64,000 nt of DNA from Thermosipho sp. (in: thermotogales). Its GTDB lineage: Bacteria > Thermotogota > Thermotogae > Thermotogales > Fervidobacteriaceae. Below, piece by piece: positions 1 to 64,000 of the stretch. The position numbers and the translations under genes are program-made. Position 1 is the stretch's first letter; each line of letters opens with the position of its first letter. The notes below the pieces were generated by a model that was given only the letters and a program-made list of their open reading frames with translations, did no database searches and was not told the origin of the DNA. The stretch is from assembly GCA_017656335.1 (NCBI GenBank), contig JACDOA010000002.1, positions 248,001-312,000 of the forward strand, written 5' to 3'.

Positions 1-2751
1 ATCAATTGTTGGTCTTAGACTTTTGCCTTCGATTACAACAGCATTCCATACATTACTTACCTCTCTTTCTGTCATATAACCTCCAGGATGCCTTTGAACT
101 TCTTTTATCCAATTCCATTGTTCAAGAATAACCTTTTTGTGATTTTCAGGAAAATAATCTAATTCCTTAAACGCAGAAATATTTGCAGTATTAAACATAT
201 ACTCTGGACCATATCTATTAACTAACATTCTTGCATATTTTACCTGAGTTTCTTTGGAAAGCCACCATTTTAAAAATGTCCAGGCTTGTTGCTTTTTATC
301 AGAATTTTGAAATATAACGTCAGCCCTATCACTTGCAACTTGATATCTTACAATTTCTCCTTTTTCATTTCTCACTCCTGGAGAAGGAGCAATATCCCAT
401 AGTCCGTATATTTCATCAGCTGCATTTGAAAGTAAAATATAGTTTGCAAAATCAGCTACACCAATTGGAATAAGGCCGTACCTAAAACTATTGTAAAAAC
501 TTGCAACCTGCTCAGGTAAACCATATATAGAAAATAAATCTGTCATTAACTCAAAACCTTTAACTGCTTTTTCTTCTCCAATAGCAGTTTTTAAACCATC
601 TTTGCTATATATTCTTCCTCCAGTCTGGAAAATAAATGGAGCTGTGGTATTAAAAAATTTTGTTGTTTGTTCACACATAGGAATAAAGAAATTCATGCCT
701 CTTCGTTGAAGCTCGGGAAGAATTTTTTTTACATCTTCCCAAGTTTGAGGAATTGGTACATCAAGTTTTTCTAAAATATCTTTTCTGTAAAACAAGATAT
801 AGAAATTCTGTGTTTCAGTAACTCCATAAATTTTGTCTTCTAAAATATAAGGTAATAAGGTTTCAAGATTATAATCATTTTTTAATGTATCAACAAAATC
901 TGGGAAAGCTGACAATGGGTATAGTGCTCCTCTTATTGCAAGATCAAAAGGAATCCAGCTACTTATACCAAGTGCAATATCAGGAGTGTTACCCGCAGCA
1001 CTTGCTAAAATCAATTTCTGCTCATTTTGCATTATTGAAAGTTTTACTTTTATTCCATACTTTCTTGTAAAATCTGAATCAATTAAGTACTGCAGTGTTT
1101 CAACATATTGAACTGGTCTATTCACCCATACGGAAAGTTCATCTTCAGATGTTTTTTCATATACAGAATAATACTCATTTTTGTTTGTAAATGACAAGAA
1201 CAATTTGTAAAGTTCTGCATATGAATTAATTAAAAACCTGCTTTCACTACTTTGAACAAAATCATCGTTTGAATAAATAAATATCTTATCAAGCCCCAAT
1301 GGCTGTTCCTTCAATGTCAAAGAAAGATTTGAAAGTCTTTGGGCAATTGAAGCAGCTCCTTCACTTAAAACATCCAAATAAAATGGAAGCCTTTCAGGTT
1401 CCTTTATAATTTCCCTGATAAGATCCGCTGCTACCATCATGTCTGAAATTGATGCCCTACCTTGCTCACCTAATATTTCTAATAAAGATTTGTATTCTTC
1501 CTCTAGTTCATCGGAAAGATTTTTTAAATCACTTACAACATTTGGCATATATTTTTCAATATTCCATGTTCTATTTGGGTCAAAATTATTTCCAATCAAC
1601 TTTCTAATATCAAGTCCTATATCCTGAATCTTTCTAACACTTTGTTGTAGAAATTTTATATATTCTTCAAAAGGGCCGGTTACAACCTCTAAAGTTAACA
1701 CATGCAGTCCTTTATCCAGATAAATATAATATGGTTTTGAATTATTTGAAAGGGTTTCAGTTGTCCATTTATAGCCAGTATAATTAAATGGGTAAAATTC
1801 CAATTCTTTAAATGGTATTTCTCCGTCTATTTTTATACTTCTGTATGAAGGTATACCTTTATTAACCGTTTGCTTATATCTAAAAGCTATTTTGTATAAA
1901 CCAGGATTTTCTATATTAAACACCCACATTATCTTCTGCCCTGAGGATGAAAATGTTTCTTCTAAAATATTGTTTAGTCTTTTTTTTGTAATTTCATATG
2001 GCGTAATTTCTGGTGTTTGCTCATTTCCAATACTAGATGTAAAATCTGATTTTAAAACTAAATCTTCAGCTTCTATCATTAAATTATCTTGTGAAAAATT
2101 ACTGAATTTCTTTATGTATTCATCGTAGCCAATCAATTTTTTAGGCTCAATAAGATAAATTCCTTTAATTGTAATATCTGATTTTAAATTTTTCAAATTC
2201 AATGAATTTCTTCCTTTTTTAAATTCAAAAATCAAAGGTTCTGATTCTATTCTTTTAGCATCTTCTAATATGCTGTACAAATCAATATTAACCCTGTATT
2301 GTTCTGGTACAACTTCGTTTCCGTATCTATCTAAAATTACCTCTGATTTGTCATAATAAGCATAATTATCTAAAAGAGCAAGAAAATTTCCGCCGCTACC
2401 ATCTGAAATTTCCAGAGAACCGTTGTTAGTGGTATTTGTGTTTATTGTGTAAATAATCAAAATATTGTATCTTCCTTCATTCTTCAAGTTAAATTCTACG
2501 GTAGTTGATTCATCGGTATGCAAAATAAAATTCCCTGTAAAAATAGGAATTTTTTTCATATTTTCAAAAAAAGAAAAATAATGTCTCAAGACATCTTCGG
2601 GCGCATTTTTTATATTTACTTGATTTTCTTTTATTGTATGAATATATTCAAAAAATTTCTGATAGCTATTTTTTCCTAGAAAAAATATCACTAGAGCAGT
2701 CAAAAAGGCACTTAGGAATGTAAGTCCAATAATTTTGATTAATTTTGACAC
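1..2751 (-). CDS. Membrane-anchored ABC sugar-binding protein with carbohydrate-binding-like insert (partial)
   Basis: The frame is open to the left edge, so the C-terminus is missing; 917 residues are visible. The GTG start at 2751 lies 8-9 nt after an AGGAG box. Residues about 5-23 form one hydrophobic segment without a lipobox, so the protein is probably membrane-anchored and faces the periplasm. Residues about 60-370 look beta-rich and include an IEAEDL stretch near 224, typical of the first strand of CBM6/CBM35-like modules. From about 535 the sequence resembles a family 1 extracellular solute-binding protein (TPDIALG, PQTWEDVKKILPEL, and an AWTFLKWW motif near the visible end). It follows a conventional binding-protein gene at short distance and is likely co-transcribed with it. 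The sugar cannot be named from sequence. Assignment to the solute-binding superfamily is secure; the CBM-like call is inference. Confidence 0.8.
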   Translation of the reverse strand, partial: MSKLIKIIGLTFLSAFLTALVIFFLGKNSYQKFFEYIHTIKENQVNIKNAPEDVLRHYFSFFENMKKIPIFTGNFILHTDESTTVEFNLKNEGRYNILIIYTINTNTTNNGSLEISDGSGGNFLALLDNYAYYDKSEVILDRYGNEVVPEQYRVNIDLYSILEDAKRIESEPLIFEFKKGRNSLNLKNLKSDITIKGIYLIEPKKLIGYDEYIKKFSNFSQDNLMIEAEDLVLKSDFTSSIGNEQTPEITPYEITKKRLNNILEETFSSSGQKIMWVFNIENPGLYKIAFRYKQTVNKGIPSYRSIKIDGEIPFKELEFYPFNYTGYKWTTETLSNNSKPYYIYLDKGLHVLTLEVVTGPFEEYIKFLQQSVRKIQDIGLDIRKLIGNNFDPNRTWNIEKYMPNVVSDLKNLSDELEEEYKSLLEILGEQGRASISDMMVAADLIREIIKEPERLPFYLDVLSEGAASIAQRLSNLSLTLKEQPLGLDKIFIYSNDDFVQSSESRFLINSYAELYKLFLSFTNKNEYYSVYEKTSEDELSVWVNRPVQYVETLQYLIDSDFTRKYGIKVKLSIMQNEQKLILASAAGNTPDIALGISSWIPFDLAIRGALYPLSAFPDFVDTLKNDYNLETLLPYILEDKIYGVTETQNFYILFYRKDILEKLDVPIPQTWEDVKKILPELQRRGMNFFIPMCEQTTKFFNTTAPFIFQTGGRIYSKDGLKTAIGEEKAVKGFELMTDLFSIYGLPEQVASFYNSFRYGLIPIGVADFANYILLSNAADEIYGLWDIAPSPGVRNEKGEIVRYQVASDRADVIFQNSDKKQQAWTFLKWWLSKETQVKYARMLVNRYGPEYMFNTANISAFKELDYFPENHKKVILEQWNWIKEVQRHPGGYMTEREVSNVWNAVVIEGKSLRPTID

Positions 2752-2780
2752 CTAACATACCTCCTGTAAATAATTAGAAG

Positions 2781-2802
2781 GGTCCCCGATAAATCGGGGA
2801 CC
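2781..2802 (-). terminator. GC-rich hairpin between two binding-protein genes
   Basis: A 9-bp perfect stem (GGTCCCCGA/TCGGGGACC) with a 4-nt loop lies 14 nt after the stop of the 467-aa binding protein. On the minus strand no U-run follows, so it fits an mRNA-stabilising or attenuating hairpin better than a full terminator. This arrangement is common after abundant binding-protein genes. Confidence 0.55.
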
Positions 2803-2815
2803 TATATTGTTTTTA

Positions 2816-4219
2816 TTACTCTACTTGTTTTCTAATTTCTGGAAAGTTCTTTTGGACTTCTTCTACCTGTTTTATAAACTCATTCCATGCTTCTTCAATG
2901 ATTTCATTTAATTTTTCTTCTGTCTCAGCTGCAATTGCTGCAGGTTCTGCTTCACCGCTTCTTATTTTCATCTCTGTTGGAATCATAACATCATTAATTG
3001 CTTGGAACCATCCTGGAATAACTTTCCACAAATCAACGTGAACAGTTTTATCAAGATTTTCAAGCATATATTTTACCCCGTTAGGTATAAAACTTGCTTC
3101 ATTAAATACTTCAAGGACATCTGGGTGCATCGTTGCTGGAACAAACCAGAATGGATTTCCAATCGCATCCGTTTCAGCAGTGACATATTTGAATTTTACA
3201 GCAACACCTTTGGGGTCATATGTTATGTATTTCAAAAATTTAAATGCTTCCTCTGGATACTTTGTTGTTGATGTCATAAATGCATAATTAATGTGAATGG
3301 GTTGTCTCATTCCAATTTCTGGATCCTGTGGTAAAGGATACATATCCATTTTCCATGGTAGTGATTTTAATCCTTCTTCATCCCAATCCCAGGTTCCTTT
3401 AAATCCCATTAAAATTTTCCCTTCAAAGAATGCATCGGAATCTTCTCCAAATTTTTTCTGATAATCATCTAATTCTCCTTGGTCTCTCAACTCTTGATTG
3501 AAAAGTGTTGAGGCATCAAGACCTGGTACCTTTCTCAACTTTTCTTGTAATTCTACAGCTCTGAGCCAGCCACCATTAGTTAAGTCAAATCTTTTTTTAT
3601 TAATATCAAAGCTCCAGAAAGAAGTATGATCACTGAGAACTGCAGCCATAAAAGCATCAAATTCCCAAAGATTATCAATTCCAGAGTATTCCCTTGTTGT
3701 AGCACGCCTTGCAAGGTTCATAAAAGTATTGATATCCCATTCATAACTTGGAACAGGAAGATTTAACTTTTCAAGTAAATCTAGATTTAAAACTATTGTA
3801 TTAAAATGAAGTCTTTCACCTAGGGCGTATGTTGTTCCTAAAAATTTGAATGCATTTTGCACTGAGTCTGGAACATATTTATAATCTGGATCATTTTGAA
3901 TGAATTCATCTAAAGGATATATCCAACCTTGAGAAATAGGATATACAATTGGTTCCCATGACTGGGCTATAACATCTGGAAACTTCTCACCAGAAGCTGC
4001 CTTTGCAGTTAAAAAGCTATTGATGATATCTCCAGATGTCCAAGGGATCTCAATTATCTGAATCTTTATATCAGGATTTTCTTTACTAAATTCTTGGGCA
4101 ATTTTTTCAAATATAGGAACATCCCATGTAAAAACTCCCACTGTAATAACTTTTTCAGAAATCCCAATTACGGACAACAAGATCAAAAATACTAGCAAAA
4201 ATACCTTTAAGTTTTTCAT
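2816..4219 (-). CDS. ABC transporter sugar-binding protein, family 1
   Basis: This 467-aa periplasmic solute-binding protein would deliver a sugar or oligosaccharide to an ABC permease. It has a cleavable signal peptide (MKNLKVFLLVFLILLSVIG, residues 1-19). Mature-domain features are typical of the family: the N-terminal ITVGVFTWD strand, FPDVIAQSWEP near 85-95, and a C-terminal helix with ATMHPDVLEVF. The ATG start follows a GGAGGG box. It is the first gene of a minus-strand operon with the large binding protein downstream; no permease or ATPase gene is in the window. Expression is probably repressed by a LacI-family regulator at the operator at 4336-4353. Family assignment is firm; the substrate is unknown. 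Confidence 0.9.
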   Translation of the reverse strand: MKNLKVFLLVFLILLSVIGISEKVITVGVFTWDVPIFEKIAQEFSKENPDIKIQIIEIPWTSGDIINSFLTAKAASGEKFPDVIAQSWEPIVYPISQGWIYPLDEFIQNDPDYKYVPDSVQNAFKFLGTTYALGERLHFNTIVLNLDLLEKLNLPVPSYEWDINTFMNLARRATTREYSGIDNLWEFDAFMAAVLSDHTSFWSFDINKKRFDLTNGGWLRAVELQEKLRKVPGLDASTLFNQELRDQGELDDYQKKFGEDSDAFFEGKILMGFKGTWDWDEEGLKSLPWKMDMYPLPQDPEIGMRQPIHINYAFMTSTTKYPEEAFKFLKYITYDPKGVAVKFKYVTAETDAIGNPFWFVPATMHPDVLEVFNEASFIPNGVKYMLENLDKTVHVDLWKVIPGWFQAINDVMIPTEMKIRSGEAEPAAIAAETEEKLNEIIEEAWNEFIKQVEEVQKNFPEIRKQVE

Positions 4220-4327
4220 ATTCTCCCTCCTTAAATTGAAAAAATTAAATTAAAAACCAAGAAGAATTTTCATATAATTTACTTATTTTTATGCTTTCTA
4301 AATCTTTAAAATTATTAATCTATGAGA

Positions 4328-4333
4328 ATTATA
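4328..4333 (-). promoter_or_regulatory. Promoter -10 box of the sugar-binding operon
   Basis: A consensus TATAAT reads on the minus strand. The -35 region is weak (TTCTTA, about 18 nt upstream). This places transcription start near 4321 with a leader of about 100 nt. The operator palindrome lies inside the spacer. Confidence 0.6.
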
Positions 4334-4335
4334 TC

Positions 4336-4353
4336 TATGTAACGCGTTACATA
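4336..4353. promoter_or_regulatory. LacI-type operator palindrome
   Basis: TATGTAACGCGTTACATA is a perfect 18-bp palindrome with the central CG dinucleotide typical of LacI/GalR-family operators. It sits immediately upstream of the -10 box of the sugar-binding operon, where a bound repressor would block RNA polymerase. The cognate regulator is not certain; one LacI-family gene is in the window at 13233. Confidence 0.75.
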
Positions 4354-4702
4354 AGAAACTATGTAATTCGTGTTTTTTTAAGATTATATACTAAAAATTA
4401 TATCTTGGTCGATTTAAATATATATTATAAATAAAAACTGTGATATAATACAAAAAAAGAGATTTAAAGGCAGGTTTAAAAACGATCAAAAATTGCACCT
4501 AATGATGTAACAGTTTAAGTATTATTTTAAGAAATTCTTCAAAAAAGACTATAAGTTTATTATACTTCACCAAAACTAAAGAAAAAGGAGAAAATACAAA
4601 TCAACAAAATCGTTTTAATAAATTCAAAGATAAACTTTTTTAAATAACTTTAATTAAAAAGCAATATTACATAATTAATGTCGGAAATAAGGGGAGAAAT
4701 TC
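4354..4702. other. A+T-rich intergenic region
   Basis: No coding frame stands out. A TATAAT on the plus strand at 4444-4449 could be a -10 box for the pilin-like gene at 4703, but no convincing -35 accompanies it. An AAGGAG box near 4586 is not followed by a usable reading frame. Confidence 0.4.
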
Positions 4703-5236
4703 GTGAAGAAAGGATTTACTCTTATAGAGTTATCAATTGCTCTTGCAATAATTGCAATAATTGGTGCATTACTATCAATAATTATAGTTAACTACCCAAA
4801 AAAAATCGAAAACACTTATATAAATGTATTACATGAAAATCAAAAAGTTTTAATGGAAGCAGTTGTTTCAATAGTTTTTGATGAAAATCTTCCATCATAT
4901 TTAAGCACAGATCAAAACAAATTGAGGCAAGCTTTGAGAGACAAGCTTAAAGATACAGAGATAGAAATTTATAACCCCCTTACAAAAGATAATTCAATCA
5001 TTGCTACAACCGAAACACGATATCACGATAGTGCAGCAGTTATTATCTCTAAAAGAAAAACTACAATTAAAACCGCTATTAATAATCCCAAAAAATATCT
5101 TTATCCTCTTAACGCTTCAGAAAATGCAAAAAAGAAATTTGATGGTGCACTAATTATACTTATTTGTGAAGATGGATATATTTTCTATGGATATCTCCAT
5201 GGAAAAGTATTAAATATAGAAACAATGAGGTTCTAA
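4703..5236 (+). CDS. Type IV pilin-like prepilin protein
   Basis: A 177-aa protein beginning with a class III prepilin leader: MKKG|FTLIELS, with the invariant Gly-1/Phe+1 cleavage site and Glu+5, followed by a hydrophobic helix of about 22 residues. The rest (YPKKIENTYINVL onward) is a soluble head domain I do not recognise. The GTG start is preceded by GGGGAG. It should be processed by PilD-type peptidase and assembled into a type IV pilus or a pseudopilus for secretion or DNA uptake. Two more pilin genes lie on the opposite strand at 6308-7272. Role as pilin is firm; major or minor status is unknown. Confidence 0.85.
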   Translation: MKKGFTLIELSIALAIIAIIGALLSIIIVNYPKKIENTYINVLHENQKVLMEAVVSIVFDENLPSYLSTDQNKLRQALRDKLKDTEIEIYNPLTKDNSIIATTETRYHDSAAVIISKRKTTIKTAINNPKKYLYPLNASENAKKKFDGALIILICEDGYIFYGYLHGKVLNIETMRF

Positions 5237-5249
5237 ATAACTACTTTAT

Positions 5250-5775
5250 TCAAGTTGTTATTTTGACTGATGTTTCTTTAATAATCAAACTTTCAATCCT
5301 GGGATTTTTTATTTCATCAATAATTTTAATATATTTTCTACAAGGCTTCTTTCTTATTTTCTTAAACTCTATCCTTTGCTTTACTGTATTCCTCCAAAAT
5401 TATATATTCTATCCCTGAAGCTAATTTAATATCTGCTATTAAAACTTTTTTGGGCATATTAATCCATACAGAGAATTTGGTATAAGATGTACATGTCTAC
5501 TTTCACATTAACAGAAAATTAAGAGTAAATTTTGTTTTAATTTCACAAAATTCCATATTATTAGTTGAGTATTCAACTAATTCTTTAAACATTTATATTT
5601 CAGGTACCGTTCTTTTTTAACTTGTTGTTTAATTCCGAGAAGTTTTTTGTGAAAACTTTTTTTATTCTAAAATTTTACTTTTTCTTTGTTAATAATATGT
5701 ATTCATGCACCAGCGTTATTCAAAGACACCTGAAATGCTAGGGTTTCTAATGTTGATTTTCCAGTTTTAAGAAGA
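5250..5775 (-). pseudogene. Decayed protein-coding gene of unknown family
   Basis: The minus strand holds consecutive coding-like stretches in shifting frames, broken by stops. In order they include TGKSTLETLAFQVSLNNAGA (about 5773-5714), FHKKLLGIKQQVKKERYLKY, MEFCEIKTKFTLNF, FSVWINMPKKVLIADIKLA and IIDEIKNPRIESLIIKE, ending in a stop at 5250. Codon choice and amphipathic character look like real protein, so I read it as a gene inactivated by several frameshifts. I do not recognise the family and no intact copy is in the window. Confidence 0.5.
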
Positions 5776-5811
5776 TTTACAATGTTGTATAATTTAATTG
5801 AAGGTGCGGTA

Positions 5812-6189
5812 ATGGATTTAAAATCGTTAAAAAGAATAGCACTTGTTGGGGCGACAAAAAACAAAGAAAAGGTTGGAAATATTATTTTAAGAGATCTAAC
5901 TAAGAAGGGTTATGAGGTAATTCCTGTTACACCAAAAGATGATGAAGTTGAAGGAATTAAAACTGTAAATAAGGTTGAAAATCTTCCAAAAGATATTGAT
6001 TCAATTGTTTTTGTTGTACCACCAAAAATAGGAATTGAAGTTACAAAAGAAACAATTAATTCTGGATTTAAAAACCTTTGGTATCAGCCAGGGACATATT
6101 CAGCTGAAATCGAAAAAATTTTATCTAAAAATGATATTAAAGCTATTCATGATATTTGTATATTGGTTGAAACAAGTAAAGTGCTATGA
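5812..6189 (+). CDS. CoA-binding domain protein (YccU-like)
   Basis: A 125-aa single-domain Rossmann-fold protein of the CoA_binding family: LKRIALVGATKNKEKVGN near the N-terminus, then IPVTPKDDEVEGIK and SIVFVVPP. The family resembles the N-terminal domain of succinyl-CoA synthetase alpha; its cellular role is poorly defined. I chose the ATG at 5812, which follows GAAGGTG, over an in-frame ATG at 5782; a TATAAT at 5788-5793 lies between them and may be the promoter, which would exclude the earlier start. It stands alone between pilin genes. The family is firm; the function is open. Confidence 0.8.
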   Translation: MDLKSLKRIALVGATKNKEKVGNIILRDLTKKGYEVIPVTPKDDEVEGIKTVNKVENLPKDIDSIVFVVPPKIGIEVTKETINSGFKNLWYQPGTYSAEIEKILSKNDIKAIHDICILVETSKVL

Positions 6190-6307
6190 TGGCAAGTCAA
6201 AAAAGCTTTGATTGGATTGAAATTTTTAATTTCTCTAGGAAATAATAAATTAAAAATCAAAAAAAAGAACATTAATGAAATCAAAGTTTTTAAAAAATTT
6301 TTTAATA

Positions 6308-6727
6308 TTACCATTTTCCCAATTTTAACCTAATAAACAAAATATTTCCAGTTGACTGAATAAACGGATATTTTTCATGAACTAATTCGGTTGAAATATC
6401 CTCTCCAAAATAAACTGATTCTAAAACAAAATAATTTTCAAATTCAGTAGATGAAATACTATATTTAGAAAGATCCTCTTCTTTTAAACTACTATCTAAG
6501 TATGATTTGTTTTCTAACAAATTTATTGAAATCTCTGTAAAATTTTCTGGTTTTTCTGTGTAATAATATGTTTCTCCTGCATTAATAAGGTTTCTTATAT
6601 TTCTCCCTATTTGTGTTGCTCTTGCTCTTTTTACTGCATTTAACGCTATTGGAATTGAAACCGTTAACAAAAAACCAATTATAGCCATAACAACAATGAG
6701 TTCCATCAAAGTAAAACCTTTTTTCAT
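6308..6727 (-). CDS. Type IV pilin-like prepilin protein
   Basis: A 139-aa prepilin with leader MKKG|FTLMELIVV (cleavage after Gly-4, Glu+5), a hydrophobic N-terminal helix, then AVKRARATQIGRNIRNLIN, shared with the neighbouring pilin (AVRKAKATQVAENIRNIK). The head domain is acidic and about 90 residues. The ATG at 6727 follows a GGGGG box; the upstream in-frame ATG at 6757 would add ten residues before the leader and is rejected. It is paralogous to the gene at 6850, from which it is separated by a terminator, and it has its own candidate promoter. Confidence 0.87.
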   Translation of the reverse strand: MKKGFTLMELIVVMAIIGFLLTVSIPIALNAVKRARATQIGRNIRNLINAGETYYYTEKPENFTEISINLLENKSYLDSSLKEEDLSKYSISSTEFENYFVLESVYFGEDISTELVHEKYPFIQSTGNILFIRLKLGKW

Positions 6728-6768
6728 ATAATCCCCCACATTCAGAAAAAAAAACATTAACTTATTTA

Positions 6769-6797
6769 ATTATATTTTATCACATTTATAAGACAAA
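6769..6797 (-). promoter_or_regulatory. Promoter of the 139-aa pilin gene
   Basis: TTTGTC (6792-6797), a 17-nt spacer and TATAAT (6769-6774) read on the minus strand. The -10 box is consensus and the spacing ideal; the -35 box is weak. It lies just after the terminator of the preceding pilin gene. Confidence 0.5.
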
Positions 6798-6827
6798 GAA
6801 AAAATAAAGTCCCCTTTCGGGGACTTT
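6797..6827 (-). terminator. Intrinsic terminator of the 140-aa pilin gene
   Basis: AAAGTCCCC-GAAA-GGGGACTTT forms a 9-bp stem with a GNRA tetraloop (6806-6827), followed on the minus strand by a U-rich tract. A typical strong terminator downstream of the pilin stop at 6850. Confidence 0.85.
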
Positions 6828-6849
6828 AAAGTGAGAAATTTTTATCAAA

Positions 6850-7272
6850 TTACCACCATTTTTGGATAGTTAAAGTGGCCACTGCAAGATTAGAAGCTTC
6901 CACAACATCTTGAGAAACCTTTGCAACTTCAGCGGGATCAATATCAGTTCCTGTATAAACAATATCTATTGCATAAACGCCTACATCAGTTTGAGTAGCA
7001 CCCCATATCTCATAATAATCACCAGGTGAAGAATTCAGATATCCTGTATTCACCAATGAGGCCACACTAAGATCCGTAAGATCTTCATCCTGTTGAATAT
7101 TTACATAACTTTCTACAGCCGCTTTAATATTTCTTATGTTTTCAGCTACTTGTGTTGCTTTTGCTTTTCTAACAGCATTCAAAGCAATCGGTGTAACAAC
7201 AGCCATCAAAGCTGCAATAATAGCAAGAACAATTAATAACTCAATAAGTGTAAAACCCTTTCTCATTTTCAT
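6850..7272 (-). CDS. Type IV pilin-like prepilin protein, probable major pilin
   Basis: A 140-aa prepilin: MKMRKG|FTLIELL leader, Glu+5, hydrophobic helix, then a small head domain with the motif DVGVYAIDIVYTGTDI. Start at 7272 because it follows a GGAGGTGGG box; the open frame extends 33 codons upstream without a ribosome binding site. It has a good promoter (7306-7335) and a strong terminator, so it is a monocistronic, probably well-expressed gene; this, and its compact pilin form, suggest a major pilin. That role is inference. Confidence 0.88.
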   Translation of the reverse strand: MKMRKGFTLIELLIVLAIIAALMAVVTPIALNAVRKAKATQVAENIRNIKAAVESYVNIQQDEDLTDLSVASLVNTGYLNSSPGDYYEIWGATQTDVGVYAIDIVYTGTDIDPAEVAKVSQDVVEASNLAVATLTIQKWW

Positions 7273-7305
7273 ATAACCCACCTCCCACATAGTTTTCTTG
7301 ATACT

Positions 7306-7335
7306 ATTATAACACATAAAAACAGTTTGATGCAA
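7306..7335 (-). promoter_or_regulatory. Promoter of the 140-aa pilin gene
   Basis: TTGCAT (7330-7335), an 18-nt spacer and TATAAT (7306-7311) on the minus strand put the transcript start near 7299, about 27 nt before the start codon. Good sigma-70-type match. Confidence 0.65.
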
Positions 7336-7550
7336 AATCTTTATATTTTTATTATTATAAATTAAAAACACAATCTAAAAAACCTCATAAATAAATGTTT
7401 CAACAACATTCTAATGTTTTATTATTCTTTCCACTTTTCTTTACTAAAGCATAAAATCAAAACGACTAATTTAATTGAAACTAAGCTTTATAAATTATCT
7501 TCAAGTGAAATAATTCCTTTAATTTAAATTATACAACTTTAAATTCAAAT

Positions 7551-7578
7551 TTCAAAATCAAACAATAAGTGATAGAAT
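7551..7578 (+). promoter_or_regulatory. glyA: Possible glyA promoter
   Basis: TTCAAA (7551-7556), a 16-nt spacer and TAGAAT (7573-7578), about 35 nt before the glyA start. Both boxes are imperfect. No riboswitch-like structure is evident in the upstream 240 nt. Confidence 0.35.
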
Positions 7579-7613
7579 AAAAGTAATCAGAGTAAATAAA
7601 AGGAGGTTTTAAA

Positions 7614-8888
7614 ATGTGGGAAAATGTAAAAAACACAGATCCAGAAATATATGAAGTTTTGATAAAAGAATGGGAAAGACAAGAATACGGCCTTGAATTA
7701 ATTGCATCGGAAAACTTTGCATCTTTAGCTGTAATTGAAGCTATGGGAAGTCTTCTTACAAACAAATACGCTGAAGGTTATCCCGGAAGAAGGTACTACG
7801 GAGGCTGTGAATGGGTTGATGAAGCAGAACGACTTGCAAGAAACAGAGCAAAAGAACTTTTTAACGTAAAATACGCAAATGTTCAACCCCATTCTGGTTC
7901 TCAAGCTAACATGGGAGCATATTTTGCCGTTGCAAAACCAGGAGATACTTTAATGGGTATGTCATTAAGTCACGGAGGACATCTAACTCATGGTGCGTCA
8001 GTTAATTTTTCAGGACAAATATACAATGTAGTCCAATATGGAGTTGACCCACAAACAGAAGTAATAAACTACGATATGGTTAGAGACCTTGCTCTTACAC
8101 ATAAACCTAAAATAATTGTAGCTGGAGGTAGTGCCTACTCAAGAATAATTGATTTTAAAAAATTCAGAGAAATAGCTGATGAAGTTGGAGCATATCTTGT
8201 GGTTGATATGGCACACTTTGCCGGGCTTGTAGCAGCCGGAATTTATCCAAATCCAGCTGAATATGCCCACATTGTCACAAGCACAACACACAAAACACTA
8301 AGAGGCCCTCGAGGAGGCCTTATATTAACAAATGATAAAGAAATATATAAAGCAATAAATAAGAGCATTTTCCCTGGAATACAGGGGGGACCACTAATGC
8401 ATGTAATTGCTGCAAAAGCTGTTTGCTTTAAAGAAGCTTTAACAGATGAATTTAAAGAATATCAAAAACAGGTTGTTAAAAATGCAAAAAAACTTGCTGA
8501 AGAACTTGAAAAAAGAGGTCTTAGGATTGTTTCTGATGGTACTGATACTCATTTAATGCTTGTTGATTTAAATCCTCTCAATGTAACTGGAAAAGCTGCT
8601 GAAATAGCTCTCGGAAAGTGCCATATCACAGTTAACAAAAATACAATTCCGAACGAAACTAGGAGTCCTTTTGTTGCTAGTGGAATAAGACTTGGAACAC
8701 CTGCACTTACTACGAGAGGCATGAAAGAGAAAGAAATGGAAGAAATCGCTGAATTAATAGTAGAAGTACTTAAAAATGTAAGAGATGAAGATGGAAATGT
8801 ACCAGATGAAATAATTGAAAAAGTTCAAAAACAGGTTTTAGACCTTTGTAAAAGATTTCCACTATATGAAGGTAAAATAAAGTTATAA
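7614..8888 (+). CDS. glyA: Serine hydroxymethyltransferase
   Basis: This cytoplasmic PLP enzyme interconverts serine and glycine with tetrahydrofolate, supplying one-carbon units. The 424-aa length is normal. Diagnostic features: ELIASENF near 28-35, [12 protein letters not shown] near 53-64, [10 protein letters not shown] with Asp198 and His201, and the PLP-lysine motif [14 protein letters not shown] with Lys227. The ATG follows AAAGGAGG at optimal distance. It is monocistronic, with a strong terminator behind it. The identification is unambiguous. Confidence 0.98.
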
Positions 8889-8896
8889 AAAGAAAA

Positions 8897-8930
8897 ATCC
8901 CCCGCATTCGGTATTTGCGGGGGATTATTT
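8897..8930. terminator. Bidirectional terminator between glyA and tsf
   Basis: A 10-bp stem ATCCCCCGCA/TGCGGGGGAT (8897-8906 and 8916-8925) with a 9-nt loop has U-rich flanks on both strands. It lies between the convergent glyA and tsf stops and can serve both. Confidence 0.85.
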
Positions 8931-8947
8931 ATATATCCTAATCTCTA

Positions 8948-9541
8948 TTATTCACCAACTACATACTTTATAAATCTTGAAACTTGAATGTTTTCACCTA
9001 TTTTTGCAATAGCTTCTTTAATCAATTCTTCAACTGTTTTTTCTTCGTCAAAAGCAAATTTTTGTTCATATAAACAATTCTCTTCATAGAATTTGTTAAG
9101 CTTTCCTTCGATAATCTTTTCAACTACATGTTCAGGCTTTCCAGAATCTTTTAGTTGTTCTCTATAAATTTCTTTCTCTTTTTCAACTACATCCTCTGGA
9201 ACGTCTTCTCTTTTAACCCATCTTGGAGACATTGCAGCAATGTGCATGGCTATTTTGTTTCCAAGCTCCTGAAACTCCTCTGTTCTTGCAACAAAATCTG
9301 TTTCACAGTTTAATTCAACAAGAACACCTATCTTTTTGTTAAAGTGAACATATGAAGCAATAATTCCATCGCCAGTTTCTCTTGACGCTTTCTTTGCTGC
9401 TTTTGCAATACCTTTTTTTCTTAAAATTTCAATAGCAAGGTCTATGTCTCCATTTGCTTCTTCCAATGCTCTTTTACAATCCATCATTCCTGCACCAGTT
9501 CTATCTCTTAATTCTTTAACTTGTTGTGCGCTAATCGCCAT
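8948..9541 (-). CDS. tsf: Translation elongation factor Ts
   Basis: EF-Ts is the nucleotide exchange factor for EF-Tu. The 197-aa protein is short, like EF-Ts of other thermophiles. It has the N-terminal UBA-like domain ([19 protein letters not shown], residues 8-26) and the EF-Tu contact motif NCETDFVAR near 78-86. The start follows GGGAGG. In most bacteria tsf follows rpsB; here it is the last gene of a pyrG-PHP-tsf run, 25 nt behind the PHP gene. Identity is certain. Confidence 0.97.
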
Positions 9542-9566
9542 CTTTTCTCCTCCCTTTTTATTTTAT

Positions 9567-10283
9567 TTAGCAACCAATTTTAATCGCATTCCATTCGCCA
9601 TTTAAAATTCTAATATAATCAAAACCAAGTTCTTTTAAAATCTTTGTGGCTTCTTTTACTCCTCTTCCAACATCTTCTGCTTTGTGAGCATCCGAACCTA
9701 TTGTTATAAATTCGCCTCCAAGATCTCTGTATAATTTCAGTATCTCAAACGAAGGGTTCGGCTCTCCATATTTTAACATACTATCAGTATTTACTTCAAT
9801 ACCCTTGCCATCATTGATAACTTTTTTGAATATTTCTTCTATGATAGGATACAAATCCTTTGAAAATGGCTCAAACTTTTTTGAATATCTTCGCGGAAAA
9901 TCAAGATGTCCCAAAACATGATAACTATCAAATTTGTTAATTATATTCAAAAGCCTTTCTAAATAATCCTTATAACTTTCCTGATTAATTGGATTTTTAA
10001 ACACATGACACGATAAAATGACAAAATCAAAATTTTTCAAATCTACATCAATTGGGCTTTCTCCATCCCAACCAAATTCCACACCAACAGGTAAACAGAA
10101 CTTCTCCATTGTTCTCCTATACTCTTCAACATTAAATTTAAATTCATGATCTCCCTTTACTACTTCAAAATGATCGGTAATTATTATATTATCTATACCT
10201 CTTTCTCTAGCTTTCTTTAATATTTCTTCTATTTTTGCATTCGAATCAGGGGAAAATTCACTGTGTATGTGATAATCAATCAT
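9567..10283 (-). CDS. PHP-domain phosphoesterase, histidinol-phosphatase type
   Basis: A 238-aa PHP-superfamily metal-dependent phosphatase. The first metal motif is YHIHSEFSPD (His5, His7); further metal ligands are visible in DNIIITDHFE, the SCHVF strand, GHLDFPRR, and the C-terminal ITIGSDAHKAEDVG. This layout matches HisJ/HisK-type histidinol-phosphate phosphatase, which completes the penultimate step of histidine synthesis, but other substrates are known for the family and no his genes except hisS are in the window. Its ATG overlaps the pyrG stop (ATGA), so translation is probably coupled. Confidence 0.75.
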   Translation of the reverse strand: MIDYHIHSEFSPDSNAKIEEILKKARERGIDNIIITDHFEVVKGDHEFKFNVEEYRRTMEKFCLPVGVEFGWDGESPIDVDLKNFDFVILSCHVFKNPINQESYKDYLERLLNIINKFDSYHVLGHLDFPRRYSKKFEPFSKDLYPIIEEIFKKVINDGKGIEVNTDSMLKYGEPNPSFEILKLYRDLGGEFITIGSDAHKAEDVGRGVKEATKILKELGFDYIRILNGEWNAIKIGC

Positions 10284-11857
10284 ATTTCTCTACCTCCAGC
10301 TACTTTAACTAGTGCTTTAAATAATGGATGAGGTTCTCCAACCTTTGTTTTATATTCAGGATGAAACTGGATGCCAACGAAAAATGGATGATCTTCTAGT
10401 TCCACTGCCTCAACAAAATCTGACCGCGCTGAAATCACAAGTTTATATCCTTCTTCACCTGGTTTCTTAAAAAGTTGTGGAAAAGCCTCTGCATCAACTT
10501 CATATCTATGTCTGTGTCTTTCATATACAATTTCCTGCCCGTTGTATACTTTACTTAAAAGAGTTCCTTTTTCAATTATCGTTTTTTGAGCTCCAAGTCT
10601 CATAGTACCACCAAGATTTAAAATCTTTTTTTGAGATTCCATCATATTAACAATTGGATATGGTGTGTTTTCATCAAATTCGGTTGAATTTGCACCTGTT
10701 AGACCTCCAACGTTTCTTGCAAACTCAATTGCCATTAATTGCATACCAAGACAAATACCTAAAATTGGTTTTTTATTTTCTCTTGCATATTTTATTGCCT
10801 TGATTTTTCCCTCAATACCACGCCTTCCAAATCCTCCGGGAATAATCAGTGCGTCAAACTGATCTAGATATGATTTAACCTGTTCATCGTTCATTTCTTC
10901 AAGCTCTTGAGAATCAATAATTTCTGGCTTTTGCGAACCGGAAAGGTATACAGATTCAATAATACTTTTATAAGCATCATCTGTTCCCAAATATTTTCCA
11001 ACTATGGCTATTTTTAAAAGTTCAAATGATTTAGGAAAATTCCAAGAAAAATTGTCTTTGATTTCAAGACCAAGTTTCTCTGCAACAAGCTTATGTAATC
11101 CTAAAGAATGCAAAATATTTGGTACTTCATATACATTTGCCGAATCCGGTAAGTTTATCACCATATTTCTTGGAACACCACTGAAAAGTGCAACTTTATA
11201 CAAGCTATTTGCATCTATAGGACTTTCAGTTCTTACAACAATGGTATCTGGATGAATACCTATTTTTCTCAAAAGCTGAGCAGATTGTTGTGTTGGTTTG
11301 GTTTTAAATTCGTTTGTTGTTCTAAGATAAGGAACGTAGGTAACATGAGCAAACAAAAAGTTTTCTCTTCCAACTTCAAAAGCAAGTTCTCTAACAGCTT
11401 CTAAGAAAACTTCACCTTCAATGTCTCCTACAGTACCACCAATTTCTATAACAAGTAAATCACCAGGCATTGATTTTATTCTTTCCTTTATTTCAGATGT
11501 AACATGTGGAACAATTTGAACAGTAGATCCCAGATATTTTCCTTCTCTTTCTCGTTGGATTACTGAAAGATAAATCTGTCCTGCTGTAATGTTATTTTTT
11601 CTTGAAACATCAATTCCTAAAAATCTTTCATAGTGACCTAAATCAAGATCTGCTTCATATCCATCTTCTGTAACAAATACTTCCCCATGTTGATTTGGAT
11701 TCATGGTTCCTGCATCAACATTAAGATATGGGTCTATTTTTAAAACATTTACATTTACTCCACTATCTTTCAAAATACGAGCAAGGGATGCAGAAAAAAT
11801 TCCCTTTCCAATTCCACTTAAAACTCCACCAGTAACTACAATAAATTTCTGAGGCAT
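10280..11857 (-). CDS. pyrG: CTP synthase
   Basis: CTP synthase aminates UTP to CTP with glutamine and ATP. The 525-aa protein has both domains: an N-terminal synthetase domain (VTGGVLSGIGKG, residues 8-19; EVFVTEDGYEADLDLGHYER, 59-78) and a C-terminal class I glutamine amidotransferase domain with Cys369 (ILGICLGMQ), His499 and Glu501 (FHPEY). The P-loop reads GVLSGIGKG where most orthologues have GVVSSLGKG, a mild variant. The start follows GGAGGG. First gene of a three-gene run with the PHP protein and tsf. Confidence 0.98.
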   Translation of the reverse strand: MPQKFIVVTGGVLSGIGKGIFSASLARILKDSGVNVNVLKIDPYLNVDAGTMNPNQHGEVFVTEDGYEADLDLGHYERFLGIDVSRKNNITAGQIYLSVIQREREGKYLGSTVQIVPHVTSEIKERIKSMPGDLLVIEIGGTVGDIEGEVFLEAVRELAFEVGRENFLFAHVTYVPYLRTTNEFKTKPTQQSAQLLRKIGIHPDTIVVRTESPIDANSLYKVALFSGVPRNMVINLPDSANVYEVPNILHSLGLHKLVAEKLGLEIKDNFSWNFPKSFELLKIAIVGKYLGTDDAYKSIIESVYLSGSQKPEIIDSQELEEMNDEQVKSYLDQFDALIIPGGFGRRGIEGKIKAIKYARENKKPILGICLGMQLMAIEFARNVGGLTGANSTEFDENTPYPIVNMMESQKKILNLGGTMRLGAQKTIIEKGTLLSKVYNGQEIVYERHRHRYEVDAEAFPQLFKKPGEEGYKLVISARSDFVEAVELEDHPFFVGIQFHPEYKTKVGEPHPLFKALVKVAGGREI

Positions 11858-11896
11858 TTAAAATCCCTCCTTTTCAAGCTAATTCTACTATCTAAA

Positions 11897-11924
11897 TTTA
11901 TAATTAGTGTTGCTTTAAAGTTAA
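11897..11924 (-). promoter_or_regulatory. Possible pyrG promoter
   Basis: TTAACT (11919-11924), a 16-nt spacer and TATAAA (11897-11902) on the minus strand, about 35 nt before the pyrG start. Imperfect boxes; it would be divergent from the cinA promoter. Confidence 0.35.
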
Positions 11925-11930
11925 ATAAGG

Positions 11931-11960
11931 TTACAGAATTTATATAATTTATGATATTAT
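11931..11960 (+). promoter_or_regulatory. Probable cinA operon promoter
   Basis: TTACAG (11931-11936), an 18-nt spacer and TATTAT (11955-11960). The inverted repeat at 11964-11980 begins four bases after the -10 box, so a protein bound there would cover the transcription start. Confidence 0.45.
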
Positions 11961-11963
11961 ATA

Positions 11964-11980
11964 TTTGGAACGTTTCCAAA
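11964..11980. promoter_or_regulatory. Inverted repeat, possible LacI-family operator
   Basis: TTTGGAA-CGT-TTCCAAA has perfect 7-bp arms around CGT. It is one base short of a classical LacI/CcpA-type palindrome with a central CG. The third position of evidence is context: the operon it precedes encodes a LacI-family regulator, so autoregulation is plausible. Odd spacing lowers confidence. Confidence 0.45.
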
Positions 11981-12015
11981 AATTTATTTTTCATGAAGAA
12001 AAAGAGGTGTTTTGC

Positions 12016-13236
12016 TTGAAAAAAGTTATAATACTTGCTATTGGAAATGAAATTGTTGAAGGAATCATAGTGGATACAAATTCAAAATACATTGCTAACA
12101 AACTTCTAGATTACGGTTATAAAACCATAATGACAAAAACTCTTCCAGATGACTTGAATTTAATATCTTCTGAATTTAAAGATTCATTACAAAAGGCAGA
12201 TTTGGTTGTTACTACAGGTGGCTTAGGCCCCACTGATGACGACCTTACAAGAGAAGCAATTTCTCTTGCTTTAGAAAAAAAATTAATTTACGACCCTGTT
12301 ATTGGAGAGAAAATCGTTAAAAAGGCAAAAAACTATTACAAAACTGTCCCTGAAATAGTTAAAAAGCAAGGATACGTTATTGAAGGAGCAAAAGTTATAG
12401 AAAATCCTGTTGGAACTGCACCTGGACAGGTTCTAAACTTTGAAAACAAAACAATAATAATTCTTCCTGGCCCTCCTGCAGAGCTTTATCCTATTTTTGA
12501 ATCAGCACTAAAAACTCTTGAAAAGGATGAACCCCTATACACTAGAAGAATCAAAACTATAGGTATTCCAGAGGCAGTTCTAGTTGAAAAGTATAAAGAC
12601 ATTATTTATTCAGATTCAAATATAACAGTTGCAACCATGGCAAGTTATAAAACAGGGGTTGAGTTAAGGTTTACAGGGGTATTTTCTTTAAAAGATAAAA
12701 TTGATCTTATTGTGAATAAATTACTCAAAGAAATTTCACAATATGTGTATGCTTTAGATAACAAAAGTATTGAAGAAGAAGTGTATGAAAAACTTAAGAA
12801 CTTAGGAAAAATGGTTTCTTTTGCGGAATCTTGCACAGGTGGTCTTGTGTCATCTAGATTTGTTGATGTTCCAGGTGTTTCAAGTGTTTTTAAGGGCTCT
12901 ATTGTAGCTTATTCAAATGAAATAAAAGAAAAGATACTTAACGTAAAAAAAGAAACACTTGAAAAATTTGGAGCTGTAAGCGAGGAATGTGTAATTGAGA
13001 TGGCAAGAGGAGTTTCCAACCTATTTTCAACGGATTATTCTGTATCAATTTCTGGTATTGCCGGTCCAACAGGTGGAACAAAAGAAAAGCCGGTTGGTAC
13101 TGTTTGGATATGTGTATATGACAGAAATTCCAATAAATATTTAACCGAAAAATATTCATTCAAGGGGAATAGGGAAACTATTCGTTTTAGATCAAGTTTA
13201 TATACTTTTAATCTTTTAAGGAGGATGCTTAAATGA
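12016..13236 (+). CDS. cinA: CinA-like protein (MoCF-like domain plus NMN amidase domain)
   Basis: A 406-aa two-domain protein. The N-terminal half is a molybdopterin-binding-like (MoCF) domain: AIGNEIVEG and TTGGLGPTDDDLTREA, seen in the COG1058 ADP-ribose pyrophosphatase family. The C-terminal half is the CinA/PncC nicotinamide-nucleotide amidase domain: SFAESCTGGLVSSRF, GVSSVFKGSIVAYSNE and SGIAGPTGGTKEKPVGTVWI. It probably recycles pyridine nucleotides; in some bacteria cinA is linked to competence. I chose the TTG at 12016, six nt after GAGGTG, rather than the TTG at 11965 inside the inverted repeat. It overlaps the regulator gene by 4 nt (ATGA). Confidence 0.92.
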   Translation: MKKVIILAIGNEIVEGIIVDTNSKYIANKLLDYGYKTIMTKTLPDDLNLISSEFKDSLQKADLVVTTGGLGPTDDDLTREAISLALEKKLIYDPVIGEKIVKKAKNYYKTVPEIVKKQGYVIEGAKVIENPVGTAPGQVLNFENKTIIILPGPPAELYPIFESALKTLEKDEPLYTRRIKTIGIPEAVLVEKYKDIIYSDSNITVATMASYKTGVELRFTGVFSLKDKIDLIVNKLLKEISQYVYALDNKSIEEEVYEKLKNLGKMVSFAESCTGGLVSSRFVDVPGVSSVFKGSIVAYSNEIKEKILNVKKETLEKFGAVSEECVIEMARGVSNLFSTDYSVSISGIAGPTGGTKEKPVGTVWICVYDRNSNKYLTEKYSFKGNRETIRFRSSLYTFNLLRRMLK

Positions 13237-14216
13237 AAAGAAGAAGTGTAACTATTAAAGATGTTGCAAAAAAAGCTGGGGTTGGTGTTGGAACTGTTTC
13301 ACGGGTTATTAATAATAGTCCACATGTAAAACCAAAAACAAGAGAAAAAGTAATTAAAACAATTGAAGAACTTAGATATCTTCCAAATCCACACGCAAGA
13401 AGACTTTCAAGTGGTCATACTAAAATCATTACCACCATCTTCCCACAAATGGTTGGAGAGTTTCACCAATTGCTTTTAAGTGGGCTTGATAGAGAGCTTG
13501 AAAAGGAAGGATATACATCCTTTGTATATCCTCTATACAGCGAAAATAGATATAACTTCGTGCGCGAAAGTTCAGATTTTGTTCTGGGAACAGATGGTTT
13601 AATAGTTGACGCTTTAAATGTTGATAAATTACTTTCTTCCTTTATACCCAAAAAAATGCCCGTTGTTTCTGTCGAATATGAATCAGAAACGTACGATTCT
13701 GTCCTTGTCGATAATTATTATGGTGGAATTTTAGCAGGAGATTACTTAGCAAATTTTGATAAAGATCTGTATATTATTACCCATAAAAGGGAAAGTAAGC
13801 TGGAAAGTTGTGTATTTCAGGAAAGGGTTAATGGTTTTCTTGAATCCATTGAAAGAAAAGGCAGAAAAGTAAAAGAAATTTTTGAAATCCAGCTTGATTG
13901 GATTCAAGCTTTTAACACGGCAAAAAGAATTTTTACCCAATCAAAAAATTGTGCTATATTTACAACTACGGATTATTTTGCGTTTCCCGTTCTTGAATAT
14001 GCAAGGGTAATAGGTCTTGAACCAAAAAAAGACTTTTATTTATGTAGCTTTGATAACCTAACCCTTTCAGATATTTTAAAAATTACTACTATAAAACAAC
14101 CTATTGTTGAAATGGGTTCAATTGCCGGAAGAATCCTATTAAGAAAAATTCAAGGTTACAACAGAAAACCACAAGCTGTCGTTTTAAAACCAGAACTTAT
14201 ATTGAGAAACACATAA
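13233..14216 (+). CDS. LacI-family transcriptional regulator
   Basis: A 327-aa regulator with the LacI helix-turn-helix (TIKDVAKKAGVGVGTVSRVI, residues 7-26) and hinge region (LPNPHARRLSSGHT, about 50-63), followed by a periplasmic-binding-protein-like effector domain (VVSVEYESETYDSVLVDNY, AGDYLANF, IKQPIVEMGSIAGRILLRKI). Such proteins repress sugar genes until a sugar binds. It is translationally coupled to cinA. Candidate sites in the window are the repeat at 11964 (autoregulation) and the palindrome at 4336. Ligand unknown. Confidence 0.93.
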   Translation: MKRRSVTIKDVAKKAGVGVGTVSRVINNSPHVKPKTREKVIKTIEELRYLPNPHARRLSSGHTKIITTIFPQMVGEFHQLLLSGLDRELEKEGYTSFVYPLYSENRYNFVRESSDFVLGTDGLIVDALNVDKLLSSFIPKKMPVVSVEYESETYDSVLVDNYYGGILAGDYLANFDKDLYIITHKRESKLESCVFQERVNGFLESIERKGRKVKEIFEIQLDWIQAFNTAKRIFTQSKNCAIFTTTDYFAFPVLEYARVIGLEPKKDFYLCSFDNLTLSDILKITTIKQPIVEMGSIAGRILLRKIQGYNRKPQAVVLKPELILRNT

Positions 14217-14231
14217 AAAGGAGAAGACTAT

Positions 14232-14675
14232 ATGTTAGAAATTAAACCTATGATTTTTACAGAATATATCCATGCTCCAGTTGAAAAAGTTTGGAATACC
14301 TTTATCAACGAAAACGGTTGGGATCCGTGGTTTACTGATGGAATGAAGATGGAATTGAAAGAGGGAGGAAAAATTTTCTTTAGATGGGAACGCTTAACAA
14401 ATGGAGAAGTTGTAACAGATAATGGTTATACTGTATATCTTGTTCCATACAAACACTGGGAATTTTGGTGGTATGAGTATGAAGATGGTTTCCGATCAAG
14501 AGTATTATTCAAATTTCAAAAAGACATGGATGAAGGTACATGGCTTACTATAATAGATCATACTTTGGTAAAGGACTTAGGTGAACTTAAAATAAGATAT
14601 GGCTGTGCATATGGCTGGGGACAAATGATTGCATATGCAAAAGCATACATAGAAAAAGGGATAATATTAATTTGA
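14232..14675 (+). CDS. SRPBCC (AHSA1/START-like) domain protein
   Basis: A 147-aa single-domain protein of the SRPBCC superfamily, AHSA1-like: IHAPVEKVWNTFINENGWDPWFTDGMK followed by GGKIFFRWERL and HWEFWWYEYEDG; only short parts are quoted. The fold holds a hydrophobic ligand cavity; AHSA1 relatives are Hsp90 co-chaperones in eukaryotes, but bacterial members have no common function. The ATG follows AAAAGGAG, 15 nt after the regulator gene, so it is the third gene of the cinA operon. Function unknown. Confidence 0.8.
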   Translation: MLEIKPMIFTEYIHAPVEKVWNTFINENGWDPWFTDGMKMELKEGGKIFFRWERLTNGEVVTDNGYTVYLVPYKHWEFWWYEYEDGFRSRVLFKFQKDMDEGTWLTIIDHTLVKDLGELKIRYGCAYGWGQMIAYAKAYIEKGIILI

Positions 14676-15051
14676 AAATGGTTAAAAATTTGGCAATTTA
14701 TTTGTCTATATATAGTTGATTGGAAAGTTAAGTATACAATATTTTGTTTTTCTTACCAGCGGTAAGAAATTTTAATCACCAAATTAATATTTTTCTTACC
14801 ACTGAACTTCAGTCGTTTTTTAAAGTTTTTAGATTTCAAAATCATTATAAAAAACTTACCACCAGAAACACTTATAAAATATTGATTTTTTGTGTTTTAC
14901 AAAATTTACTTTCCACAAGTTTCCAAAATTTTGGAAAGTAAAAAGTCTTCTTTAATAGTTTAAAACATCAAAAAGAGCCCTTTACTTTCCAAAATAACCG
15001 ATACCTACTGTTACTGTTAAAAAAGATATAAATAATAGAAAGGATGATTTA
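14676..15051. other. Noncoding region with inverted repeats
   Basis: A 376-nt A+T-rich stretch without a convincing gene. It holds a short palindrome CTTACC-AGC-GGTAAG (14753-14767), further CTTACCA copies at about 14794 and 14849, and an inverted repeat TTACTTTCCA (14906-14915) / TGGAAAGTAA (14932-14941) that encloses CCAAAATTTTGG. More copies of TTTCCAAA or GGAAAG lie at 14720 and 14987. An open frame at 14744-14941 has low-complexity content and no ribosome binding site. Confidence 0.5.
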
Positions 15052-16968
15052 ATGATAGAAAAAATTTTAAAACAGGAATTAGATGAAGAACAATATCAAG
15101 CAGTAACTAAATCAACTGGAAAAACGCTTGTCATTGCAGGACCAGGAAGTGGAAAAACCAGAGTAATAACATTTAAAATAGCATATTTAATAAATAACGG
15201 AATCAAACCTCCTGAAATCATGTTAGTAACATTTACCAAAGCTGCAGCAAAAGAAATGATTCAAAGAGCAAAACAGGTTTCAAAATCAAATTTAGAAGGT
15301 CTTGTAGGTGGAACATTTCACCACATATGTAATTTATTTTTAAGAAAATACGGTTCAGTCATTGGATTAAAACCAAACTTTACAATACTAGACAGTGAGG
15401 ATTCCAAAGATGTAATGGAAAGCGCACGAAGTCAAATAATTCCAAAATCAGAAAGAAAAAAAATGCCCACCGCAAAACAACTTCTTGCAATAAATTCATA
15501 TATGAACAATACACTATGTTCACTTAGAGAGGCAATTGCAAAATACAATCCAGCTTACCTTGAACATGAACACATTATAGAACAAATTTTAATAAAATAT
15601 CAACAAGAAAAAATGCAACAAAACTCTTTGGACTACGATGATCTTTTAATTCATACTCTTCACATTTTGTCTACTCATAAAACTATACGAAGAAAAGAAT
15701 CTTCAAAATATAAATGGATCCTGGTTGATGAATTTCAGGATACAAATATAGTCCAATTTCAAATTGCAGATCTTCTTTCTGAAGTACATGGAAATCTCCT
15801 TGTAGTTGGTGACGATGCACAAAGCATTTATTCTTTTAGAGGAGCAAGATTTGAAAATGTTCTTGATTTTCAAAAAGAAGCAAAAATATTTAAAATACAG
15901 ACAAATTATAGAAGTTCACAAGAAATTGTAAATTTAATTAATGAATTACTTCCTAAAAAAGCAATACCTAAAATCTTAAGATCTACAAGAAAATCTGGAA
16001 TCAAGCCGTTCTTAGTCCAAGTGTTTGACCATTATGATGAAGCAGATTTCGTTGCTAATGAAATACTAAATTTCCACAATCAAGGTATTTCTTTTAATGA
16101 AATAGCAGTTTTATACAGGGCTCATGCTCACTCTCTAGAGTTACAATTAGAACTATCAAAACATGGAATCCCATTTAAGATTTTTTCAGGTCTTCGATTT
16201 ACCGAAACCGCTCACGTAAAAGACTCACTTGCCTTTTTAAAAGTTACAGTTAATCCTTCAGAAAAAATTTCCTGGATCAGGTTATTAAAACTTTTGTCTG
16301 GTATAGGAAATATAAAAGCAAACAGGATTGCTTCAAAAATTTCTTCTTCACAAGCTCCATTCAAAGAACTTGAAAATATCACTGAAAAATCCGAAGATTT
16401 CAAAAATGTTAGAAATATAATTTTAGAAAGTCTTTCCATTGAAAATCCTGGAGAGCGACTTGAAAAATTCTATATAAATTTTTACAGAAAATACCTAGAA
16501 TATACATATGATGATTATAGAGAAAGGCAGGAGGATTTAGAACGTTTAATTGAAATGTCAGGATTTTATAAAAACACGGAAAACTTTTTAACAGATATCC
16601 TTGTTAGTGAAAGTTATGAAATTACACAAGTAAATGAATTTGAAGAAGACAAAGAAAAGGAAAAAGTTACCTTAACTACCGTTCATCAAGCAAAAGGACT
16701 TGAATGGAAGGTAGTTTTCATTCTCAGTGTAAATCCTGGTGATTTTCCACATATAATGTCTCTTAGGGATAATAACTTAGATGAAGAAGAAAGACTTTTT
16801 TACGTTGCTATAACAAGAGCAAAGGATTATCTGTATATTATTTACAGTGTAGGAGGTTCATCAAGAATTTTCTATGGAAATGATTATATTATGAGAAGAG
16901 GACGAAATTTCATTGATGATATTCCATTTCACTTAGTTGAACATCTGGAATATGGAGTGGAAAAATGA
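15052..16968 (+). CDS. UvrD/Rep-family (SF1A) DNA helicase
   Basis: A 638-aa ATP-dependent 3'-5' DNA helicase. Motifs in order: Walker A GPGSGKT (30-36), Ia LVTFTKAAAKEM, II VDEFQDT (225-231), III GDDAQSIYSFRG (253-264), IV QTNYRSS, V TTVHQAKGLEW and VI FYVAITRAKD. The length is shorter than UvrD/PcrA (about 720), mainly at the C-terminus, as in Rep-like helicases of Thermotogota. Likely role: repair or replication restart in the cytoplasm. It is the first gene of a plus-strand run up to 25.3 kb and overlaps the next gene by 4 nt. Confidence 0.93.
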   Translation: MIEKILKQELDEEQYQAVTKSTGKTLVIAGPGSGKTRVITFKIAYLINNGIKPPEIMLVTFTKAAAKEMIQRAKQVSKSNLEGLVGGTFHHICNLFLRKYGSVIGLKPNFTILDSEDSKDVMESARSQIIPKSERKKMPTAKQLLAINSYMNNTLCSLREAIAKYNPAYLEHEHIIEQILIKYQQEKMQQNSLDYDDLLIHTLHILSTHKTIRRKESSKYKWILVDEFQDTNIVQFQIADLLSEVHGNLLVVGDDAQSIYSFRGARFENVLDFQKEAKIFKIQTNYRSSQEIVNLINELLPKKAIPKILRSTRKSGIKPFLVQVFDHYDEADFVANEILNFHNQGISFNEIAVLYRAHAHSLELQLELSKHGIPFKIFSGLRFTETAHVKDSLAFLKVTVNPSEKISWIRLLKLLSGIGNIKANRIASKISSSQAPFKELENITEKSEDFKNVRNIILESLSIENPGERLEKFYINFYRKYLEYTYDDYRERQEDLERLIEMSGFYKNTENFLTDILVSESYEITQVNEFEEDKEKEKVTLTTVHQAKGLEWKVVFILSVNPGDFPHIMSLRDNNLDEEERLFYVAITRAKDYLYIIYSVGGSSRIFYGNDYIMRRGRNFIDDIPFHLVEHLEYGVEK

Positions 16969-17711
16969 CTTTGGTTGGAACAAGTGGCTATCAGTTTGAT
17001 GACTGGATTGGTGAAGTATATCCTGAAAATATAAAATTAAACGAACTTTTAAACTATTACTGGATGAAGTACGGTTTTAATACAGTTGAACTTAATTTTA
17101 CATATTACACATTACCAGGTTACAGATCAATAGTTAACATATTGAGAAGGCTTCCAAATAATTTTTACCTTTCTATAAAGTTATATGGTAAGATTACCCA
17201 TGAGAAAAATCTAAATTATGTAGATAAATTTCTTAAAAATACAAAAATTGTTTTGGAAGAAGGAAGATTAATTGGTTATCTTGCACAATTTCCTTTCTCT
17301 TTTAGGTTTAATAAAGAGAATTTGGAATTTTTAAACTTATTAAGTGAAAAAGTTCCAAATTTATTTGTCGAATTCAGACATTCATCATGGATCGATTTTG
17401 AATCTGAAAAATTTGAGATTGTCTCAATTGATCAACCTAGATTACCTAATTTTTATCCGTTTTTAATTAAAGCAAAAAAAACTTTATATGTTAGGCTTCA
17501 TGGAAGAAATAAAAATTGGTTTCAGGGGGATGCAAAGACTAGATATAATTACAATTATTCAAAAAGTGAAATGATGGAAATCTGGGAAAAAATAAAGAAG
17601 TTTTCTGGAAAAAAAATTATATATTTTAATAATTGTTTTAAAGGAAATGCTCTGAAAAATGCTCTTTATTTTAGAGAGATTTCTGGTGGTGAAAAAATTG
17701 GGATTTTTTAG
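16965..17711 (+). CDS. DUF72 family protein
   Basis: A 248-aa protein of the DUF72 (YecE-like) family with a TIM-barrel-like fold: VGTSGYQFDDW at the start, FNTVELNFTYYTLP, YLSIKLYGKITHEKN, LFVEFRHSSW, and LYVRLHGRN near the end. No activity is established for the family. The ATG overlaps the helicase stop (ATGA) and the C-terminus overlaps the sigma-factor start, indicating tight co-expression. Family firm, function unknown. Confidence 0.88.
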   Translation: MTLVGTSGYQFDDWIGEVYPENIKLNELLNYYWMKYGFNTVELNFTYYTLPGYRSIVNILRRLPNNFYLSIKLYGKITHEKNLNYVDKFLKNTKIVLEEGRLIGYLAQFPFSFRFNKENLEFLNLLSEKVPNLFVEFRHSSWIDFESEKFEIVSIDQPRLPNFYPFLIKAKKTLYVRLHGRNKNWFQGDAKTRYNYNYSKSEMMEIWEKIKKFSGKKIIYFNNCFKGNALKNALYFREISGGEKIGIF

Positions 17712-18315
17712 CAAAAAAGAACATTTAAAGAGTAATGATAGTCAAAAAAACTGGGATAATGAAATAGAATTTATAAAGGCATTGAAACGTGGTGAAGAAT
17801 GGGCATTTAGAAAATTATATAGAGAATACGCTCCAAAGATAGGTGCATTTGCAAGGACCTACTTTGGAACTGATGATATTGATGATGTTATCCAAGAAGT
17901 AATGATGAGAGTTTACAAAGGTATAAAAAAATTTAAAGGTAATTCATCATTATCTACCTGGATTTATAAAATTACGATGAATGTTTGTAATACGTTGTAT
18001 GAAAAAAACAAAAAGAAAAATGAAAAAATTTTTAGTGTTCAAAATGACGAAGAAGAAAATGATATAGAAATAGTTGATACTGAAAAAAATGTGCAAAAGC
18101 AAGTTCAGCAAGAATTGTTGTATGAAAGGATAATGGAAATTATTGAACAATTGCCAGAAAAAGAAAGATTATTAATCAAGTTAAGGGATATAGATGGTTT
18201 ACCTTATAGCGAAATTGCTGAAATTCTTGAAATTCCAGAAGGAACAGTAAAAAGTAGACTTCATAGTGCACGTGAGAAATTGAAGAAACTTTTAAAGGAG
18301 GAAGGACTTGTATGA
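17689..18315 (+). CDS. ECF-type RNA polymerase sigma factor
   Basis: A sigma-70 family factor of about 208 aa with only regions 2 and 4, as in ECF sigmas. Region 2: LYREYAPKIGAFARTYFG, DDIDDVIQEVMMRVYKGIKKF, then STWIYKITMNVC. Region 4: ERLLIKLRDIDGLPYSEIAEIL and the HTH IPEGTVKSRLHSAREKLKKLL. The start is uncertain: GTG at 17689 is used here, TTG at 17698 after a GGTGGTG stretch is equally possible, and the frame opens at 17659 inside the DUF72 gene. The next gene overlaps by 4 nt and encodes a likely membrane anti-sigma factor. Confidence 0.9.
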   Translation: MKKLGFFSKKEHLKSNDSQKNWDNEIEFIKALKRGEEWAFRKLYREYAPKIGAFARTYFGTDDIDDVIQEVMMRVYKGIKKFKGNSSLSTWIYKITMNVCNTLYEKNKKKNEKIFSVQNDEEENDIEIVDTEKNVQKQVQQELLYERIMEIIEQLPEKERLLIKLRDIDGLPYSEIAEILEIPEGTVKSRLHSAREKLKKLLKEEGLV

Positions 18316-18620
18316 AATTTGATGATGAATTTTACACAAAAATTATAAATATTTTTGCAAGAAGAATAAACTACACTCCAGGAAGTTTACTTGAAGAGAA
18401 AATTATCAGTCAAATAAGAAGGAGAAAAAGATTTAATATTACTAAAATTTTTGTAGTAATGGCAATTGTAGTAATTTTTGTTACTGTTGTAGTATTTAGC
18501 AACTTGAATACTGTTAATCAAAGATCAATATATTCAAGTTATGAAAATAATAATATTCAAGAAGTTCCACAAAAATTTGAACCAATAATTGATATCAGTC
18601 TTGTTAGCGATGGATTTTGA
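18312..18620 (+). CDS. Single-pass membrane protein, probable anti-sigma factor
   Basis: A 102-aa protein with a cytoplasmic N-terminal segment of about 43 residues ending in the basic RRRKRFNITK, one transmembrane helix (about 44-64), and a short exported tail of about 36 residues. It overlaps the ECF sigma gene by 4 nt and follows a GGAGG box. Size, topology and position suit an anti-sigma factor that holds the sigma at the membrane. No zinc-binding His-x3-Cys-x2-Cys motif is present, so the call rests on context and topology. Confidence 0.55.
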   Translation: MKFDDEFYTKIINIFARRINYTPGSLLEEKIISQIRRRKRFNITKIFVVMAIVVIFVTVVVFSNLNTVNQRSIYSSYENNNIQEVPQKFEPIIDISLVSDGF

Positions 18621-18631
18621 GAGGTGAAATG

Positions 18632-19351
18632 GTGAAAAAATTTTTTGTGTTGTTCTTCTTTATAATTTTTACAGTTTTAATGTTTTCGTTTAGCTATCAT
18701 GCATACAGATTTGTAATTGAATATACGAAAGATAAGCAATATACAAGATATGAAGAGGTATATTACAAAGATGGAGACAAGATTGTTTTTGTAAAAATTC
18801 CTAGAAGAATTATTTGGGTAAAACTGGGAGATAAATATTATATGGGGACTTCAGATAAATTAAAACTTTGCCCTCCTATAAAAGATCTGGAAGATATCTT
18901 CTTAGAATATGCAAATTCTCATGGAATATCGCTTGATTTTAACGGTGAAATTACTATCTCTGAAAAAGCTTTTACTTTAAAAGCTTTGAAAATTGATGGA
19001 TTACTTAGAAATGTAATAAGAAAATTTGAAGATGTAATTACTGAAATGCAATATATTTATACTCTTTCAAATTATACTTTTAATGAAATTCTTCAAAATT
19101 TCAAATTTATAGATAAAAGTGAAGTTCCACAGTCAATTTACAACATATTTAACCTGTTTTTATGGTTTAATGTTGAATATGAAGATGATGTTTTAAAGGT
19201 TTATGCAATTGACAAGGATGGGGAAAATATTTTATTAGAGATTTCAGATAAAAGTGGTGATTATCAGGTCGGTGAATATTATTTAACAATTTTGGAAAGT
19301 TCTGATAAAACAAGAGAGGAAATTTTAAATGAAATCAGCAGTAATAGTTGA
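18632..19351 (+). CDS. Secreted protein, possible RseB-like sensor of the ECF sigma module
   Basis: A 239-aa protein with a signal peptide (VKKFFVLFFFIIFTVLMFSF) and a beta-rich N-terminal part (YTRYEEVYYKDGDKIVFVKIPRRII) resembling the start of RseB/LolA-like domains, then an alpha-helical part. I picked GTG 18632, five nt after GAGGTGA; the upstream TTG at 18617 has no ribosome binding site. Third in line after sigma and putative anti-sigma, it could sense envelope state. The RseB-like call is weak and mainly contextual. Confidence 0.5.
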   Translation: MKKFFVLFFFIIFTVLMFSFSYHAYRFVIEYTKDKQYTRYEEVYYKDGDKIVFVKIPRRIIWVKLGDKYYMGTSDKLKLCPPIKDLEDIFLEYANSHGISLDFNGEITISEKAFTLKALKIDGLLRNVIRKFEDVITEMQYIYTLSNYTFNEILQNFKFIDKSEVPQSIYNIFNLFLWFNVEYEDDVLKVYAIDKDGENILLEISDKSGDYQVGEYYLTILESSDKTREEILNEISSNS

Positions 19352-20876
19352 TGGATATGTAGATGAGCCTGCTGTATTAGGGGTTCCACCATATATCAGT
19401 ACTTATGCCCGCTATATTGCGGGTACTTTATTTATTAAAGGATTTGATGTAGATTACACAACTATAGATGAAGTTAGAAAAAAAGAACTCTGGGCTTTTT
19501 TCAATAAATATGATGTACTTGTTATTCTTTCTGGAGTAACTGTTCCAGGAAAATATGTTGGAGGAATACCAATAAACGAAAAAGAAATAAAAAGAATTTT
19601 TGACCTTAATAAACGTCCGTTTAGAATATTAACTGGTGCATCTGTAAAATTAATTAAAGATTCAGGTGCTGATGACTTAGCTGAAGATTTTATTTTATAC
19701 GCTTTTGAAAAAAAGAACTATGAAATTATTAGAAAAGTGGCAATAGAAGGAGCAAAAATTGTAAGAAAACATCCAAGATTTCCAGATGTGATTTGTGAAA
19801 TAGAGATTTCACTTGGATGTGAAAGAAAGACATATTGCACTTTTTGTAGTGAACCAATTTTACATCCTGGTTTTGTTTCACGGCCTGTTGAGGATATAAT
19901 TGATGAAGTAAGTGAACTATATCAAAATGGTATAAAAGCATTTAGACTTGGTAGAAGTGCAAATATTCTCGCATACGGTTATGAAAAAAATAACGGTATG
20001 ATAAATATTGAACTTTTAAAGGAATTATATGAAGGAATTAGAGAAGTTGCTCCTAACCTAGAAGTTTTACATACTGATAATGCTAATCCAGCTTTTATTT
20101 CACAAAATTATCCACAAAGTGCTCGTGCGCTTGAGATAATAGTACAAAATAATACTGAAGGAGATATTTTATCTTTTGGAGTAGAAAGCTTTGATGAAAC
20201 TGTTAGAAGAAAAAATAATATCCAAGGTGATATAAAAGATATAGATTTTGCAATTGAGTTAGTTAATGAAATAGGTGGAGTAAGGATTAATAGTGTTCCT
20301 AAGTTGCTTCCCGGTTTAAATTTCATTTTTGGCCTGCCTGGAGAAACAAAAAAAACATATGAGCTTTTATACTTAAAACTTAAAGAATATCTTGATAAAA
20401 ATCTTTTACTTAGAAGAATAAACTTGAGACAGATCATGATTGTTCCCGATACTCCATTATGGTATTACTCGAAACATCATAAAGTAAAGGTAAATCACAA
20501 GTTGTTTAAACATTATAAGTATTTAATTAGAAATGAAATAGATTCAGAAATGATAAAACGTGTTTTTCCAAAGGGAACGATTATAAAAAATGTAATATAC
20601 GAATTTTCAGAAGGAAACATTAAATTTGGAAGGCCTCTTGGAACTTATCCTATTTTGATAGGTGTACTTGGAAGATTTGATAGAAAAAGTGATATAATGA
20701 TATATGACCACGGAATTAGATCAGTATCGGGGATAGTATTAGATTTAAGAATAGGGGAATTATCAGAGAATGAGTTAGCTAAATTACCGGGGATAGGTAA
20801 AAAGAAAGCAAGAGAAATTAAAGAAAAGTTCTCAGTTTTTTTCGTACGTGATTTAATTTTGGGGGGACTATATTAA
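19329..20876 (+). CDS. Radical SAM protein with CX5CX2C motif and C-terminal helix-hairpin-helix
   Basis: A 515-aa protein. An N-terminal Rossmann-like domain (1-150, AVIVDGYVDEPAVLGVPPYIS) recalls B12-binding domains, without the usual DxHxxG motif. The radical SAM core follows: SLGCERKTYCTFCSEP gives Cys164-x5-Cys170-x2-Cys173 instead of the usual CX3CX2C, then FRLGRSAN, SFGVESFDE and NFIFGLPGETKKTYE. The last 50 residues contain a helix-hairpin-helix (LAKLPGIGKKKAREIKEKF), a motif known for nonspecific DNA binding. The ATG follows GAGGAAA and overlaps the preceding gene by 23 nt. The reaction is unknown; a nucleic-acid substrate is a reasonable guess. Confidence 0.85.
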   Translation: MKSAVIVDGYVDEPAVLGVPPYISTYARYIAGTLFIKGFDVDYTTIDEVRKKELWAFFNKYDVLVILSGVTVPGKYVGGIPINEKEIKRIFDLNKRPFRILTGASVKLIKDSGADDLAEDFILYAFEKKNYEIIRKVAIEGAKIVRKHPRFPDVICEIEISLGCERKTYCTFCSEPILHPGFVSRPVEDIIDEVSELYQNGIKAFRLGRSANILAYGYEKNNGMINIELLKELYEGIREVAPNLEVLHTDNANPAFISQNYPQSARALEIIVQNNTEGDILSFGVESFDETVRRKNNIQGDIKDIDFAIELVNEIGGVRINSVPKLLPGLNFIFGLPGETKKTYELLYLKLKEYLDKNLLLRRINLRQIMIVPDTPLWYYSKHHKVKVNHKLFKHYKYLIRNEIDSEMIKRVFPKGTIIKNVIYEFSEGNIKFGRPLGTYPILIGVLGRFDRKSDIMIYDHGIRSVSGIVLDLRIGELSENELAKLPGIGKKKAREIKEKFSVFFVRDLILGGLY

Positions 20877-21845
20877 ATGAACAAAGATTATTTTGATTTA
20901 CTAACTGGCAATATTATTTTAGAAACTTCTATTGAAAGTTTTCAAAATGGAAATTCCTTTGATTTTTTTGAAAATCTTTCATTGAGATTAAAAAAATATT
21001 TTAAGTTTGATGGTTGGACTATCGTAGATTTAAGAAAAGGAAAGCCAAAGTTTCTATCATATTCAAAAAATTATGAAGATTTAAATTTAAAAGAACTTGA
21101 AGAAAAAATGTCTGATAAAGAAAAATTTTTATACATGCAAGTAAAAAATAGTAGAAAATGGAAATATGTCAAAGATCTTCAAAAAAATTCAATTTGGATT
21201 CCAAGAGGAAATTTGGTTTATTCATGGATTGGCATCCCGTTAGTTTTTAAAAATATGGAACCTCTAGTTTTAAATTTAGATTTTTTTTCGGAAAAAAAGA
21301 TTTCTAAAAAGGAAAAAAATTTTTTAAATAAGTTTCAGGAAAATTTCTTAATGTATACTTTTAAAATTTCCAAATTAAGAGACATTTTCAACCAACAATA
21401 TGTTGATGCACTTACAGGTTTGAAAAACAGGCAATATTTACTTGATATTCTAAATAACGTAGATCTATCAGAAAAACTTGGAATTATTTTTTGTGATTTG
21501 GATAAATTTAAATCCATTAATGATCAATATGGGCACAGCTTTGGAGATGAAGTTTTAAAAATTGTTGCTAAAAGAATGAGGAATTTAGTGAAATCAACGG
21601 ATGAAGTTATAAGGTTTGGTGGAGATGAATTCATTATTTTAACACGTAATGTAAAAGGAGTAAAGAATGTAATTGAAAGAATAAAGAAATTTATAGGAGA
21701 AAGAGAAATATTTTTGGATGATAAGAAAATTGGTGTTGGAATTTCCTGTGGTTATGCAATTTTCCCTGATGAATCGGAAGATTTTGGAGAAATTCTTCAT
21801 ATTTCTGATATGAGAATGTATAAAGATAAAAATTTAAATAGGTAA
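20877..21845 (+). CDS. GGDEF-domain diguanylate cyclase, soluble
   Basis: A 322-aa protein that would make cyclic di-GMP from GTP. Residues 1-165 look like a GAF-type sensor domain without membrane segments. The GGDEF domain has DALTGLKNR (177-185), FCDLDKFKSINDQYGH and the catalytic RFGGDEF (246-252). The inhibitory I-site five residues upstream reads KSTD instead of RxxD, so product inhibition may be absent. The start abuts the radical SAM stop. Catalytic signature complete, so activity is likely. Confidence 0.9.
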   Translation: MNKDYFDLLTGNIILETSIESFQNGNSFDFFENLSLRLKKYFKFDGWTIVDLRKGKPKFLSYSKNYEDLNLKELEEKMSDKEKFLYMQVKNSRKWKYVKDLQKNSIWIPRGNLVYSWIGIPLVFKNMEPLVLNLDFFSEKKISKKEKNFLNKFQENFLMYTFKISKLRDIFNQQYVDALTGLKNRQYLLDILNNVDLSEKLGIIFCDLDKFKSINDQYGHSFGDEVLKIVAKRMRNLVKSTDEVIRFGGDEFIILTRNVKGVKNVIERIKKFIGEREIFLDDKKIGVGISCGYAIFPDESEDFGEILHISDMRMYKDKNLNR

Positions 21846-21867
21846 GGAAAGATGACAGGAGTTGACT

Positions 21868-24800
21868 ATGTTGAAACAAGAAGTAGAAGTAAGGGATTTT
21901 CCAATTAATTTTCAAACAGTTTTTAAAAATTTTAAGATTAAAACAAACATTGGTAGATATAAAGTATTTATTCTTTCAAAATATTATTCACAAAAGGATT
22001 TTCCTGATGAAATTTTAGAAAGAGACGAAAGGTTTTTAAGAGAAAAAATTTATGAGTTCAAAAACGGGGATAAAGAGGTTGTAAAAAGCTTTGCTGAAGT
22101 AATCTCAAAATTATTAAAAAAGGAAATAATAGATCCTAGTTCTATTTTTTGCGTCATTCCAGCTTCTACAAAATCAAAGACGCGAAAGAGATATAAAAAA
22201 TTTTCAAAGATAGTTTCTAGAAATCTTAATTACAAAAATGGTTTTAGTTGTATAAAAAATGTAAAGGATAGACCTGCAAAGCATATTTCAGGGAAAAATG
22301 AAGATATTTTGGAATATTTAAAGTTTAACCCAAAAAAGATTCAAGGGAAGACTGTCATTCTTTTTGATGATATTATTACTACAGGGAATTCTTTTTTGAA
22401 AATAGCAAACACTCTTTTAGCATATGGTGCACATGATGTCATAGGTGTGTTTCTGGCACAGACTGTGAGATACGTTCCTCAAGAATATGAAAAACACTTT
22501 TTCAATTGCCTTTTTTATCCTAAATTTTTTGAAGAAGTACTTAATGATCTTGAATTATCTTTTTTTAAAGAATTTTCTAAATTTACGATAAATGATTTTG
22601 GATTAACATCTGAAAATGATACACCTTTGATTTTAGCTTCCAAAGTTTACAATAATATTCTTCAAAGAGGAATTCCAACCTATTCTTCCATCTTCTTTGA
22701 GGATAAAATGAAAAGCTTTCCTTTGAATGCTTCTATTAAAACACGTTATTTAACTGAACTTAAAAATTCAATTGTTTCACCTCATAATATATTTGCTAAA
22801 TCTATTTTATCGTCTTGGCTTCATAAAACACTTGTTAGTGTAATAGTCGATGGTATTTTAACTCAAAAAGAAAAATGGAAAATAGCAGTCATAGAAAATG
22901 ATGCATTATTTTCAAAAATTGCCATGGAAGATTTCTATATTTATATGAAAAATATATCTAAATTGTTTAACTTTTCATTTCCTGAAATTAATTTAACTAT
23001 TTTCAGAGAGGATTCAAATTTTAATTTTGAAAAAAGTGAATTTATAAACGTTACGTATAAGAATATATCTGAATTAAAAAATGAAGATAATTTTGATTTA
23101 ATAGTTGATGCAGGTATAAATAAAAAAAGACAGAAGTATTATTTAAAAGATAGAAGTAAGTTGGTGATTATTCTTCCTTTGGATTATGCTGTTGTTAAAA
23201 ATAACCAGCAATTTTATGATTTTGAACTTCAAAAATATGAGATCAATGAAGAAAAAGAAGATGCATTGAAATTTATTTTAAAAAACGTTTTTAGAAAAGA
23301 AAAATTCAGAGAAGGGCAAATGGATATAATTAAACGGATATTAGGATTAAAATCTACAATTGGCTTACTTCCAACGGGAAGTGGAAAATCACTTACTTAT
23401 CAATTAAGTGCTTTATTACAACCTGGAGTAGTTGTTATAATTGATCCAATTAAGTCTCTAATGGAAGATCAAGTTAGTAAATTACAAGATTTGGGTATAG
23501 GTTCCAGTGTATTCATAAATGGTAATCAAGATCAAAATCAGAAGCAAGCAATTTTAAAAAAATTACAAGAGGGGAAATACAAATTACTTTTTATTTCTCC
23601 CGAAAGGCTTCAAATAAAAAGTTTTAGAAAATTATTAAAAGAGATGAATTTGAAAATTTCATTTTTAGTTATTGATGAAGCTCATTGTGTATCTGAATGG
23701 GGACAAGATTTTAGGCCTGCCTATTTGAATATTGCTGGAAACCTTAAACAAGTTACTGTTAATGAAAAAACACCAATCATCGCACTTACTGGTACAGCTT
23801 CTTATTCAGTTTTAATGGATATCAAAAGAATTTTACAAATTAAAGAAGAAAATTCGATATTAACTCCCAAAACATTCGATAGAGAAGAATTACATTTTGA
23901 GGTAATAAAAGCCAAAAACAAAGAAAAAGCTTTGGAAAATATTTTGTTTGATAAACTTCCCAAAATATTTAATATTAAAAATATAACAGAAATTTCAGGA
24001 ATTATTTTTTCAAGTACAATTGATGCCAAAAATGGACTATATTCTGTATACGAATTTTTAAAAAAGAAAGGGTTTAATACTGAAATATATTCTGGAAGAA
24101 AGCCAAAAAAATTTAAAGTCAAAGATTTTTCGTTTTATAAACAAAAAGTTCAGGAAAAATTTTTATCAAACGATGTATCTATTCTTGTGGCAACAAAAGC
24201 GTTTGGAATGGGTATAGACAAACCAGATATAAGATATACGATTCATTATAACCTACCTTCATCTATTGAATCCTTCTATCAAGAAGCTGGTAGGGCAGGA
24301 AGAGATAGAAAAGATTCTTTTTCATTTTTAATTTTTACAGAGGAATGTCCAGATTTAACAGATATTATTTTGAATCCAGAACTTCCAAATAATATTGCAA
24401 TAAAAATTTTTGAAAATTACGATTATATAAACGACGACATCTTTACGCAGTTAAAGTTTCATTTCAATTCTTTCAAAGGAAAAGAAATTGAAAAAATTGA
24501 AACTTTAAAGTTTTATCGAAGGATAAGGCCTCATATTTCAAAATTGAAAAAGGGTGAATACAAATTTTTAGAGATAAAATCTTCAAGAAATTCATTTGAA
24601 AAGATAATATATCGACTGAGCATTTTAGGAATAATTGATTACTATACAGTTGAATTTATTGGGAAAGAAAAAATTTTTGAAATAAAAATATCTAAAAAGG
24701 ATAGGAAAGAAATTGCAGATAATTTAAAAAATTATTTGTTTAAAAATGGGGAAGTTAAGGAGATAAAGAATAAACTTGGTATAGAAGAATCCATTTCGAT

Positions 24801-25317
24801 TTTGATAGATTTCATTTATGAAAGGTTAGAAAAACAAAGAAGAAAGTCATTGTTCAATATTGTTGAACTTGCAAGAAAAGCAAAAACTAATGATGAGGTA
24901 AAAAAATATATTTTAAATTACTTTAATGAGTCAGTATATGTTAGAAAACTTATAGAAATTATTCAGAAATTTAATAAAATAGAACTTCTAAAATTAATTG
25001 ATGAACTGGAAAATGAAACCGATGAAAGAGAATTTGAAATATTAAATGTAAACTTGGAAAGACTTTTTGAAAGTTATCCAGGAAATCCTTATATCCATTT
25101 GATAAAGGCATTTTTGGAAATCAGAAAGAGAAAATTAAAAAATGCAATAAATAATTTTAGGAAATTTTCTGAGTTTGCTCCAACATATTTTGTAAAAAAA
25201 GCGGTTAAGAAATTTGTGGATTTTTCAAAAAATTTGGGCATTGAGATAAATGAAAGAGATTTAGAAGTTCCCACTTTTAAGAAATCAAAAGTTATATTTC
25301 AAAGTAAATTAGATTAA
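21868..25317 (+). CDS. Phosphoribosyltransferase-like domain fused to RecQ-type DNA helicase
   Basis: A 1149-aa fusion. Residues about 90-200 form a type I phosphoribosyltransferase/ComFC-like domain with the PRPP loop VILFDDIITTGNS (163-175). Residues about 470-850 are a RecQ SF2 helicase: FREGQMDII (motif 0), LPTGSGKS, VIDEAHCVSEWGQDFRP, ALTGTA, MGIDKPDIRYTIHYNLPSS and QEAGRAGRDR. The C-terminal 300 residues are helical, and the last 100 resemble TPR-like repeats. No RQC zinc cysteines or HRDC domain are evident. ATG at 21868 follows AGGAG by six nt; the TTG at 21862 is rejected. Helicase activity is well supported; the PRTase-like part may be a DNA-repair accessory. Confidence 0.88.
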   Translation: MLKQEVEVRDFPINFQTVFKNFKIKTNIGRYKVFILSKYYSQKDFPDEILERDERFLREKIYEFKNGDKEVVKSFAEVISKLLKKEIIDPSSIFCVIPASTKSKTRKRYKKFSKIVSRNLNYKNGFSCIKNVKDRPAKHISGKNEDILEYLKFNPKKIQGKTVILFDDIITTGNSFLKIANTLLAYGAHDVIGVFLAQTVRYVPQEYEKHFFNCLFYPKFFEEVLNDLELSFFKEFSKFTINDFGLTSENDTPLILASKVYNNILQRGIPTYSSIFFEDKMKSFPLNASIKTRYLTELKNSIVSPHNIFAKSILSSWLHKTLVSVIVDGILTQKEKWKIAVIENDALFSKIAMEDFYIYMKNISKLFNFSFPEINLTIFREDSNFNFEKSEFINVTYKNISELKNEDNFDLIVDAGINKKRQKYYLKDRSKLVIILPLDYAVVKNNQQFYDFELQKYEINEEKEDALKFILKNVFRKEKFREGQMDIIKRILGLKSTIGLLPTGSGKSLTYQLSALLQPGVVVIIDPIKSLMEDQVSKLQDLGIGSSVFINGNQDQNQKQAILKKLQEGKYKLLFISPERLQIKSFRKLLKEMNLKISFLVIDEAHCVSEWGQDFRPAYLNIAGNLKQVTVNEKTPIIALTGTASYSVLMDIKRILQIKEENSILTPKTFDREELHFEVIKAKNKEKALENILFDKLPKIFNIKNITEISGIIFSSTIDAKNGLYSVYEFLKKKGFNTEIYSGRKPKKFKVKDFSFYKQKVQEKFLSNDVSILVATKAFGMGIDKPDIRYTIHYNLPSSIESFYQEAGRAGRDRKDSFSFLIFTEECPDLTDIILNPELPNNIAIKIFENYDYINDDIFTQLKFHFNSFKGKEIEKIETLKFYRRIRPHISKLKKGEYKFLEIKSSRNSFEKIIYRLSILGIIDYYTVEFIGKEKIFEIKISKKDRKEIADNLKNYLFKNGEVKEIKNKLGIEESISILIDFIYERLEKQRRKSLFNIVELARKAKTNDEVKKYILNYFNESVYVRKLIEIIQKFNKIELLKLIDELENETDEREFEILNVNLERLFESYPGNPYIHLIKAFLEIRKRKLKNAINNFRKFSEFAPTYFVKKAVKKFVDFSKNLGIEINERDLEVPTFKKSKVIFQSKLD

Positions 25318-26814
25318 TCAATTCTCTAGAGACAGTTCTAGATGTTTTTTGAGTTTTTTAAAAGTAAATACTGAAATTACAGATGAAATAAAAATTGAAG
25401 CGATCATTATCAAAATTGAAATAATCCTCATTTTAAATGAAGTTTGGGGATTAATTAAAAAACTAATTGGAAGAATTGATCCAAAAGCAAGGCCCATAGT
25501 TATTCCTTCTATGATAAAAGTCTGACCAATTCCAAAAATTCTGTTCATGTTTTCAGTTTTAGGAGGATTCTTTGCAACAAAATACATTCCAATTATTGAA
25601 CTCATTGAAAACAAAAGGAAAGTAATTGGAACAATTAAATAAGATAAATTTGTTTTAAAAGCAGAAAACATGAAAACGCTTAGAACAATTAAGAGATTTA
25701 TTGAAGTTGGAATAATGATTTTTGGGATCATTAAGGTTGTAAATTTGACAGGATAGGTTAATATAGTTTGGAGATTTGTGAATTCAGCATTAGTTAAAAT
25801 AGCAGTTTCAAATGCAACATAAAAAGTTGTAATGGGAATAACAGTAAATAATGTCACAAAATAATCTTTATTTATAAAACTAAAGAAAATTCCAAAACCA
25901 ATTGGGTATAAAACAAAATACAAAAACTGTTCGTATCTTAGAGTTGCCTTTAGATCTTTGCGGTAAATGGCCTTCATAACTGTTCCATAACCTTTAATTT
26001 TGTAATTTTTACTTGTTTTTCTTTCAACTGGTTCAAATGCTAATTTATTTGCTAAGATAGAAAAAACTAATGTAAATAATATGCTTAAAAGCAAAGCGAA
26101 AATAAATAGTTTATTGGAAATAAAGCTCCAGGCAAGAATATTATAAGGCTTTGTTGTAAAATCAAAAAATTTAACTAAAGATTGAACCTGATCCATATTT
26201 ACATTTTGAAAGCTTATTATCAAAAAATAAAAGAATATAGCAAAAAGAGAAATAAGAACATTAATTTTTCTAACAATTCCTTTGTTTGTTTTTCCACCTA
26301 ATAAAACGGCTATTACAGATGAAAAACTTATTAAGAACAAAAAGTGAACAAACAATTTTAATATTCCAAAAATTATATTTTCTTTTGAAACAATCATGTA
26401 GGATAGATAAATAAAAAAGTAAAATGATAAAACAAATAACTGTGAAATTGTTGATACAAAAATTTGATAAATAGTTAGAGTTCTTCTTTTTATTGGCAAC
26501 GTTAAAAGAAACTCTATTTCTTCATTTCTAGAAAGAGAATACATTGCCATACCTAAGTATCCAACTATGAAAAATAGAGAGAGGATAGTTATCCAAAAGA
26601 GAAACATTAACTTGGAAATTTGGGGATCAACAGAATATAATTTTGTAAATAGATCTTTAGTAAAGAAAAAGACAACAATTCCTAGTGGCAAGGAACCAAG
26701 CAAAGATAATATTAATTGATTTTTAAATGAATTATATTTTTTCTTTTTTGAAGAAAGTCTTTGTGAATACACATTAGAGGCTCCGTATTTGAGCAAAATA
26801 AAAAATTCTCTCAT
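25318..26814 (-). CDS. ABC-2 type transporter membrane protein
   Basis: A 498-aa membrane protein with about ten to twelve hydrophobic helices, e.g. LILSLLGSLPLGIVVFFF, FWITILSLFFIVGYLGMAM and the final SILIMIASIFISSVISVF. It starts ATG 26814 after GAGGTG and follows the ABC ATPase gene by a few nt, so the two form an exporter. The substrate cannot be read from sequence. Its stop codon directly abuts the RecQ-fusion stop on the other strand, leaving no room for a terminator. Confidence 0.85.
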   Translation of the reverse strand: MREFFILLKYGASNVYSQRLSSKKKKYNSFKNQLILSLLGSLPLGIVVFFFTKDLFTKLYSVDPQISKLMFLFWITILSLFFIVGYLGMAMYSLSRNEEIEFLLTLPIKRRTLTIYQIFVSTISQLFVLSFYFFIYLSYMIVSKENIIFGILKLFVHFLFLISFSSVIAVLLGGKTNKGIVRKINVLISLFAIFFYFLIISFQNVNMDQVQSLVKFFDFTTKPYNILAWSFISNKLFIFALLLSILFTLVFSILANKLAFEPVERKTSKNYKIKGYGTVMKAIYRKDLKATLRYEQFLYFVLYPIGFGIFFSFINKDYFVTLFTVIPITTFYVAFETAILTNAEFTNLQTILTYPVKFTTLMIPKIIIPTSINLLIVLSVFMFSAFKTNLSYLIVPITFLLFSMSSIIGMYFVAKNPPKTENMNRIFGIGQTFIIEGITMGLAFGSILPISFLINPQTSFKMRIISILIMIASIFISSVISVFTFKKLKKHLELSLEN

Positions 26815-26819
26815 TAAAA

Positions 26820-27578
26820 TCACCTCGACAAAGATTCTACAATATGTTTGATGTCTTCTTCTTGAGCTGTTAATTTTAGGAATAAGTCTTCCAAGGTTTT
26901 GTTTTCATCTCCTGTTTGTTTTTTCAATTCTTCCATCGTTCCTTGGGTTATAATTTTTCCATTATTAATTATTGCAATTACATCGCACATATATTCTGCT
27001 ATTTCTAAAATGTGGGTGGTTAGAAAAATGGTTGTGCCTTGTTTGGCATAGTTTTTTAGAAGTTCTTTTAAAATTTTTGCACTTTTTGCATCAAGTCCAA
27101 CTGTTGGTTCATCTAGAAAAACGACTTCAGGTTTTCTCATTAATACACTTATAAGTATTAATTTTTGTTTCATACCGTGAGACATATCAGAAATCATCTT
27201 TTCTAGATAATTAACTCCAAAGGCATTACAGAGATCTTCAATTTTGGACAATGTTTCTTTATTGTTTATTCTATAAATATCCATAACAAATTCTAAATAT
27301 TCAAATCCTTTTAGATGGCTATAAATTCTTGGTTCATCAGGTACAACACCAATTCTCCTTTTTATTTCAATTTCGTGTTTCTTTAAATTTAAACCTAAAA
27401 TTTCAACTTCTCCATCTGTGGGTTTCAGTGTACCTGTTAACATACGAATGGTGGTGGTTTTACCAGCACCGTTTGGGCCAAGAAACCCAAAAATTTGTCC
27501 CTGTGGAACATCAATATTTATATGATCAACCGCAATAACATCTTTAAATTTTTTGGTAAGATTTTTTGCTTTAATCAT
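26820..27578 (-). CDS. ABC transporter ATP-binding protein (ABC-2 type)
   Basis: A 252-aa ATPase with Walker A GPNGAGKTT (34-42), the Q-loop near GVVPDEPRIYSHL, a signature in the variant form MSHGMKQKL (usually LSGGxxQ), Walker B VVFLDEPTVGLD and the H-loop LTTHILE. It energises the adjacent ABC-2 membrane protein. The altered signature (SHGMKQ) is typical of ABC-2 exporters. Likely in one operon with hisS and the pseudopilin-like gene upstream. Confidence 0.93.
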   Translation of the reverse strand: MIKAKNLTKKFKDVIAVDHINIDVPQGQIFGFLGPNGAGKTTTIRMLTGTLKPTDGEVEILGLNLKKHEIEIKRRIGVVPDEPRIYSHLKGFEYLEFVMDIYRINNKETLSKIEDLCNAFGVNYLEKMISDMSHGMKQKLILISVLMRKPEVVFLDEPTVGLDAKSAKILKELLKNYAKQGTTIFLTTHILEIAEYMCDVIAIINNGKIITQGTMEELKKQTGDENKTLEDLFLKLTAQEEDIKHIVESLSR

Positions 27579-27602
27579 TTGAACACCTCCAAAGATGAAA
27601 AA

Positions 27603-27938
27603 TCATTTTCGATTGTCATAAACAATTTCTACATCATATTTTCGACCGTTAAAAAGCAATTCTAAATTCATTATTTTTCGCAGTGATAAAATTTTTTCGC
27701 CATTTTTATACATTGAAAAATTTTCTTCTGAAAGATGCGTGGATAACACTTTCAAATCGCTAGAGTTGTGATCAAAATTATAAAGATTTGCCCAAAAAAT
27801 ATTTTCGGCATATAATTGTACTAATTCTTTTTGTTTTATCTTTTCATAATAAATCTTTTGAGCAGAAATAGTAGGAAAAACAACCGAAATAGCTATACCA
27901 AGAATTAAAATAGCTATTAGAACTTCAATATAGTTAAT
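27603..27938 (-). CDS. Small pseudopilin-like membrane protein with probable ATT start
   Basis: A 111-aa frame not openable from ATG, GTG or TTG at its 5' end. Translated from ATT at 27938 it begins (M)NYIEVLIAILILGIAISVV, a hydrophobic helix with the ..IEVLIAILILG pattern of GspI/GspH-type pseudopilins, but without the Gly-Phe cleavage site. A perfect AAAGGAGG lies eight nt upstream and overlaps the hisS stop. The C-terminal 80 residues are soluble (LYAENIFWANLYNF, GRKYDVEIVYDNRK). It sits 17 nt after hisS and 24 nt before the ABC ATPase, inside the same run. The coding status is well supported; the start codon is the notable point. Confidence 0.7.
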   Translation of the reverse strand: MNYIEVLIAILILGIAISVVFPTISAQKIYYEKIKQKELVQLYAENIFWANLYNFDHNSSDLKVLSTHLSEENFSMYKNGEKILSLRKIMNLELLFNGRKYDVEIVYDNRK

Positions 27939-27955
27939 AAAGATTACCTCCTTTA

Positions 27956-29215
27956 TTAACTTTCTTCAAGCCATTCTTTAGCAGTACCAACAATGAAATC
28001 TCTTTCTATTTCAACTTGATCTCCTGTTTCAAGGTTTCTCAAAATAACAACGTCTCTTTCAAGTTCGTTTTCACCAACGATTATACATAACTTACATTTT
28101 AAGCGTGAAGCGTGTTTAAGTTGAGAGCTTAAACCTCGCTCCATAGTGTTAAAGACAACAGAAATACCATTTTCCCTCAACTCTTCAGAAATTTCAAGAG
28201 CAACTAATTTTGCCTTTTCACCTAAGTGAGCAACAAAAATCTCATTATTTTTAAAGTCTTCCACAGGTATATTTTCATTTTTTAAAGCAATAATTAATCT
28301 TTCAATTCCAACTGCAAACCCCAAAGAAGGAGTATCAGGACCACCAAGTTCTTTAACTAGCTTATCATATCTTCCTCCACCACCTACAGCACTTTGTGCA
28401 CCAAGTTTGCCATGGTGAATTTCAAAAATAATTCCGTTATAATAATCAAGGCCTCTTACTAATCTTGGATTTTCTTCAAACTTTATATCTAATTCTTTAA
28501 GAATTTCCTTGGTTTTTTCATAATGATTTTTACAATTCTCACACAGGTAATCAATTATTTTAGGTGCATTTTTTGCATATTCTACATCTACTTTACAGTC
28601 AAGAAGCCTTAAAACGTTTGTATTATATCTTTTTTTACAATCATCACAAACCTTGTCGAGAATATTTCCATAATATTCTTTTAAAGCTTCTCTATATTTT
28701 TTTCTATCTCTTTCGCAGCCGAGAGAGTTAATTATGATTTTATAATCAACTAATCCGAGGTTTTTAATAAATTTGTCAGCTATAATAATTGTCTCAATAT
28801 CTGCCATCGGAGAAGAAGAGCCTATTAATTCAATACCAAATTGGTGGAATTGTCTTTGTCTCCCAAGCTGAGGCCTTTCGTATCTAAACATAGGTCCAAT
28901 GTAAAAAAGGCGTTTTGGAAGGCCCGTGACAACCATTGAATTTTCAACAAAAGCTCTAATTGTAGGTGCTGTTCCTTCGGGTCTTAATGTTATGCTTCTT
29001 CCACCTTTATCTTCAAAAGTATACATTTCTTTTTGTACGATATCAGTATCTTTTCCAACACTTCTAACAAACAATTCAGTTTGTTCGAAAATGGGAGTTC
29101 TTATTTCAGAATAACCGTATAATCTTGCTGTTTCTCTAGCAATTTTTTCTATGTAATACCAGTATTTCATATCTTTTCCGTAAATATCTTCTGTTCCCTT
29201 TATTTTCTTGTACAC
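27956..29215 (-). CDS. hisS: Histidyl-tRNA synthetase
   Basis: A 419-aa class II aminoacyl-tRNA synthetase that charges tRNA-His. Motifs: KGTEDIYGKD at the start, EIRTPIFEQTELFVRSVG (motif 1 region), TLRPEGTAPTIRAF, FRYERPQLGRQRQFHQFGIELIG (motif 2; quoted in part), histidine-specific VRGLDYYNG and motif 3 GFAVGIERL. The C-terminal anticodon-binding domain is present. The GTG start at 29215 overlaps the upstream TPR gene by 16 nt. Certain assignment. Confidence 0.98.
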   Translation of the reverse strand: MYKKIKGTEDIYGKDMKYWYYIEKIARETARLYGYSEIRTPIFEQTELFVRSVGKDTDIVQKEMYTFEDKGGRSITLRPEGTAPTIRAFVENSMVVTGLPKRLFYIGPMFRYERPQLGRQRQFHQFGIELIGSSSPMADIETIIIADKFIKNLGLVDYKIIINSLGCERDRKKYREALKEYYGNILDKVCDDCKKRYNTNVLRLLDCKVDVEYAKNAPKIIDYLCENCKNHYEKTKEILKELDIKFEENPRLVRGLDYYNGIIFEIHHGKLGAQSAVGGGGRYDKLVKELGGPDTPSLGFAVGIERLIIALKNENIPVEDFKNNEIFVAHLGEKAKLVALEISEELRENGISVVFNTMERGLSSQLKHASRLKCKLCIIVGENELERDVVILRNLETGDQVEIERDFIVGTAKEWLEES

Positions 29216-29904
29216 TTCCTTTCCACCTCCAAAAGTCTTTCACTTGCAACTTGTTTCCCTTCTTCATTGATATATTTCCAAACAATTTCACCTTCAACTT
29301 CCAAGGCTTTTTGGTACATTTCAATAGCTTTTTGACAATTATGTATTTTTTCATAATATTTTCCTAATTCAACATAAGTATACACGTGATTGGGGTTTAA
29401 CTCAAGTGCTTTTAATAAGTGTTCTCTAGCACTAGATAAATTTCCAAATGGTGTTTCAAGATTTAGAATACCAACCAGCAAATGAGCCAAATATTCATCT
29501 GGCCCATATTGAACTGCCAAATTGGCATGATAAAAGATTTTTTTGTAGTAAATAAAAGCATAAAAAAGATTTTTTTGCACATAATGGCCATATACCATAG
29601 CAGCAGCATAATTAACTTTCCAGTAAGTGGGCGAAGATTCTAAAAGTTCTTCTACGTATTTTTTGGCAATTTCCTGATATTTATCTACATCACCTTTTCC
29701 CCAAAAAAAAAGATCAGTATATGCTAATACTACTTCACATTTAAAATCAATCGGAAGGGTTTTATACTCCAAAGAATTTATAATATTGATAACTTGATTT
29801 TGGTTTCTTTCTCCTACAGCAATTTGTAAATCAAGTTTAGTGAAGGAGAATGAAATAACTGAAAGTAATAAAAAATAATTAAAGAACAAATTTTTCAATC
29901 GCAA
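29200..29904 (-). CDS. TPR-repeat protein, exported or membrane-anchored
   Basis: A protein of about 234 aa. The TTG at 29904 lies eight nt after GGAGG and gives an N-terminal signal or anchor sequence (LKNLFFNYFLLLSVISF); the longer open frame upstream lies within the HAD gene and lacks a ribosome binding site. C-terminal tetratricopeptide repeats are clear: EHLLKALELNPNHVYTYVELGKYY and KAIEMYQKALEVEGEIVWKYI (quoted in part). Probably a periplasmic scaffold or assembly factor; no specific function can be named. It overlaps the HAD gene by 26 nt and hisS by 16 nt. Confidence 0.75.
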   Translation of the reverse strand: MRLKNLFFNYFLLLSVISFSFTKLDLQIAVGERNQNQVINIINSLEYKTLPIDFKCEVVLAYTDLFFWGKGDVDKYQEIAKKYVEELLESSPTYWKVNYAAAMVYGHYVQKNLFYAFIYYKKIFYHANLAVQYGPDEYLAHLLVGILNLETPFGNLSSAREHLLKALELNPNHVYTYVELGKYYEKIHNCQKAIEMYQKALEVEGEIVWKYINEEGKQVASERLLEVERKCTRK

Positions 29905-30700
29905 AACCAACTCCTCCATCATTATTTGAAAGAGAGACAAATTTTGCGAGGGATTTAACTTCATCAGGAGCATTACCCATTGCAACAGGAAATCCGACAA
30001 TTTTCATTATACCCATATCATTAAAATTATCCCCTAAAAACATTGTTTCTTCAGGTTTCACTTTGAAATAATTCAACAGGAAGTTTAATGCAGATTCTTT
30101 TGAGGCACCTTTTCCAAAAAACTCAAAAAAGGCTTCGCCTTTGTATACACTATTTTTTACGGGACTAAATTCATCAGAGCATTTTTTTCTCAATTGTTCG
30201 ATAATTTTTGTTATTTTTTCTTCGTTTCCAATTAATACAACTTCAGCAACAGAATCTTTAGTAATATATTTTAAAATATCATCCACGTATGTAAGTCGCC
30301 AGTTATTTTGTTCTAAGTATTTTGAATATTGGCCGGAATACCTTTTATCCATATACATATCTTTTTCAACTAAAAAGTCAGTGTATAAAATATAATTGAG
30401 TTGGTTTTTTCTTGCCAAAAAAATAAGTTCTTTTGCAATTTTTGCAGGTAAAGGAGATTCATATAAAATTTTATTTTCAAAGGGCATGTAAATAAAAGCA
30501 CCATTTTGCAAAATAACAGGAACATCTAAACCAAGTTCTTCTATATATCTTTTAGCCGAGAAATAATTTCTACCAGTTGCTATGCTAACATGAATACCTT
30601 TTGATATTGCCTTTTTTAGAGCCTCGACATTTCTCTCAGGGATATGTTTTTCATCGTTTAACAGTGTTCCATCTAAATCACTTAAAATTAGTTTAATCAA
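29879..30700 (-). CDS. Cof-type HAD-superfamily phosphatase
   Basis: A 273-aa HAD hydrolase of the Cof/IIB group, probably a sugar- or flavin-phosphate phosphatase. Motif I is LILSDLDGTLLND, motif II SIATGRN, and motif IV FLGDNFNDMGIM. The C2-type cap lies between. The TTG at 30700 follows GAGGTG by six nt and is preferred; a GTG at 30709 overlapping the upstream stop is the alternative. Substrate undetermined. Confidence 0.85.
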   Translation of the reverse strand: MIKLILSDLDGTLLNDEKHIPERNVEALKKAISKGIHVSIATGRNYFSAKRYIEELGLDVPVILQNGAFIYMPFENKILYESPLPAKIAKELIFLARKNQLNYILYTDFLVEKDMYMDKRYSGQYSKYLEQNNWRLTYVDDILKYITKDSVAEVVLIGNEEKITKIIEQLRKKCSDEFSPVKNSVYKGEAFFEFFGKGASKESALNFLLNYFKVKPEETMFLGDNFNDMGIMKIVGFPVAMGNAPDEVKSLAKFVSLSNNDGGVGFAIEKFVL

Positions 30701-30705
30701 TTTTC

Positions 30706-31785
30706 TCACCTCACTATTTCTACTTTTCCCATGTCTCCTATAACCAATCTTAATGCTTTTGGTTTCTTTTGGCTCTCAACAATTTGAACGTTTTTTCCAA
30801 TTAAAGATGAATCAATTGGATAAGGTAAATTAAGAAGTTTAACATTATCCATAATAATACTATTTTGAATTTCACAGTTTTCAACAATCACATTGTTTCC
30901 CAAAGAAGAATATGGTCCAATATACGAATCTTTAATTATACAATTATCACCTATTACGGCAGGTCCTCTGATGGTACTATTAATTATTTCTGAATTTTCC
31001 CCTATAAATACTCTTCCTTGAAGGTCGGAAGAAGGATCAATAACACCCTTAATTTCAGCTTTGATATAGTTATCGTCTAAAATCTTCCTGTTGGCTTCGA
31101 TTAAATCTTCAGGTTTTCCTGTATCCTTCCACCATCCATAGATAATATGTCCTTTTACTTTAAATTTTTCATTTATTAGATAACCAATGGCATCAGTAAT
31201 TTCCAGCTCGCCTCTCCAGGATGGTTTAATATTTTTAATTCCATCAAAAATAGTTTTTCTAAACAAATATAGGCCAATAATTGCAAGATTTGAAGGAGGT
31301 TCTTTTGGTTTTTCAATTACTTGAATTATTTCACCATTTTTAACAACGGCTATCCCAAATCTTGAAGGGTCTTTAACGGGAGAAAGAAGAATAGAAGCCT
31401 GTAATTCTTTGTTGTTTTTAAATTCTTCAACAAATGGGTTTATATCATCTAAAATGAGATTGTCTCCAAGATACATTAGAAAATCGTCATCTTTTATAAA
31501 ATCTCTGGCAATCCAAACTGCATGTGCAAGACCCTTGGGTTCTTCCTGAATAATATATTCTACTTTTAAACCGAATTTATTACCATTACCTATGGCAGTT
31601 TTAAAGTCATTAAAGTTTTCAGGATTAACCACAATCCCCACATTTTCAATACCTGCATTTTTGATTTTTTCAAGACTGTAGTAAATAACTGGTTTGTTAG
31701 CAATAGGTATTAAATGTTTAGCAATTGTAAATGTTAAAGGTCTTAATCTTGTTCCTTTTCCAGCACAAAGTATAAGAGCCTTCAT
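30706..31785 (-). CDS. Sugar-1-phosphate nucleotidyltransferase (glucose-1-phosphate thymidylyltransferase type)
   Basis: A 359-aa protein. The N-terminal nucleotidyltransferase domain has the signature LCAGKGTRLRPLTFTIAKHL (6-25), YLGDNLI near 104 and WWKDTGKPEDL. From about residue 240 a left-handed beta-helix hexapeptide region follows (VFIGENSEIINSTIRGPAVIG, quoted in part; NVIVENCEIQNSIIM). This long form (RffH/StrD-like) makes dTDP-glucose or a similar activated sugar for surface polysaccharide. ATG follows GGAGGGG. First gene of the run leading to hisS. No other dTDP-sugar genes are in the window. Confidence 0.88.
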   Translation of the reverse strand: MKALILCAGKGTRLRPLTFTIAKHLIPIANKPVIYYSLEKIKNAGIENVGIVVNPENFNDFKTAIGNGNKFGLKVEYIIQEEPKGLAHAVWIARDFIKDDDFLMYLGDNLILDDINPFVEEFKNNKELQASILLSPVKDPSRFGIAVVKNGEIIQVIEKPKEPPSNLAIIGLYLFRKTIFDGIKNIKPSWRGELEITDAIGYLINEKFKVKGHIIYGWWKDTGKPEDLIEANRKILDDNYIKAEIKGVIDPSSDLQGRVFIGENSEIINSTIRGPAVIGDNCIIKDSYIGPYSSLGNNVIVENCEIQNSIIMDNVKLLNLPYPIDSSLIGKNVQIVESQKKPKALRLVIGDMGKVEIVR

Positions 31786-32518
31786 TAACCCCCCTCCTTT
31801 TTTAAAAATATTTCAATTTGATTATAACATAAGAAAAATTTGATTTATAATTTTTTTGATTTTTTAATAAGATTTATAATAAATCTAAGTAAATCTATAA
31901 GATGGCTATAAAAACACTTTAAAGTTATTGAAAGAAACAGGAACAGTTCCAAAATAATAAGAAAATTACAAAAATTATGGCACAATAATTTATAACAAAA
32001 AAGATTAATGGTTCCAAATATTCTTATGTTGGTTTCAAAAATGTTATCAGAAACACCAAGTTTTCCAGGAACTACCATGAGAAGTGGATTTAAATTTTTA
32101 ATTTGTTTTTTAAAAAAGAATTTTTGAAAATCAAATCATGTTCAGAAAAATATATGAGAGGTTGTGTGGTTTTTTAAATGGAAATTATAATAATGAATAA
32201 GCTAAAATAAGACAATTTTTCCTATATTTTTTCCGCCTTTTTCAATTTAGAATAATTTAATCATATCATATAATATAGTTGATACGGTGAAAAAAGAATG
32301 AGTTTTCTGAGAAAGAAGGAGATGTATTGAAGGAAGATTTTGTAGAGCTGGAATTTAAAAACATTGTTCCGGTGGAGTACCGTTAATAAATTATTTTTTT
32401 ACTTGTTCAACTTTCGGAGGTAAGCTCAATGAAGAATCTTGATTTAAATCAAGAGATTAAGTTCTCTAAGATTGGAAGGATTAAAAAATGGAAAAATGGA
32501 GAAGTTATTAATAAAAAA
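31786..32518. other. Long noncoding region with decayed coding fragments
   Basis: About 730 nt without an intact gene. The plus strand carries short coding-like pieces: KKINGSKYSYVGFKNVIRN and FSRNYHEKWI (about 32002-32096), KEDFVELEFKNIVPVEYR ending near 32386, and a 33-codon frame at 32429-32530 with a perfect GGAGGT box that runs into the tRNA gene. These look like remnants of one or more lost genes. I do not recognise the parent family. Confidence 0.4.
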
Positions 32519-32595
32519 TGGTCGGGGTGACTGGACTTGAACCAGCGGCCTCTTGCGCCCCATGCAAGCGCGCTAGCCAACTGCGCTACACCCCG
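32519..32595 (-). tRNA. tRNA-Pro (anticodon GGG)
   Basis: A 77-nt cloverleaf: acceptor CGGGGTG/CACCCCG, discriminator A and encoded CCA; D-arm GCGC..GCGC; anticodon stem CTTGC/GCAAG around loop ATGGGGC, giving anticodon GGG; T-arm GCTGG-TTCAAGT-CCAGT with one G-U pair. A run of six T follows on the minus strand and can end transcription. Confidence 0.95.
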
Positions 32596-32607
32596 ACTGC
32601 AAATCTA

Positions 32608-32636
32608 ATTATATTATATTATAATTTAATTGTCAA
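32608..32636 (-). promoter_or_regulatory. Consensus promoter of tRNA-Pro
   Basis: TTGACA (32631-32636), exactly 17 nt, TATAAT (32608-32613) on the minus strand. Both boxes match the sigma-70 consensus perfectly, and the predicted transcript starts about five nt before the mature tRNA. Confidence 0.9.
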
Positions 32637-32670
32637 TATAAGGCGAATTGATTAAAGGAGGGAGGTATTT

Positions 32671-34209
32671 ATTAAAAAGATAAACTATGTATTTAGTTTT
32701 ACCATTGCACTTTTGATATTTTTGTTTTTGGCCTTCATATTCAATTGGGCTTTGAAGCCAAGAGGAGTAGAGATAAAAACCTTTAGGGTTATTGAAAATG
32801 AAGAAAAATTTGGAGAAGTCTTAACTGCACCTTTTGTTTTTGTGCTTAAAAAACCCACTTATGTTGTTTTAAAAACAAGTATTCCTCAAACAAGTGAAAA
32901 GACTTATTTATATTTACCTCAGGTTGATACATCATACTTTGAAATCTATGCTAATGAAAAATTGATTGGAACATATGGTTTTCCAAATAAAACGGCACAT
33001 ATTTGGTATCAACCACTTTTATATACAATTCCTGAAGGAACAAAAGAAATTAAGTTAAAAATTTGGGGGATATATGAGCTTGGAATAGAATTTATACCAT
33101 ATTTAATCGATGAAAGTCAAAAAACAAAATTTTTAGTTTTAGAGTTTTTAACAAATAAATTCCTCTTAATTTCAATTGGTAGTTTTGTAGCATTATCTAT
33201 AATTTTGCTAATGCTTTCTAGAAATGTTCATAATATTAAGAGGAAAAAGATCTATTTTAGTTTCTTTCTTGCCAGTGTTTTTGGGACGTTATGGTTATTT
33301 GACCTAGTTCCATTTCAAAGTATGGGAACAGTTTTTTCAATGCTTTTGTTAAGAAAAATTTTTGTCGCAAGTATATATTTTGGATTTGCTTTTTTGATAA
33401 GGGGAACAATGCTAGATATCACGGAAATTAAACCGTACCTTGGAAAAGCCTTATTATACATTGATTATTTTGCTGGTTTTTTAATGCTTTCTGTTCCCTC
33501 AATGTATTATTTGGAAATTTTTACAAATTATTTTTCAGTTGTTTTAATATTAAATTCGCTCTTTTTCTTGGCCTTATCATACAAATCGAAAATCATTGTA
33601 AATATATTAACTTCAACTTTATTTTTCTTAACGGTTTTAAATGATTCTACCACTTTGTTTTTAAACTACAGCAATGAATTCCTTTCTTCTTGCGGAGTAT
33701 TTGCTGTATTTTTAGGTTTTTCTTATACCGTAATTCGGGAGTATAGGTTTATGGTTAGAGAAATTAGATTAACGCATAAGAAAAGCTTAAAAGATAAATT
33801 AACAAGCGCTTTCAATAGAGGAATTATTGATTTAACAACTTTTTCGCCTAGCGATACAGTTGTTTTTGTCGATTTAAATGATTTAAAAACGATAAATGAC
33901 ACGTATGGTCATAAAAAAGGAGATGAAGTACTGGTTAATTTCGTAGAAAGTGTAAGAAAAAATATTAGATCAAACGATTTAATTATAAGAATGGGAGGAG
34001 ATGAGTTTTTAATAGTGTTAAGAAATTGTCCACTTGAAAAAGCTAAGGAAATAATGAAGAAAATATCAGAAAATTATGAAAAATCAAGTGATATTAAGCC
34101 GTCTTTTTCTTGGGGAATATCAAAATTTAAAAGTTCTTTCGAAGAAACGATAGAAGAAGTTGATAAAAAAATGTATGAAATGAAAAGTAAATTTAAGAGT
34201 AAAAAATAA
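32671..34209 (+). CDS. Membrane-bound GGDEF diguanylate cyclase with probable ATT start
   Basis: A 512-aa protein. From ATT at 32671 it begins (M)KKINYVFSFTIALLIFLFL, a basic-then-hydrophobic anchor; the first conventional start (TTG 32713) would remove the basic residues and part of that helix and has no ribosome binding site, while GGAGGGAGG precedes the ATT. Residues about 35-150 form an exported beta-rich sensor, followed by about seven to eight membrane helices (7TMR-DISM-like), then a GGDEF domain: LTSAFNRG, FVDLNDLKTINDTYGH, RMGGDEF (442-446) with an intact I-site RSND. Likely makes c-di-GMP in response to an external signal. A strong terminator follows. Confidence 0.87.
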   Translation: MKKINYVFSFTIALLIFLFLAFIFNWALKPRGVEIKTFRVIENEEKFGEVLTAPFVFVLKKPTYVVLKTSIPQTSEKTYLYLPQVDTSYFEIYANEKLIGTYGFPNKTAHIWYQPLLYTIPEGTKEIKLKIWGIYELGIEFIPYLIDESQKTKFLVLEFLTNKFLLISIGSFVALSIILLMLSRNVHNIKRKKIYFSFFLASVFGTLWLFDLVPFQSMGTVFSMLLLRKIFVASIYFGFAFLIRGTMLDITEIKPYLGKALLYIDYFAGFLMLSVPSMYYLEIFTNYFSVVLILNSLFFLALSYKSKIIVNILTSTLFFLTVLNDSTTLFLNYSNEFLSSCGVFAVFLGFSYTVIREYRFMVREIRLTHKKSLKDKLTSAFNRGIIDLTTFSPSDTVVFVDLNDLKTINDTYGHKKGDEVLVNFVESVRKNIRSNDLIIRMGGDEFLIVLRNCPLEKAKEIMKKISENYEKSSDIKPSFSWGISKFKSSFEETIEEVDKKMYEMKSKFKSKK

Positions 34210-34246
34210 AAAGCTTGGCTCATTTTTTGAGCCAAGCTTTTCTTTA
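34209..34246. terminator. Bidirectional terminator
   Basis: A 14-bp stem AAAAGCTTGGCTCA/TGAGCCAAGCTTTT (34209-34222 and 34228-34241) with a T5 loop lies between convergent genes. U-rich sequence follows on both strands. Confidence 0.88.
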
Positions 34247-34260
34247 TACCTTTTCAAGTT

Positions 34261-35196
34261 TTACTTTTGAGGTCTCCACATGAAGAGATTTTCTTTTCTA
34301 ACCTTGCTCTTTTCCTCTGGTGTTAATCCCCAATTATAATTATAAACAGCTCCTTCCCAGTCTCCATAAATGGGATTTGGTAATACAATAAACTTTGTTC
34401 CCCATTTATCCTTCATTTCATCTACAAGAGCATTTCTTTCTTGTGTTGCTTTGTGTCTGAATACTGATGAAAAGTCGTTTAAGTTGTCTCCAATGAGAAG
34501 AACAATCCTATAATTTTCAGCAACCATCTGTCTTCTTGGTTCTTTATCAGAAGTTGTAGATTTTGTCAAAACATGTTTTTCGTCAGCAAATGGAAAACCA
34601 AACATCTTAAGATTTTCAATTGTTGCCTGCTTTAGGCTGTCATTTCTATTGGTAATATAGAATACTTCTCCTCCTGTCTCTGCTACGTAATTTAAAAATT
34701 CAACTGCTCCAGGAATAGGAGTTGCAAGCTTGGCTTCACACCATTCAGACCAGCCTATAGGATAAGCATTGTTTGTATCGACTGTTCCAGCGTCGTATGG
34801 TGAATTATCAAGAACAGTTTCGTCCACATCAACAATTACTGCCCGAGGTTTTGTGGCTTCTTCTTTTAAATCCATGTCATAAAGAATTCTTGCAAAATTG
34901 TAGGCCTGATATGCAAGTGCTCTTGCTTCTCCGGCATTTTGATACCAAAGAGTGGCCATTACTAATTGTTCATTTAAATCTTTTTGTGTGTATGGAGGTG
35001 TTAGTCTTAATTTCTGTCCTACAATTATAAGATCGGGGTTTTCAAGGTTATTGTATTTTACTAATTCTTCGACTGTCACTCCATTTTCCTTTGCAATTTT
35101 GGATAGAGTATCTCCTTTTTGAACTATGTAATAATTTCCTGCAAGTAATATAGATACTGACAAAAGAATTACAAAAATAACTAAAAGTTTCTTCAC
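34261..35196 (-). CDS. LysM domain fused to class P4 (HAD) acid phosphatase
   Basis: A 311-aa exported protein. Signal peptide 1-19 (MKKLLVIFVILLSVSILLAG); LysM peptidoglycan-binding domain 22-66 (YIVQKGDTLSKIAKENGV, VGQKLRL); then an acid phosphatase domain of the lipoprotein e(P4)/class B group: RAVIVDVDETVLDNS with catalytic Asp123 and Asp125, YITNRND, and LLIGDNLNDF. P4 enzymes dephosphorylate nucleotides outside the membrane to allow nucleoside uptake. Here LysM would tether it to the cell wall instead of a lipid anchor. GTG start after GGGGGG. Confidence 0.88.
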   Translation of the reverse strand: MKKLLVIFVILLSVSILLAGNYYIVQKGDTLSKIAKENGVTVEELVKYNNLENPDLIIVGQKLRLTPPYTQKDLNEQLVMATLWYQNAGEARALAYQAYNFARILYDMDLKEEATKPRAVIVDVDETVLDNSPYDAGTVDTNNAYPIGWSEWCEAKLATPIPGAVEFLNYVAETGGEVFYITNRNDSLKQATIENLKMFGFPFADEKHVLTKSTTSDKEPRRQMVAENYRIVLLIGDNLNDFSSVFRHKATQERNALVDEMKDKWGTKFIVLPNPIYGDWEGAVYNYNWGLTPEEKSKVRKENLFMWRPQK

Positions 35197-35306
35197 AACA
35201 ATCCCCCCTTTCAGATAGTTATACGAAACAATTATATCATAATAACTACTTCTAAATTAAGAATAAAAAATAAAGAATATGACGATTAAATAACTCTAAG
35301 GGAAAA

Positions 35307-35927
35307 TTATGAGATTTTTTTACCACGAATGATATTTTCCCAAAGATGAGTTACGGAATCGCTTTTTGTTTCTATTTTAAAATTAACGTTATTAAGCATT
35401 AAATTCTTTCTATTTAGATGCAAAATTGCCGAAGATCTCATAACATCATAAATTATCCAGGTTTCTCTTGGAAGTTTTCTGGAAAAGTAGTTACTAAGAG
35501 GAAATATTACATTGTTGTAAGGTTTGATTTTTGCAAAAAATATATTGTTAACTTTTGAAAAAATGAGATTAGTTGAAAGATCAGAGATTTCGTAAAGTAC
35601 ATTTTTAACAATTTTTTGAAACATCATATTTATTTTGGAATTATAACCATTATTAATTCTATAAAAAATGTATGAGATTATAAAAGATTCAATGTTTTCA
35701 ATTTCAGATAGATAAGCGTAATATATATTTTGAAGTTCATCTTTACCGAGTTTTGAAGTGAGGTATTTTGTTATAAGTGGGATATTTAAATTTTTTATTT
35801 TTATAACAGGAAGTCCCGGCAAATTATTAAATTTGAATATATAGTCCGGTTTTATACCTTTTGTTATACAAAAATAAATCAATGAAATAAAACCAGAGAA
35901 AGAACCATCATAAGCTAGGAGTTTCAA
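35307..35927 (-). CDS. Radical-SAM-linked DNA metabolism protein (DUF4130/TIGR03915 type)
   Basis: A 206-aa protein starting LLAYDGSFSGFISLIYFC, the typical opening of the DUF4130 / TIGR03915 family of putative DNA metabolism proteins that are encoded beside a radical SAM partner. WIIYDVMRSSAIL near 155 and the C-terminal VTHLWENII fit the family. Its TTG start follows GGAGGT and overlaps the radical SAM gene by 20 nt. Family members are often also adjacent to or fused with a uracil-DNA glycosylase domain; none is present here. Function unproven. Confidence 0.72.
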   Translation of the reverse strand: MKLLAYDGSFSGFISLIYFCITKGIKPDYIFKFNNLPGLPVIKIKNLNIPLITKYLTSKLGKDELQNIYYAYLSEIENIESFIISYIFYRINNGYNSKINMMFQKIVKNVLYEISDLSTNLIFSKVNNIFFAKIKPYNNVIFPLSNYFSRKLPRETWIIYDVMRSSAILHLNRKNLMLNNVNFKIETKSDSVTHLWENIIRGKKIS

Positions 35928-37110
35928 CTGTATTTACCTCCTTTGTAAAATCAAACAAAAATAATGGAGTTAATTCTCTATTTTTGTCATATTTTTTTCC
36001 ATTGCAAGCAATAAAATACTGTGCTTTTTTTAGATTAATTCCCAATTTTTTTAGGTTTTCAAAACTCAGAGAAGAAGATTTACGTGCTTTTATTATAAGA
36101 TTGGCAGATTTAATCCCGATACCTGGAATCCTTAAGAGTTCATCATATGAAGCTTTATTGATATCAATCGGGAAAAAATCTGGGTGATTGACTGCCCAGT
36201 TAGTTTTAGGATCAAGTGTTAAATTGAGATTTTTTGATTTTTCAAATAATTCTTCTAAGGTAAAGTTATATTCTCTTATTAAAAAATCTGCTTGATATAA
36301 CCTTTTTTCACGTATTATCTCTTCATTTTTTAACGGTAACCTTTTATCTTTGTTAATTGCAATATATGCTGAATAATAAACGCGTTTAAGTTTGTACTGA
36401 TTATATAGTTTATTAGCAAAAGAAAGTATATTTTTGTCTGATTCTGGAGTTGCTCCTACAATTATTTGTGTAGTTTGCCCTGCTGGAGAGTAAATTTTCA
36501 CGCTTTTGTACTTTTTTGCTTCGTGGATTGTTTCAATGTATGTTTTTGAGGATAAAATCAAAGGATTTTGAATGCTTTCTGGCTTTTTATCTGGTGCCAA
36601 AAGTAATAATGAATGTTTAGTTGGTAATTCAACGTTTATACTTACTCTATCTGCATAAAACCCAGCCTCTTTTACAAGAATCTCACTGGTTCCGGGAATA
36701 ATTTTTAGATGTATGTAACCTTTGAATCCTTCTTTGATTCTAAGCTTTTTTACAACTTTTAACATTTGTTCCATTGTAAAGTTAGGATTTTTAATTATAG
36801 CCGAACTTAGAAAAAGTCCTTTAATATAGTTTCTTTTATAAAAATTTGTTGTAAGATTTACCAATTCATCTACGGTGAAAGTTGCTCGAGGTACATTGTT
36901 TGTTTTCCTATTTATACAGTAAGCACAATCATATATGCAGGCATTTGAAAATAACACTTTTAAAAGAGGGATAGTTTTTCCAGTATTACTTTGACTATAA
37001 TATATAAAATGTTTTGGACGAATTTTTAAGTTTTTAGATTTACTGTAAACACAGGATATATCATATTTTGCATAAGAAGAAAGAATTTCAAGCTTTCTTT
37101 CGATATCCAT
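35908..37110 (-). CDS. Putative DNA modification/repair radical SAM protein (TIGR03916 type)
   Basis: A 400-aa radical SAM protein with the standard cluster motif CIYDCAYC (Cys58, Cys62, Cys65), then TVDELVNLTTNFYKRNYIKGLFLSS and VSINVELPT (quoted in part), and a C-terminal helix-hairpin-helix LLRIPGIGIKSANLIIKARK. The sequence matches the family named for its link with uracil-DNA glycosylases. ATG 37110 lies eight nt after AGGAGG; the upstream GTG at 37119 overlaps that box and is rejected. It forms a two-gene operon with the DUF4130 protein. The reaction is not established. Confidence 0.82.
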   Translation of the reverse strand: MDIERKLEILSSYAKYDISCVYSKSKNLKIRPKHFIYYSQSNTGKTIPLLKVLFSNACIYDCAYCINRKTNNVPRATFTVDELVNLTTNFYKRNYIKGLFLSSAIIKNPNFTMEQMLKVVKKLRIKEGFKGYIHLKIIPGTSEILVKEAGFYADRVSINVELPTKHSLLLLAPDKKPESIQNPLILSSKTYIETIHEAKKYKSVKIYSPAGQTTQIIVGATPESDKNILSFANKLYNQYKLKRVYYSAYIAINKDKRLPLKNEEIIREKRLYQADFLIREYNFTLEELFEKSKNLNLTLDPKTNWAVNHPDFFPIDINKASYDELLRIPGIGIKSANLIIKARKSSSLSFENLKKLGINLKKAQYFIACNGKKYDKNRELTPLFLFDFTKEVNTVETPSL

Positions 37111-37218
37111 GTGTCTCACCTCCTTGCGTATACATTTGTATATAATTATATCATAATTTAGAAAAATTCAAAAATGATTTTTTGTTGTAAAATTGAAAAT
37201 ATAAGAGGAGGTGTAAAA

Positions 37219-38784
37219 ATGAAAATTTTTGAGGGAAAAATCAGAAACGAAAACTATGAATTAATTCTCGAGAAAAAAGAAATATTAAATGGAATAGTTA
37301 TAAAAGGAAAAATCAAAGGTAAGCCTGGAAAAATAAAATTATTTGAAGTTGACGTTGACGGAAAGTTATTTGTAAATAACTGGCAAAGTTGGGGACCAGC
37401 AAAAGTAATAAACTTAGACGAAAAACTGAAAATTCCAGAAGAATTTCTAAAAAAAGCTGGATTTTCCCCAAATCCAAATCCACATTTGCTACTTGAAGGT
37501 ATAGTAAGTGATTATTTTATTGCAAAAGAAAATATATTAGTTGGCTTCTTAAGTTCAAAAATTGGTCATCCTTATTTTTATATACATGAAAGAAAAATAG
37601 AAGGTTTCATAGATTATTTTGATGCTGAGTTTGAGGATTTCGTTGAGATAGAACCACTTATCATACTTTTTGGAAATATTGATCATCTTTTATTGCTATA
37701 CGCAAAAAAAGTTGAAGAAGAATTGAAGCCTAATTTTAACAGTTGGAATCCTGTAGGTTGGTCAAGCTGGTATTATTACTTTGAAAAATTAACATGGAAT
37801 GACATTTTAAAGAATCTTGAACATTCTAAAAAATACCCATTTGAGGTTTTTCAGATAGACGATTCCTGGCAAAAAGATATTGGAGATTGGGAACCTAAGG
37901 ATACTTTTCCTGAATTACATGATATGGCTGAGATAATAAAAAGTTATGGATTAAAGCCTGGGATTTGGCTAGCACCCTTTAGTGTATCTGAAACATCTAC
38001 TATTTTTAAAATTCATGAGGATTGGCTTGTAAAAGATGAAAATAACAATCCTCTTTTTGCTTATGAAAATTGGAATAAGAAAATTTATGCACTCGATTTG
38101 ACACATCCAGAAGTAAAAGAATACATTTATAAGATATTCAAAAAAATAAAAAATGAAGGTTTTGAATACTTTAAAATAGATTTTTTATTTGCAGGGGCGA
38201 TACCAGGAAAAAGATTTGTTAGAGATAAAACACCAATACAAGCATATAGAGAGGGGTTGCGTTTAATACGAGAAGCAGTAGGTAAGGAAAGTTTTATTCT
38301 TGGTTGTGGGGCTCCCTTACTTCCTTCAATAGGTTTTGTAGATGGAATGAGAATAGGCCCAGATACAGCACCCTATTATGACAAAAACTCTCCTGATATA
38401 ATGATGCCTAATGCTTATTATGCTTTGAGAAATACTATTACTCGATATTTTATGAATGAAAGATGGTGGTGGAATGACCCGGACTGCCTCCTTTTAAGAA
38501 AGATAGAAAATAAGTTAACTACCAATCAAAAAAAGATGTTTTCTTTAACAGCTGGGTTATTAAACAACATGATTTTTATAAGTGATAATTTAGAGCTTGA
38601 TTTAGAGGACTATTTACTTGATGCTACATTAAAATTAAGAGGTGGAATATATTTTGTAAAGAATATTATGAAAAAAGGATATGAAATTGTTTCAAAAAAC
38701 ACTGGTATTGGAGATGTTAGATACAGGATTTGTTTGGAAACAGAAAAGGCAGAATTTATTATGGAAAAAAACAAGGAGAATTAG
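37219..38784 (+). CDS. galA: Alpha-galactosidase, GH36
   Basis: A 521-aa cytoplasmic enzyme that hydrolyses alpha-1,6-galactosides such as melibiose and raffinose. It resembles the Thermotoga enzyme in size (about 550 aa) and layout: beta-sandwich N-terminus (NNWQSWGPAKV), TIM barrel with VFQIDDSWQ (210-218), nucleophile in YFKIDFLFAG (Asp321) and acid/base in RIGPDTAPYY (Asp382), RWWWNDPDCLLLR near 415. The ATG follows AGAGGAGG; the in-frame ATG at 37174 has no ribosome binding site. No transporter gene is adjacent. No LacI-type palindrome is visible in its short upstream region. Confidence 0.95.
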   Translation: MKIFEGKIRNENYELILEKKEILNGIVIKGKIKGKPGKIKLFEVDVDGKLFVNNWQSWGPAKVINLDEKLKIPEEFLKKAGFSPNPNPHLLLEGIVSDYFIAKENILVGFLSSKIGHPYFYIHERKIEGFIDYFDAEFEDFVEIEPLIILFGNIDHLLLLYAKKVEEELKPNFNSWNPVGWSSWYYYFEKLTWNDILKNLEHSKKYPFEVFQIDDSWQKDIGDWEPKDTFPELHDMAEIIKSYGLKPGIWLAPFSVSETSTIFKIHEDWLVKDENNNPLFAYENWNKKIYALDLTHPEVKEYIYKIFKKIKNEGFEYFKIDFLFAGAIPGKRFVRDKTPIQAYREGLRLIREAVGKESFILGCGAPLLPSIGFVDGMRIGPDTAPYYDKNSPDIMMPNAYYALRNTITRYFMNERWWWNDPDCLLLRKIENKLTTNQKKMFSLTAGLLNNMIFISDNLELDLEDYLLDATLKLRGGIYFVKNIMKKGYEIVSKNTGIGDVRYRICLETEKAEFIMEKNKEN

Positions 38785-38789
38785 AATTA

Positions 38790-39212
38790 ATTGGTTGACT
38801 TTTATAAATTTTGTTATTGTTGCACCTAGGCCTCTGTTCCAAAAATATCATTTCAATTGTATATGCTGGAAAATATGGTTATAATGAACTCTACACTTTT
38901 TATTTGGAGCAAGTTTTGTTTTTTGCGTTCTTCTAATTACAGTTTTTTAATTATTGGCTTTTCTTAAATGCTATATCTGCTTTAATGATTTTAAAGGGAC
39001 TTCTGGAAAAGAAAAAAACAGTGTCTTTCAGAACAGGAATTTTGTTCCAATTTATTAATTTCAAATTGGTTCTTACGGTAATTATAATGACTGGTAATTT
39101 TATAATTCCAGGCTTTAATTTATTCATTATACTTTTTTTATATCAGGCTTATTAGATTTTATTTATTTTCTTGCAATTTTCACTGATTATTGGAGTTGGA
39201 ATGTATAGATAA
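38790..39212 (+). pseudogene. Decayed LysE-family amino-acid exporter
   Basis: Coding-like pieces in successive frames read in order WLTFINFVIVAPRP, then SIVYAGKYGYNELYTFYLEQ, then NYWLFLNAISALMILKGLL and FRTGILFQFINFKLVLTVII, ending GVGMYR-stop at 39212. The order PGP-like, ..AGKYG.., then FQFxNxK is that of LysE/RhtB transporters. Two or more frameshifts and an internal shortening make it nonfunctional. It follows the alpha-galactosidase gene by only a few bases. Confidence 0.7.
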
Positions 39213-39214
39213 CA

Positions 39215-39862
39215 CTATACTTTTCTCTTATAAAGGATAATTTGAATTCTATCAGATACATCTTCAGAAGTATCTGAAATGTCTGCTATTCTGTGGACAA
39301 GCTTTTTTAATTGAATTTTTTCTGCTAAAGGAATATCAAGAGAAAATATTTTTCTTATTGTATCTCTTTCAATCTCATCTGCTTCGTGTTCGAATTTTTC
39401 AGTATCTGTTATTTTTTGACTTGCACTATCGAAATCTTCAAACATTTCTTTGGCGGCATCTTTTAATGCCTGGAAAGTTTCCAAGGATTTTTTTGCTAGC
39501 ATTTCAAAATTTTCAAATAATTCGGACGGTATTTTTAAGTTTTGTAGCTCTATTTCATCTGCTACCGTTTCTGTTTTATTTGCTATTTTATCAAGTGATT
39601 CAATTATACCAAGTAAATCTCCTCTAAAATTTGGCAGAAAAGCCCCTGTATACATTTCCATTTCTGCTTTTCTTCTTATTTTATCTGCTGTTGTTTCGGC
39701 CTGCCTTACCACTTCTGAAAGTTCTTTTACTTTTTCATATTCATTGTTTTTCATACTTTGAATGAGTTCTATCATTTTTACTATTGTGTTCTCAATTGAA
39801 TCAAGGTGTTGATAAAATAATTCTATGACCATTTGTTCTTTTTTTCCAAAGAATAAGCTCAT
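39215..39862 (-). CDS. DUF47 (PhoU-like) phosphate transport regulator
   Basis: A 215-aa, highly helical, acidic protein of the DUF47/TIGR00153 family: LFFGKKEQMVIELFYQHL at the start, SLDKIANKTETVADEIE in the middle, and KKLVHRIADISDTSEDVSDRI at the end. Members occur beside PiT phosphate permeases and are thought to regulate them, as here. ATG 39862 lies seven nt after GGAGG. It is 15 nt behind the first PiT gene, in one operon with both. Confidence 0.9.
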   Translation of the reverse strand: MSLFFGKKEQMVIELFYQHLDSIENTIVKMIELIQSMKNNEYEKVKELSEVVRQAETTADKIRRKAEMEMYTGAFLPNFRGDLLGIIESLDKIANKTETVADEIELQNLKIPSELFENFEMLAKKSLETFQALKDAAKEMFEDFDSASQKITDTEKFEHEADEIERDTIRKIFSLDIPLAEKIQLKKLVHRIADISDTSEDVSDRIQIILYKRKV

Positions 39863-39877
39863 TTTCACACCTCCAGA

Positions 39878-40816
39878 TTATATATTTATTTTAAAAACAA
39901 CCTTCAATAATAAGTATAACAAATATGTAATTATTCCTGCAGATATAGGTGTGTTAACCCAGGCACTTACTATTTTTAAAATTATTTTTTTGTTAACCAG
40001 TTTCGAACCTTTAGCATATCCTGCTCCAATAACTGCTCCAACAATTGCTTGGGAAGTAGATACAGGTATTCCTATAAGTGCATATATCCAAACGGTTATT
40101 GATTCCCCCAAAACAGCTATAGCTGCAGAAAAATAATCTAGTTCTATTATTTGTGCTCCAACTGTCATCATTACTTTGTAGCTGTAAGTTAAAACTCCAA
40201 ATCCTATGCTTAAGCCTCCAATTAATGCAGCCATTTGTATTCCTATTGTTTTAGCAAATACACCTGTAATATTAGCTACATTGTTTGCCCCCAGAGAGTA
40301 TGATCCGTATGCTCCTATAATAAGTGTTGCAATGATTATGATCTTTTCTCTTGTATAAACAGATTTTATTTTATTAAACGGGACTGACAACAACTTATAT
40401 GAAAGAAAACTGAAAATTATTCCACCGATTGGTGTTCCTATCCAAGCTAAAATTAATTTTGAAATTATTCCCCAATTCACATTTCCTTCTATTAAACCTA
40501 CTGCAATTATTGAACCAACAATTGCTTGGGATGATGATACTGGAACTCCAAGGTATGTCATTATTGTCATTGTTATTGCCGCCGATAGTACCGAAAGGGA
40601 TGCAAGAGCTAAATTTGATGTTGATATACTGCTTATAGTCTCAAGCCCTTTTGCTCCCCCTGTTAAAGCTCCAACAACAATAAATACAGCTGAAATAATC
40701 GTAGCTGTTCTGTATTTTATTATTCTATTTGAAACTGCTGTTCCAAATATATTTGCAGCATCATTTGCCCCTAATGACCATCCAAAAAATATTGCCGGGA
40801 GAAGGTATATGAAAAT
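39878..40816 (-). CDS. pit: PiT-family inorganic phosphate permease with probable ATT start
   Basis: A 312-aa integral membrane phosphate permease. Conventional starts give only the last 230 residues, but the same frame runs upstream to an ATT at 40816 directly after a TAA. The extra part encodes YLLPAIFFGWSLGANDAANIF and ISAVFIVVGALTGGAKGLE (quoted in part), which align residue for residue with the N-terminus of the paralogue at 40913 (YILPAVLFGWILGTNDSAN). AGGGGTGG lies five nt before the ATT. Both PiT signature repeats (GANDAANI and GANNVANITG) are complete. It is coupled to the DUF47 gene. Confidence 0.85.
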   Translation of the reverse strand: MFIYLLPAIFFGWSLGANDAANIFGTAVSNRIIKYRTATIISAVFIVVGALTGGAKGLETISSISTSNLALASLSVLSAAITMTIMTYLGVPVSSSQAIVGSIIAVGLIEGNVNWGIISKLILAWIGTPIGGIIFSFLSYKLLSVPFNKIKSVYTREKIIIIATLIIGAYGSYSLGANNVANITGVFAKTIGIQMAALIGGLSIGFGVLTYSYKVMMTVGAQIIELDYFSAAIAVLGESITVWIYALIGIPVSTSQAIVGAVIGAGYAKGSKLVNKKIILKIVSAWVNTPISAGIITYLLYLLLKVVFKINI

Positions 40817-40912
40817 TTAAACCACCCCTATTAAAACAATTGTATCTTTTAATATTAACACATCATCTAAGACTTTGAAAAATAAGAAAAGTAAAAAATT
40901 AAAACAAAACAA

Positions 40913-41842
40913 CTAATTTAAAATTTTGAAAAAATAGTAAATGGCAAAAGTTGTTATTCCAGAAAAAACGGGGGTGAAAATCCATGTTGAAACAATTTGT
41001 ATTATTGTTTTCCAATTTGTAAGTTGAGAACCTCTAGCTAATCCAGTTCCAATAACTGCACCAACAGTTGCATGTGAAATTGAAATAGGTATTCCTAGTA
41101 TGGAAAAAATCCAGACAGTCATTGATTGTCCAAGTATTGAAATCGCAGAAGAGAAGTAATCTAAATCTATAATTCGTTTACTAACGGTATACATAACCTT
41201 TTTATTACTTAAAAATGCGCCAAACGCAATGCTTATTCCACCCAGAAATGCTGCATTTTTAATACCTATCTCTTTTGCAAATACACCAGTAATATTAGCC
41301 ACATTGTTAGCGCCAAGGGAGAATGAAGCATATGCTCCAATTATAATAGTGGATAGTAAAATTACTTTTTCTCTTGTGTAAATAGATTTTATTTTATTAA
41401 ACGGTATTGCCAAAAGATTATATAAAATAAAGCTAAGAATTATTCCACTGATCGGTGTTACGATCCATCCTAATATGAGTTTTAGGATTATTTCCCAATT
41501 TACATTTCCTTCTATTAAACCTATTGCAACAATTGAACCAACAACAGCTTGAGAGGAAGAAACAGGAATTTTTAAAAAGTTTAGCATTATAATCATTGTT
41601 AAAGCAGATGCTAGTGTGGATATAGATGCGAGTAATAGGTTTGATGTTGAAACATTACTTATTGTTTCAAGCCCTTTTGCTCCGCCGGTTAATGCTCCAA
41701 TAACAATAAATACTGCTGAGATAATCGTGGCTGTTCTGTACCTTATTATTTTATTTGTAACTGCTGTTCCAAAAATATTTGCAGAGTCATTTGTACCTAA
41801 TATCCACCCAAATAGAACAGCCGGTAATATATAAAAAGTCAA
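40913..41842 (-). CDS. pit: PiT-family inorganic phosphate permease
   Basis: A 309-aa paralogue of the preceding permease with about ten membrane helices. The two PiT signature repeats read LGTNDSANIFGTAV (near 16-29) and LGANNVANITGVFAKE (about 200-215). The first repeat has Thr-Asn-Asp-Ser where the neighbour has Ala-Asn-Asp-Ala. The TTG start follows GGAGTGATT. A tandem duplication with about 70 percent apparent identity; both copies look intact. It imports phosphate by ion symport. Confidence 0.93.
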   Translation of the reverse strand: MTFYILPAVLFGWILGTNDSANIFGTAVTNKIIRYRTATIISAVFIVIGALTGGAKGLETISNVSTSNLLLASISTLASALTMIIMLNFLKIPVSSSQAVVGSIVAIGLIEGNVNWEIILKLILGWIVTPISGIILSFILYNLLAIPFNKIKSIYTREKVILLSTIIIGAYASFSLGANNVANITGVFAKEIGIKNAAFLGGISIAFGAFLSNKKVMYTVSKRIIDLDYFSSAISILGQSMTVWIFSILGIPISISHATVGAVIGTGLARGSQLTNWKTIIQIVSTWIFTPVFSGITTFAIYYFFKILN

Positions 41843-42011
41843 TTTTTAATCACTCCAATAAGCATTTTAACGTGATTTAATATATTATCATATTTTTCTA
41901 AATTCAAAAAGATTGAAAAAAGAAGAAAAGTGTTAATATTTAGAATTAAAAAGAATAAATTAGAAATATTTCGGAAAAAACAGAGATTTTCTTTTGTTAT
42001 TCAAAATGAGT

Positions 42012-42017
42012 TATAAT
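42012..42017 (+). promoter_or_regulatory. Possible -10 box of the MFS gene
   Basis: A consensus TATAAT 24 nt before the start codon. No good -35 box is found 16-18 nt upstream (TTCTTT at best). Confidence 0.35.
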
Positions 42018-42041
42018 ATTAAAAAAATTGGAGGGCTACTT

Positions 42042-43193
42042 ATGAGAGAAAAATTGATAAATCTATACGGATTATTAAATTTTTTTACATTTGGATTTGT
42101 CCTTGTACTTATTGGTCCACTAATTCCTGTGATTGAAAAAAATTATGTAGTTAATCATTCATTAGTGGGGTTTTCTTTGAGTTTGGGTTCAATAAGTTTT
42201 TTAATTGCTTCACTTTTGTTTGGATATTTATTAGAAAGGTTTAATGCTTTCATTCTTGTTGTAAGTGCCGGTTTAATCTTTACTTCTGGTGTATTTTTGT
42301 TATTTATGATGAACTCTTTTCTTTTTTTTATATTTGGGTATATCATGATGAATTTTGGAGGAGCGGCTATAGAAGTATGTATCCCGTTTTTAATAGGAGT
42401 TTCAGGTGAAGGTAAAAAAGCAAAAAAATTAAATATACTTCATTCGGCTTTTGCAATAGGTGCAGTTATTAGCCCAATTCTTTCTTCTATTATTTTAAAA
42501 TATACAAATTTTTGGAAATCTCCTTTCGGTATAGCCTTTTTAATTAGCTTAATTCCATTTTTTCTTTTAATATTCATAAAAGATAATATTAAAAAAGTTC
42601 ATGGGGAATATCTAAAGGAAAAAGCCCCATTGAGAGGTAGTATCAATTTTTCACTGGTAATTTTAATTTTGGCACTTTCATTTTACGTAAGTTATGAAAT
42701 GAACTTTTCCTCATGGATTTCGGTGTTTTTACATGAAGTTAGAAACTTTGAGATTTCAAAATCTGCAATTTTTCCGTCGTTTTTGTGGATGGGGCTTTTT
42801 CTTGGACGACTATTTCTTGCCAAAACTCCTGAAAAACTTGGATATAAAAGATGGTTAACTATTGTAGTTAGTCTTTCACTGGTGTTTTCAAGCCTTACAG
42901 TATTTTTATCCAATACCATATTTAGTACTTCTTTTTTAGTGTTTTTAACAGGACTTTTTTATGCAACAACTTATCCCACAATACAAGCAATAATTATTGA
43001 AAAATACAAGAAAAATAAAGGGATAGCTTTAAGTTTAGCTTCTTCAATTACATCGCTCTTTTCGGGAGGTGCATCGTATTTAATAGGATTTTTTGGACAG
43101 TATTTTGGGATATTTTTTGGTTTTTTACTTATATTGATGTTTAATACCACAGAACTAATTATAATATTAAACTTAAAAGAAAAGAATTCTTAA
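42042..43193 (+). CDS. Major facilitator superfamily transporter
   Basis: A 383-aa protein with twelve predicted membrane helices. It starts LINLYGLLNFFTFGFVLVLIG and has the loop 2-3 motif FGYLLERFNAF, then WMGLFLGRLFLAKTPEKLGYKR at the second-half equivalent (quoted in part). The overall form is like sugar or fucose-permease-type MFS carriers, but the substrate is open. ATG 42042 follows GGAGGG; the ATG at 41998-area frame extension lacks a ribosome binding site. It is convergent with the next gene, with only 10 nt between stops. Confidence 0.85.
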   Translation: MREKLINLYGLLNFFTFGFVLVLIGPLIPVIEKNYVVNHSLVGFSLSLGSISFLIASLLFGYLLERFNAFILVVSAGLIFTSGVFLLFMMNSFLFFIFGYIMMNFGGAAIEVCIPFLIGVSGEGKKAKKLNILHSAFAIGAVISPILSSIILKYTNFWKSPFGIAFLISLIPFFLLIFIKDNIKKVHGEYLKEKAPLRGSINFSLVILILALSFYVSYEMNFSSWISVFLHEVRNFEISKSAIFPSFLWMGLFLGRLFLAKTPEKLGYKRWLTIVVSLSLVFSSLTVFLSNTIFSTSFLVFLTGLFYATTYPTIQAIIIEKYKKNKGIALSLASSITSLFSGGASYLIGFFGQYFGIFFGFLLILMFNTTELIIILNLKEKNS

Positions 43194-43203
43194 AACAATT
43201 AAT

Positions 43204-44118
43204 CTAGTTATTCTTCAAAATGAATTTTTTTGTTTTAAAAGCAATAAATTTTCTAAAGAAATAAGAAGATTTATGACCGGAAGGAATGTATATCCTTTTA
43301 GCATTATGAAGCATTCTATAAAGACTATCGGAGCTTTTTTTGTTAATTACTTTATCGAATAATCCAGTAAACATTAGTACTTCCTGATCTACAAATTTTG
43401 CAAAAGTCATGGGATCATAATGATAGCATCCAACTGGATGTTTAAAAATATCTGCAATATTTTTGAATTTTGAAATTACTTTTTCAGGTTTTCCGCGCAA
43501 TTTGACACAGTATTCTTCGCTGTTACATCCCATTTCATTTCCCTGCGTTCTGTACTCAATTCTAACAGATTCCGTATAAGGAGAATACCAATTTATCCAT
43601 CTCCAATTACCACCTGTAAAGGCTAGAATTCCCTTTTTGATTCTTTTATCAACAGCTAAAGATAAAGTTGAAATCATTCCACCAAATGAAAATCCCATTA
43701 TTGAAATAGGTAAATTGGAAATCATTTGAATATAGTCAATTGTTCTTCTAACATCAATAACAGCTTGATGAAATCTCACAACGCACTTTTTAGGAGAGGC
43801 AGAATAAAAAGGTTCTCCGCCTTTCCAATTAGATGGAGCCCTATTCAGATGGTAAGGTAAAATAAGAAAATATGTATTAATTCCATAATCTTTAAATTTT
43901 TCAGCAAACCACATTAAATAAGGAATATGACCATTGCCAATTCCATGAAGAAAAATCAAATTGGAAACAGGTTTTTTAGCTAAATATTCGTATATAATTA
44001 TATTGCCTGATTCTTTAACATCAGGAGTATAAGGAGTATCAAAAGATATAATATTATACCTTTCTTTTCTTTCTCTTTTTACTTTGATTTTTTTATTTTC
44101 GTATTCAAAAGGTAGCAT
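43204..44118 (-). CDS. Alpha/beta hydrolase
   Basis: A 304-aa alpha/beta-hydrolase-fold protein. Oxyanion-hole strand NLIFLHGIGNGH, nucleophile elbow IMGFSFGGMIS (Ser in GFSFGG), acid residue near VLMFTGLFDKVI, and catalytic His in YIPSGHKSSYF. It is probably a cytoplasmic esterase or acyl hydrolase; there is no signal peptide. It follows the second hydrolase gene by 17 nt, so the pair are probably co-transcribed. Substrate unknown. Confidence 0.85.
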   Translation of the reverse strand: MLPFEYENKKIKVKRERKERYNIISFDTPYTPDVKESGNIIIYEYLAKKPVSNLIFLHGIGNGHIPYLMWFAEKFKDYGINTYFLILPYHLNRAPSNWKGGEPFYSASPKKCVVRFHQAVIDVRRTIDYIQMISNLPISIMGFSFGGMISTLSLAVDKRIKKGILAFTGGNWRWINWYSPYTESVRIEYRTQGNEMGCNSEEYCVKLRGKPEKVISKFKNIADIFKHPVGCYHYDPMTFAKFVDQEVLMFTGLFDKVINKKSSDSLYRMLHNAKRIYIPSGHKSSYFFRKFIAFKTKKFILKNN

Positions 44119-44135
44119 TTTGAATCTCCCTTGTT

Positions 44136-44912
44136 TTATTCATTGAACCAGTTAATAATTTTTTCTGCTACTTTTTCTTTTTCGATGTCGTTAGTCATAA
44201 CGTGGCCAGATTTTTTAAATATTTTAAGCTCTCTTTTTTGAGAAGCCACATTATTGTAAATATATTTAGCAGCTTTTATTGGAACAGTTTCATCTTTTTC
44301 GGAGGCAAGTATTAAAATATCAGATTTTACGTATTTTAACCTTTTCCTCGCTATTTTCATGAGTTTTAACAAATGTTTGGCTTGTAAGGGCCAATTATAT
44401 TGCCAGTATTCTTTTGATAAGAATTTAAAATCTTTTTCTTCATATTTTTCATTAAAATTTTTCCTTTTAAATTTTTTTGAAAAAAGCGAAATTAAAGGTG
44501 TTAAATTAATTTCCCGGCTTTTAACCATTATTGCGCCTGCAATTGTAACAACCTTGGGAGGGTTAACAATGCTTGACAAAATTAATGTTAAAACCCCACC
44601 CATTGAAAGACCGGCAACATAGACTTTATCACAAATACCTGCAAGATCAAAATAAGAATCAATTACTCTTCTCAGCCAATCTCTCCAATTACTTCTCAAA
44701 AAGTCCTCTGAGGAAGTTCCATGACCAGATAATCTTGGAATTAGTACCGTGTATCCTTTCTCGTTTAATCTTTTACCTAAATAAAGCATGTCATAAGGTG
44801 TTCCAGTAAATCCGTGTATTAGCAAAACACCGATTTTTTTTTCACCTTTCATAAAAACTGGTTGAGCAACATCAACAGTTTTAATGTTTTTTGGTAAATC
44901 AAAAAGATTCAT
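44136..44912 (-). CDS. Carboxylesterase / monoacylglycerol-lipase-like alpha/beta hydrolase
   Basis: A 258-aa hydrolase of the thermophile carboxylesterase (Est30-like) group: VLLIHGFTGTPYDMLYLG (HGFTGT oxyanion motif), nucleophile elbow VYVAGLSMGGVLTLIL (GLSMGG), Asp in LILASEKDETVPI and catalytic His in FKKSGHVMTND. It hydrolyses short-chain esters in characterised relatives. ATG 44912 follows AAAGGAGGG; the upstream in-frame ATG is rejected. Confidence 0.9.
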   Translation of the reverse strand: MNLFDLPKNIKTVDVAQPVFMKGEKKIGVLLIHGFTGTPYDMLYLGKRLNEKGYTVLIPRLSGHGTSSEDFLRSNWRDWLRRVIDSYFDLAGICDKVYVAGLSMGGVLTLILSSIVNPPKVVTIAGAIMVKSREINLTPLISLFSKKFKRKNFNEKYEEKDFKFLSKEYWQYNWPLQAKHLLKLMKIARKRLKYVKSDILILASEKDETVPIKAAKYIYNNVASQKRELKIFKKSGHVMTNDIEKEKVAEKIINWFNE

Positions 44913-45051
44913 AATTATTCCCTCCTTTATTGAACCCAAATTTATAATATCAAAATAACCATAAAAAAATAATAGTTATTAAAAATTTAAAGTTAAGTTT
45001 AAACTGAATTAATATTTGTGATAAACTTATTTAAGAGAATGGGGGGATTTT

Positions 45052-45549
45052 ATGAACATATTTTCAAAGGCAATTACTTTTTTAATAATTTATTCAGGGT
45101 TGTATTTTGGCATTGAGTTAGCAAATTGGACATTTTTAATTTTCCTTTTTGGAACGAATGAAACAATACTCCAAAATATGGAACTTGCTTTTTGGGCATA
45201 TTTGATAACAAACATAGTTGAGTATTTAGTTATTAAAAGAAAAAGACAGGAAAGAAATTTTTGGTATTCGAGGTTATTTTCGAATGTTTTAGTACCATGG
45301 TTAGTTGTTATTATTTGGTCTGTTCTTCCTGGAATTGCTGGTACTTTGGGGCCAGTATGGTTTGAAACTTCTTGGAATGTTTTTGTTGCTTTTATTACTG
45401 GATTATTTGTGATAATTATTGAAAGAGTAAAGTATAAATTTTCGTTCTCTTTTAGAGTAGTTATTGTTGTACTGTTTCTAGTTTCCTTATTCTTTTTTAT
45501 AACGATTTCTTCTGGGAATCAAAATTTATATATTTTTAAAATCTCATAA
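45052..45549 (+). CDS. Hypothetical membrane protein
   Basis: A 165-aa protein with four apparent membrane helices (about 6-35, 46-60, 78-96 and 105-122, and a last hydrophobic segment 133-151). A basic loop KRKRQERNFWYSRLF follows the second segment. Aromatic-rich helices (FWAYLITNIVEYLV). ATG follows GGGGGG. It lies 20 nt before the FGGY kinase and may share its transcript. I do not recognise a family. Confidence 0.7.
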   Translation: MNIFSKAITFLIIYSGLYFGIELANWTFLIFLFGTNETILQNMELAFWAYLITNIVEYLVIKRKRQERNFWYSRLFSNVLVPWLVVIIWSVLPGIAGTLGPVWFETSWNVFVAFITGLFVIIIERVKYKFSFSFRVVIVVLFLVSLFFFITISSGNQNLYIFKIS

Positions 45550-45569
45550 AAAGTTAGGGGGGAGATAAA

Positions 45570-47123
45570 TTGAATGAATTAGCGCTTAGTATAGATTGCG
45601 GTACACAAAGCTTGAGGGCAATTTTATTTGATAAAAATGGTTATTTGGTGGATATGGAAAGGATTAAGTTTAATCCTCCTTATTTTTCAAAATTTTATGG
45701 TTGGGCGGAACAAGATCCAGAGTTTTACTGGAAATCATTGATTATAGCTGTAAAAAGATTAAAAGATAGAAATTTTGAAAATTTTAAAAATATTATTGGT
45801 GTTACTGTTACTACTCAAAGAGATACTGTTGTTTTAGTTGATAAAAACGGGAAACCATTAAGACCTGCAATTTTATGGCTTGATCAGAGGACTGCTTCGA
45901 AGAAAAATCCACTGACTTTTTGGGAAAACATAGGTTTTACTTTAATAAACAAAAAAGAGACTGCAATTAGAACATTTAGAAAAAGCAAGCCTAATTGGAT
46001 TAAAGAAAATGAACCTGAAATATGGGATAAAACCTATAAATTTTTGCTCCTTTCGGGATATTTTTTGTATAAACTTACAGGAACATTTATTGATTCGAAA
46101 GCATCGCAAATTGGTCATATACCTTTTGATTACAAATCTCAAAAGTGGACAAAGAGTAAAAACCATTGGAGATGGCGAGTTTTTGGAGTTGAACGCGAGA
46201 AGTTACCAGAGTTAGTGCTTCCATGTGTAGAGGTTGGAAAAATATCAAAAAGAATATCAGAGGAAACTGGCATTCCTGAAGGTATTCCAATTATTACTTC
46301 TGGTTCAGATAAAGGTTGTGAAACTATTGGAGTTGGATGTTTTGATACAGATTCGGCAAGCTTAAGTTTTGGGACAACTGCGACAGTTCAAACAACATCT
46401 AAAAGATATTTCGAAACAATTCCTTTTATTCCTCCTTATCCAGCGGTTGTTCCTGGATATTACAACCCTGAAATTGAGATATTTAGAGGATATTGGCTTG
46501 TTAGCTGGTTTTTGAAGGAATTTGGAAACAAAGAAATAGAAATTGCTAATGAAAAAGGAATCTCTCCTGAATTCCTTTTAGAACCATTATTGGATAAAGT
46601 ACCGCCGGGATCTCGTGGGTTAATTTTGCATCCTATGTGGACTCCTGGTCTTGATATGCCTAATGCTAAGGGAGCAATGATTGGATTTGGAGACGTTCAC
46701 ACAAGAGCACACATATATCGAGCAATTGTAGAAGGAATCAATTATGCTCTTAGAGATGGTATGGAAAGAATAGAGAAAAAAGGAAAAATAAAAATAGAAA
46801 AATTAATGGTTTCAGGTGGAGGATCACAAAGCGAAAAAATTTGTCAAATCACGGCTAATATGTTTAATTTGCCAGTCTATAGAACACAAACTCATGAAAT
46901 GTCCGGGCTTGGAGCCGCTATGTGTGTATTTGCTGGAGTAGGTATCTATAATGATATTTTTGAATCTGGAAAGAACATGGTAAATTATTCAAAAGTTTAT
47001 GAACCTCAAAAAGATGAAGTAGAAATCTATGAAAAATTGTACAGAAAAGTTTACAAAAGGATCTACAGTTCATTGAAAAAAATTAATATTGAAATAAAAA
47101 ATATTGTTAATTACCCTGAATGA
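45570..47123 (+). CDS. FGGY-family carbohydrate kinase
   Basis: A 517-aa sugar or polyol kinase. ATPase-fold signature ALSIDCGTQSLRAILFD at the N-terminus, VTVTTQRDTVVLVD, LWLDQRT (substrate region), ITSGSDKGCETIGVGCFD, and the C-terminal FGGY signature region GINYALRDGMERIEKKGK with VSGGGSQSEKICQI (quoted in part). It is slightly long for xylulokinase. A gluconate-type permease gene follows convergently, which could suggest gluconate, but xylulose, glycerol-like and other substrates are equally possible. The TTG start follows GGGGGGAG. Confidence 0.9.
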   Translation: MNELALSIDCGTQSLRAILFDKNGYLVDMERIKFNPPYFSKFYGWAEQDPEFYWKSLIIAVKRLKDRNFENFKNIIGVTVTTQRDTVVLVDKNGKPLRPAILWLDQRTASKKNPLTFWENIGFTLINKKETAIRTFRKSKPNWIKENEPEIWDKTYKFLLLSGYFLYKLTGTFIDSKASQIGHIPFDYKSQKWTKSKNHWRWRVFGVEREKLPELVLPCVEVGKISKRISEETGIPEGIPIITSGSDKGCETIGVGCFDTDSASLSFGTTATVQTTSKRYFETIPFIPPYPAVVPGYYNPEIEIFRGYWLVSWFLKEFGNKEIEIANEKGISPEFLLEPLLDKVPPGSRGLILHPMWTPGLDMPNAKGAMIGFGDVHTRAHIYRAIVEGINYALRDGMERIEKKGKIKIEKLMVSGGGSQSEKICQITANMFNLPVYRTQTHEMSGLGAAMCVFAGVGIYNDIFESGKNMVNYSKVYEPQKDEVEIYEKLYRKVYKRIYSSLKKINIEIKNIVNYPE

Positions 47124-47156
47124 AAAAAGCCCCCAATTGAGGGGGCTAAATTTTTA
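47123..47156. terminator. Bidirectional terminator
   Basis: AGCCCCC/GGGGGCT stem (47128-47134 and 47141-47147) with loop AATTGA; an A-run on the left and T-run on the right let it work for both the kinase and the GntP gene. Confidence 0.88.
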
Positions 47157-47170
47157 AGGATTTTTATTAA

Positions 47171-48514
47171 TTAAATCAAAGGAATACTAATTAACCAGAC
47201 AATTACTGCAGCGGTTAACCCTTCTAAGAATGTTCCCAAGGTTTGTAATTTGTATCCTGTTTTAACATCCATATTGGAAAATTGTGTAACTACCCAGAAA
47301 TAACTATCATTGGCATGTGAAACTACCATTGATCCTGCACCAATTGCAACAACCACAAGTGCTTTTGCAATTGTGGATGTAAAGCCAAGGGGTGCCATCA
47401 ACGGAGCCATAAGAGAAGCTGTGGTGATAATAGCCACTGTTGATGAACCTTGTGCGGATTTAATAGCTGCGGCTATAAGGAATGGAAGCCAAATACCAAG
47501 ATTTGCCTTGGTAAGAGTTTCACCAAGTGCTCCCGCAATTCCTGAATTTTGCAAAACTTTTCCGAAAGCTCCTCCGGCTCCGGTTATTAAAATTATAACA
47601 CCAGCATTAAGAACAGCCTTTCCAACCCAACCTTCAACAGAAACTTGTGTTTTGCTGAGCTTTTTAGGTAAGAATAGAGCAATTAATATACCTATGATTA
47701 ATGCAGTAACAGGGTGGCCAATAAATCCTAAAAATGCTCTAAGACTACCATCTCCAAAAGGTTTTGTTGGAAAATCTGAAATAGATTTAAGTACAATTAA
47801 AAGAATTGGAACAATAATTGGTAAAAACGCCTTTTTAGCACTAGGAGCTTCTTTCATTTTTTGTGAAATTTCTTCTTCTGACATTTCTGGTTCGGGATCA
47901 ATTTGAATTTTTGAGCCAAATTTTAAAGCAAAAAGCCAACCAATAATAAGTGAAGGAATAGATACAATAAGTCCCCAAATAATTACAACGCCAAGATCAG
48001 CATTTAAAATCCCAGCTGCTGCAACAGGGCCAGGAGTTGGGGGGACCATAGTATGTGTTGCATAAAGTCCAAGACTCAAGGCTATAGCGCTAACTGCTAA
48101 ACTAATTTTTGACTTTTTACTGAGAGCCTTGTTTAAAGGAGAAAGGATTACAAATCCAGAGTCACAGAACACAGGAATTGAAACGATATAACCAATTATA
48201 CCCATTGCAAGAGGTACGTTCTTTTTTCCGGTGATTTTTAAAATTGCTTCCGCCATCGTATAGGCTCCACCGGATTTTTCTAAAAATACTCCAATGATTG
48301 TTCCAGCAACAATAACTATACCTATAGAACTTAATGTTCCTCCAAAACCAGCTGTAACAGAAGAGAGAATATCACCAAATTTCATGCCGGACAATATGCC
48401 GTAAATAAAAGCAGCAAAAATCAGTGCAAGAAAAGGATGAAGTCTCCATTTTACTGTTGAATATACTATAAACAAGATGGTTAAAAGTAGTAGCACTATT
48501 AACCAAATTGTCAT
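47171..48514 (-). CDS. GntP-family permease (gluconate/organic acid)
   Basis: A 447-aa permease with about 12-14 membrane helices. Family features: LHPFLALIFAAFIYGILSGM at the start, FGGTLSSIGIVIVAGTIIGVFLEKSGGA (quoted in part), IPVFCDSGFVILSPL, HTMVPPTPGPVAAAGIL and AQGSSTVAIITTASLMAP. The family carries gluconate, glycerate or other hydroxy acids by proton symport. ATG follows AGGTGGGG. Monocistronic, convergent with the kinase gene. Confidence 0.92.
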   Translation of the reverse strand: MTIWLIVLLLLTILFIVYSTVKWRLHPFLALIFAAFIYGILSGMKFGDILSSVTAGFGGTLSSIGIVIVAGTIIGVFLEKSGGAYTMAEAILKITGKKNVPLAMGIIGYIVSIPVFCDSGFVILSPLNKALSKKSKISLAVSAIALSLGLYATHTMVPPTPGPVAAAGILNADLGVVIIWGLIVSIPSLIIGWLFALKFGSKIQIDPEPEMSEEEISQKMKEAPSAKKAFLPIIVPILLIVLKSISDFPTKPFGDGSLRAFLGFIGHPVTALIIGILIALFLPKKLSKTQVSVEGWVGKAVLNAGVIILITGAGGAFGKVLQNSGIAGALGETLTKANLGIWLPFLIAAAIKSAQGSSTVAIITTASLMAPLMAPLGFTSTIAKALVVVAIGAGSMVVSHANDSYFWVVTQFSNMDVKTGYKLQTLGTFLEGLTAAVIVWLISIPLI

Positions 48515-48613
48515 AGCCCCACCTCCTTATTTAGGTTAAGACAGGAAAATTATATCAAATTTGATTATAAAAATAAAAGCATATGATAAAATGAGATTAA
48601 AGGAGGGAGATAT

Positions 48614-49444
48614 ATGGAATACGATTTGAAAAATGGAAAAAAATTAAATTTTGATCATGTTTACATAATGGGAATTGTGAATGCTACACCTGATTCTTTT
48701 TACCCTGGAAGTAGAATAAAAAAAGACAAATTAATTGATATAGTATCGAAAATGATTAACGATGGAGCGGAGATTATTGATGTTGGCGGTGAAAGCACAA
48801 GACCGGGTGCAGAAGAAGTTCCATTAGATGAAGAATTGAATAGAGTGGTTCCTGTAATAGAAACTATAAAGAAAAATTTTGATGTTATTGTTTCTGTAGA
48901 TTCTTATAAATCTAAAGTTGCTGATGAAAGTTTAAAAGTGGGAGCAGATATGGTTAATGATATTAGCGCTCTTAGATTTGATAAAAACATGGTAAATGTT
49001 ATCAGAAAATTTGATTGTCCTGTTATTTTGATGCATATGAAAGGCACACCTAAAGACATGCAAAAAAATCCATACTATGAAGATCCCGTGTTAGAAATAT
49101 ATGAATTTTTAAAAGAAAGAATTGAATTTGCCAAAAGAAATGGAATAGAAAAGATAATAATTGATCCAGGAATAGGATTTGGTAAGCGTCTAACAGATAA
49201 TTTACTTATAATAAAAAATCTAAGTAAATTTAAGGAATTAGGATATCCGATTTTATTGGGAGCAAGTAGAAAATCCATGATTGGAATGATACTGGATTTA
49301 CCAGTTGAAGAAAGATTAGAGGGAACTTTAGCAATAACTGCAATAGGTGTTGTGAATGGAGCAGATATAATACGTGTTCATGATGTAAAAGAAAATTACA
49401 GAGCTGTTAAAGTTGCAGAGGCGATAAAAAATGCGGTTAGATAA
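48614..49444 (+). CDS. folP: Dihydropteroate synthase
   Basis: A 276-aa folate-pathway enzyme joining pterin pyrophosphate to p-aminobenzoate. Signatures: YIMGIVNATPDSFYPGS (18-34), INDGAEIIDVGGESTRPGA (47-65), VSVDSYKS, ILMHMKGTP, IDPGIGFGKRL, LLGASRKSMIG and the final RVHDVKEN. Complete and normal length. ATG follows AAAGGAGGG. It overlaps the pseudouridine synthase gene by 14 nt. Confidence 0.97.
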   Translation: MEYDLKNGKKLNFDHVYIMGIVNATPDSFYPGSRIKKDKLIDIVSKMINDGAEIIDVGGESTRPGAEEVPLDEELNRVVPVIETIKKNFDVIVSVDSYKSKVADESLKVGADMVNDISALRFDKNMVNVIRKFDCPVILMHMKGTPKDMQKNPYYEDPVLEIYEFLKERIEFAKRNGIEKIIIDPGIGFGKRLTDNLLIIKNLSKFKELGYPILLGASRKSMIGMILDLPVEERLEGTLAITAIGVVNGADIIRVHDVKENYRAVKVAEAIKNAVR

Positions 49445-50126
49445 ATTTCTCTCAAACGCAGGGGTTGGAAGTAGAAAAGAAGTTAAATACATAATTAAAG
49501 AAGGAAGAGTGTTGGTAGATTACGAAATAGTTGAAGATCCTTCTTTTGAAGTCGGTAAAAATCAAAAAATATTTTTGGATGGAAAAGAGATAATTCCATA
49601 CCATAATGTGTATATAGTAATGAATAAACCAGCTGGTTTTACTTCAAGTAAATCTGAATTTGAAAGAAATGTGTTTGAGTTTATAAATCATCCGTATTTG
49701 AAAAAATTACATATTGTTGGAAGATTGGACAAAGATGTCGAAGGTCTTTTAATAATAACGAACGATGGGGATTTTACACATAAAATCATTTCTCCAAAAT
49801 CAAAAATTGAAAAAGAATATTTAGTGGAAATAATAGGAACATTAACAGAAGAGATGGTAAAAATTGCAGAGGCAGGTATAAAACTGAAAAACGGTACAAA
49901 ATTTGCGCCAGCTAAAATAAAAAAAATAAATGAAGAAGTTATATCAATTACAATAACCGAGGGAAAATTTCATGAAATAAAATTAATAACTACAGTTATT
50001 GGTTTAAAATACAAAAAGATAAAAAGGATAAGAATTGGAAAATTAAAATTGAGTGATTTCAATTTGTCTCCAGGAGAATGGATTGAAGTTCCCTTTGAAA
50101 AAGTAAGATTAGCCATGGAAAAATGA
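49431..50126 (+). CDS. RsuA/RluB-type pseudouridine synthase
   Basis: A 231-aa rRNA pseudouridine synthase. N-terminal S4 RNA-binding domain (MRLDKFLSNAGVGSRKEV, 1-18), linker NKPAGFTSS, catalytic motif GRLDKDVEGLLIITNDG with the catalytic Asp, and HEIKLITTVIGLKYKKIKRIRIG near the end (quoted in part). It modifies small- or large-subunit rRNA; which one cannot be told. Translationally linked to folP by overlap. Confidence 0.92.
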   Translation: MRLDKFLSNAGVGSRKEVKYIIKEGRVLVDYEIVEDPSFEVGKNQKIFLDGKEIIPYHNVYIVMNKPAGFTSSKSEFERNVFEFINHPYLKKLHIVGRLDKDVEGLLIITNDGDFTHKIISPKSKIEKEYLVEIIGTLTEEMVKIAEAGIKLKNGTKFAPAKIKKINEEVISITITEGKFHEIKLITTVIGLKYKKIKRIRIGKLKLSDFNLSPGEWIEVPFEKVRLAMEK

Positions 50127-50177
50127 ATTTAATATCATTTTTAATAATTAAATACTACTAACGAAGATTTATAGAAT

Positions 50178-50206
50178 TTTTCATTTTTGTTACAAAATAT
50201 TATAAT
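50178..50206 (+). promoter_or_regulatory. Probable glpX promoter
   Basis: TTTTCA (50178-50183), 17 nt, TATAAT (50201-50206). A direct repeat TTTGATTGTC x2 (50206-50225) follows immediately, at the presumed transcription start. Confidence 0.45.
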
Positions 50207-50248
50207 TTGATTGTCTTTGATTGTCATACAAAATTGGGGGTGAAAAAA

Positions 50249-51280
50249 TTGGATAGGGTACCTAAAGAAATTACCCTGGAAATGGTAAGAGTTACTGAAG
50301 CAGCTGCACTAATGGCAAGTAGATATATGGGTAGAGGAAATAAAGAAATTGTTGATAAAGTTGCAAGTGATGCAATGAGAGGAATGTTAGATTATATTGA
50401 TATGCAGGGAGTTGTTGTAATTGGAGAAGGTGAAAAAGATAAAGCTCCAATGCTTTACATAGGTGAAAAAGTTGGTAATTGGGAGGAAAACACTCCTGAA
50501 TTAGATATAGCTGTTGACCCTATTGATGGTACTAGATTAGTTGCTTATGGACTTCCAAATGCAATAAGTGTAATTGCTGCAACCGATAGAGGAGCTATAG
50601 AGTATCTTCCAACTTTTTATTCATATAAATTGGCCGTTGGTCCAGAACTAGCAGGAAAATTGGATATAAATGCTTCCATTAGAGAAAATTTAAAAGTAGC
50701 AGCTGCTATTTTAAATATTGATATTTCTGAATTAACCGTTGTGATTTTGAATAGGGAAAGACATAGGGAAATCATTGAAGAAGTAAGACGAGTTGGTGCG
50801 AGAATAAAATTAATAAGTGATGGAGATATTGCAGCTGCAATAGCAACTGCTCTTCCTGAAAGTTATGTTAATATTTATCTGGGTATTGGAGGTTCTCCGG
50901 AAGCAATTTTGGCTGCAGCAGCATTAAAATCTCTTGGAGGAGAAATTCAGCTGAAGTTGTGGCCAATAGATGAAAAAGAAAGAAATTTAATGTCTGAAAA
51001 AGGTTATGATGCAAGTAAAGTATATAAAACAGATGATTTGATAAAAAGTGATAATGTAATTTTTGCTGCAACAGGTGTCTCAGATGGCGATTTATTAAAG
51101 GGTGTTAAATATTCAAAAAATATTGCTATAACGGAATCTATAGTAATGCGTTCTAAGACAAAAACTTTAAGAAAAATAATTTCTCATCATAATTTAAAGT
51201 ACAAAACGATTCCTTTAAAGAGCGAAGGAGAGGTAAGATTTTTAAACGGGAAGAAAATGAACGAAAAGGAAGAAGAATAA
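50249..51280 (+). CDS. glpX: Fructose-1,6-bisphosphatase class II
   Basis: A 343-aa GlpX-type enzyme of gluconeogenesis. Signatures: VTEAAALMASRYMGRGNKE, VVIGEGEKDKAPMLYIGE, metal motif ELDIAVDPIDGTRLVAYG, and the C-terminal GVSDGDLLKGVK. TTG at 50249 follows GGGGTG by six nt and gives normal family length; the frame opening at 50207 includes the direct repeat and has no ribosome binding site. A terminator follows. Confidence 0.96.
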   Translation: MDRVPKEITLEMVRVTEAAALMASRYMGRGNKEIVDKVASDAMRGMLDYIDMQGVVVIGEGEKDKAPMLYIGEKVGNWEENTPELDIAVDPIDGTRLVAYGLPNAISVIAATDRGAIEYLPTFYSYKLAVGPELAGKLDINASIRENLKVAAAILNIDISELTVVILNRERHREIIEEVRRVGARIKLISDGDIAAAIATALPESYVNIYLGIGGSPEAILAAAALKSLGGEIQLKLWPIDEKERNLMSEKGYDASKVYKTDDLIKSDNVIFAATGVSDGDLLKGVKYSKNIAITESIVMRSKTKTLRKIISHHNLKYKTIPLKSEGEVRFLNGKKMNEKEEE

Positions 51281-51291
51281 AAAGTTCATTT

Positions 51292-51320
51292 GAGTGCCAT
51301 TTTGGCACTCTTTTTCTTTG
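51292..51320 (+). terminator. Intrinsic terminator of glpX
   Basis: GAGTGCCA/TGGCACTC stem (51292-51299 and 51303-51310) with a 3-nt loop, followed by TTTTTCTTT. Convergent with the MFS gene on the minus strand. Confidence 0.87.
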
Positions 51321-51327
51321 AAAAGAT

Positions 51328-52680
51328 TTACCACCATCTTTGAATTCTTTTATTTTTTTGGGGCATTTTTTTCAAAATATAAACATTTCCTAGTTTGGCA
51401 TTTTCATATATTCTTTGGGTTGGCCTTCTTGCAATAATATTAAGAATACTGAATACAAAAATTTTTGGAGAAACATACTTTTGTGTTTTTACACTGGCAA
51501 AAAGAGGGATAGCTAAGAATCTTAACACACCTTCTATTAAGAAGTAAACTTGAAGGCCAAAAATGTGATAATTTGAAATGTAGAAATCTAATTTGTTAAA
51601 GTAAGAAGCCAAATACCCTCCTGAAAACGAACCAATAAGTCCTCCAAGCCCTCCAAAAAAACCGAAAACAGCGAAATACATAGGAGAAATTCTTTTAGCT
51701 GCTTCCATGGGAAGAATAAGTAGTGAAATGTTTACAGCCGCCCAACCAATTCCAGAAATAACTGCATCAAATACAAGTCCATAGGGCCAGTGTTGTTCGT
51801 TCATTAATATCCAGAAAAATGGAGTAAGTGATACAAAGAAAATTCCCAAAACCATTATTGTTTTATTTCCTAACTTGTCACTTAATCTTCCCCAAACAAA
51901 ATAGAATAACATAGATAAAAGAGACATAGCAATTGTTGCGTAACTAATATAAGTAAGAGGAATGTGTAAGTTTTTAAGTTGATGATACGAGAAAAACGGA
52001 GCGGTCAATAACAAAATAAAATTCCAGTACATGTTTGCAAGGGATAATTTCATAAAGTTTTTTTCTGTAAAAACTTCCTTTAATTCACTTAAAGTTCCTA
52101 TAGTTTTTAAAGGAGGATCGTCAACAGGTATTAATGTAAGAATTCCTAAAAAAGTAGCAATCAAGGTAATTAAGATGACATAAATATAATTTAAAGGTGC
52201 AGATATATTATCAATTAGATAGGAATACATGTAAAAAACGATTAAAGTTGAGAATGAAATTAACGTACTTCTAAGTCCAAAATATTTTCCTCTTTTTTTC
52301 TGAGGAATTATATCAGAAACTAGAGAAGACCACGTGTTTCCTGCAAAGGATGAAAATGCCTGCGTGGCTGCAAAAACAACAATTAAAATTATGGAATAAG
52401 TTTTTCCAATTAACAGGGAAATTAAAACAATAATCCACAGGAGTTTAAAAGAATTAAAGAACATTAAAAGTTTTTTTCGATGTCTAAATTTTTCAATAAT
52501 TGCAGGTGTAATAATTTGGAAAAGTTGGAATATCATAGGAAAGGAAGCAGTTATGCCCAAAAGAATTTCGTTAAATCCAAAATAAATAGCAATAGAGGTA
52601 AAAACAACTCCTTGGGTTAATATGAAATAAAAGTTAGCAAAAATTCCTTCCAAAATTAATAATTTTTCATTTTTACCCAT
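51328..52680 (-). CDS. Major facilitator superfamily transporter
   Basis: A 450-aa protein with about twelve membrane helices: FYFILTQGVVFTSIAIYFG at the start, the motif WSSLVSDIIPQKKRGKYFGLRS, and WGRLSDKLGNKTIMVLGI (loop 8-9 motif). The pattern fits the MFS group of Thermotogota carriers without known substrate. Its ATG shares one base with the rtcB stop (TAATG), so translation is coupled, although a functional link with RNA ligation is not obvious. Confidence 0.85.
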   Translation of the reverse strand: MGKNEKLLILEGIFANFYFILTQGVVFTSIAIYFGFNEILLGITASFPMIFQLFQIITPAIIEKFRHRKKLLMFFNSFKLLWIIVLISLLIGKTYSIILIVVFAATQAFSSFAGNTWSSLVSDIIPQKKRGKYFGLRSTLISFSTLIVFYMYSYLIDNISAPLNYIYVILITLIATFLGILTLIPVDDPPLKTIGTLSELKEVFTEKNFMKLSLANMYWNFILLLTAPFFSYHQLKNLHIPLTYISYATIAMSLLSMLFYFVWGRLSDKLGNKTIMVLGIFFVSLTPFFWILMNEQHWPYGLVFDAVISGIGWAAVNISLLILPMEAAKRISPMYFAVFGFFGGLGGLIGSFSGGYLASYFNKLDFYISNYHIFGLQVYFLIEGVLRFLAIPLFASVKTQKYVSPKIFVFSILNIIARRPTQRIYENAKLGNVYILKKMPQKNKRIQRWW

Positions 52681-54077
52681 TATCCTTTTAAAACCCCCAA
52701 AGGGATCATTTTTGCAACTTTTTTAGATAGTCTTAGTTTATCGGTAATTTTTATAACCTTGTCAATATCCTTATACGCATCAGGTGCTTCCTCAATAATT
52801 GTTTTTTTGCTTTTACTTTTAACAATTATACCCTTTTTGTTTAGAGAAGCAAGAATGTCATTCAATTGTAACGTTCTTAAAGCTTGTCTTCTCCCTAATA
52901 GTCGTCCAGCACCATGAGCAGTAGAAGAAAAAGCAATGTTTTCAGATTCATCGGTTCCAATTAAAAGGTAGGATGCAGTACCCATATCTCCTGGAATAAT
53001 AACAGGTTGTCCAAATTCTTTATATTCACTTGGTATTTCTTTTCTTCCTGGACCAAAAGCCCTTGTTGCGCCTTTTCTGTGAACTACAAGTTTTTTTGTC
53101 TCGCCATTTAAAGAATGAGTTTCCAATTTTGCTATATTGTGTGCAACATCGTAAATTATTTCAACAGAAGTGTTAAAAACTTCTTTAAAAACTTTTCTAA
53201 TATAATGGGTAATTATCTGTCTATTAGAAAAAGCGTAATTTGCCGCACAATTCATTGCAGAAAAATATTTTTGGCCTAGTTCGCTTTTGAAAGGAGCATA
53301 TATTAATTGCTTGTCTGGAAGATAAACATTTTTGAAATTGTTTCTCATAAGTTGAATATAATCTGTAGCTATTTGGTGCCCAAATCCTCTACTACCTGTG
53401 TGAATCATAACTACTATTTGATTTTCAAATATTCCCAATTTTTCTGCAATTTTTTTATCAAAAATTTGAACAACTTTTTGTATTTCAACAAAATGATTTC
53501 CTGCTCCTAAGGTGCCTAATTCTTCTCTGCCACGTTCATAAGCTTTTTTGGATATATCTTCCATATTTGCGGGGGTTATTATACCGTTGTCTTCTATGAA
53601 TTTTAAGTCTTCAGGGGTTCCAAATCCCATTCCAATTGTTGCCTTTACTCCATTTTCTATGATATTTCTGAAATCTTTTAAATTGAATTTTTTTGAAGTT
53701 GATCCAACCCCGGCTGGTACAGATTCGTAGAGTTTTTGGATGACTTGCTCTAAATGGTTTTCAATGTCGCTTAAATACAAATGCGTTTTTAACAATCTAA
53801 CACCACAATTTATATCAAAACCTACTCCCCCAGGACTAATTATCCCTTCATTTGCATCAAAAGCTGCAACTCCTCCAATAGGAAAACCATATCCCCAGTG
53901 AATATCTGGCATTCCATACGCAGCTTTAACAATTCCCGGTAAACTTGCAACATTCTTTAGCTGTGTAACTGCCTCAGATATTTCTTTGAGTTCGTCTTCA
54001 TCAGTAAAAACATAAGCATCAACATTCATTTTTCCTTCTTTTGAGATTTTAAAAACATATTCGGATATTTTTTTCAT
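52680..54077 (-). CDS. rtcB: RNA-splicing ligase RtcB
   Basis: A 465-aa RtcB ligase that joins RNA 2',3'-cyclic phosphate and 5'-OH ends with GTP and Mn2+. Motifs: GMPDIHWGYGFPIGGVAAFD, GGVGFDINCGVRLL, GTLGAGNHFVEIQ, IHTGSRGFGHQIA and the guanylation motif STAHGAGRLLGRRQA with His388. MSR, usual after HGAGR, is replaced by LLG. Short archaeal-like form. It precedes the MFS gene and is 4 nt downstream of the ABC ATPase gene, so it sits in one run with the importer. No rtcA or archease gene is visible. Confidence 0.96.
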   Translation of the reverse strand: MKKISEYVFKISKEGKMNVDAYVFTDEDELKEISEAVTQLKNVASLPGIVKAAYGMPDIHWGYGFPIGGVAAFDANEGIISPGGVGFDINCGVRLLKTHLYLSDIENHLEQVIQKLYESVPAGVGSTSKKFNLKDFRNIIENGVKATIGMGFGTPEDLKFIEDNGIITPANMEDISKKAYERGREELGTLGAGNHFVEIQKVVQIFDKKIAEKLGIFENQIVVMIHTGSRGFGHQIATDYIQLMRNNFKNVYLPDKQLIYAPFKSELGQKYFSAMNCAANYAFSNRQIITHYIRKVFKEVFNTSVEIIYDVAHNIAKLETHSLNGETKKLVVHRKGATRAFGPGRKEIPSEYKEFGQPVIIPGDMGTASYLLIGTDESENIAFSSTAHGAGRLLGRRQALRTLQLNDILASLNKKGIIVKSKSKKTIIEEAPDAYKDIDKVIKITDKLRLSKKVAKMIPLGVLKG

Positions 54078-54081
54078 ATTT

Positions 54082-54747
54082 TCACCCGCTTACGTTCCAG
54101 AGATTAATTATCTCTCTGGTTAATTTTTCTTCGTTCGTTTTTTTAGAAATAATGTATTCTTTAATTATTTTTGCAGGTCTGTTTGATAATACAAGAATTC
54201 TATCTCCCAGCAATATTGCTTCTTTTATATCATGAGTAACCATAATAATAGAAAAATTTCTGTTTTTCCATTCATTTACTAAATCATTTATTATACTCCA
54301 TTTAATATGAATATCAAGAGAAGCAAATGGTTCGTCTAATAAAAGAAGATCTGGCTCTGTTACCAATGCTCTTGAAAGATTTACCCTTTGCTTCATTCCT
54401 CCACTTAACTTATTTGGGAGGTAATCTTTGAAATCATAAATTTTCATTGTTTTCAATACATTTTTAATTTTTTCGTCGTTTTCTTCGACAAATTTTAGGT
54501 TTTTATATATCGTTTTCCAAGGAATTGTCCGAGGTTCTTGAAAAACATATCCAAGTTTTCTAAATTTTTTTATTAAGATTCCTTCGTAGTTTTCAAGGCC
54601 AGCAATGATTCTTAAAAGTGTGGTTTTCCCACAACCAGATGGGCCAAGAAGAACAAGTTTTTCACGCGCTTCAAGTGAAAAACTAATATTTTCTAAAACT
54701 TTTAGATTTCCAAATGATTTTTTTATGCTTTCTAATTTAATTACCAT
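54082..54747 (-). CDS. ABC importer ATP-binding protein (SsuB/TauB/ThiZ-like)
   Basis: A 221-aa ATPase: Walker A GPSGCGKTT, Q-loop YVFQEPRTIPWKTIYKNL, signature KLSGGMKQRVNLSRAL, Walker B LLLLDEPFASLD and H-loop VTHDIKEA. The FQEPRLLPW-like Q-loop is the hallmark of the nitrate/sulfonate/taurine group. It overlaps the permease gene by 11 nt and completes a three-gene importer. Confidence 0.93.
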   Translation of the reverse strand: MVIKLESIKKSFGNLKVLENISFSLEAREKLVLLGPSGCGKTTLLRIIAGLENYEGILIKKFRKLGYVFQEPRTIPWKTIYKNLKFVEENDEKIKNVLKTMKIYDFKDYLPNKLSGGMKQRVNLSRALVTEPDLLLLDEPFASLDIHIKWSIINDLVNEWKNRNFSIIMVTHDIKEAILLGDRILVLSNRPAKIIKEYIISKKTNEEKLTREIINLWNVSG

Positions 54748-55474
54748 ATTCCCAATCCTTAAGAAATATTTTTACAAACAATTTTGAAAGTCTTTCTGAT
54801 AAAATACCGAGAATAACTGCAAAAATAGTAAGTGCATAAACTTTAGGTATATCAACATATTGCCTTGCCCAGGCAATTTGGACTCCTATTCCATTTTTTC
54901 CACATAGGTATTCTGAAACAAATATTACTTTCCAAAGATTACCTGACACAACTTCCAAGGCAGTTAAAATAAATGGAACTACTGAACCTAAATAAAGGTC
55001 TTTAATAATTTTTTTCTTACTAACATTATAAACTTTGGCCATTTCAATCAGAGATTTATCCGTGTTTTTAACTCCATATGCAACTGCAAAAGTGGTATTT
55101 GGAAGAAGTGATAAAACAGTTATTGCAATTGGTCCTTTGATTCCAATTCCCCACAAAAAAATTACTAACACTAACCAAGAAATCACAGGAACACTTTGAA
55201 AAACAGTTAAAATTGGTCTTAATAGTTCAAAACAAACATCGCAAATTCCCATGAAAAAGCCAATAACAAACCCCAGAAATAATGTTAGAATCAAAGCGAT
55301 TAAGCCTTTGTAAATAGAGGAGGCCAGAGCATTCCAAAGTGTTTTAGTTTGAATAATTTCAAAAAAAACTTTCCCCACTGTATATGGGGAAGGTAAAATG
55401 AATAGAGAATTAATTAGAAAGGATAAAACCCACCATATCAAGATAAAAACAAGAATTCCATAGAAAAATTTCAT
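54737..55474 (-). CDS. ABC importer permease (SsuC/TauC-like)
   Basis: A 245-aa permease with about six membrane helices and the EAA loop: MAKVYNVSKKKIIKDLYLGSVVPFIL (quoted in part), preceded by FQSVPVISWLVLVIFLWGIG. This matches the BPD_transp_1 permeases of sulfonate/nitrate/thiamine-precursor importers. ATG overlaps the binding-protein gene by 4 nt. Confidence 0.92.
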   Translation of the reverse strand: MKFFYGILVFILIWWVLSFLINSLFILPSPYTVGKVFFEIIQTKTLWNALASSIYKGLIALILTLFLGFVIGFFMGICDVCFELLRPILTVFQSVPVISWLVLVIFLWGIGIKGPIAITVLSLLPNTTFAVAYGVKNTDKSLIEMAKVYNVSKKKIIKDLYLGSVVPFILTALEVVSGNLWKVIFVSEYLCGKNGIGVQIAWARQYVDIPKVYALTIFAVILGILSERLSKLFVKIFLKDWEYGN

Positions 55475-56385
55475 TTTAGATAAAATCCTTCATCAGGAAT
55501 CTTCGGAAGACCTTCTGAATAAAGCTCGTTCATTTTTGATAAAAATAATTCAACATCTTTTTTGCACTTAGAAACTGGAACATATCTAAATTCTGTTCTT
55601 TTCATTGATTCTTTTAAAATTGGAGTTGGAATTGTCAGATATTTGTTGGTGATTTCCAGAGCTTTATCAAGATTTTCGTTAGACCAATTAATGCTTTTTT
55701 CAAAGGTTTTTTCCACATCTTCAATAAGGTTCACGTATTGAGCTATTTCGCCAGTTACAAATAATCCTGCCACTGGTATTCCGTTGCTAGAACCAGAAAT
55801 TTTATTCCATTCTTCCTGAAAATCAAGTACGATTTTTCCGTCGCTAGCCAAGCACATTGAAACAAAAGGTTCTGGTAAAGCAGCAAAATCTACCTTTCCA
55901 GCTTTAAAAAGAGCTACAACTTCTTGTGGGGGTGCGTACACAAATTGGACATCTTGATCTGGTTTGAGTCCGCTTAAAACTAGCAAATATCTAAGCAGAA
56001 CATCAACTGTTTGTCCTCTTCCATGAGCAGAATATACAGTTTTACCTTTTAAATTACTAAGATCTTTAAAATCTTGTTTTGAAACCAAATAAAAAACCTT
56101 CCATTCATGTACTCCAACAAGTTTAATATCAATGCCTTTAGAATATAAATTTGCTGCGGTTGTAATAGGTAACACTGCAAACTTTGCTTCGCCAGATACA
56201 ATTCTTGCGATGGCTTCATCAGGATTTTTCCAGAGACTGATATTAAGGTTTACATAACCCTGGATAACACCATCTAACATTGGTGAAATGGGAATAATCG
56301 TTGGACCAAATGGATTTATGAATGTTATTGAAAACGAAACAATTGAAATGAGAGCTATCAAAAATACAATTAAGCTTTTTTTCAT
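55471..56385 (-). CDS. ABC importer substrate-binding protein (NMT1/SsuA/ThiY-like)
   Basis: A 304-aa periplasmic binding protein with a signal peptide (MKKSLIVFLIALISIVSFS). The NMT1/THI5-like fold is indicated by PISPMLDGVIQGYVNL, AKFAVLPITTAANLYSKGI, KGKTVYSAHGRGQTVDVLLRYLL (quoted in part) and FAALPEPFVSMCL. Ligands of this group are alkanesulfonates, nitrate or pyrimidine thiamine precursors; no TPP riboswitch or thi gene is seen, so the ligand stays open. ATG follows GGAGG. First gene of the importer operon. Confidence 0.92.
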   Translation of the reverse strand: MKKSLIVFLIALISIVSFSITFINPFGPTIIPISPMLDGVIQGYVNLNISLWKNPDEAIARIVSGEAKFAVLPITTAANLYSKGIDIKLVGVHEWKVFYLVSKQDFKDLSNLKGKTVYSAHGRGQTVDVLLRYLLVLSGLKPDQDVQFVYAPPQEVVALFKAGKVDFAALPEPFVSMCLASDGKIVLDFQEEWNKISGSSNGIPVAGLFVTGEIAQYVNLIEDVEKTFEKSINWSNENLDKALEITNKYLTIPTPILKESMKRTEFRYVPVSKCKKDVELFLSKMNELYSEGLPKIPDEGFYLK

Positions 56386-56418
56386 ACTTTCACCTCCTTG
56401 TAGCTTTTTTCACATATA

Positions 56419-56446
56419 ATTATACCACTTTATTTTTAGTTTTTAA
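56419..56446 (-). promoter_or_regulatory. Promoter of the ABC importer operon
   Basis: TTAAAA (56441-56446), 16 nt, TATAAT (56419-56424) on the minus strand, about 35 nt before the start codon. The -10 box is consensus. Confidence 0.5.
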
Positions 56447-56499
56447 TGGTAAAATAATTGTGAAAGTGATTTGAAAAAGTTTTAAAGGAGGAATTCTTG

Positions 56500-57264
56500 A
56501 TGAATTTTGTAGATACACATGCCCATTTACAAATGAAACATTTTGAAAATGACAGAGAGGAAATAATAAAAAACTTTGAAAATGCTGGAATTTTTTTTGT
56601 AATCAATGTAGGAACAAATATTGAAGATAGTATAATTTCAGCGGAATTTTCTAGAAAATATAATAAGATTTTTTCTTCCATTGGGATTCACCCGCACGAT
56701 AGCAAAAATGCTCCAGAAAATTATTTAGAAAAGCTTGAGGAATTATCTAAAAATGATAAAGTTGTTGCAATTGGTGAAATAGGCCTTGATTATTTTAGAA
56801 ATTTTTCCCCAAAAGAAATTCAGCAAAAAGTTTTTACTGAACAGCTTTTGCTTGCAAAAGAATTGCAACTTCCCGTAATTATTCATATTAGAGATGCATA
56901 TGAAGATGCGTACAGTATTTTAGAAAGTTTTGGACCTTTTGAAAAAGGAGGAGTAATACATTCTTTCAGTGCCGATAGCGAATGGGCTTTGAAGTTTGTA
57001 AAATTGGGATTTTATTTAGGAATAGGAGGTCCAATAACTTATAAAAAAAACAAAATCTTAAGAGAAGTAGTAAGAATGGTAGGGGAAGACAATATATTAA
57101 CCGAAACAGATTGTCCTTATCTTCCTCCTCAACCATTTAGAGGTAAAAGGAATGAACCAGCTTATGTGAAATACGTTGTAGAAGCAATAAATGATATAAT
57201 TGGTTATGATGTTTCCGAAATTCTTATTAAAAATGCAGTTGAATTGTTTGAGGTGAATCTATGA
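56500..57264 (+). CDS. tatD: TatD-family metal-dependent DNase
   Basis: A 254-aa TIM-barrel hydrolase. Metal ligands: FVDTHAHLQMKHF (His-x-His), IGEIGLDYFRNF (Glu), IIHIRDAYEDAY (His), GGVIHSFSA (His) and the C-terminal ETDCPYLPPQPFRGKRNEP (Asp). TatD proteins are 3'-5' exonucleases and remove damaged DNA or D-amino acids in some relatives. ATG 56500 lies eight nt after GGAGG. It overlaps ruvA by 4 nt. Confidence 0.93.
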   Translation: MNFVDTHAHLQMKHFENDREEIIKNFENAGIFFVINVGTNIEDSIISAEFSRKYNKIFSSIGIHPHDSKNAPENYLEKLEELSKNDKVVAIGEIGLDYFRNFSPKEIQQKVFTEQLLLAKELQLPVIIHIRDAYEDAYSILESFGPFEKGGVIHSFSADSEWALKFVKLGFYLGIGGPITYKKNKILREVVRMVGEDNILTETDCPYLPPQPFRGKRNEPAYVKYVVEAINDIIGYDVSEILIKNAVELFEVNL

Positions 57265-57836
57265 TACATGCTGTTTTAGGACAATTAGAAAAAATTGAAA
57301 ATGGAAAATTATATATAGAAGTAAATGGATTAATTTTTGAGGTTGTAGTTGGTGAAACAGGCGAATACGAAGAGAAAACAAATGAGAAAATTAAAGTATA
57401 CACAAAGTTAATAGTTTCTGATGATGGAATAACGCTGTATGGTTTTTCAACAATTGAAAAGTTAAAATTGTTTGAAAAGTTAATTTCCGTTAATAAATTG
57501 GGGCCAAAAAGTGCTTTAAAAATTCTTGCATCAAGCAGCGTAGAAGAACTTGTGTCTGCAATTATCAGTGGAGATGTTGCTAAACTTTCAAAGCTCCCTG
57601 GCGTTGGAAATAAAACTGCTGAAAGGATTATTATGGAATTAAAAGATTCACTAAAGGAATTCGATGTGTCGTTGTCTGAAAAAGATAAAAAAATACTTGA
57701 GGCAATTGAGGCACTTGTAACACTTGGATTTTCAAAATCCCAAGCAATAAAAGCAGTTAAAAAGGTAGCAAGTGATAAAGATACTTTGGATGATATTATT
57801 AAGAAATCTTTGAAATTTTTAAGTAACAGGCATTGA
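57261..57836 (+). CDS. ruvA: Holliday junction branch migration protein RuvA
   Basis: A 191-aa protein that binds four-way junctions for RuvB. OB-fold start HAVLGQLEKIENGKLYIEV, TKLIVSDDGITLYGFSTIEK, two helix-hairpin-helix motifs (ISVNKLGPKSALKIL and LSKLPGVGNKTAERIIMELK), and the C-terminal UBA-like domain III (EAIEALVTLGFSKSQAIKAV). ATGA overlap with tatD. RuvB and RuvC genes are not in the window. Confidence 0.96.
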   Translation: MIHAVLGQLEKIENGKLYIEVNGLIFEVVVGETGEYEEKTNEKIKVYTKLIVSDDGITLYGFSTIEKLKLFEKLISVNKLGPKSALKILASSSVEELVSAIISGDVAKLSKLPGVGNKTAERIIMELKDSLKEFDVSLSEKDKKILEAIEALVTLGFSKSQAIKAVKKVASDKDTLDDIIKKSLKFLSNRH

Positions 57837-57848
57837 AGGAGGATAAAC

Positions 57849-58178
57849 ATGAATCTATCAGAGATAGCTGAAAAAGCTTTGCTGGAAAAAGTTTTTTGGA
57901 ATAATGATTATGAAATACTTCACGCTTATACTGGTGATCTTTTAAGTTTGGTAATGAAAAATGCAAAACCTGATTCAATATGGATTACAGTTCAAAGCCA
58001 CGTTAACATTGTTGCTGTTGCATCTATGGTTGGAATAAGAGCTATAATACTTTGTGAGGGAGTAAATCTTCCTGAAGATACCCTAGAAAAAGCAAGAATC
58101 GAAGGAATAAATATATTGAGAAGCCAAGAAGATGCTTTTCGAGTTTCAGGAAGATTATATGATCTAGGATTAAGATGA
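57849..58178 (+). CDS. DRTGG-domain protein
   Basis: A 109-aa stand-alone DRTGG-type domain: LSEIAEKALLEKVFWNNDYEI, AYTGDLLSLVMKNA (the Thermotogota version of the D-R-T-G-G region reads AYTGDLL) and WITVQSHVNIVAVASMVGI. Similar small proteins accompany PHP and HATPase genes near iron hydrogenase genes in Thermotoga and clostridia. Here it overlaps the PHP gene by 4 nt. Biochemical role unknown. Confidence 0.8.
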   Translation: MNLSEIAEKALLEKVFWNNDYEILHAYTGDLLSLVMKNAKPDSIWITVQSHVNIVAVASMVGIRAIILCEGVNLPEDTLEKARIEGINILRSQEDAFRVSGRLYDLGLR

Positions 58179-58873
58179 AATGCGATTTACATGTACATAG
58201 TTGTCTTTCTCCCTGTGCAGATTTAACGATGGTTCCAAATGAAGTTGTCAAATACTCTCCTGATATACTGGCAATTTGCGATCATAATTCAGGAGAAAAT
58301 GTTTTGTCATTTTTAAAAGTTTTCGAAAATCATTCAAAAATACTAATTCCAGGAATTGAAATTCAAACAATTGAAGATGTTCATATACTTGGTTATTTTG
58401 ATAAAATAGAAAATTTGTTAAAAGTTTCGAAAATAATTTATGAACACCTTCCTAAGATTTCTTATGATCCTGAAAAATTTGGATATCAATTAAAAGTAGA
58501 CCAAAATGACAAATTTATTTCTTTGGAAACCACTCCTTTAGGATTTCCCACTGATTTGAGCATTAAAGAAGTTACAGAGATAATTTTGAAATATTCAGGT
58601 ATACCTGTGTATGCACATATAAGTAGAAAATTTGGTGTACTCTACCAGCTGGGAATTTTTCCTGATTTAAATATACATATTGCAGAAGTAACAAACAAGG
58701 AAGAGTACCTAATTGCCAAAAATAATAAATTTATTTCTATTTCTTCTTCAGATGCACATTTTCTTAATCAAATTGGCAAAAGATATAGTATAATTAAAGA
58801 TAAGGTTAAAAACGCCAAAGAATTTCTATCTTTCTTAATAAGAGGAAAGGTGAAAACAATATGGGACTCTTAA
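58175..58873 (+). CDS. PHP-domain protein of the hydrogenase-associated group
   Basis: A 232-aa PHP protein: CDLHVHSCLSPCADLTM (His-x-His metal motif), LAICDHNSGENV, IPGIEIQTIEDVHILGYF, VPVYAHISR-like PVYAHIS, and ISSSDAHFLNQIG. The start CDLHVHSCLSPCAD with two cysteines close to the metal site is characteristic of the subgroup found with DRTGG and HATPase proteins. Overlaps both neighbours, so the three are surely co-translated. Substrate unknown. Confidence 0.82.
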   Translation: MKCDLHVHSCLSPCADLTMVPNEVVKYSPDILAICDHNSGENVLSFLKVFENHSKILIPGIEIQTIEDVHILGYFDKIENLLKVSKIIYEHLPKISYDPEKFGYQLKVDQNDKFISLETTPLGFPTDLSIKEVTEIILKYSGIPVYAHISRKFGVLYQLGIFPDLNIHIAEVTNKEEYLIAKNNKFISISSSDAHFLNQIGKRYSIIKDKVKNAKEFLSFLIRGKVKTIWDS

Positions 58874-59397
58874 CATTGGCTGATCATGTTCACGATATAG
58901 CTGAAAATGCTGTAAAAGCGGGTGCAAAAAATGTTAAACTTATTATAAATGAAACAGAAGATTTTTTTTTGTTTAGTGTAGAAGATGATGGCCCTGGTAT
59001 AAAGAATGTTGAAGATGTTTTTGACCCATTTTATACTACTAGATCAAAAAAAATAAGAAAAGTTGGACTTGGGTTACCTTTTTTAAAGCAAGCTACTGAA
59101 GCAACTGGAGGTTTTGTGAAAATAGAAAGTGAGATAGGTAAGGGCACAAAGGTAACAGCAAAATTTTTTAAAAAACACATTGATTGTCAACCTGTAGGTG
59201 ATTTAGCTTCTGTGTTTTTTTCACTTTTAATGAACCAAAACGTTAATTTTAAAATCATAAGATGTAGGAATGATGATTGTTATAGTATAGAATCTGATAT
59301 TATCAAAAAATATTTAGGTAATATAGATTCGTCTTCAAAACTAAAGATTTTAAAGGACATAATAAATGAAATGGAAAAAAATTTGGAGGAGGAGTAA
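58861..59397 (+). CDS. Histidine-kinase-like ATPase domain protein
   Basis: A 178-aa stand-alone HATPase_c domain: N box DIAENAVKAGAKNVKL, G1 box EDDGPGIKNVEDVFDPF, F box FYTTRSKKIRKVGLGLPFLKQA, G2 GKGTKVTAKF. There is no dimerisation/His phosphoacceptor domain, so it is not a classical sensor kinase; such proteins may act as anti-sigma-like or serine-kinase-type regulators. The C-terminal 70 residues are specific to this subgroup. Overlaps the PHP gene by 13 nt. Confidence 0.85.
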   Translation: MGLLTLADHVHDIAENAVKAGAKNVKLIINETEDFFLFSVEDDGPGIKNVEDVFDPFYTTRSKKIRKVGLGLPFLKQATEATGGFVKIESEIGKGTKVTAKFFKKHIDCQPVGDLASVFFSLLMNQNVNFKIIRCRNDDCYSIESDIIKKYLGNIDSSSKLKILKDIINEMEKNLEEE

Positions 59398-59399
59398 AT

Positions 59400-61646
59400 A
59401 TGAAAAAATCTTTAGTATTTTTGTTATTAATCCTTTATAGTGTAATCTATTTTTCTGCTATTTTAGATTCTGTCTCAATCCAAAATCTTAAAACAGTTTC
59501 TCTTGACGAGCTTAAACCTTCATATGAAAATTATGTGGGTTTTGATGTAAATGAAAATGCAATTAATAATATTGTATCTTCAATAAAAGCTACAGGTTAT
59601 TTTTCTGATGTTGAGTGGACCAAAATTGCAACTGATGATCATTTTGAATTAATTATTAAGGTTGAAGAAAACGAGCCAGTAAGTAAAGTAAATCTAAATA
59701 TTTATGGAGTAGGGTTAATATCAAAAGAAACTTTGCAGGCTTCTGTTACTTTGAAGGAGGGTAAAGCTTTTAGCTTCCCTCAATTTAAAAAATCAATTGA
59801 AAATTTGACTGAATTATATCAAAAAGAAAATTACATAGTTTCAAATGTTTTTTCTAAAAATAAGGATCAATCGTTGGTTTATATAACTGGAAAAATCAAT
59901 GGTAACAATGTGGATTTTAACATTACCGAATATGCTCTTTACGACTTGGAATTTACGGGGAATATAAACGGCTTGGAAGAAGTAATAGAGAATATAAAAA
60001 AAGATGTAGATTTAAAGTTATATAAGAATTATCTGGAAAAAAATGCGATTTTGAAAATTTTTGATAGCAAAAAAGACTATTATCCAAAGTTTTCAGATAT
60101 TCAAAAACTTTATCAATCTTTATCTAAATATGTGTATTTTTCTCCCCTTTCTAACATACAATTTGAGCCAGCAAGTACTGAAATACCCTCAAAAATTTTA
60201 AAGGTTTTTGTTGTGCAAAACCTTTTAGTTAAAAACCCGGTGTATATAGAAAATGTAATGGTAAATTCGAGTTTGTATGATTTTAGTGATTTAGTTTCCA
60301 CACCCGCAACTTTTACAAATTTAGATTTACTGAAATTGGTCCAAGTAGTAAAGGATCGTTATGACAAAGATGAGTATTTTATAAATATAAACCCGTTAGT
60401 CAAAGGAAATGATTTTATAATTGATGTAGTTGAATACAAATTTGGAGATCTAAAGATAGAAGGAAATACTAGAACTAAAACTTATACTTTTGACGATTTA
60501 ATTAGAATTTCATCCGGAGATTATGCTTCAAGAAAAGCTTTAAGGGAAACATATATAGAAATTTACAAAACTCAATTCTTTGATAACATTGATTTTGATA
60601 TAACTCCAAGTTCGTCGAATATATTAAATGCCACCCTGATTTTAAAGGAAAAGGAGAAAAAATTTAATTTTATGGGCGGAGGAACGTGGGCTCCACCTGA
60701 AGAAGGAAAGAAATGGTACGAGGGTTTTGCAGCACAATTACAGTTGAGTACTACTAATCCCTTCGGATACGGCCAAACATTTAGTTCTACGGTTTCTCTT
60801 GGATTTAGTGGAAGAATTGTGAGTTTGGATTATGGTATTAGAAAACCTTTTGGAAAACCTTTTTCATTGTCGACAAGTTTAAGCTATAATTATCAACCTA
60901 CAACGGATACATTAACGGAGGGTTCTACCGAAACAACAACTTCTACTAACCTTACCAATTTTAACTTTGATTTTTCTTTAAGTAGTTTAAAAATCAACAA
61001 TTTTAAGTATAGTTTTGGTGCTGGAGTGAATTATAAACTCGAGGAGACTGCTGTTTCAACTTCTGTTAATTCAACAGAGGTTAGTAGTTCTACTTCTTCC
61101 ACGGAATATATTGGAGCCAATGTTTTGTTAGGCGTAATTTATGAAAATTTGGATGATTTAATTATTCCGTCAGATGGAATATTTTTATCTGCAACTTTGC
61201 AAAAATATTTTAATATTTCAGGAAATGCACCTGTTGCACTTAAGATGCAGGAAGAATTTTCTTTGCATTTACCGATAAAAAATACTTATTTTGGCTTTGC
61301 TACAAGATTATATGCAGCTCAAATTTTCCAGCAAAGCGGTGTTGACATTACAAATTATTTAGAAGGTTTAAATTCACTTAGAGGAGCAAATTTAGCAGGA
61401 GATATGGCCCTTCTTTTAAACAATGATTTTAGATATGTAAATAAAGATGGAGAAATTCCATTCTATGTAGCATTATTTTTAGACACTGGATATGTTGGAA
61501 GTAGCTACGATTTTTCAGTTCCATTTGAGTGGTCTACAGGTGTTGAACTCGGGTTAAATGTTTCAATGTTTGGACTTATTCGTATTGGCGAAGCATATTA
61601 TAATGATAATTGGAACTTCTACTTTTTGATGGGAAAAACATTTTAG
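59400..61646 (+). CDS. bamA: BamA/Omp85-family outer-membrane assembly protein
   Basis: A 748-aa outer-membrane protein that would insert beta-barrel proteins into the toga. Signal peptide 1-20 (MKKSLVFLLLILYSVIYFSA). POTRA-like repeats follow to about residue 420; the last is clear: LKIEGNTRTKTYTFDDLIRISSGD. The barrel starts near FMGGGTWAPPEEG and ends with YNDNWNFYFLMGKTF, a C-terminal phenylalanine strand signal. The conserved LRG region reads LNSLRGANLAGD. ATG follows GGAGGAG two nt after the HATPase gene. Confidence 0.92.
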   Translation: MKKSLVFLLLILYSVIYFSAILDSVSIQNLKTVSLDELKPSYENYVGFDVNENAINNIVSSIKATGYFSDVEWTKIATDDHFELIIKVEENEPVSKVNLNIYGVGLISKETLQASVTLKEGKAFSFPQFKKSIENLTELYQKENYIVSNVFSKNKDQSLVYITGKINGNNVDFNITEYALYDLEFTGNINGLEEVIENIKKDVDLKLYKNYLEKNAILKIFDSKKDYYPKFSDIQKLYQSLSKYVYFSPLSNIQFEPASTEIPSKILKVFVVQNLLVKNPVYIENVMVNSSLYDFSDLVSTPATFTNLDLLKLVQVVKDRYDKDEYFININPLVKGNDFIIDVVEYKFGDLKIEGNTRTKTYTFDDLIRISSGDYASRKALRETYIEIYKTQFFDNIDFDITPSSSNILNATLILKEKEKKFNFMGGGTWAPPEEGKKWYEGFAAQLQLSTTNPFGYGQTFSSTVSLGFSGRIVSLDYGIRKPFGKPFSLSTSLSYNYQPTTDTLTEGSTETTTSTNLTNFNFDFSLSSLKINNFKYSFGAGVNYKLEETAVSTSVNSTEVSSSTSSTEYIGANVLLGVIYENLDDLIIPSDGIFLSATLQKYFNISGNAPVALKMQEEFSLHLPIKNTYFGFATRLYAAQIFQQSGVDITNYLEGLNSLRGANLAGDMALLLNNDFRYVNKDGEIPFYVALFLDTGYVGSSYDFSVPFEWSTGVELGLNVSMFGLIRIGEAYYNDNWNFYFLMGKTF

Positions 61647-61658
61647 GGAGTGGAAGTT

Positions 61659-62768
61659 GTGAAATTGAAAATCGAAAAAGTTGTAGAAGATAAAGGAAAA
61701 TATTACCTAATATCAGAACAAAGTCCCTTCTATCCAGATTATAAAGGTGGCCAACTTGGAGATAGAGGGAAAATTGGCGAAGCAAATATTATAAGTGTTA
61801 TAGAAGTTGATGGAAAGGTATACCATGAAGTTGATAAGCCTTTAAAGCCGGGTGAATATGAAATTGTTGTAGATGAGAATCATAGAAATTTTATCAGACA
61901 ACATCATACTGCTCAGCACATTTTATCGGCTGCGTTTGAAGATGTGGCATATATTTCCACTGTAAGTTTTCACATGGGTTTTGAGTATTCTACTATTGAT
62001 TTGAATGTCCCCTTTATAACAGATGAAGTTTTATTAGAGACCGAATTAGAGGCTAATAAAGTGATTCAATCATGCTTAAAAGTAGAAGAGATAATTGTAG
62101 AAAAGAATGAAGTAGAGAATTTTCCATTAAGAAAACAGTTAAGTGAAAAAGTTTCTGGAAAGGTGAGAATAATAAAAATAGGTGACTATGATTATTCTGC
62201 TTGTGGAGGATATCATGTTAGCAACACAGGAGAGATTGGTCTTGTGAAAATTTTAAAAACTGAAAAGGTTAAAGGAAACCTTACAAGAGTGTATTTTATT
62301 GCCGGATTAAAAGCGCTTGATTATTTTCAAAGATATACAAATATTTTAAGAAAATTATCAAATTTGTTAACTTCTTCAATATTTGAATTAGATGATCGCG
62401 TTAAGCAGCTTCTTGAAAGGGTGAAGGAACAAAATTCTAAACTTGAAAATATTTCAGAGTCTTTAGCGAAAGAAAAAATCAAAGAACTAGAGAAAATAGC
62501 CGAAGATATATTTTTTATAGAAGTTGATGAACTTATATCAAAATATCTTCCAAAATATTTTAAAGAACCGAATTCAATGCTTATTACTTATGATGGAATA
62601 AAGTATACCTTTCTTTCAACTGGAAAATACAATATAAAAGAAATTATAGAAAAAATAAAATCAAAAATTTCTGGAAAAGGTGGCGGAGGAAAAGAGAGAG
62701 GAACATTTATTCCTGAAAGAAAAATTGATATTAAAGAAATTATAGAATTTATGGAGGTGTTAAAATGA
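61659..62768 (+). CDS. alaX: AlaX-type alanyl-tRNA editing protein (long form)
   Basis: A 369-aa free-standing editing protein homologous to the AlaRS editing and DHHA1 domains; it deacylates mischarged Ser- or Gly-tRNA-Ala. Zinc/catalytic motifs: RQHHTAQHILSAAF (HxxxH) and YSACGGYHVSNTGEIG (CxxxH). The C-terminal DHHA1 domain has the glycine-rich GKGGGGKERG. Two nearby starts are possible; GTG 61659 follows GGGAGTGG. It lies 12 nt after bamA and overlaps the next gene by 4 nt. Confidence 0.9.
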   Translation: MKLKIEKVVEDKGKYYLISEQSPFYPDYKGGQLGDRGKIGEANIISVIEVDGKVYHEVDKPLKPGEYEIVVDENHRNFIRQHHTAQHILSAAFEDVAYISTVSFHMGFEYSTIDLNVPFITDEVLLETELEANKVIQSCLKVEEIIVEKNEVENFPLRKQLSEKVSGKVRIIKIGDYDYSACGGYHVSNTGEIGLVKILKTEKVKGNLTRVYFIAGLKALDYFQRYTNILRKLSNLLTSSIFELDDRVKQLLERVKEQNSKLENISESLAKEKIKELEKIAEDIFFIEVDELISKYLPKYFKEPNSMLITYDGIKYTFLSTGKYNIKEIIEKIKSKISGKGGGGKERGTFIPERKIDIKEIIEFMEVLK

Positions 62769-63967
62769 AAAAAAGAATTGTAATTATAGTCTTATCAGTA
62801 CTTTCAATTATGATATTTTCTAATGCTCTTAAATTTGTTCCTAAAGAGTATGATTTTTTAACATATGTTCCAGATTTAACTACCCTGTACAACGAAATAA
62901 AAAAGACAAACACTGGTGATATATTTGCAAACCAAGTTGGTTTAGAACAGATGATTAAAGGTGTTATTGAACAGCAACTAATGGTTGAAAATTATACGCT
63001 GGAAGACATTGATATTTTTAAAGAATTGTTAATAGCTGTAAACAAGGATGAAGTATTGTTTGTGATTGGTCCTTCGCAACACCCAGATAAAATAAAGGAT
63101 ATTCTTGAAAAATTTACTGGTCAAACTTTACCAGAAGATGTAAAAATTGAAGATGGGTATTTCATAATTGGAAAAAATTATGGTGGAGGAGCAATTCCAC
63201 AAAATTTGAACGATTATTTATCTAAGGGATATTTAGCTGTTAGTTATGTAAATACCCGTGAAGATAAATATGAGGTAAAAGGATATGGTTATCTTGAATC
63301 AAAAGATAACACACTTTCTTTTTATAACGAAATCGTTCCCCAAAACGATGAAACTAGAAATTTAATCAACGAGGTTTCTATGCAAAAAGGAAAAGAAATT
63401 TTAAAAGACGAAAATATTGGAGGAGATGTTTTTGCATTTGTTAACAGGAAACTTCCAGATTTTATTATGGGACTGATTTCTTCAGCTGCTACTGATAATG
63501 AATACCTCGAACTATTAAACGATTTTGATGGAACGGCATATTTATCTGCTGATATTTCTTCTCTTATTGTTGATGCGTTATCTGGCATAGCGCCTTCATC
63601 AGTACCATATTATGGAGTAATTTACTATAATTCTCCTTCCTGGGATAAATTAGAAGTTGATATCTCAAAATTTGAAACAATAAATGGAGTAAAGTATGGA
63701 GTTGTTACAAGTGATGAAGGTACCCCATTAACTTATATAAATTTGGAAAACGACAAGATTGTGTTATATGGTGTTTCTCCCGACAAATATGTTCCTGGAA
63801 ATAAGGATTTCGTAAAAAACAATTACAAAGATAATTATTTATTAGGTCTTTTTATTAATTTAGAACCAGCTATTTTTAATTTTGTAGGTATTGAAACAGA
63901 AGCCTATTTGAAAGTTTACAGTTTCATTCAGGACGGTAAAATTATTCAACAAGCAATTTTTAAATAA
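62765..63967 (+). CDS. Secreted protein of unknown function
   Basis: A 400-aa protein with a signal peptide (MKKRIVIIVLSVLSIMIFSNA) and no further membrane segment. It resembles DUF3352-like exported proteins in layout: FVPKEYDFLTYVPDLTTLYNEI at the start, ELLIAVNKDEVLFVIG, and repeated pairs of beta strands with acidic loops, but I cannot assign a family with certainty. It overlaps the AlaX gene and follows bamA, so an envelope role is plausible. ATG follows GGAGGTG. Confidence 0.75.
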   Translation: MKKRIVIIVLSVLSIMIFSNALKFVPKEYDFLTYVPDLTTLYNEIKKTNTGDIFANQVGLEQMIKGVIEQQLMVENYTLEDIDIFKELLIAVNKDEVLFVIGPSQHPDKIKDILEKFTGQTLPEDVKIEDGYFIIGKNYGGGAIPQNLNDYLSKGYLAVSYVNTREDKYEVKGYGYLESKDNTLSFYNEIVPQNDETRNLINEVSMQKGKEILKDENIGGDVFAFVNRKLPDFIMGLISSAATDNEYLELLNDFDGTAYLSADISSLIVDALSGIAPSSVPYYGVIYYNSPSWDKLEVDISKFETINGVKYGVVTSDEGTPLTYINLENDKIVLYGVSPDKYVPGNKDFVKNNYKDNYLLGLFINLEPAIFNFVGIETEAYLKVYSFIQDGKIIQQAIFK

Positions 63968-63981
63968 ACGAGGTGAAAAAA

Positions 63982-64000
63982 TTGAGTAATTTTAGAAAAT
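63982..64000 (+). CDS. Start of a gene cut by the window edge
   Basis: A TTG at 63982 lies six nt after GAGGTG and opens a frame (SNFRK) that runs off the right edge. Only six codons are visible, so nothing can be said of the product. The spacing of 14 nt suggests it continues the same operon. Confidence 0.5.

Follow-up and report, generated by a model that had tools for sequence, protein, structure and literature searches.

A PiT permease gene of Thermosipho that appears to start at ATT, with ATT or ATA at the same codon in a sister genus

On the minus strand of the 64,000-nucleotide Thermosipho stretch analyzed here (the window), a gene for a PiT/PHO4-family permease raises the question of where its translation begins. 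Its frame of 312 codons runs from an ATT at 40816 to the stop at 39878. AUU is the start codon of pcnB and infC in Escherichia coli, and to our knowledge AUU and AUA starts have been thought limited to infC and a handful of other genes. The original prediction, that translation starts at this ATT, relied on the lack of ATG, GTG, and TTG in the first 82 codons, and this observation holds, the first canonical codon being ATG 40570 (codon 83). These 82 codons had also been taken for the complete N-terminal half of the permease, which is incorrect; they make up 26% of the 312 residues, i.e., the first quarter. We conclude, with a probability of roughly 90%, that the permease is translated from AUU at 40816 by initiation with fMet. 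The features considered are listed in Table 1.

Table 1. Coordinates of the permease gene, its neighbors, and further genes with ATT starts (window positions unless a contig is named)
Feature	Position	Strand	Remarks
PiT/PHO4 permease gene, 312 aa	39878..40816	-	start ATT 40816..40814; PF01384 E=3.4e-54
Shine-Dalgarno (SD) sequence AGGGGTGG of PiT gene	40822..40829	-	5-nt spacer to ATT; 8 nt in AGGAGG register
In-frame TAA abutting ATT of PiT gene	40817..40819	-	rules out any N-terminal extension
Tandem PiT paralogue, 309 aa	40913..41842	-	TTG start; PF01384
DUF47/PhoU_div (TIGR00153) protein gene, partner downstream of PiT gene	39215..39862	-	ATG 39862 with GGAGG
Type IV pilin-like protein, leaderless, 111 aa	27603..27938	-	ATT 27938; SD AAAGGAGG 27954..27947, 8-nt spacer
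GGDEF diguanylate cyclase, 512 aa	32671..34209	+	ATT 32671; SD AAAGGAGGGAGG 32654..32665
Ogg-type DNA glycosylase	G000:C1:89846-90478	-	ATT start near 90478; named by eye, not by family search

The PHO4 model (PF01384) matches the permease over residues 16-296 with 184.6 bits, against a curated cut-off of 33.7. In this match, and in the DUF47/PhoU_div gene directly downstream, the gene is like other PiT/PHO4 permease genes with a DUF47 partner, and only the start codon differs. The signature region GANDAANIFGT lies within codons 1-82. When codons 2-82 were compared with the orthologue of G018, a species of the same genus (g1), dN/dS was 0.085/0.97, versus 0.073/1.65 for codons 83-312; the corresponding values against G015, from the sister genus (g4), were 0.134/1.46 and 0.158/1.62. 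Judged by these substitution rates, purifying selection acts on codons 2-82 (dN/dS ∼0.09) as strongly as on the remainder of the gene, and these codons are hence translated. Because these codons are protein-coding, the start must precede codon 83. A 5′-damaged pseudogene, or a protein of only 230 aa initiated at ATG 40570, is the reading expected from gene callers limited to ATG, GTG, and TTG. We regard it as highly improbable, since codons 2-82 are conserved like the remainder and carry the PHO4 N-terminal signature, and since an AUN start is common to four other species.

The minus strand of the start region reads AGGGGTGG-TTTAA-ATT-TTC-ATA-TAC, where TTTAA (40821..40817) separates the SD sequence from ATT. 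As had been noted, a TAA directly precedes the ATT and the SD sequence lies 5 nt upstream. Since the TAA abuts the ATT, the start must lie inside the frame, and the SD sequence points at codon 1. The frame upstream of the TAA (FCFNFLLF...VV*) was considered as coding sequence, is absent from relatives, and was taken as chance. The predicted SD pairing for the ATT (−12.1 kcal/mol) is about average for the window genome, G000, in which canonical starts have a median of −11.6. The SD spacing of ATG genes peaks at 7 nt, with a range of 6-9, and for most of them falls within 5 to 10 nt; the ATT, at 8 nt, is at a normal distance. No RNA structure beyond chance was found at the start (z = 0.55).

Two other conceivable initiation sites lie close to the ATT, namely, the ATA of codon 3 and a GTG within the SD sequence. 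The latter would open a mini-ORF (GTG GTT TAA), after which translation would continue at the ATT, either by re-initiation or by reading through the stop. The paralogues in g4 begin at codon 3, and the start is preceded by GTG GTT TAA in G000 and by GTG GTG TAA in G012. However, codon 3 is 14 nt from the SD sequence, beyond the spacing of most ATG genes, and the GTG sits in the SD sequence without one of its own. Moreover, the TAA is absent in G013-G015, and codon 1 is ATG or GTG in G016-G019 and Marinitoga lauensis. We consider initiation at either site very unlikely. The ATT is the only reading of the start that fits the TAA, the SD sequence, the conserved N terminus, and the orthologues together, which supports the central claim of the original prediction.

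Codon 1 of the PiT gene is ATT in G000. In g4 it is ATT in G013 and G014 and ATA in G012 and G015; in the other g1 species it is ATG (G016 and G017) or GTG (G018); and it is ATG in G019 (genus g5) and in Marinitoga lauensis. GGAGG, GGGGG, or AGGGG is found 8 nt upstream of the start in all five species with an AUN codon. In G012, as in G000, a TAA stands directly before the AUN codon. In G013-G015, an in-frame GTG lies within the SD sequence, three codons upstream of the AUN codon and without an SD sequence of its own; this GTG is unlikely to be the start, and in G000 and G012 the AUN codon is the sole formal choice. It had been proposed that orthologues with ATG at the aligned position would point to a local mutation or an error. 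The outcome is mixed: ATG or GTG is present in three congeners and one other genus, and ATT or ATA in 4/4 species of g4. Because all four g4 species carry ATT or ATA, the AUN codon is a shared state of the PiT gene rather than a local error. G000 is a draft genome of 33 contigs, which leaves room for a sequencing or assembly error at 40814-40816. However, ATT or ATA occupies the identical codon in four further species, each with an independent genome, and the pattern recurs in other genes; error was accordingly rejected as an explanation, the chance of it being negligible.

The predicted alignment of the ATT with the start codon of the tandem paralogue was confirmed (IFIYLLPAIFFGW versus (TTG)MTFYILPAVLFGW). 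In a phylogenetic tree, the paralogue of G000 groups with the g4 paralogues in a clade with support of 99/99. From this topology, the PiT duplication looks older than the split of g1 and g4, so that the second copy would have been lost in G016-G018. The branch order among the g1 species is left open by the PiT tree, with which a single origin or several origins of the AUN start would both fit. Among 103 genomes of the class, two PiT matches at E ≤ 1e-90 were found only in G000 and the four g4 genomes. For the nine orthologues read in g1, g4, and g5, the AUN-started PiT genes are exactly those in genomes with the second copy, an association of 5/5 versus 0/4 among species that are phylogenetically linked. 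A second copy that makes weak initiation tolerable, or useful for dosage, would explain this distribution; relaxed constraint after the duplication would explain it as well. In NCBIfam, the top-scoring model for both copies (39878..41842, minus strand) is that of a CysP-type sulfate permease. Because this match is far below the cut-off, the substrate is uncertain and may be phosphate or sulfate.

Scanning the window for genes without a canonical start yielded two more real ones, both beginning with ATT and both overlooked in the original prediction. The first encodes a protein with a pilin-like N terminus that lacks a leader (INYIEVLIAILILGIAI...). Its start codon coincides with the residue that normally comes first in the mature protein (fM-NYIEVLIAILILG), leaving no prepilin leader, and the protein has no match in Pfam or NCBIfam. 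The start is ATT, ATT, ATT, and ATA in the four g1 species and ATG, GTG, or TTG in g4, g5, and g2. The second is the GGDEF diguanylate cyclase gene, whose first canonical codon is TTG 32713, where the ORF list begins the gene, 14 codons late. Its start is ATT in G000, G017, G013, G014, and G015 and ATC in G018, amounting to AUN starts in six species of two genera (g1 and g4); several g2 genomes have a canonical start. The G018 copy of this gene is broken by several stops.

Outside the window, the Ogg-type DNA glycosylase gene starts with ATT in G000 and G016, with ATA in G017 and G018, and with canonical codons in relatives outside g1; an in-frame GTG overlaps the SD sequence in G016-G018 and is missing in G000. 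Sampled stretches gave further candidates, which were named by eye: an LDH-like gene (ATA in G014, ATG in G003) and a DUF554-like gene (ATA in G019, ATG in G014). An ABC ATPase gene, likewise named by eye, has ATA at both G019:C1:1951985 and G000:C1:211974, with no canonical codon near the aligned ATA, and TTG in G003. As a positive control of the method, infC starts with AUC in g1, g4, and g5 and with AUU in g2 and g3, at the same 8-nt spacing. Several short coding fragments without starts resemble decayed genes (G000:C1:111000-115500, C2:68765, and 115044).

The frequency of AUN starts was estimated from sampled stretches in which starts were anchored on orthologues, a rough count that misses pairs with AUN in both genes. 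Of ∼780 comparisons for G000, G014, G015, and G019, 3 (∼0.4%) had an AUN codon where the start aligned, with few other non-canonical codons there; for G003 the count was 0 of ∼120. As a rough estimate, the AUN class would be small, at about 0.5% of genes. An initial scan of SD slots gave p = 0.02 (G015) and p = 0.01 (G014) and is not robust, adjacent codons of one SD sequence having been counted together; a stricter scan detected no significant genome-wide AUN excess in any sample.

Initiation at the PiT AUU would proceed by ordinary means. Strong SD pairing at a normal distance would position the 30S subunit, fMet-tRNA with the ordinary CAU anticodon would pair with the first two bases of AUU, and the full 312-aa permease would be made with fMet as residue 1. 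The third-position mismatch would be expected to lower the initiation rate, and initiation is, by analogy with E. coli pcnB and Staphylococcus aureus ccpN and cvfC1, probably attenuated. An unusual initiator tRNA was considered as the cause of AUN starts and rejected: among the 30 of 44 tRNA loci of G000 that were examined, the initiator is normal, with CAU, a GGG/CCC anticodon stem, and a U1-U72 mismatch. The start may also be sensitive to IF3, and a set of genes that sense IF3 is possible.

The PiT gene is like E. coli pcnB and infC in that AUU is the sole possible start, is driven by an SD sequence, and has the whole conserved N terminus downstream; in the genomes analyzed here, infC itself starts at AUC or AUU with the spacing seen in the PiT gene. 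Unlike the products of pcnB and infC, the permease is a membrane transporter that is not known to be connected with IF3 or with RNA metabolism. In S. aureus, cvfC1 (AUU) and ccpN (AUA), which have extended SD sequences, yield in poor medium ∼10% of what AUG gives (PMC13009471). These starts, like that of the PiT gene, are shared among relatives and lie behind a strong SD sequence. The genes differ, and those of S. aureus were established by ribosome profiling and reporters (PMC13009471), whereas the PiT start is identified by comparison. Replacing the ATG of Listeria rsbW with ATA or ATT raises SigB activity, the effect that a lower amount of RsbW would predict (PMC13068326). On comparative grounds, we group the PiT gene with pcnB, ccpN, and cvfC1, among the genes in which an AUU or AUA start is conserved.

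Why AUN codons persist at these genes can be read in two ways, both of which accept initiation at AUU. AT-biased mutation (AUG to AUA or AUU) could have left AUN starts behind as neutral remnants that have no regulatory role and are tolerated through the strong SD pairing of Thermotogae, an explanation to which we give about even odds. The GC content is 30.5% in G000 and 31% in g4, compared with 39.5% in G003 (g2), where AUN was found only in infC. Strong SD pairing and ribosome binding site energies are known for Thermotogae (PMC3636130) and may make AUN starts bearable, the SD sequence of the PiT gene being ordinary for G000. In addition, ATT and ATA swap between species, and the lack of ATG in the AUN groups is not significant given the rarity of G at third positions. 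Against neutrality, AUN is kept at the same few genes in several species and two genera, although one base change restores AUG. Alternatively, the PiT, leaderless pilin-like, diguanylate cyclase, and Ogg-type genes could form, together with infC, a group under joint tuning by IF3 or by initiation fidelity, in which the PiT case would represent dosage throttling after the tandem duplication; we advance this idea tentatively and think it rather unlikely.

What seems new is that the ATT/ATA start of the PiT gene is maintained in a sister genus and accompanied by further AUN-started genes, as a weak start signal. Several unrelated genes would have kept AUU and AUA starts in more than one species and genus, in AT-rich genomes with strong SD pairing. 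Annotation confined to ATG, GTG, and TTG truncates or loses such genes, the PiT gene being shortened by 82 codons and the pilin-like gene losing the greater part of its length. In close relatives, one and the same gene occurs naturally with an ATG or an AUN start, a contrast by which selected and merely tolerated weak starts may be told apart.
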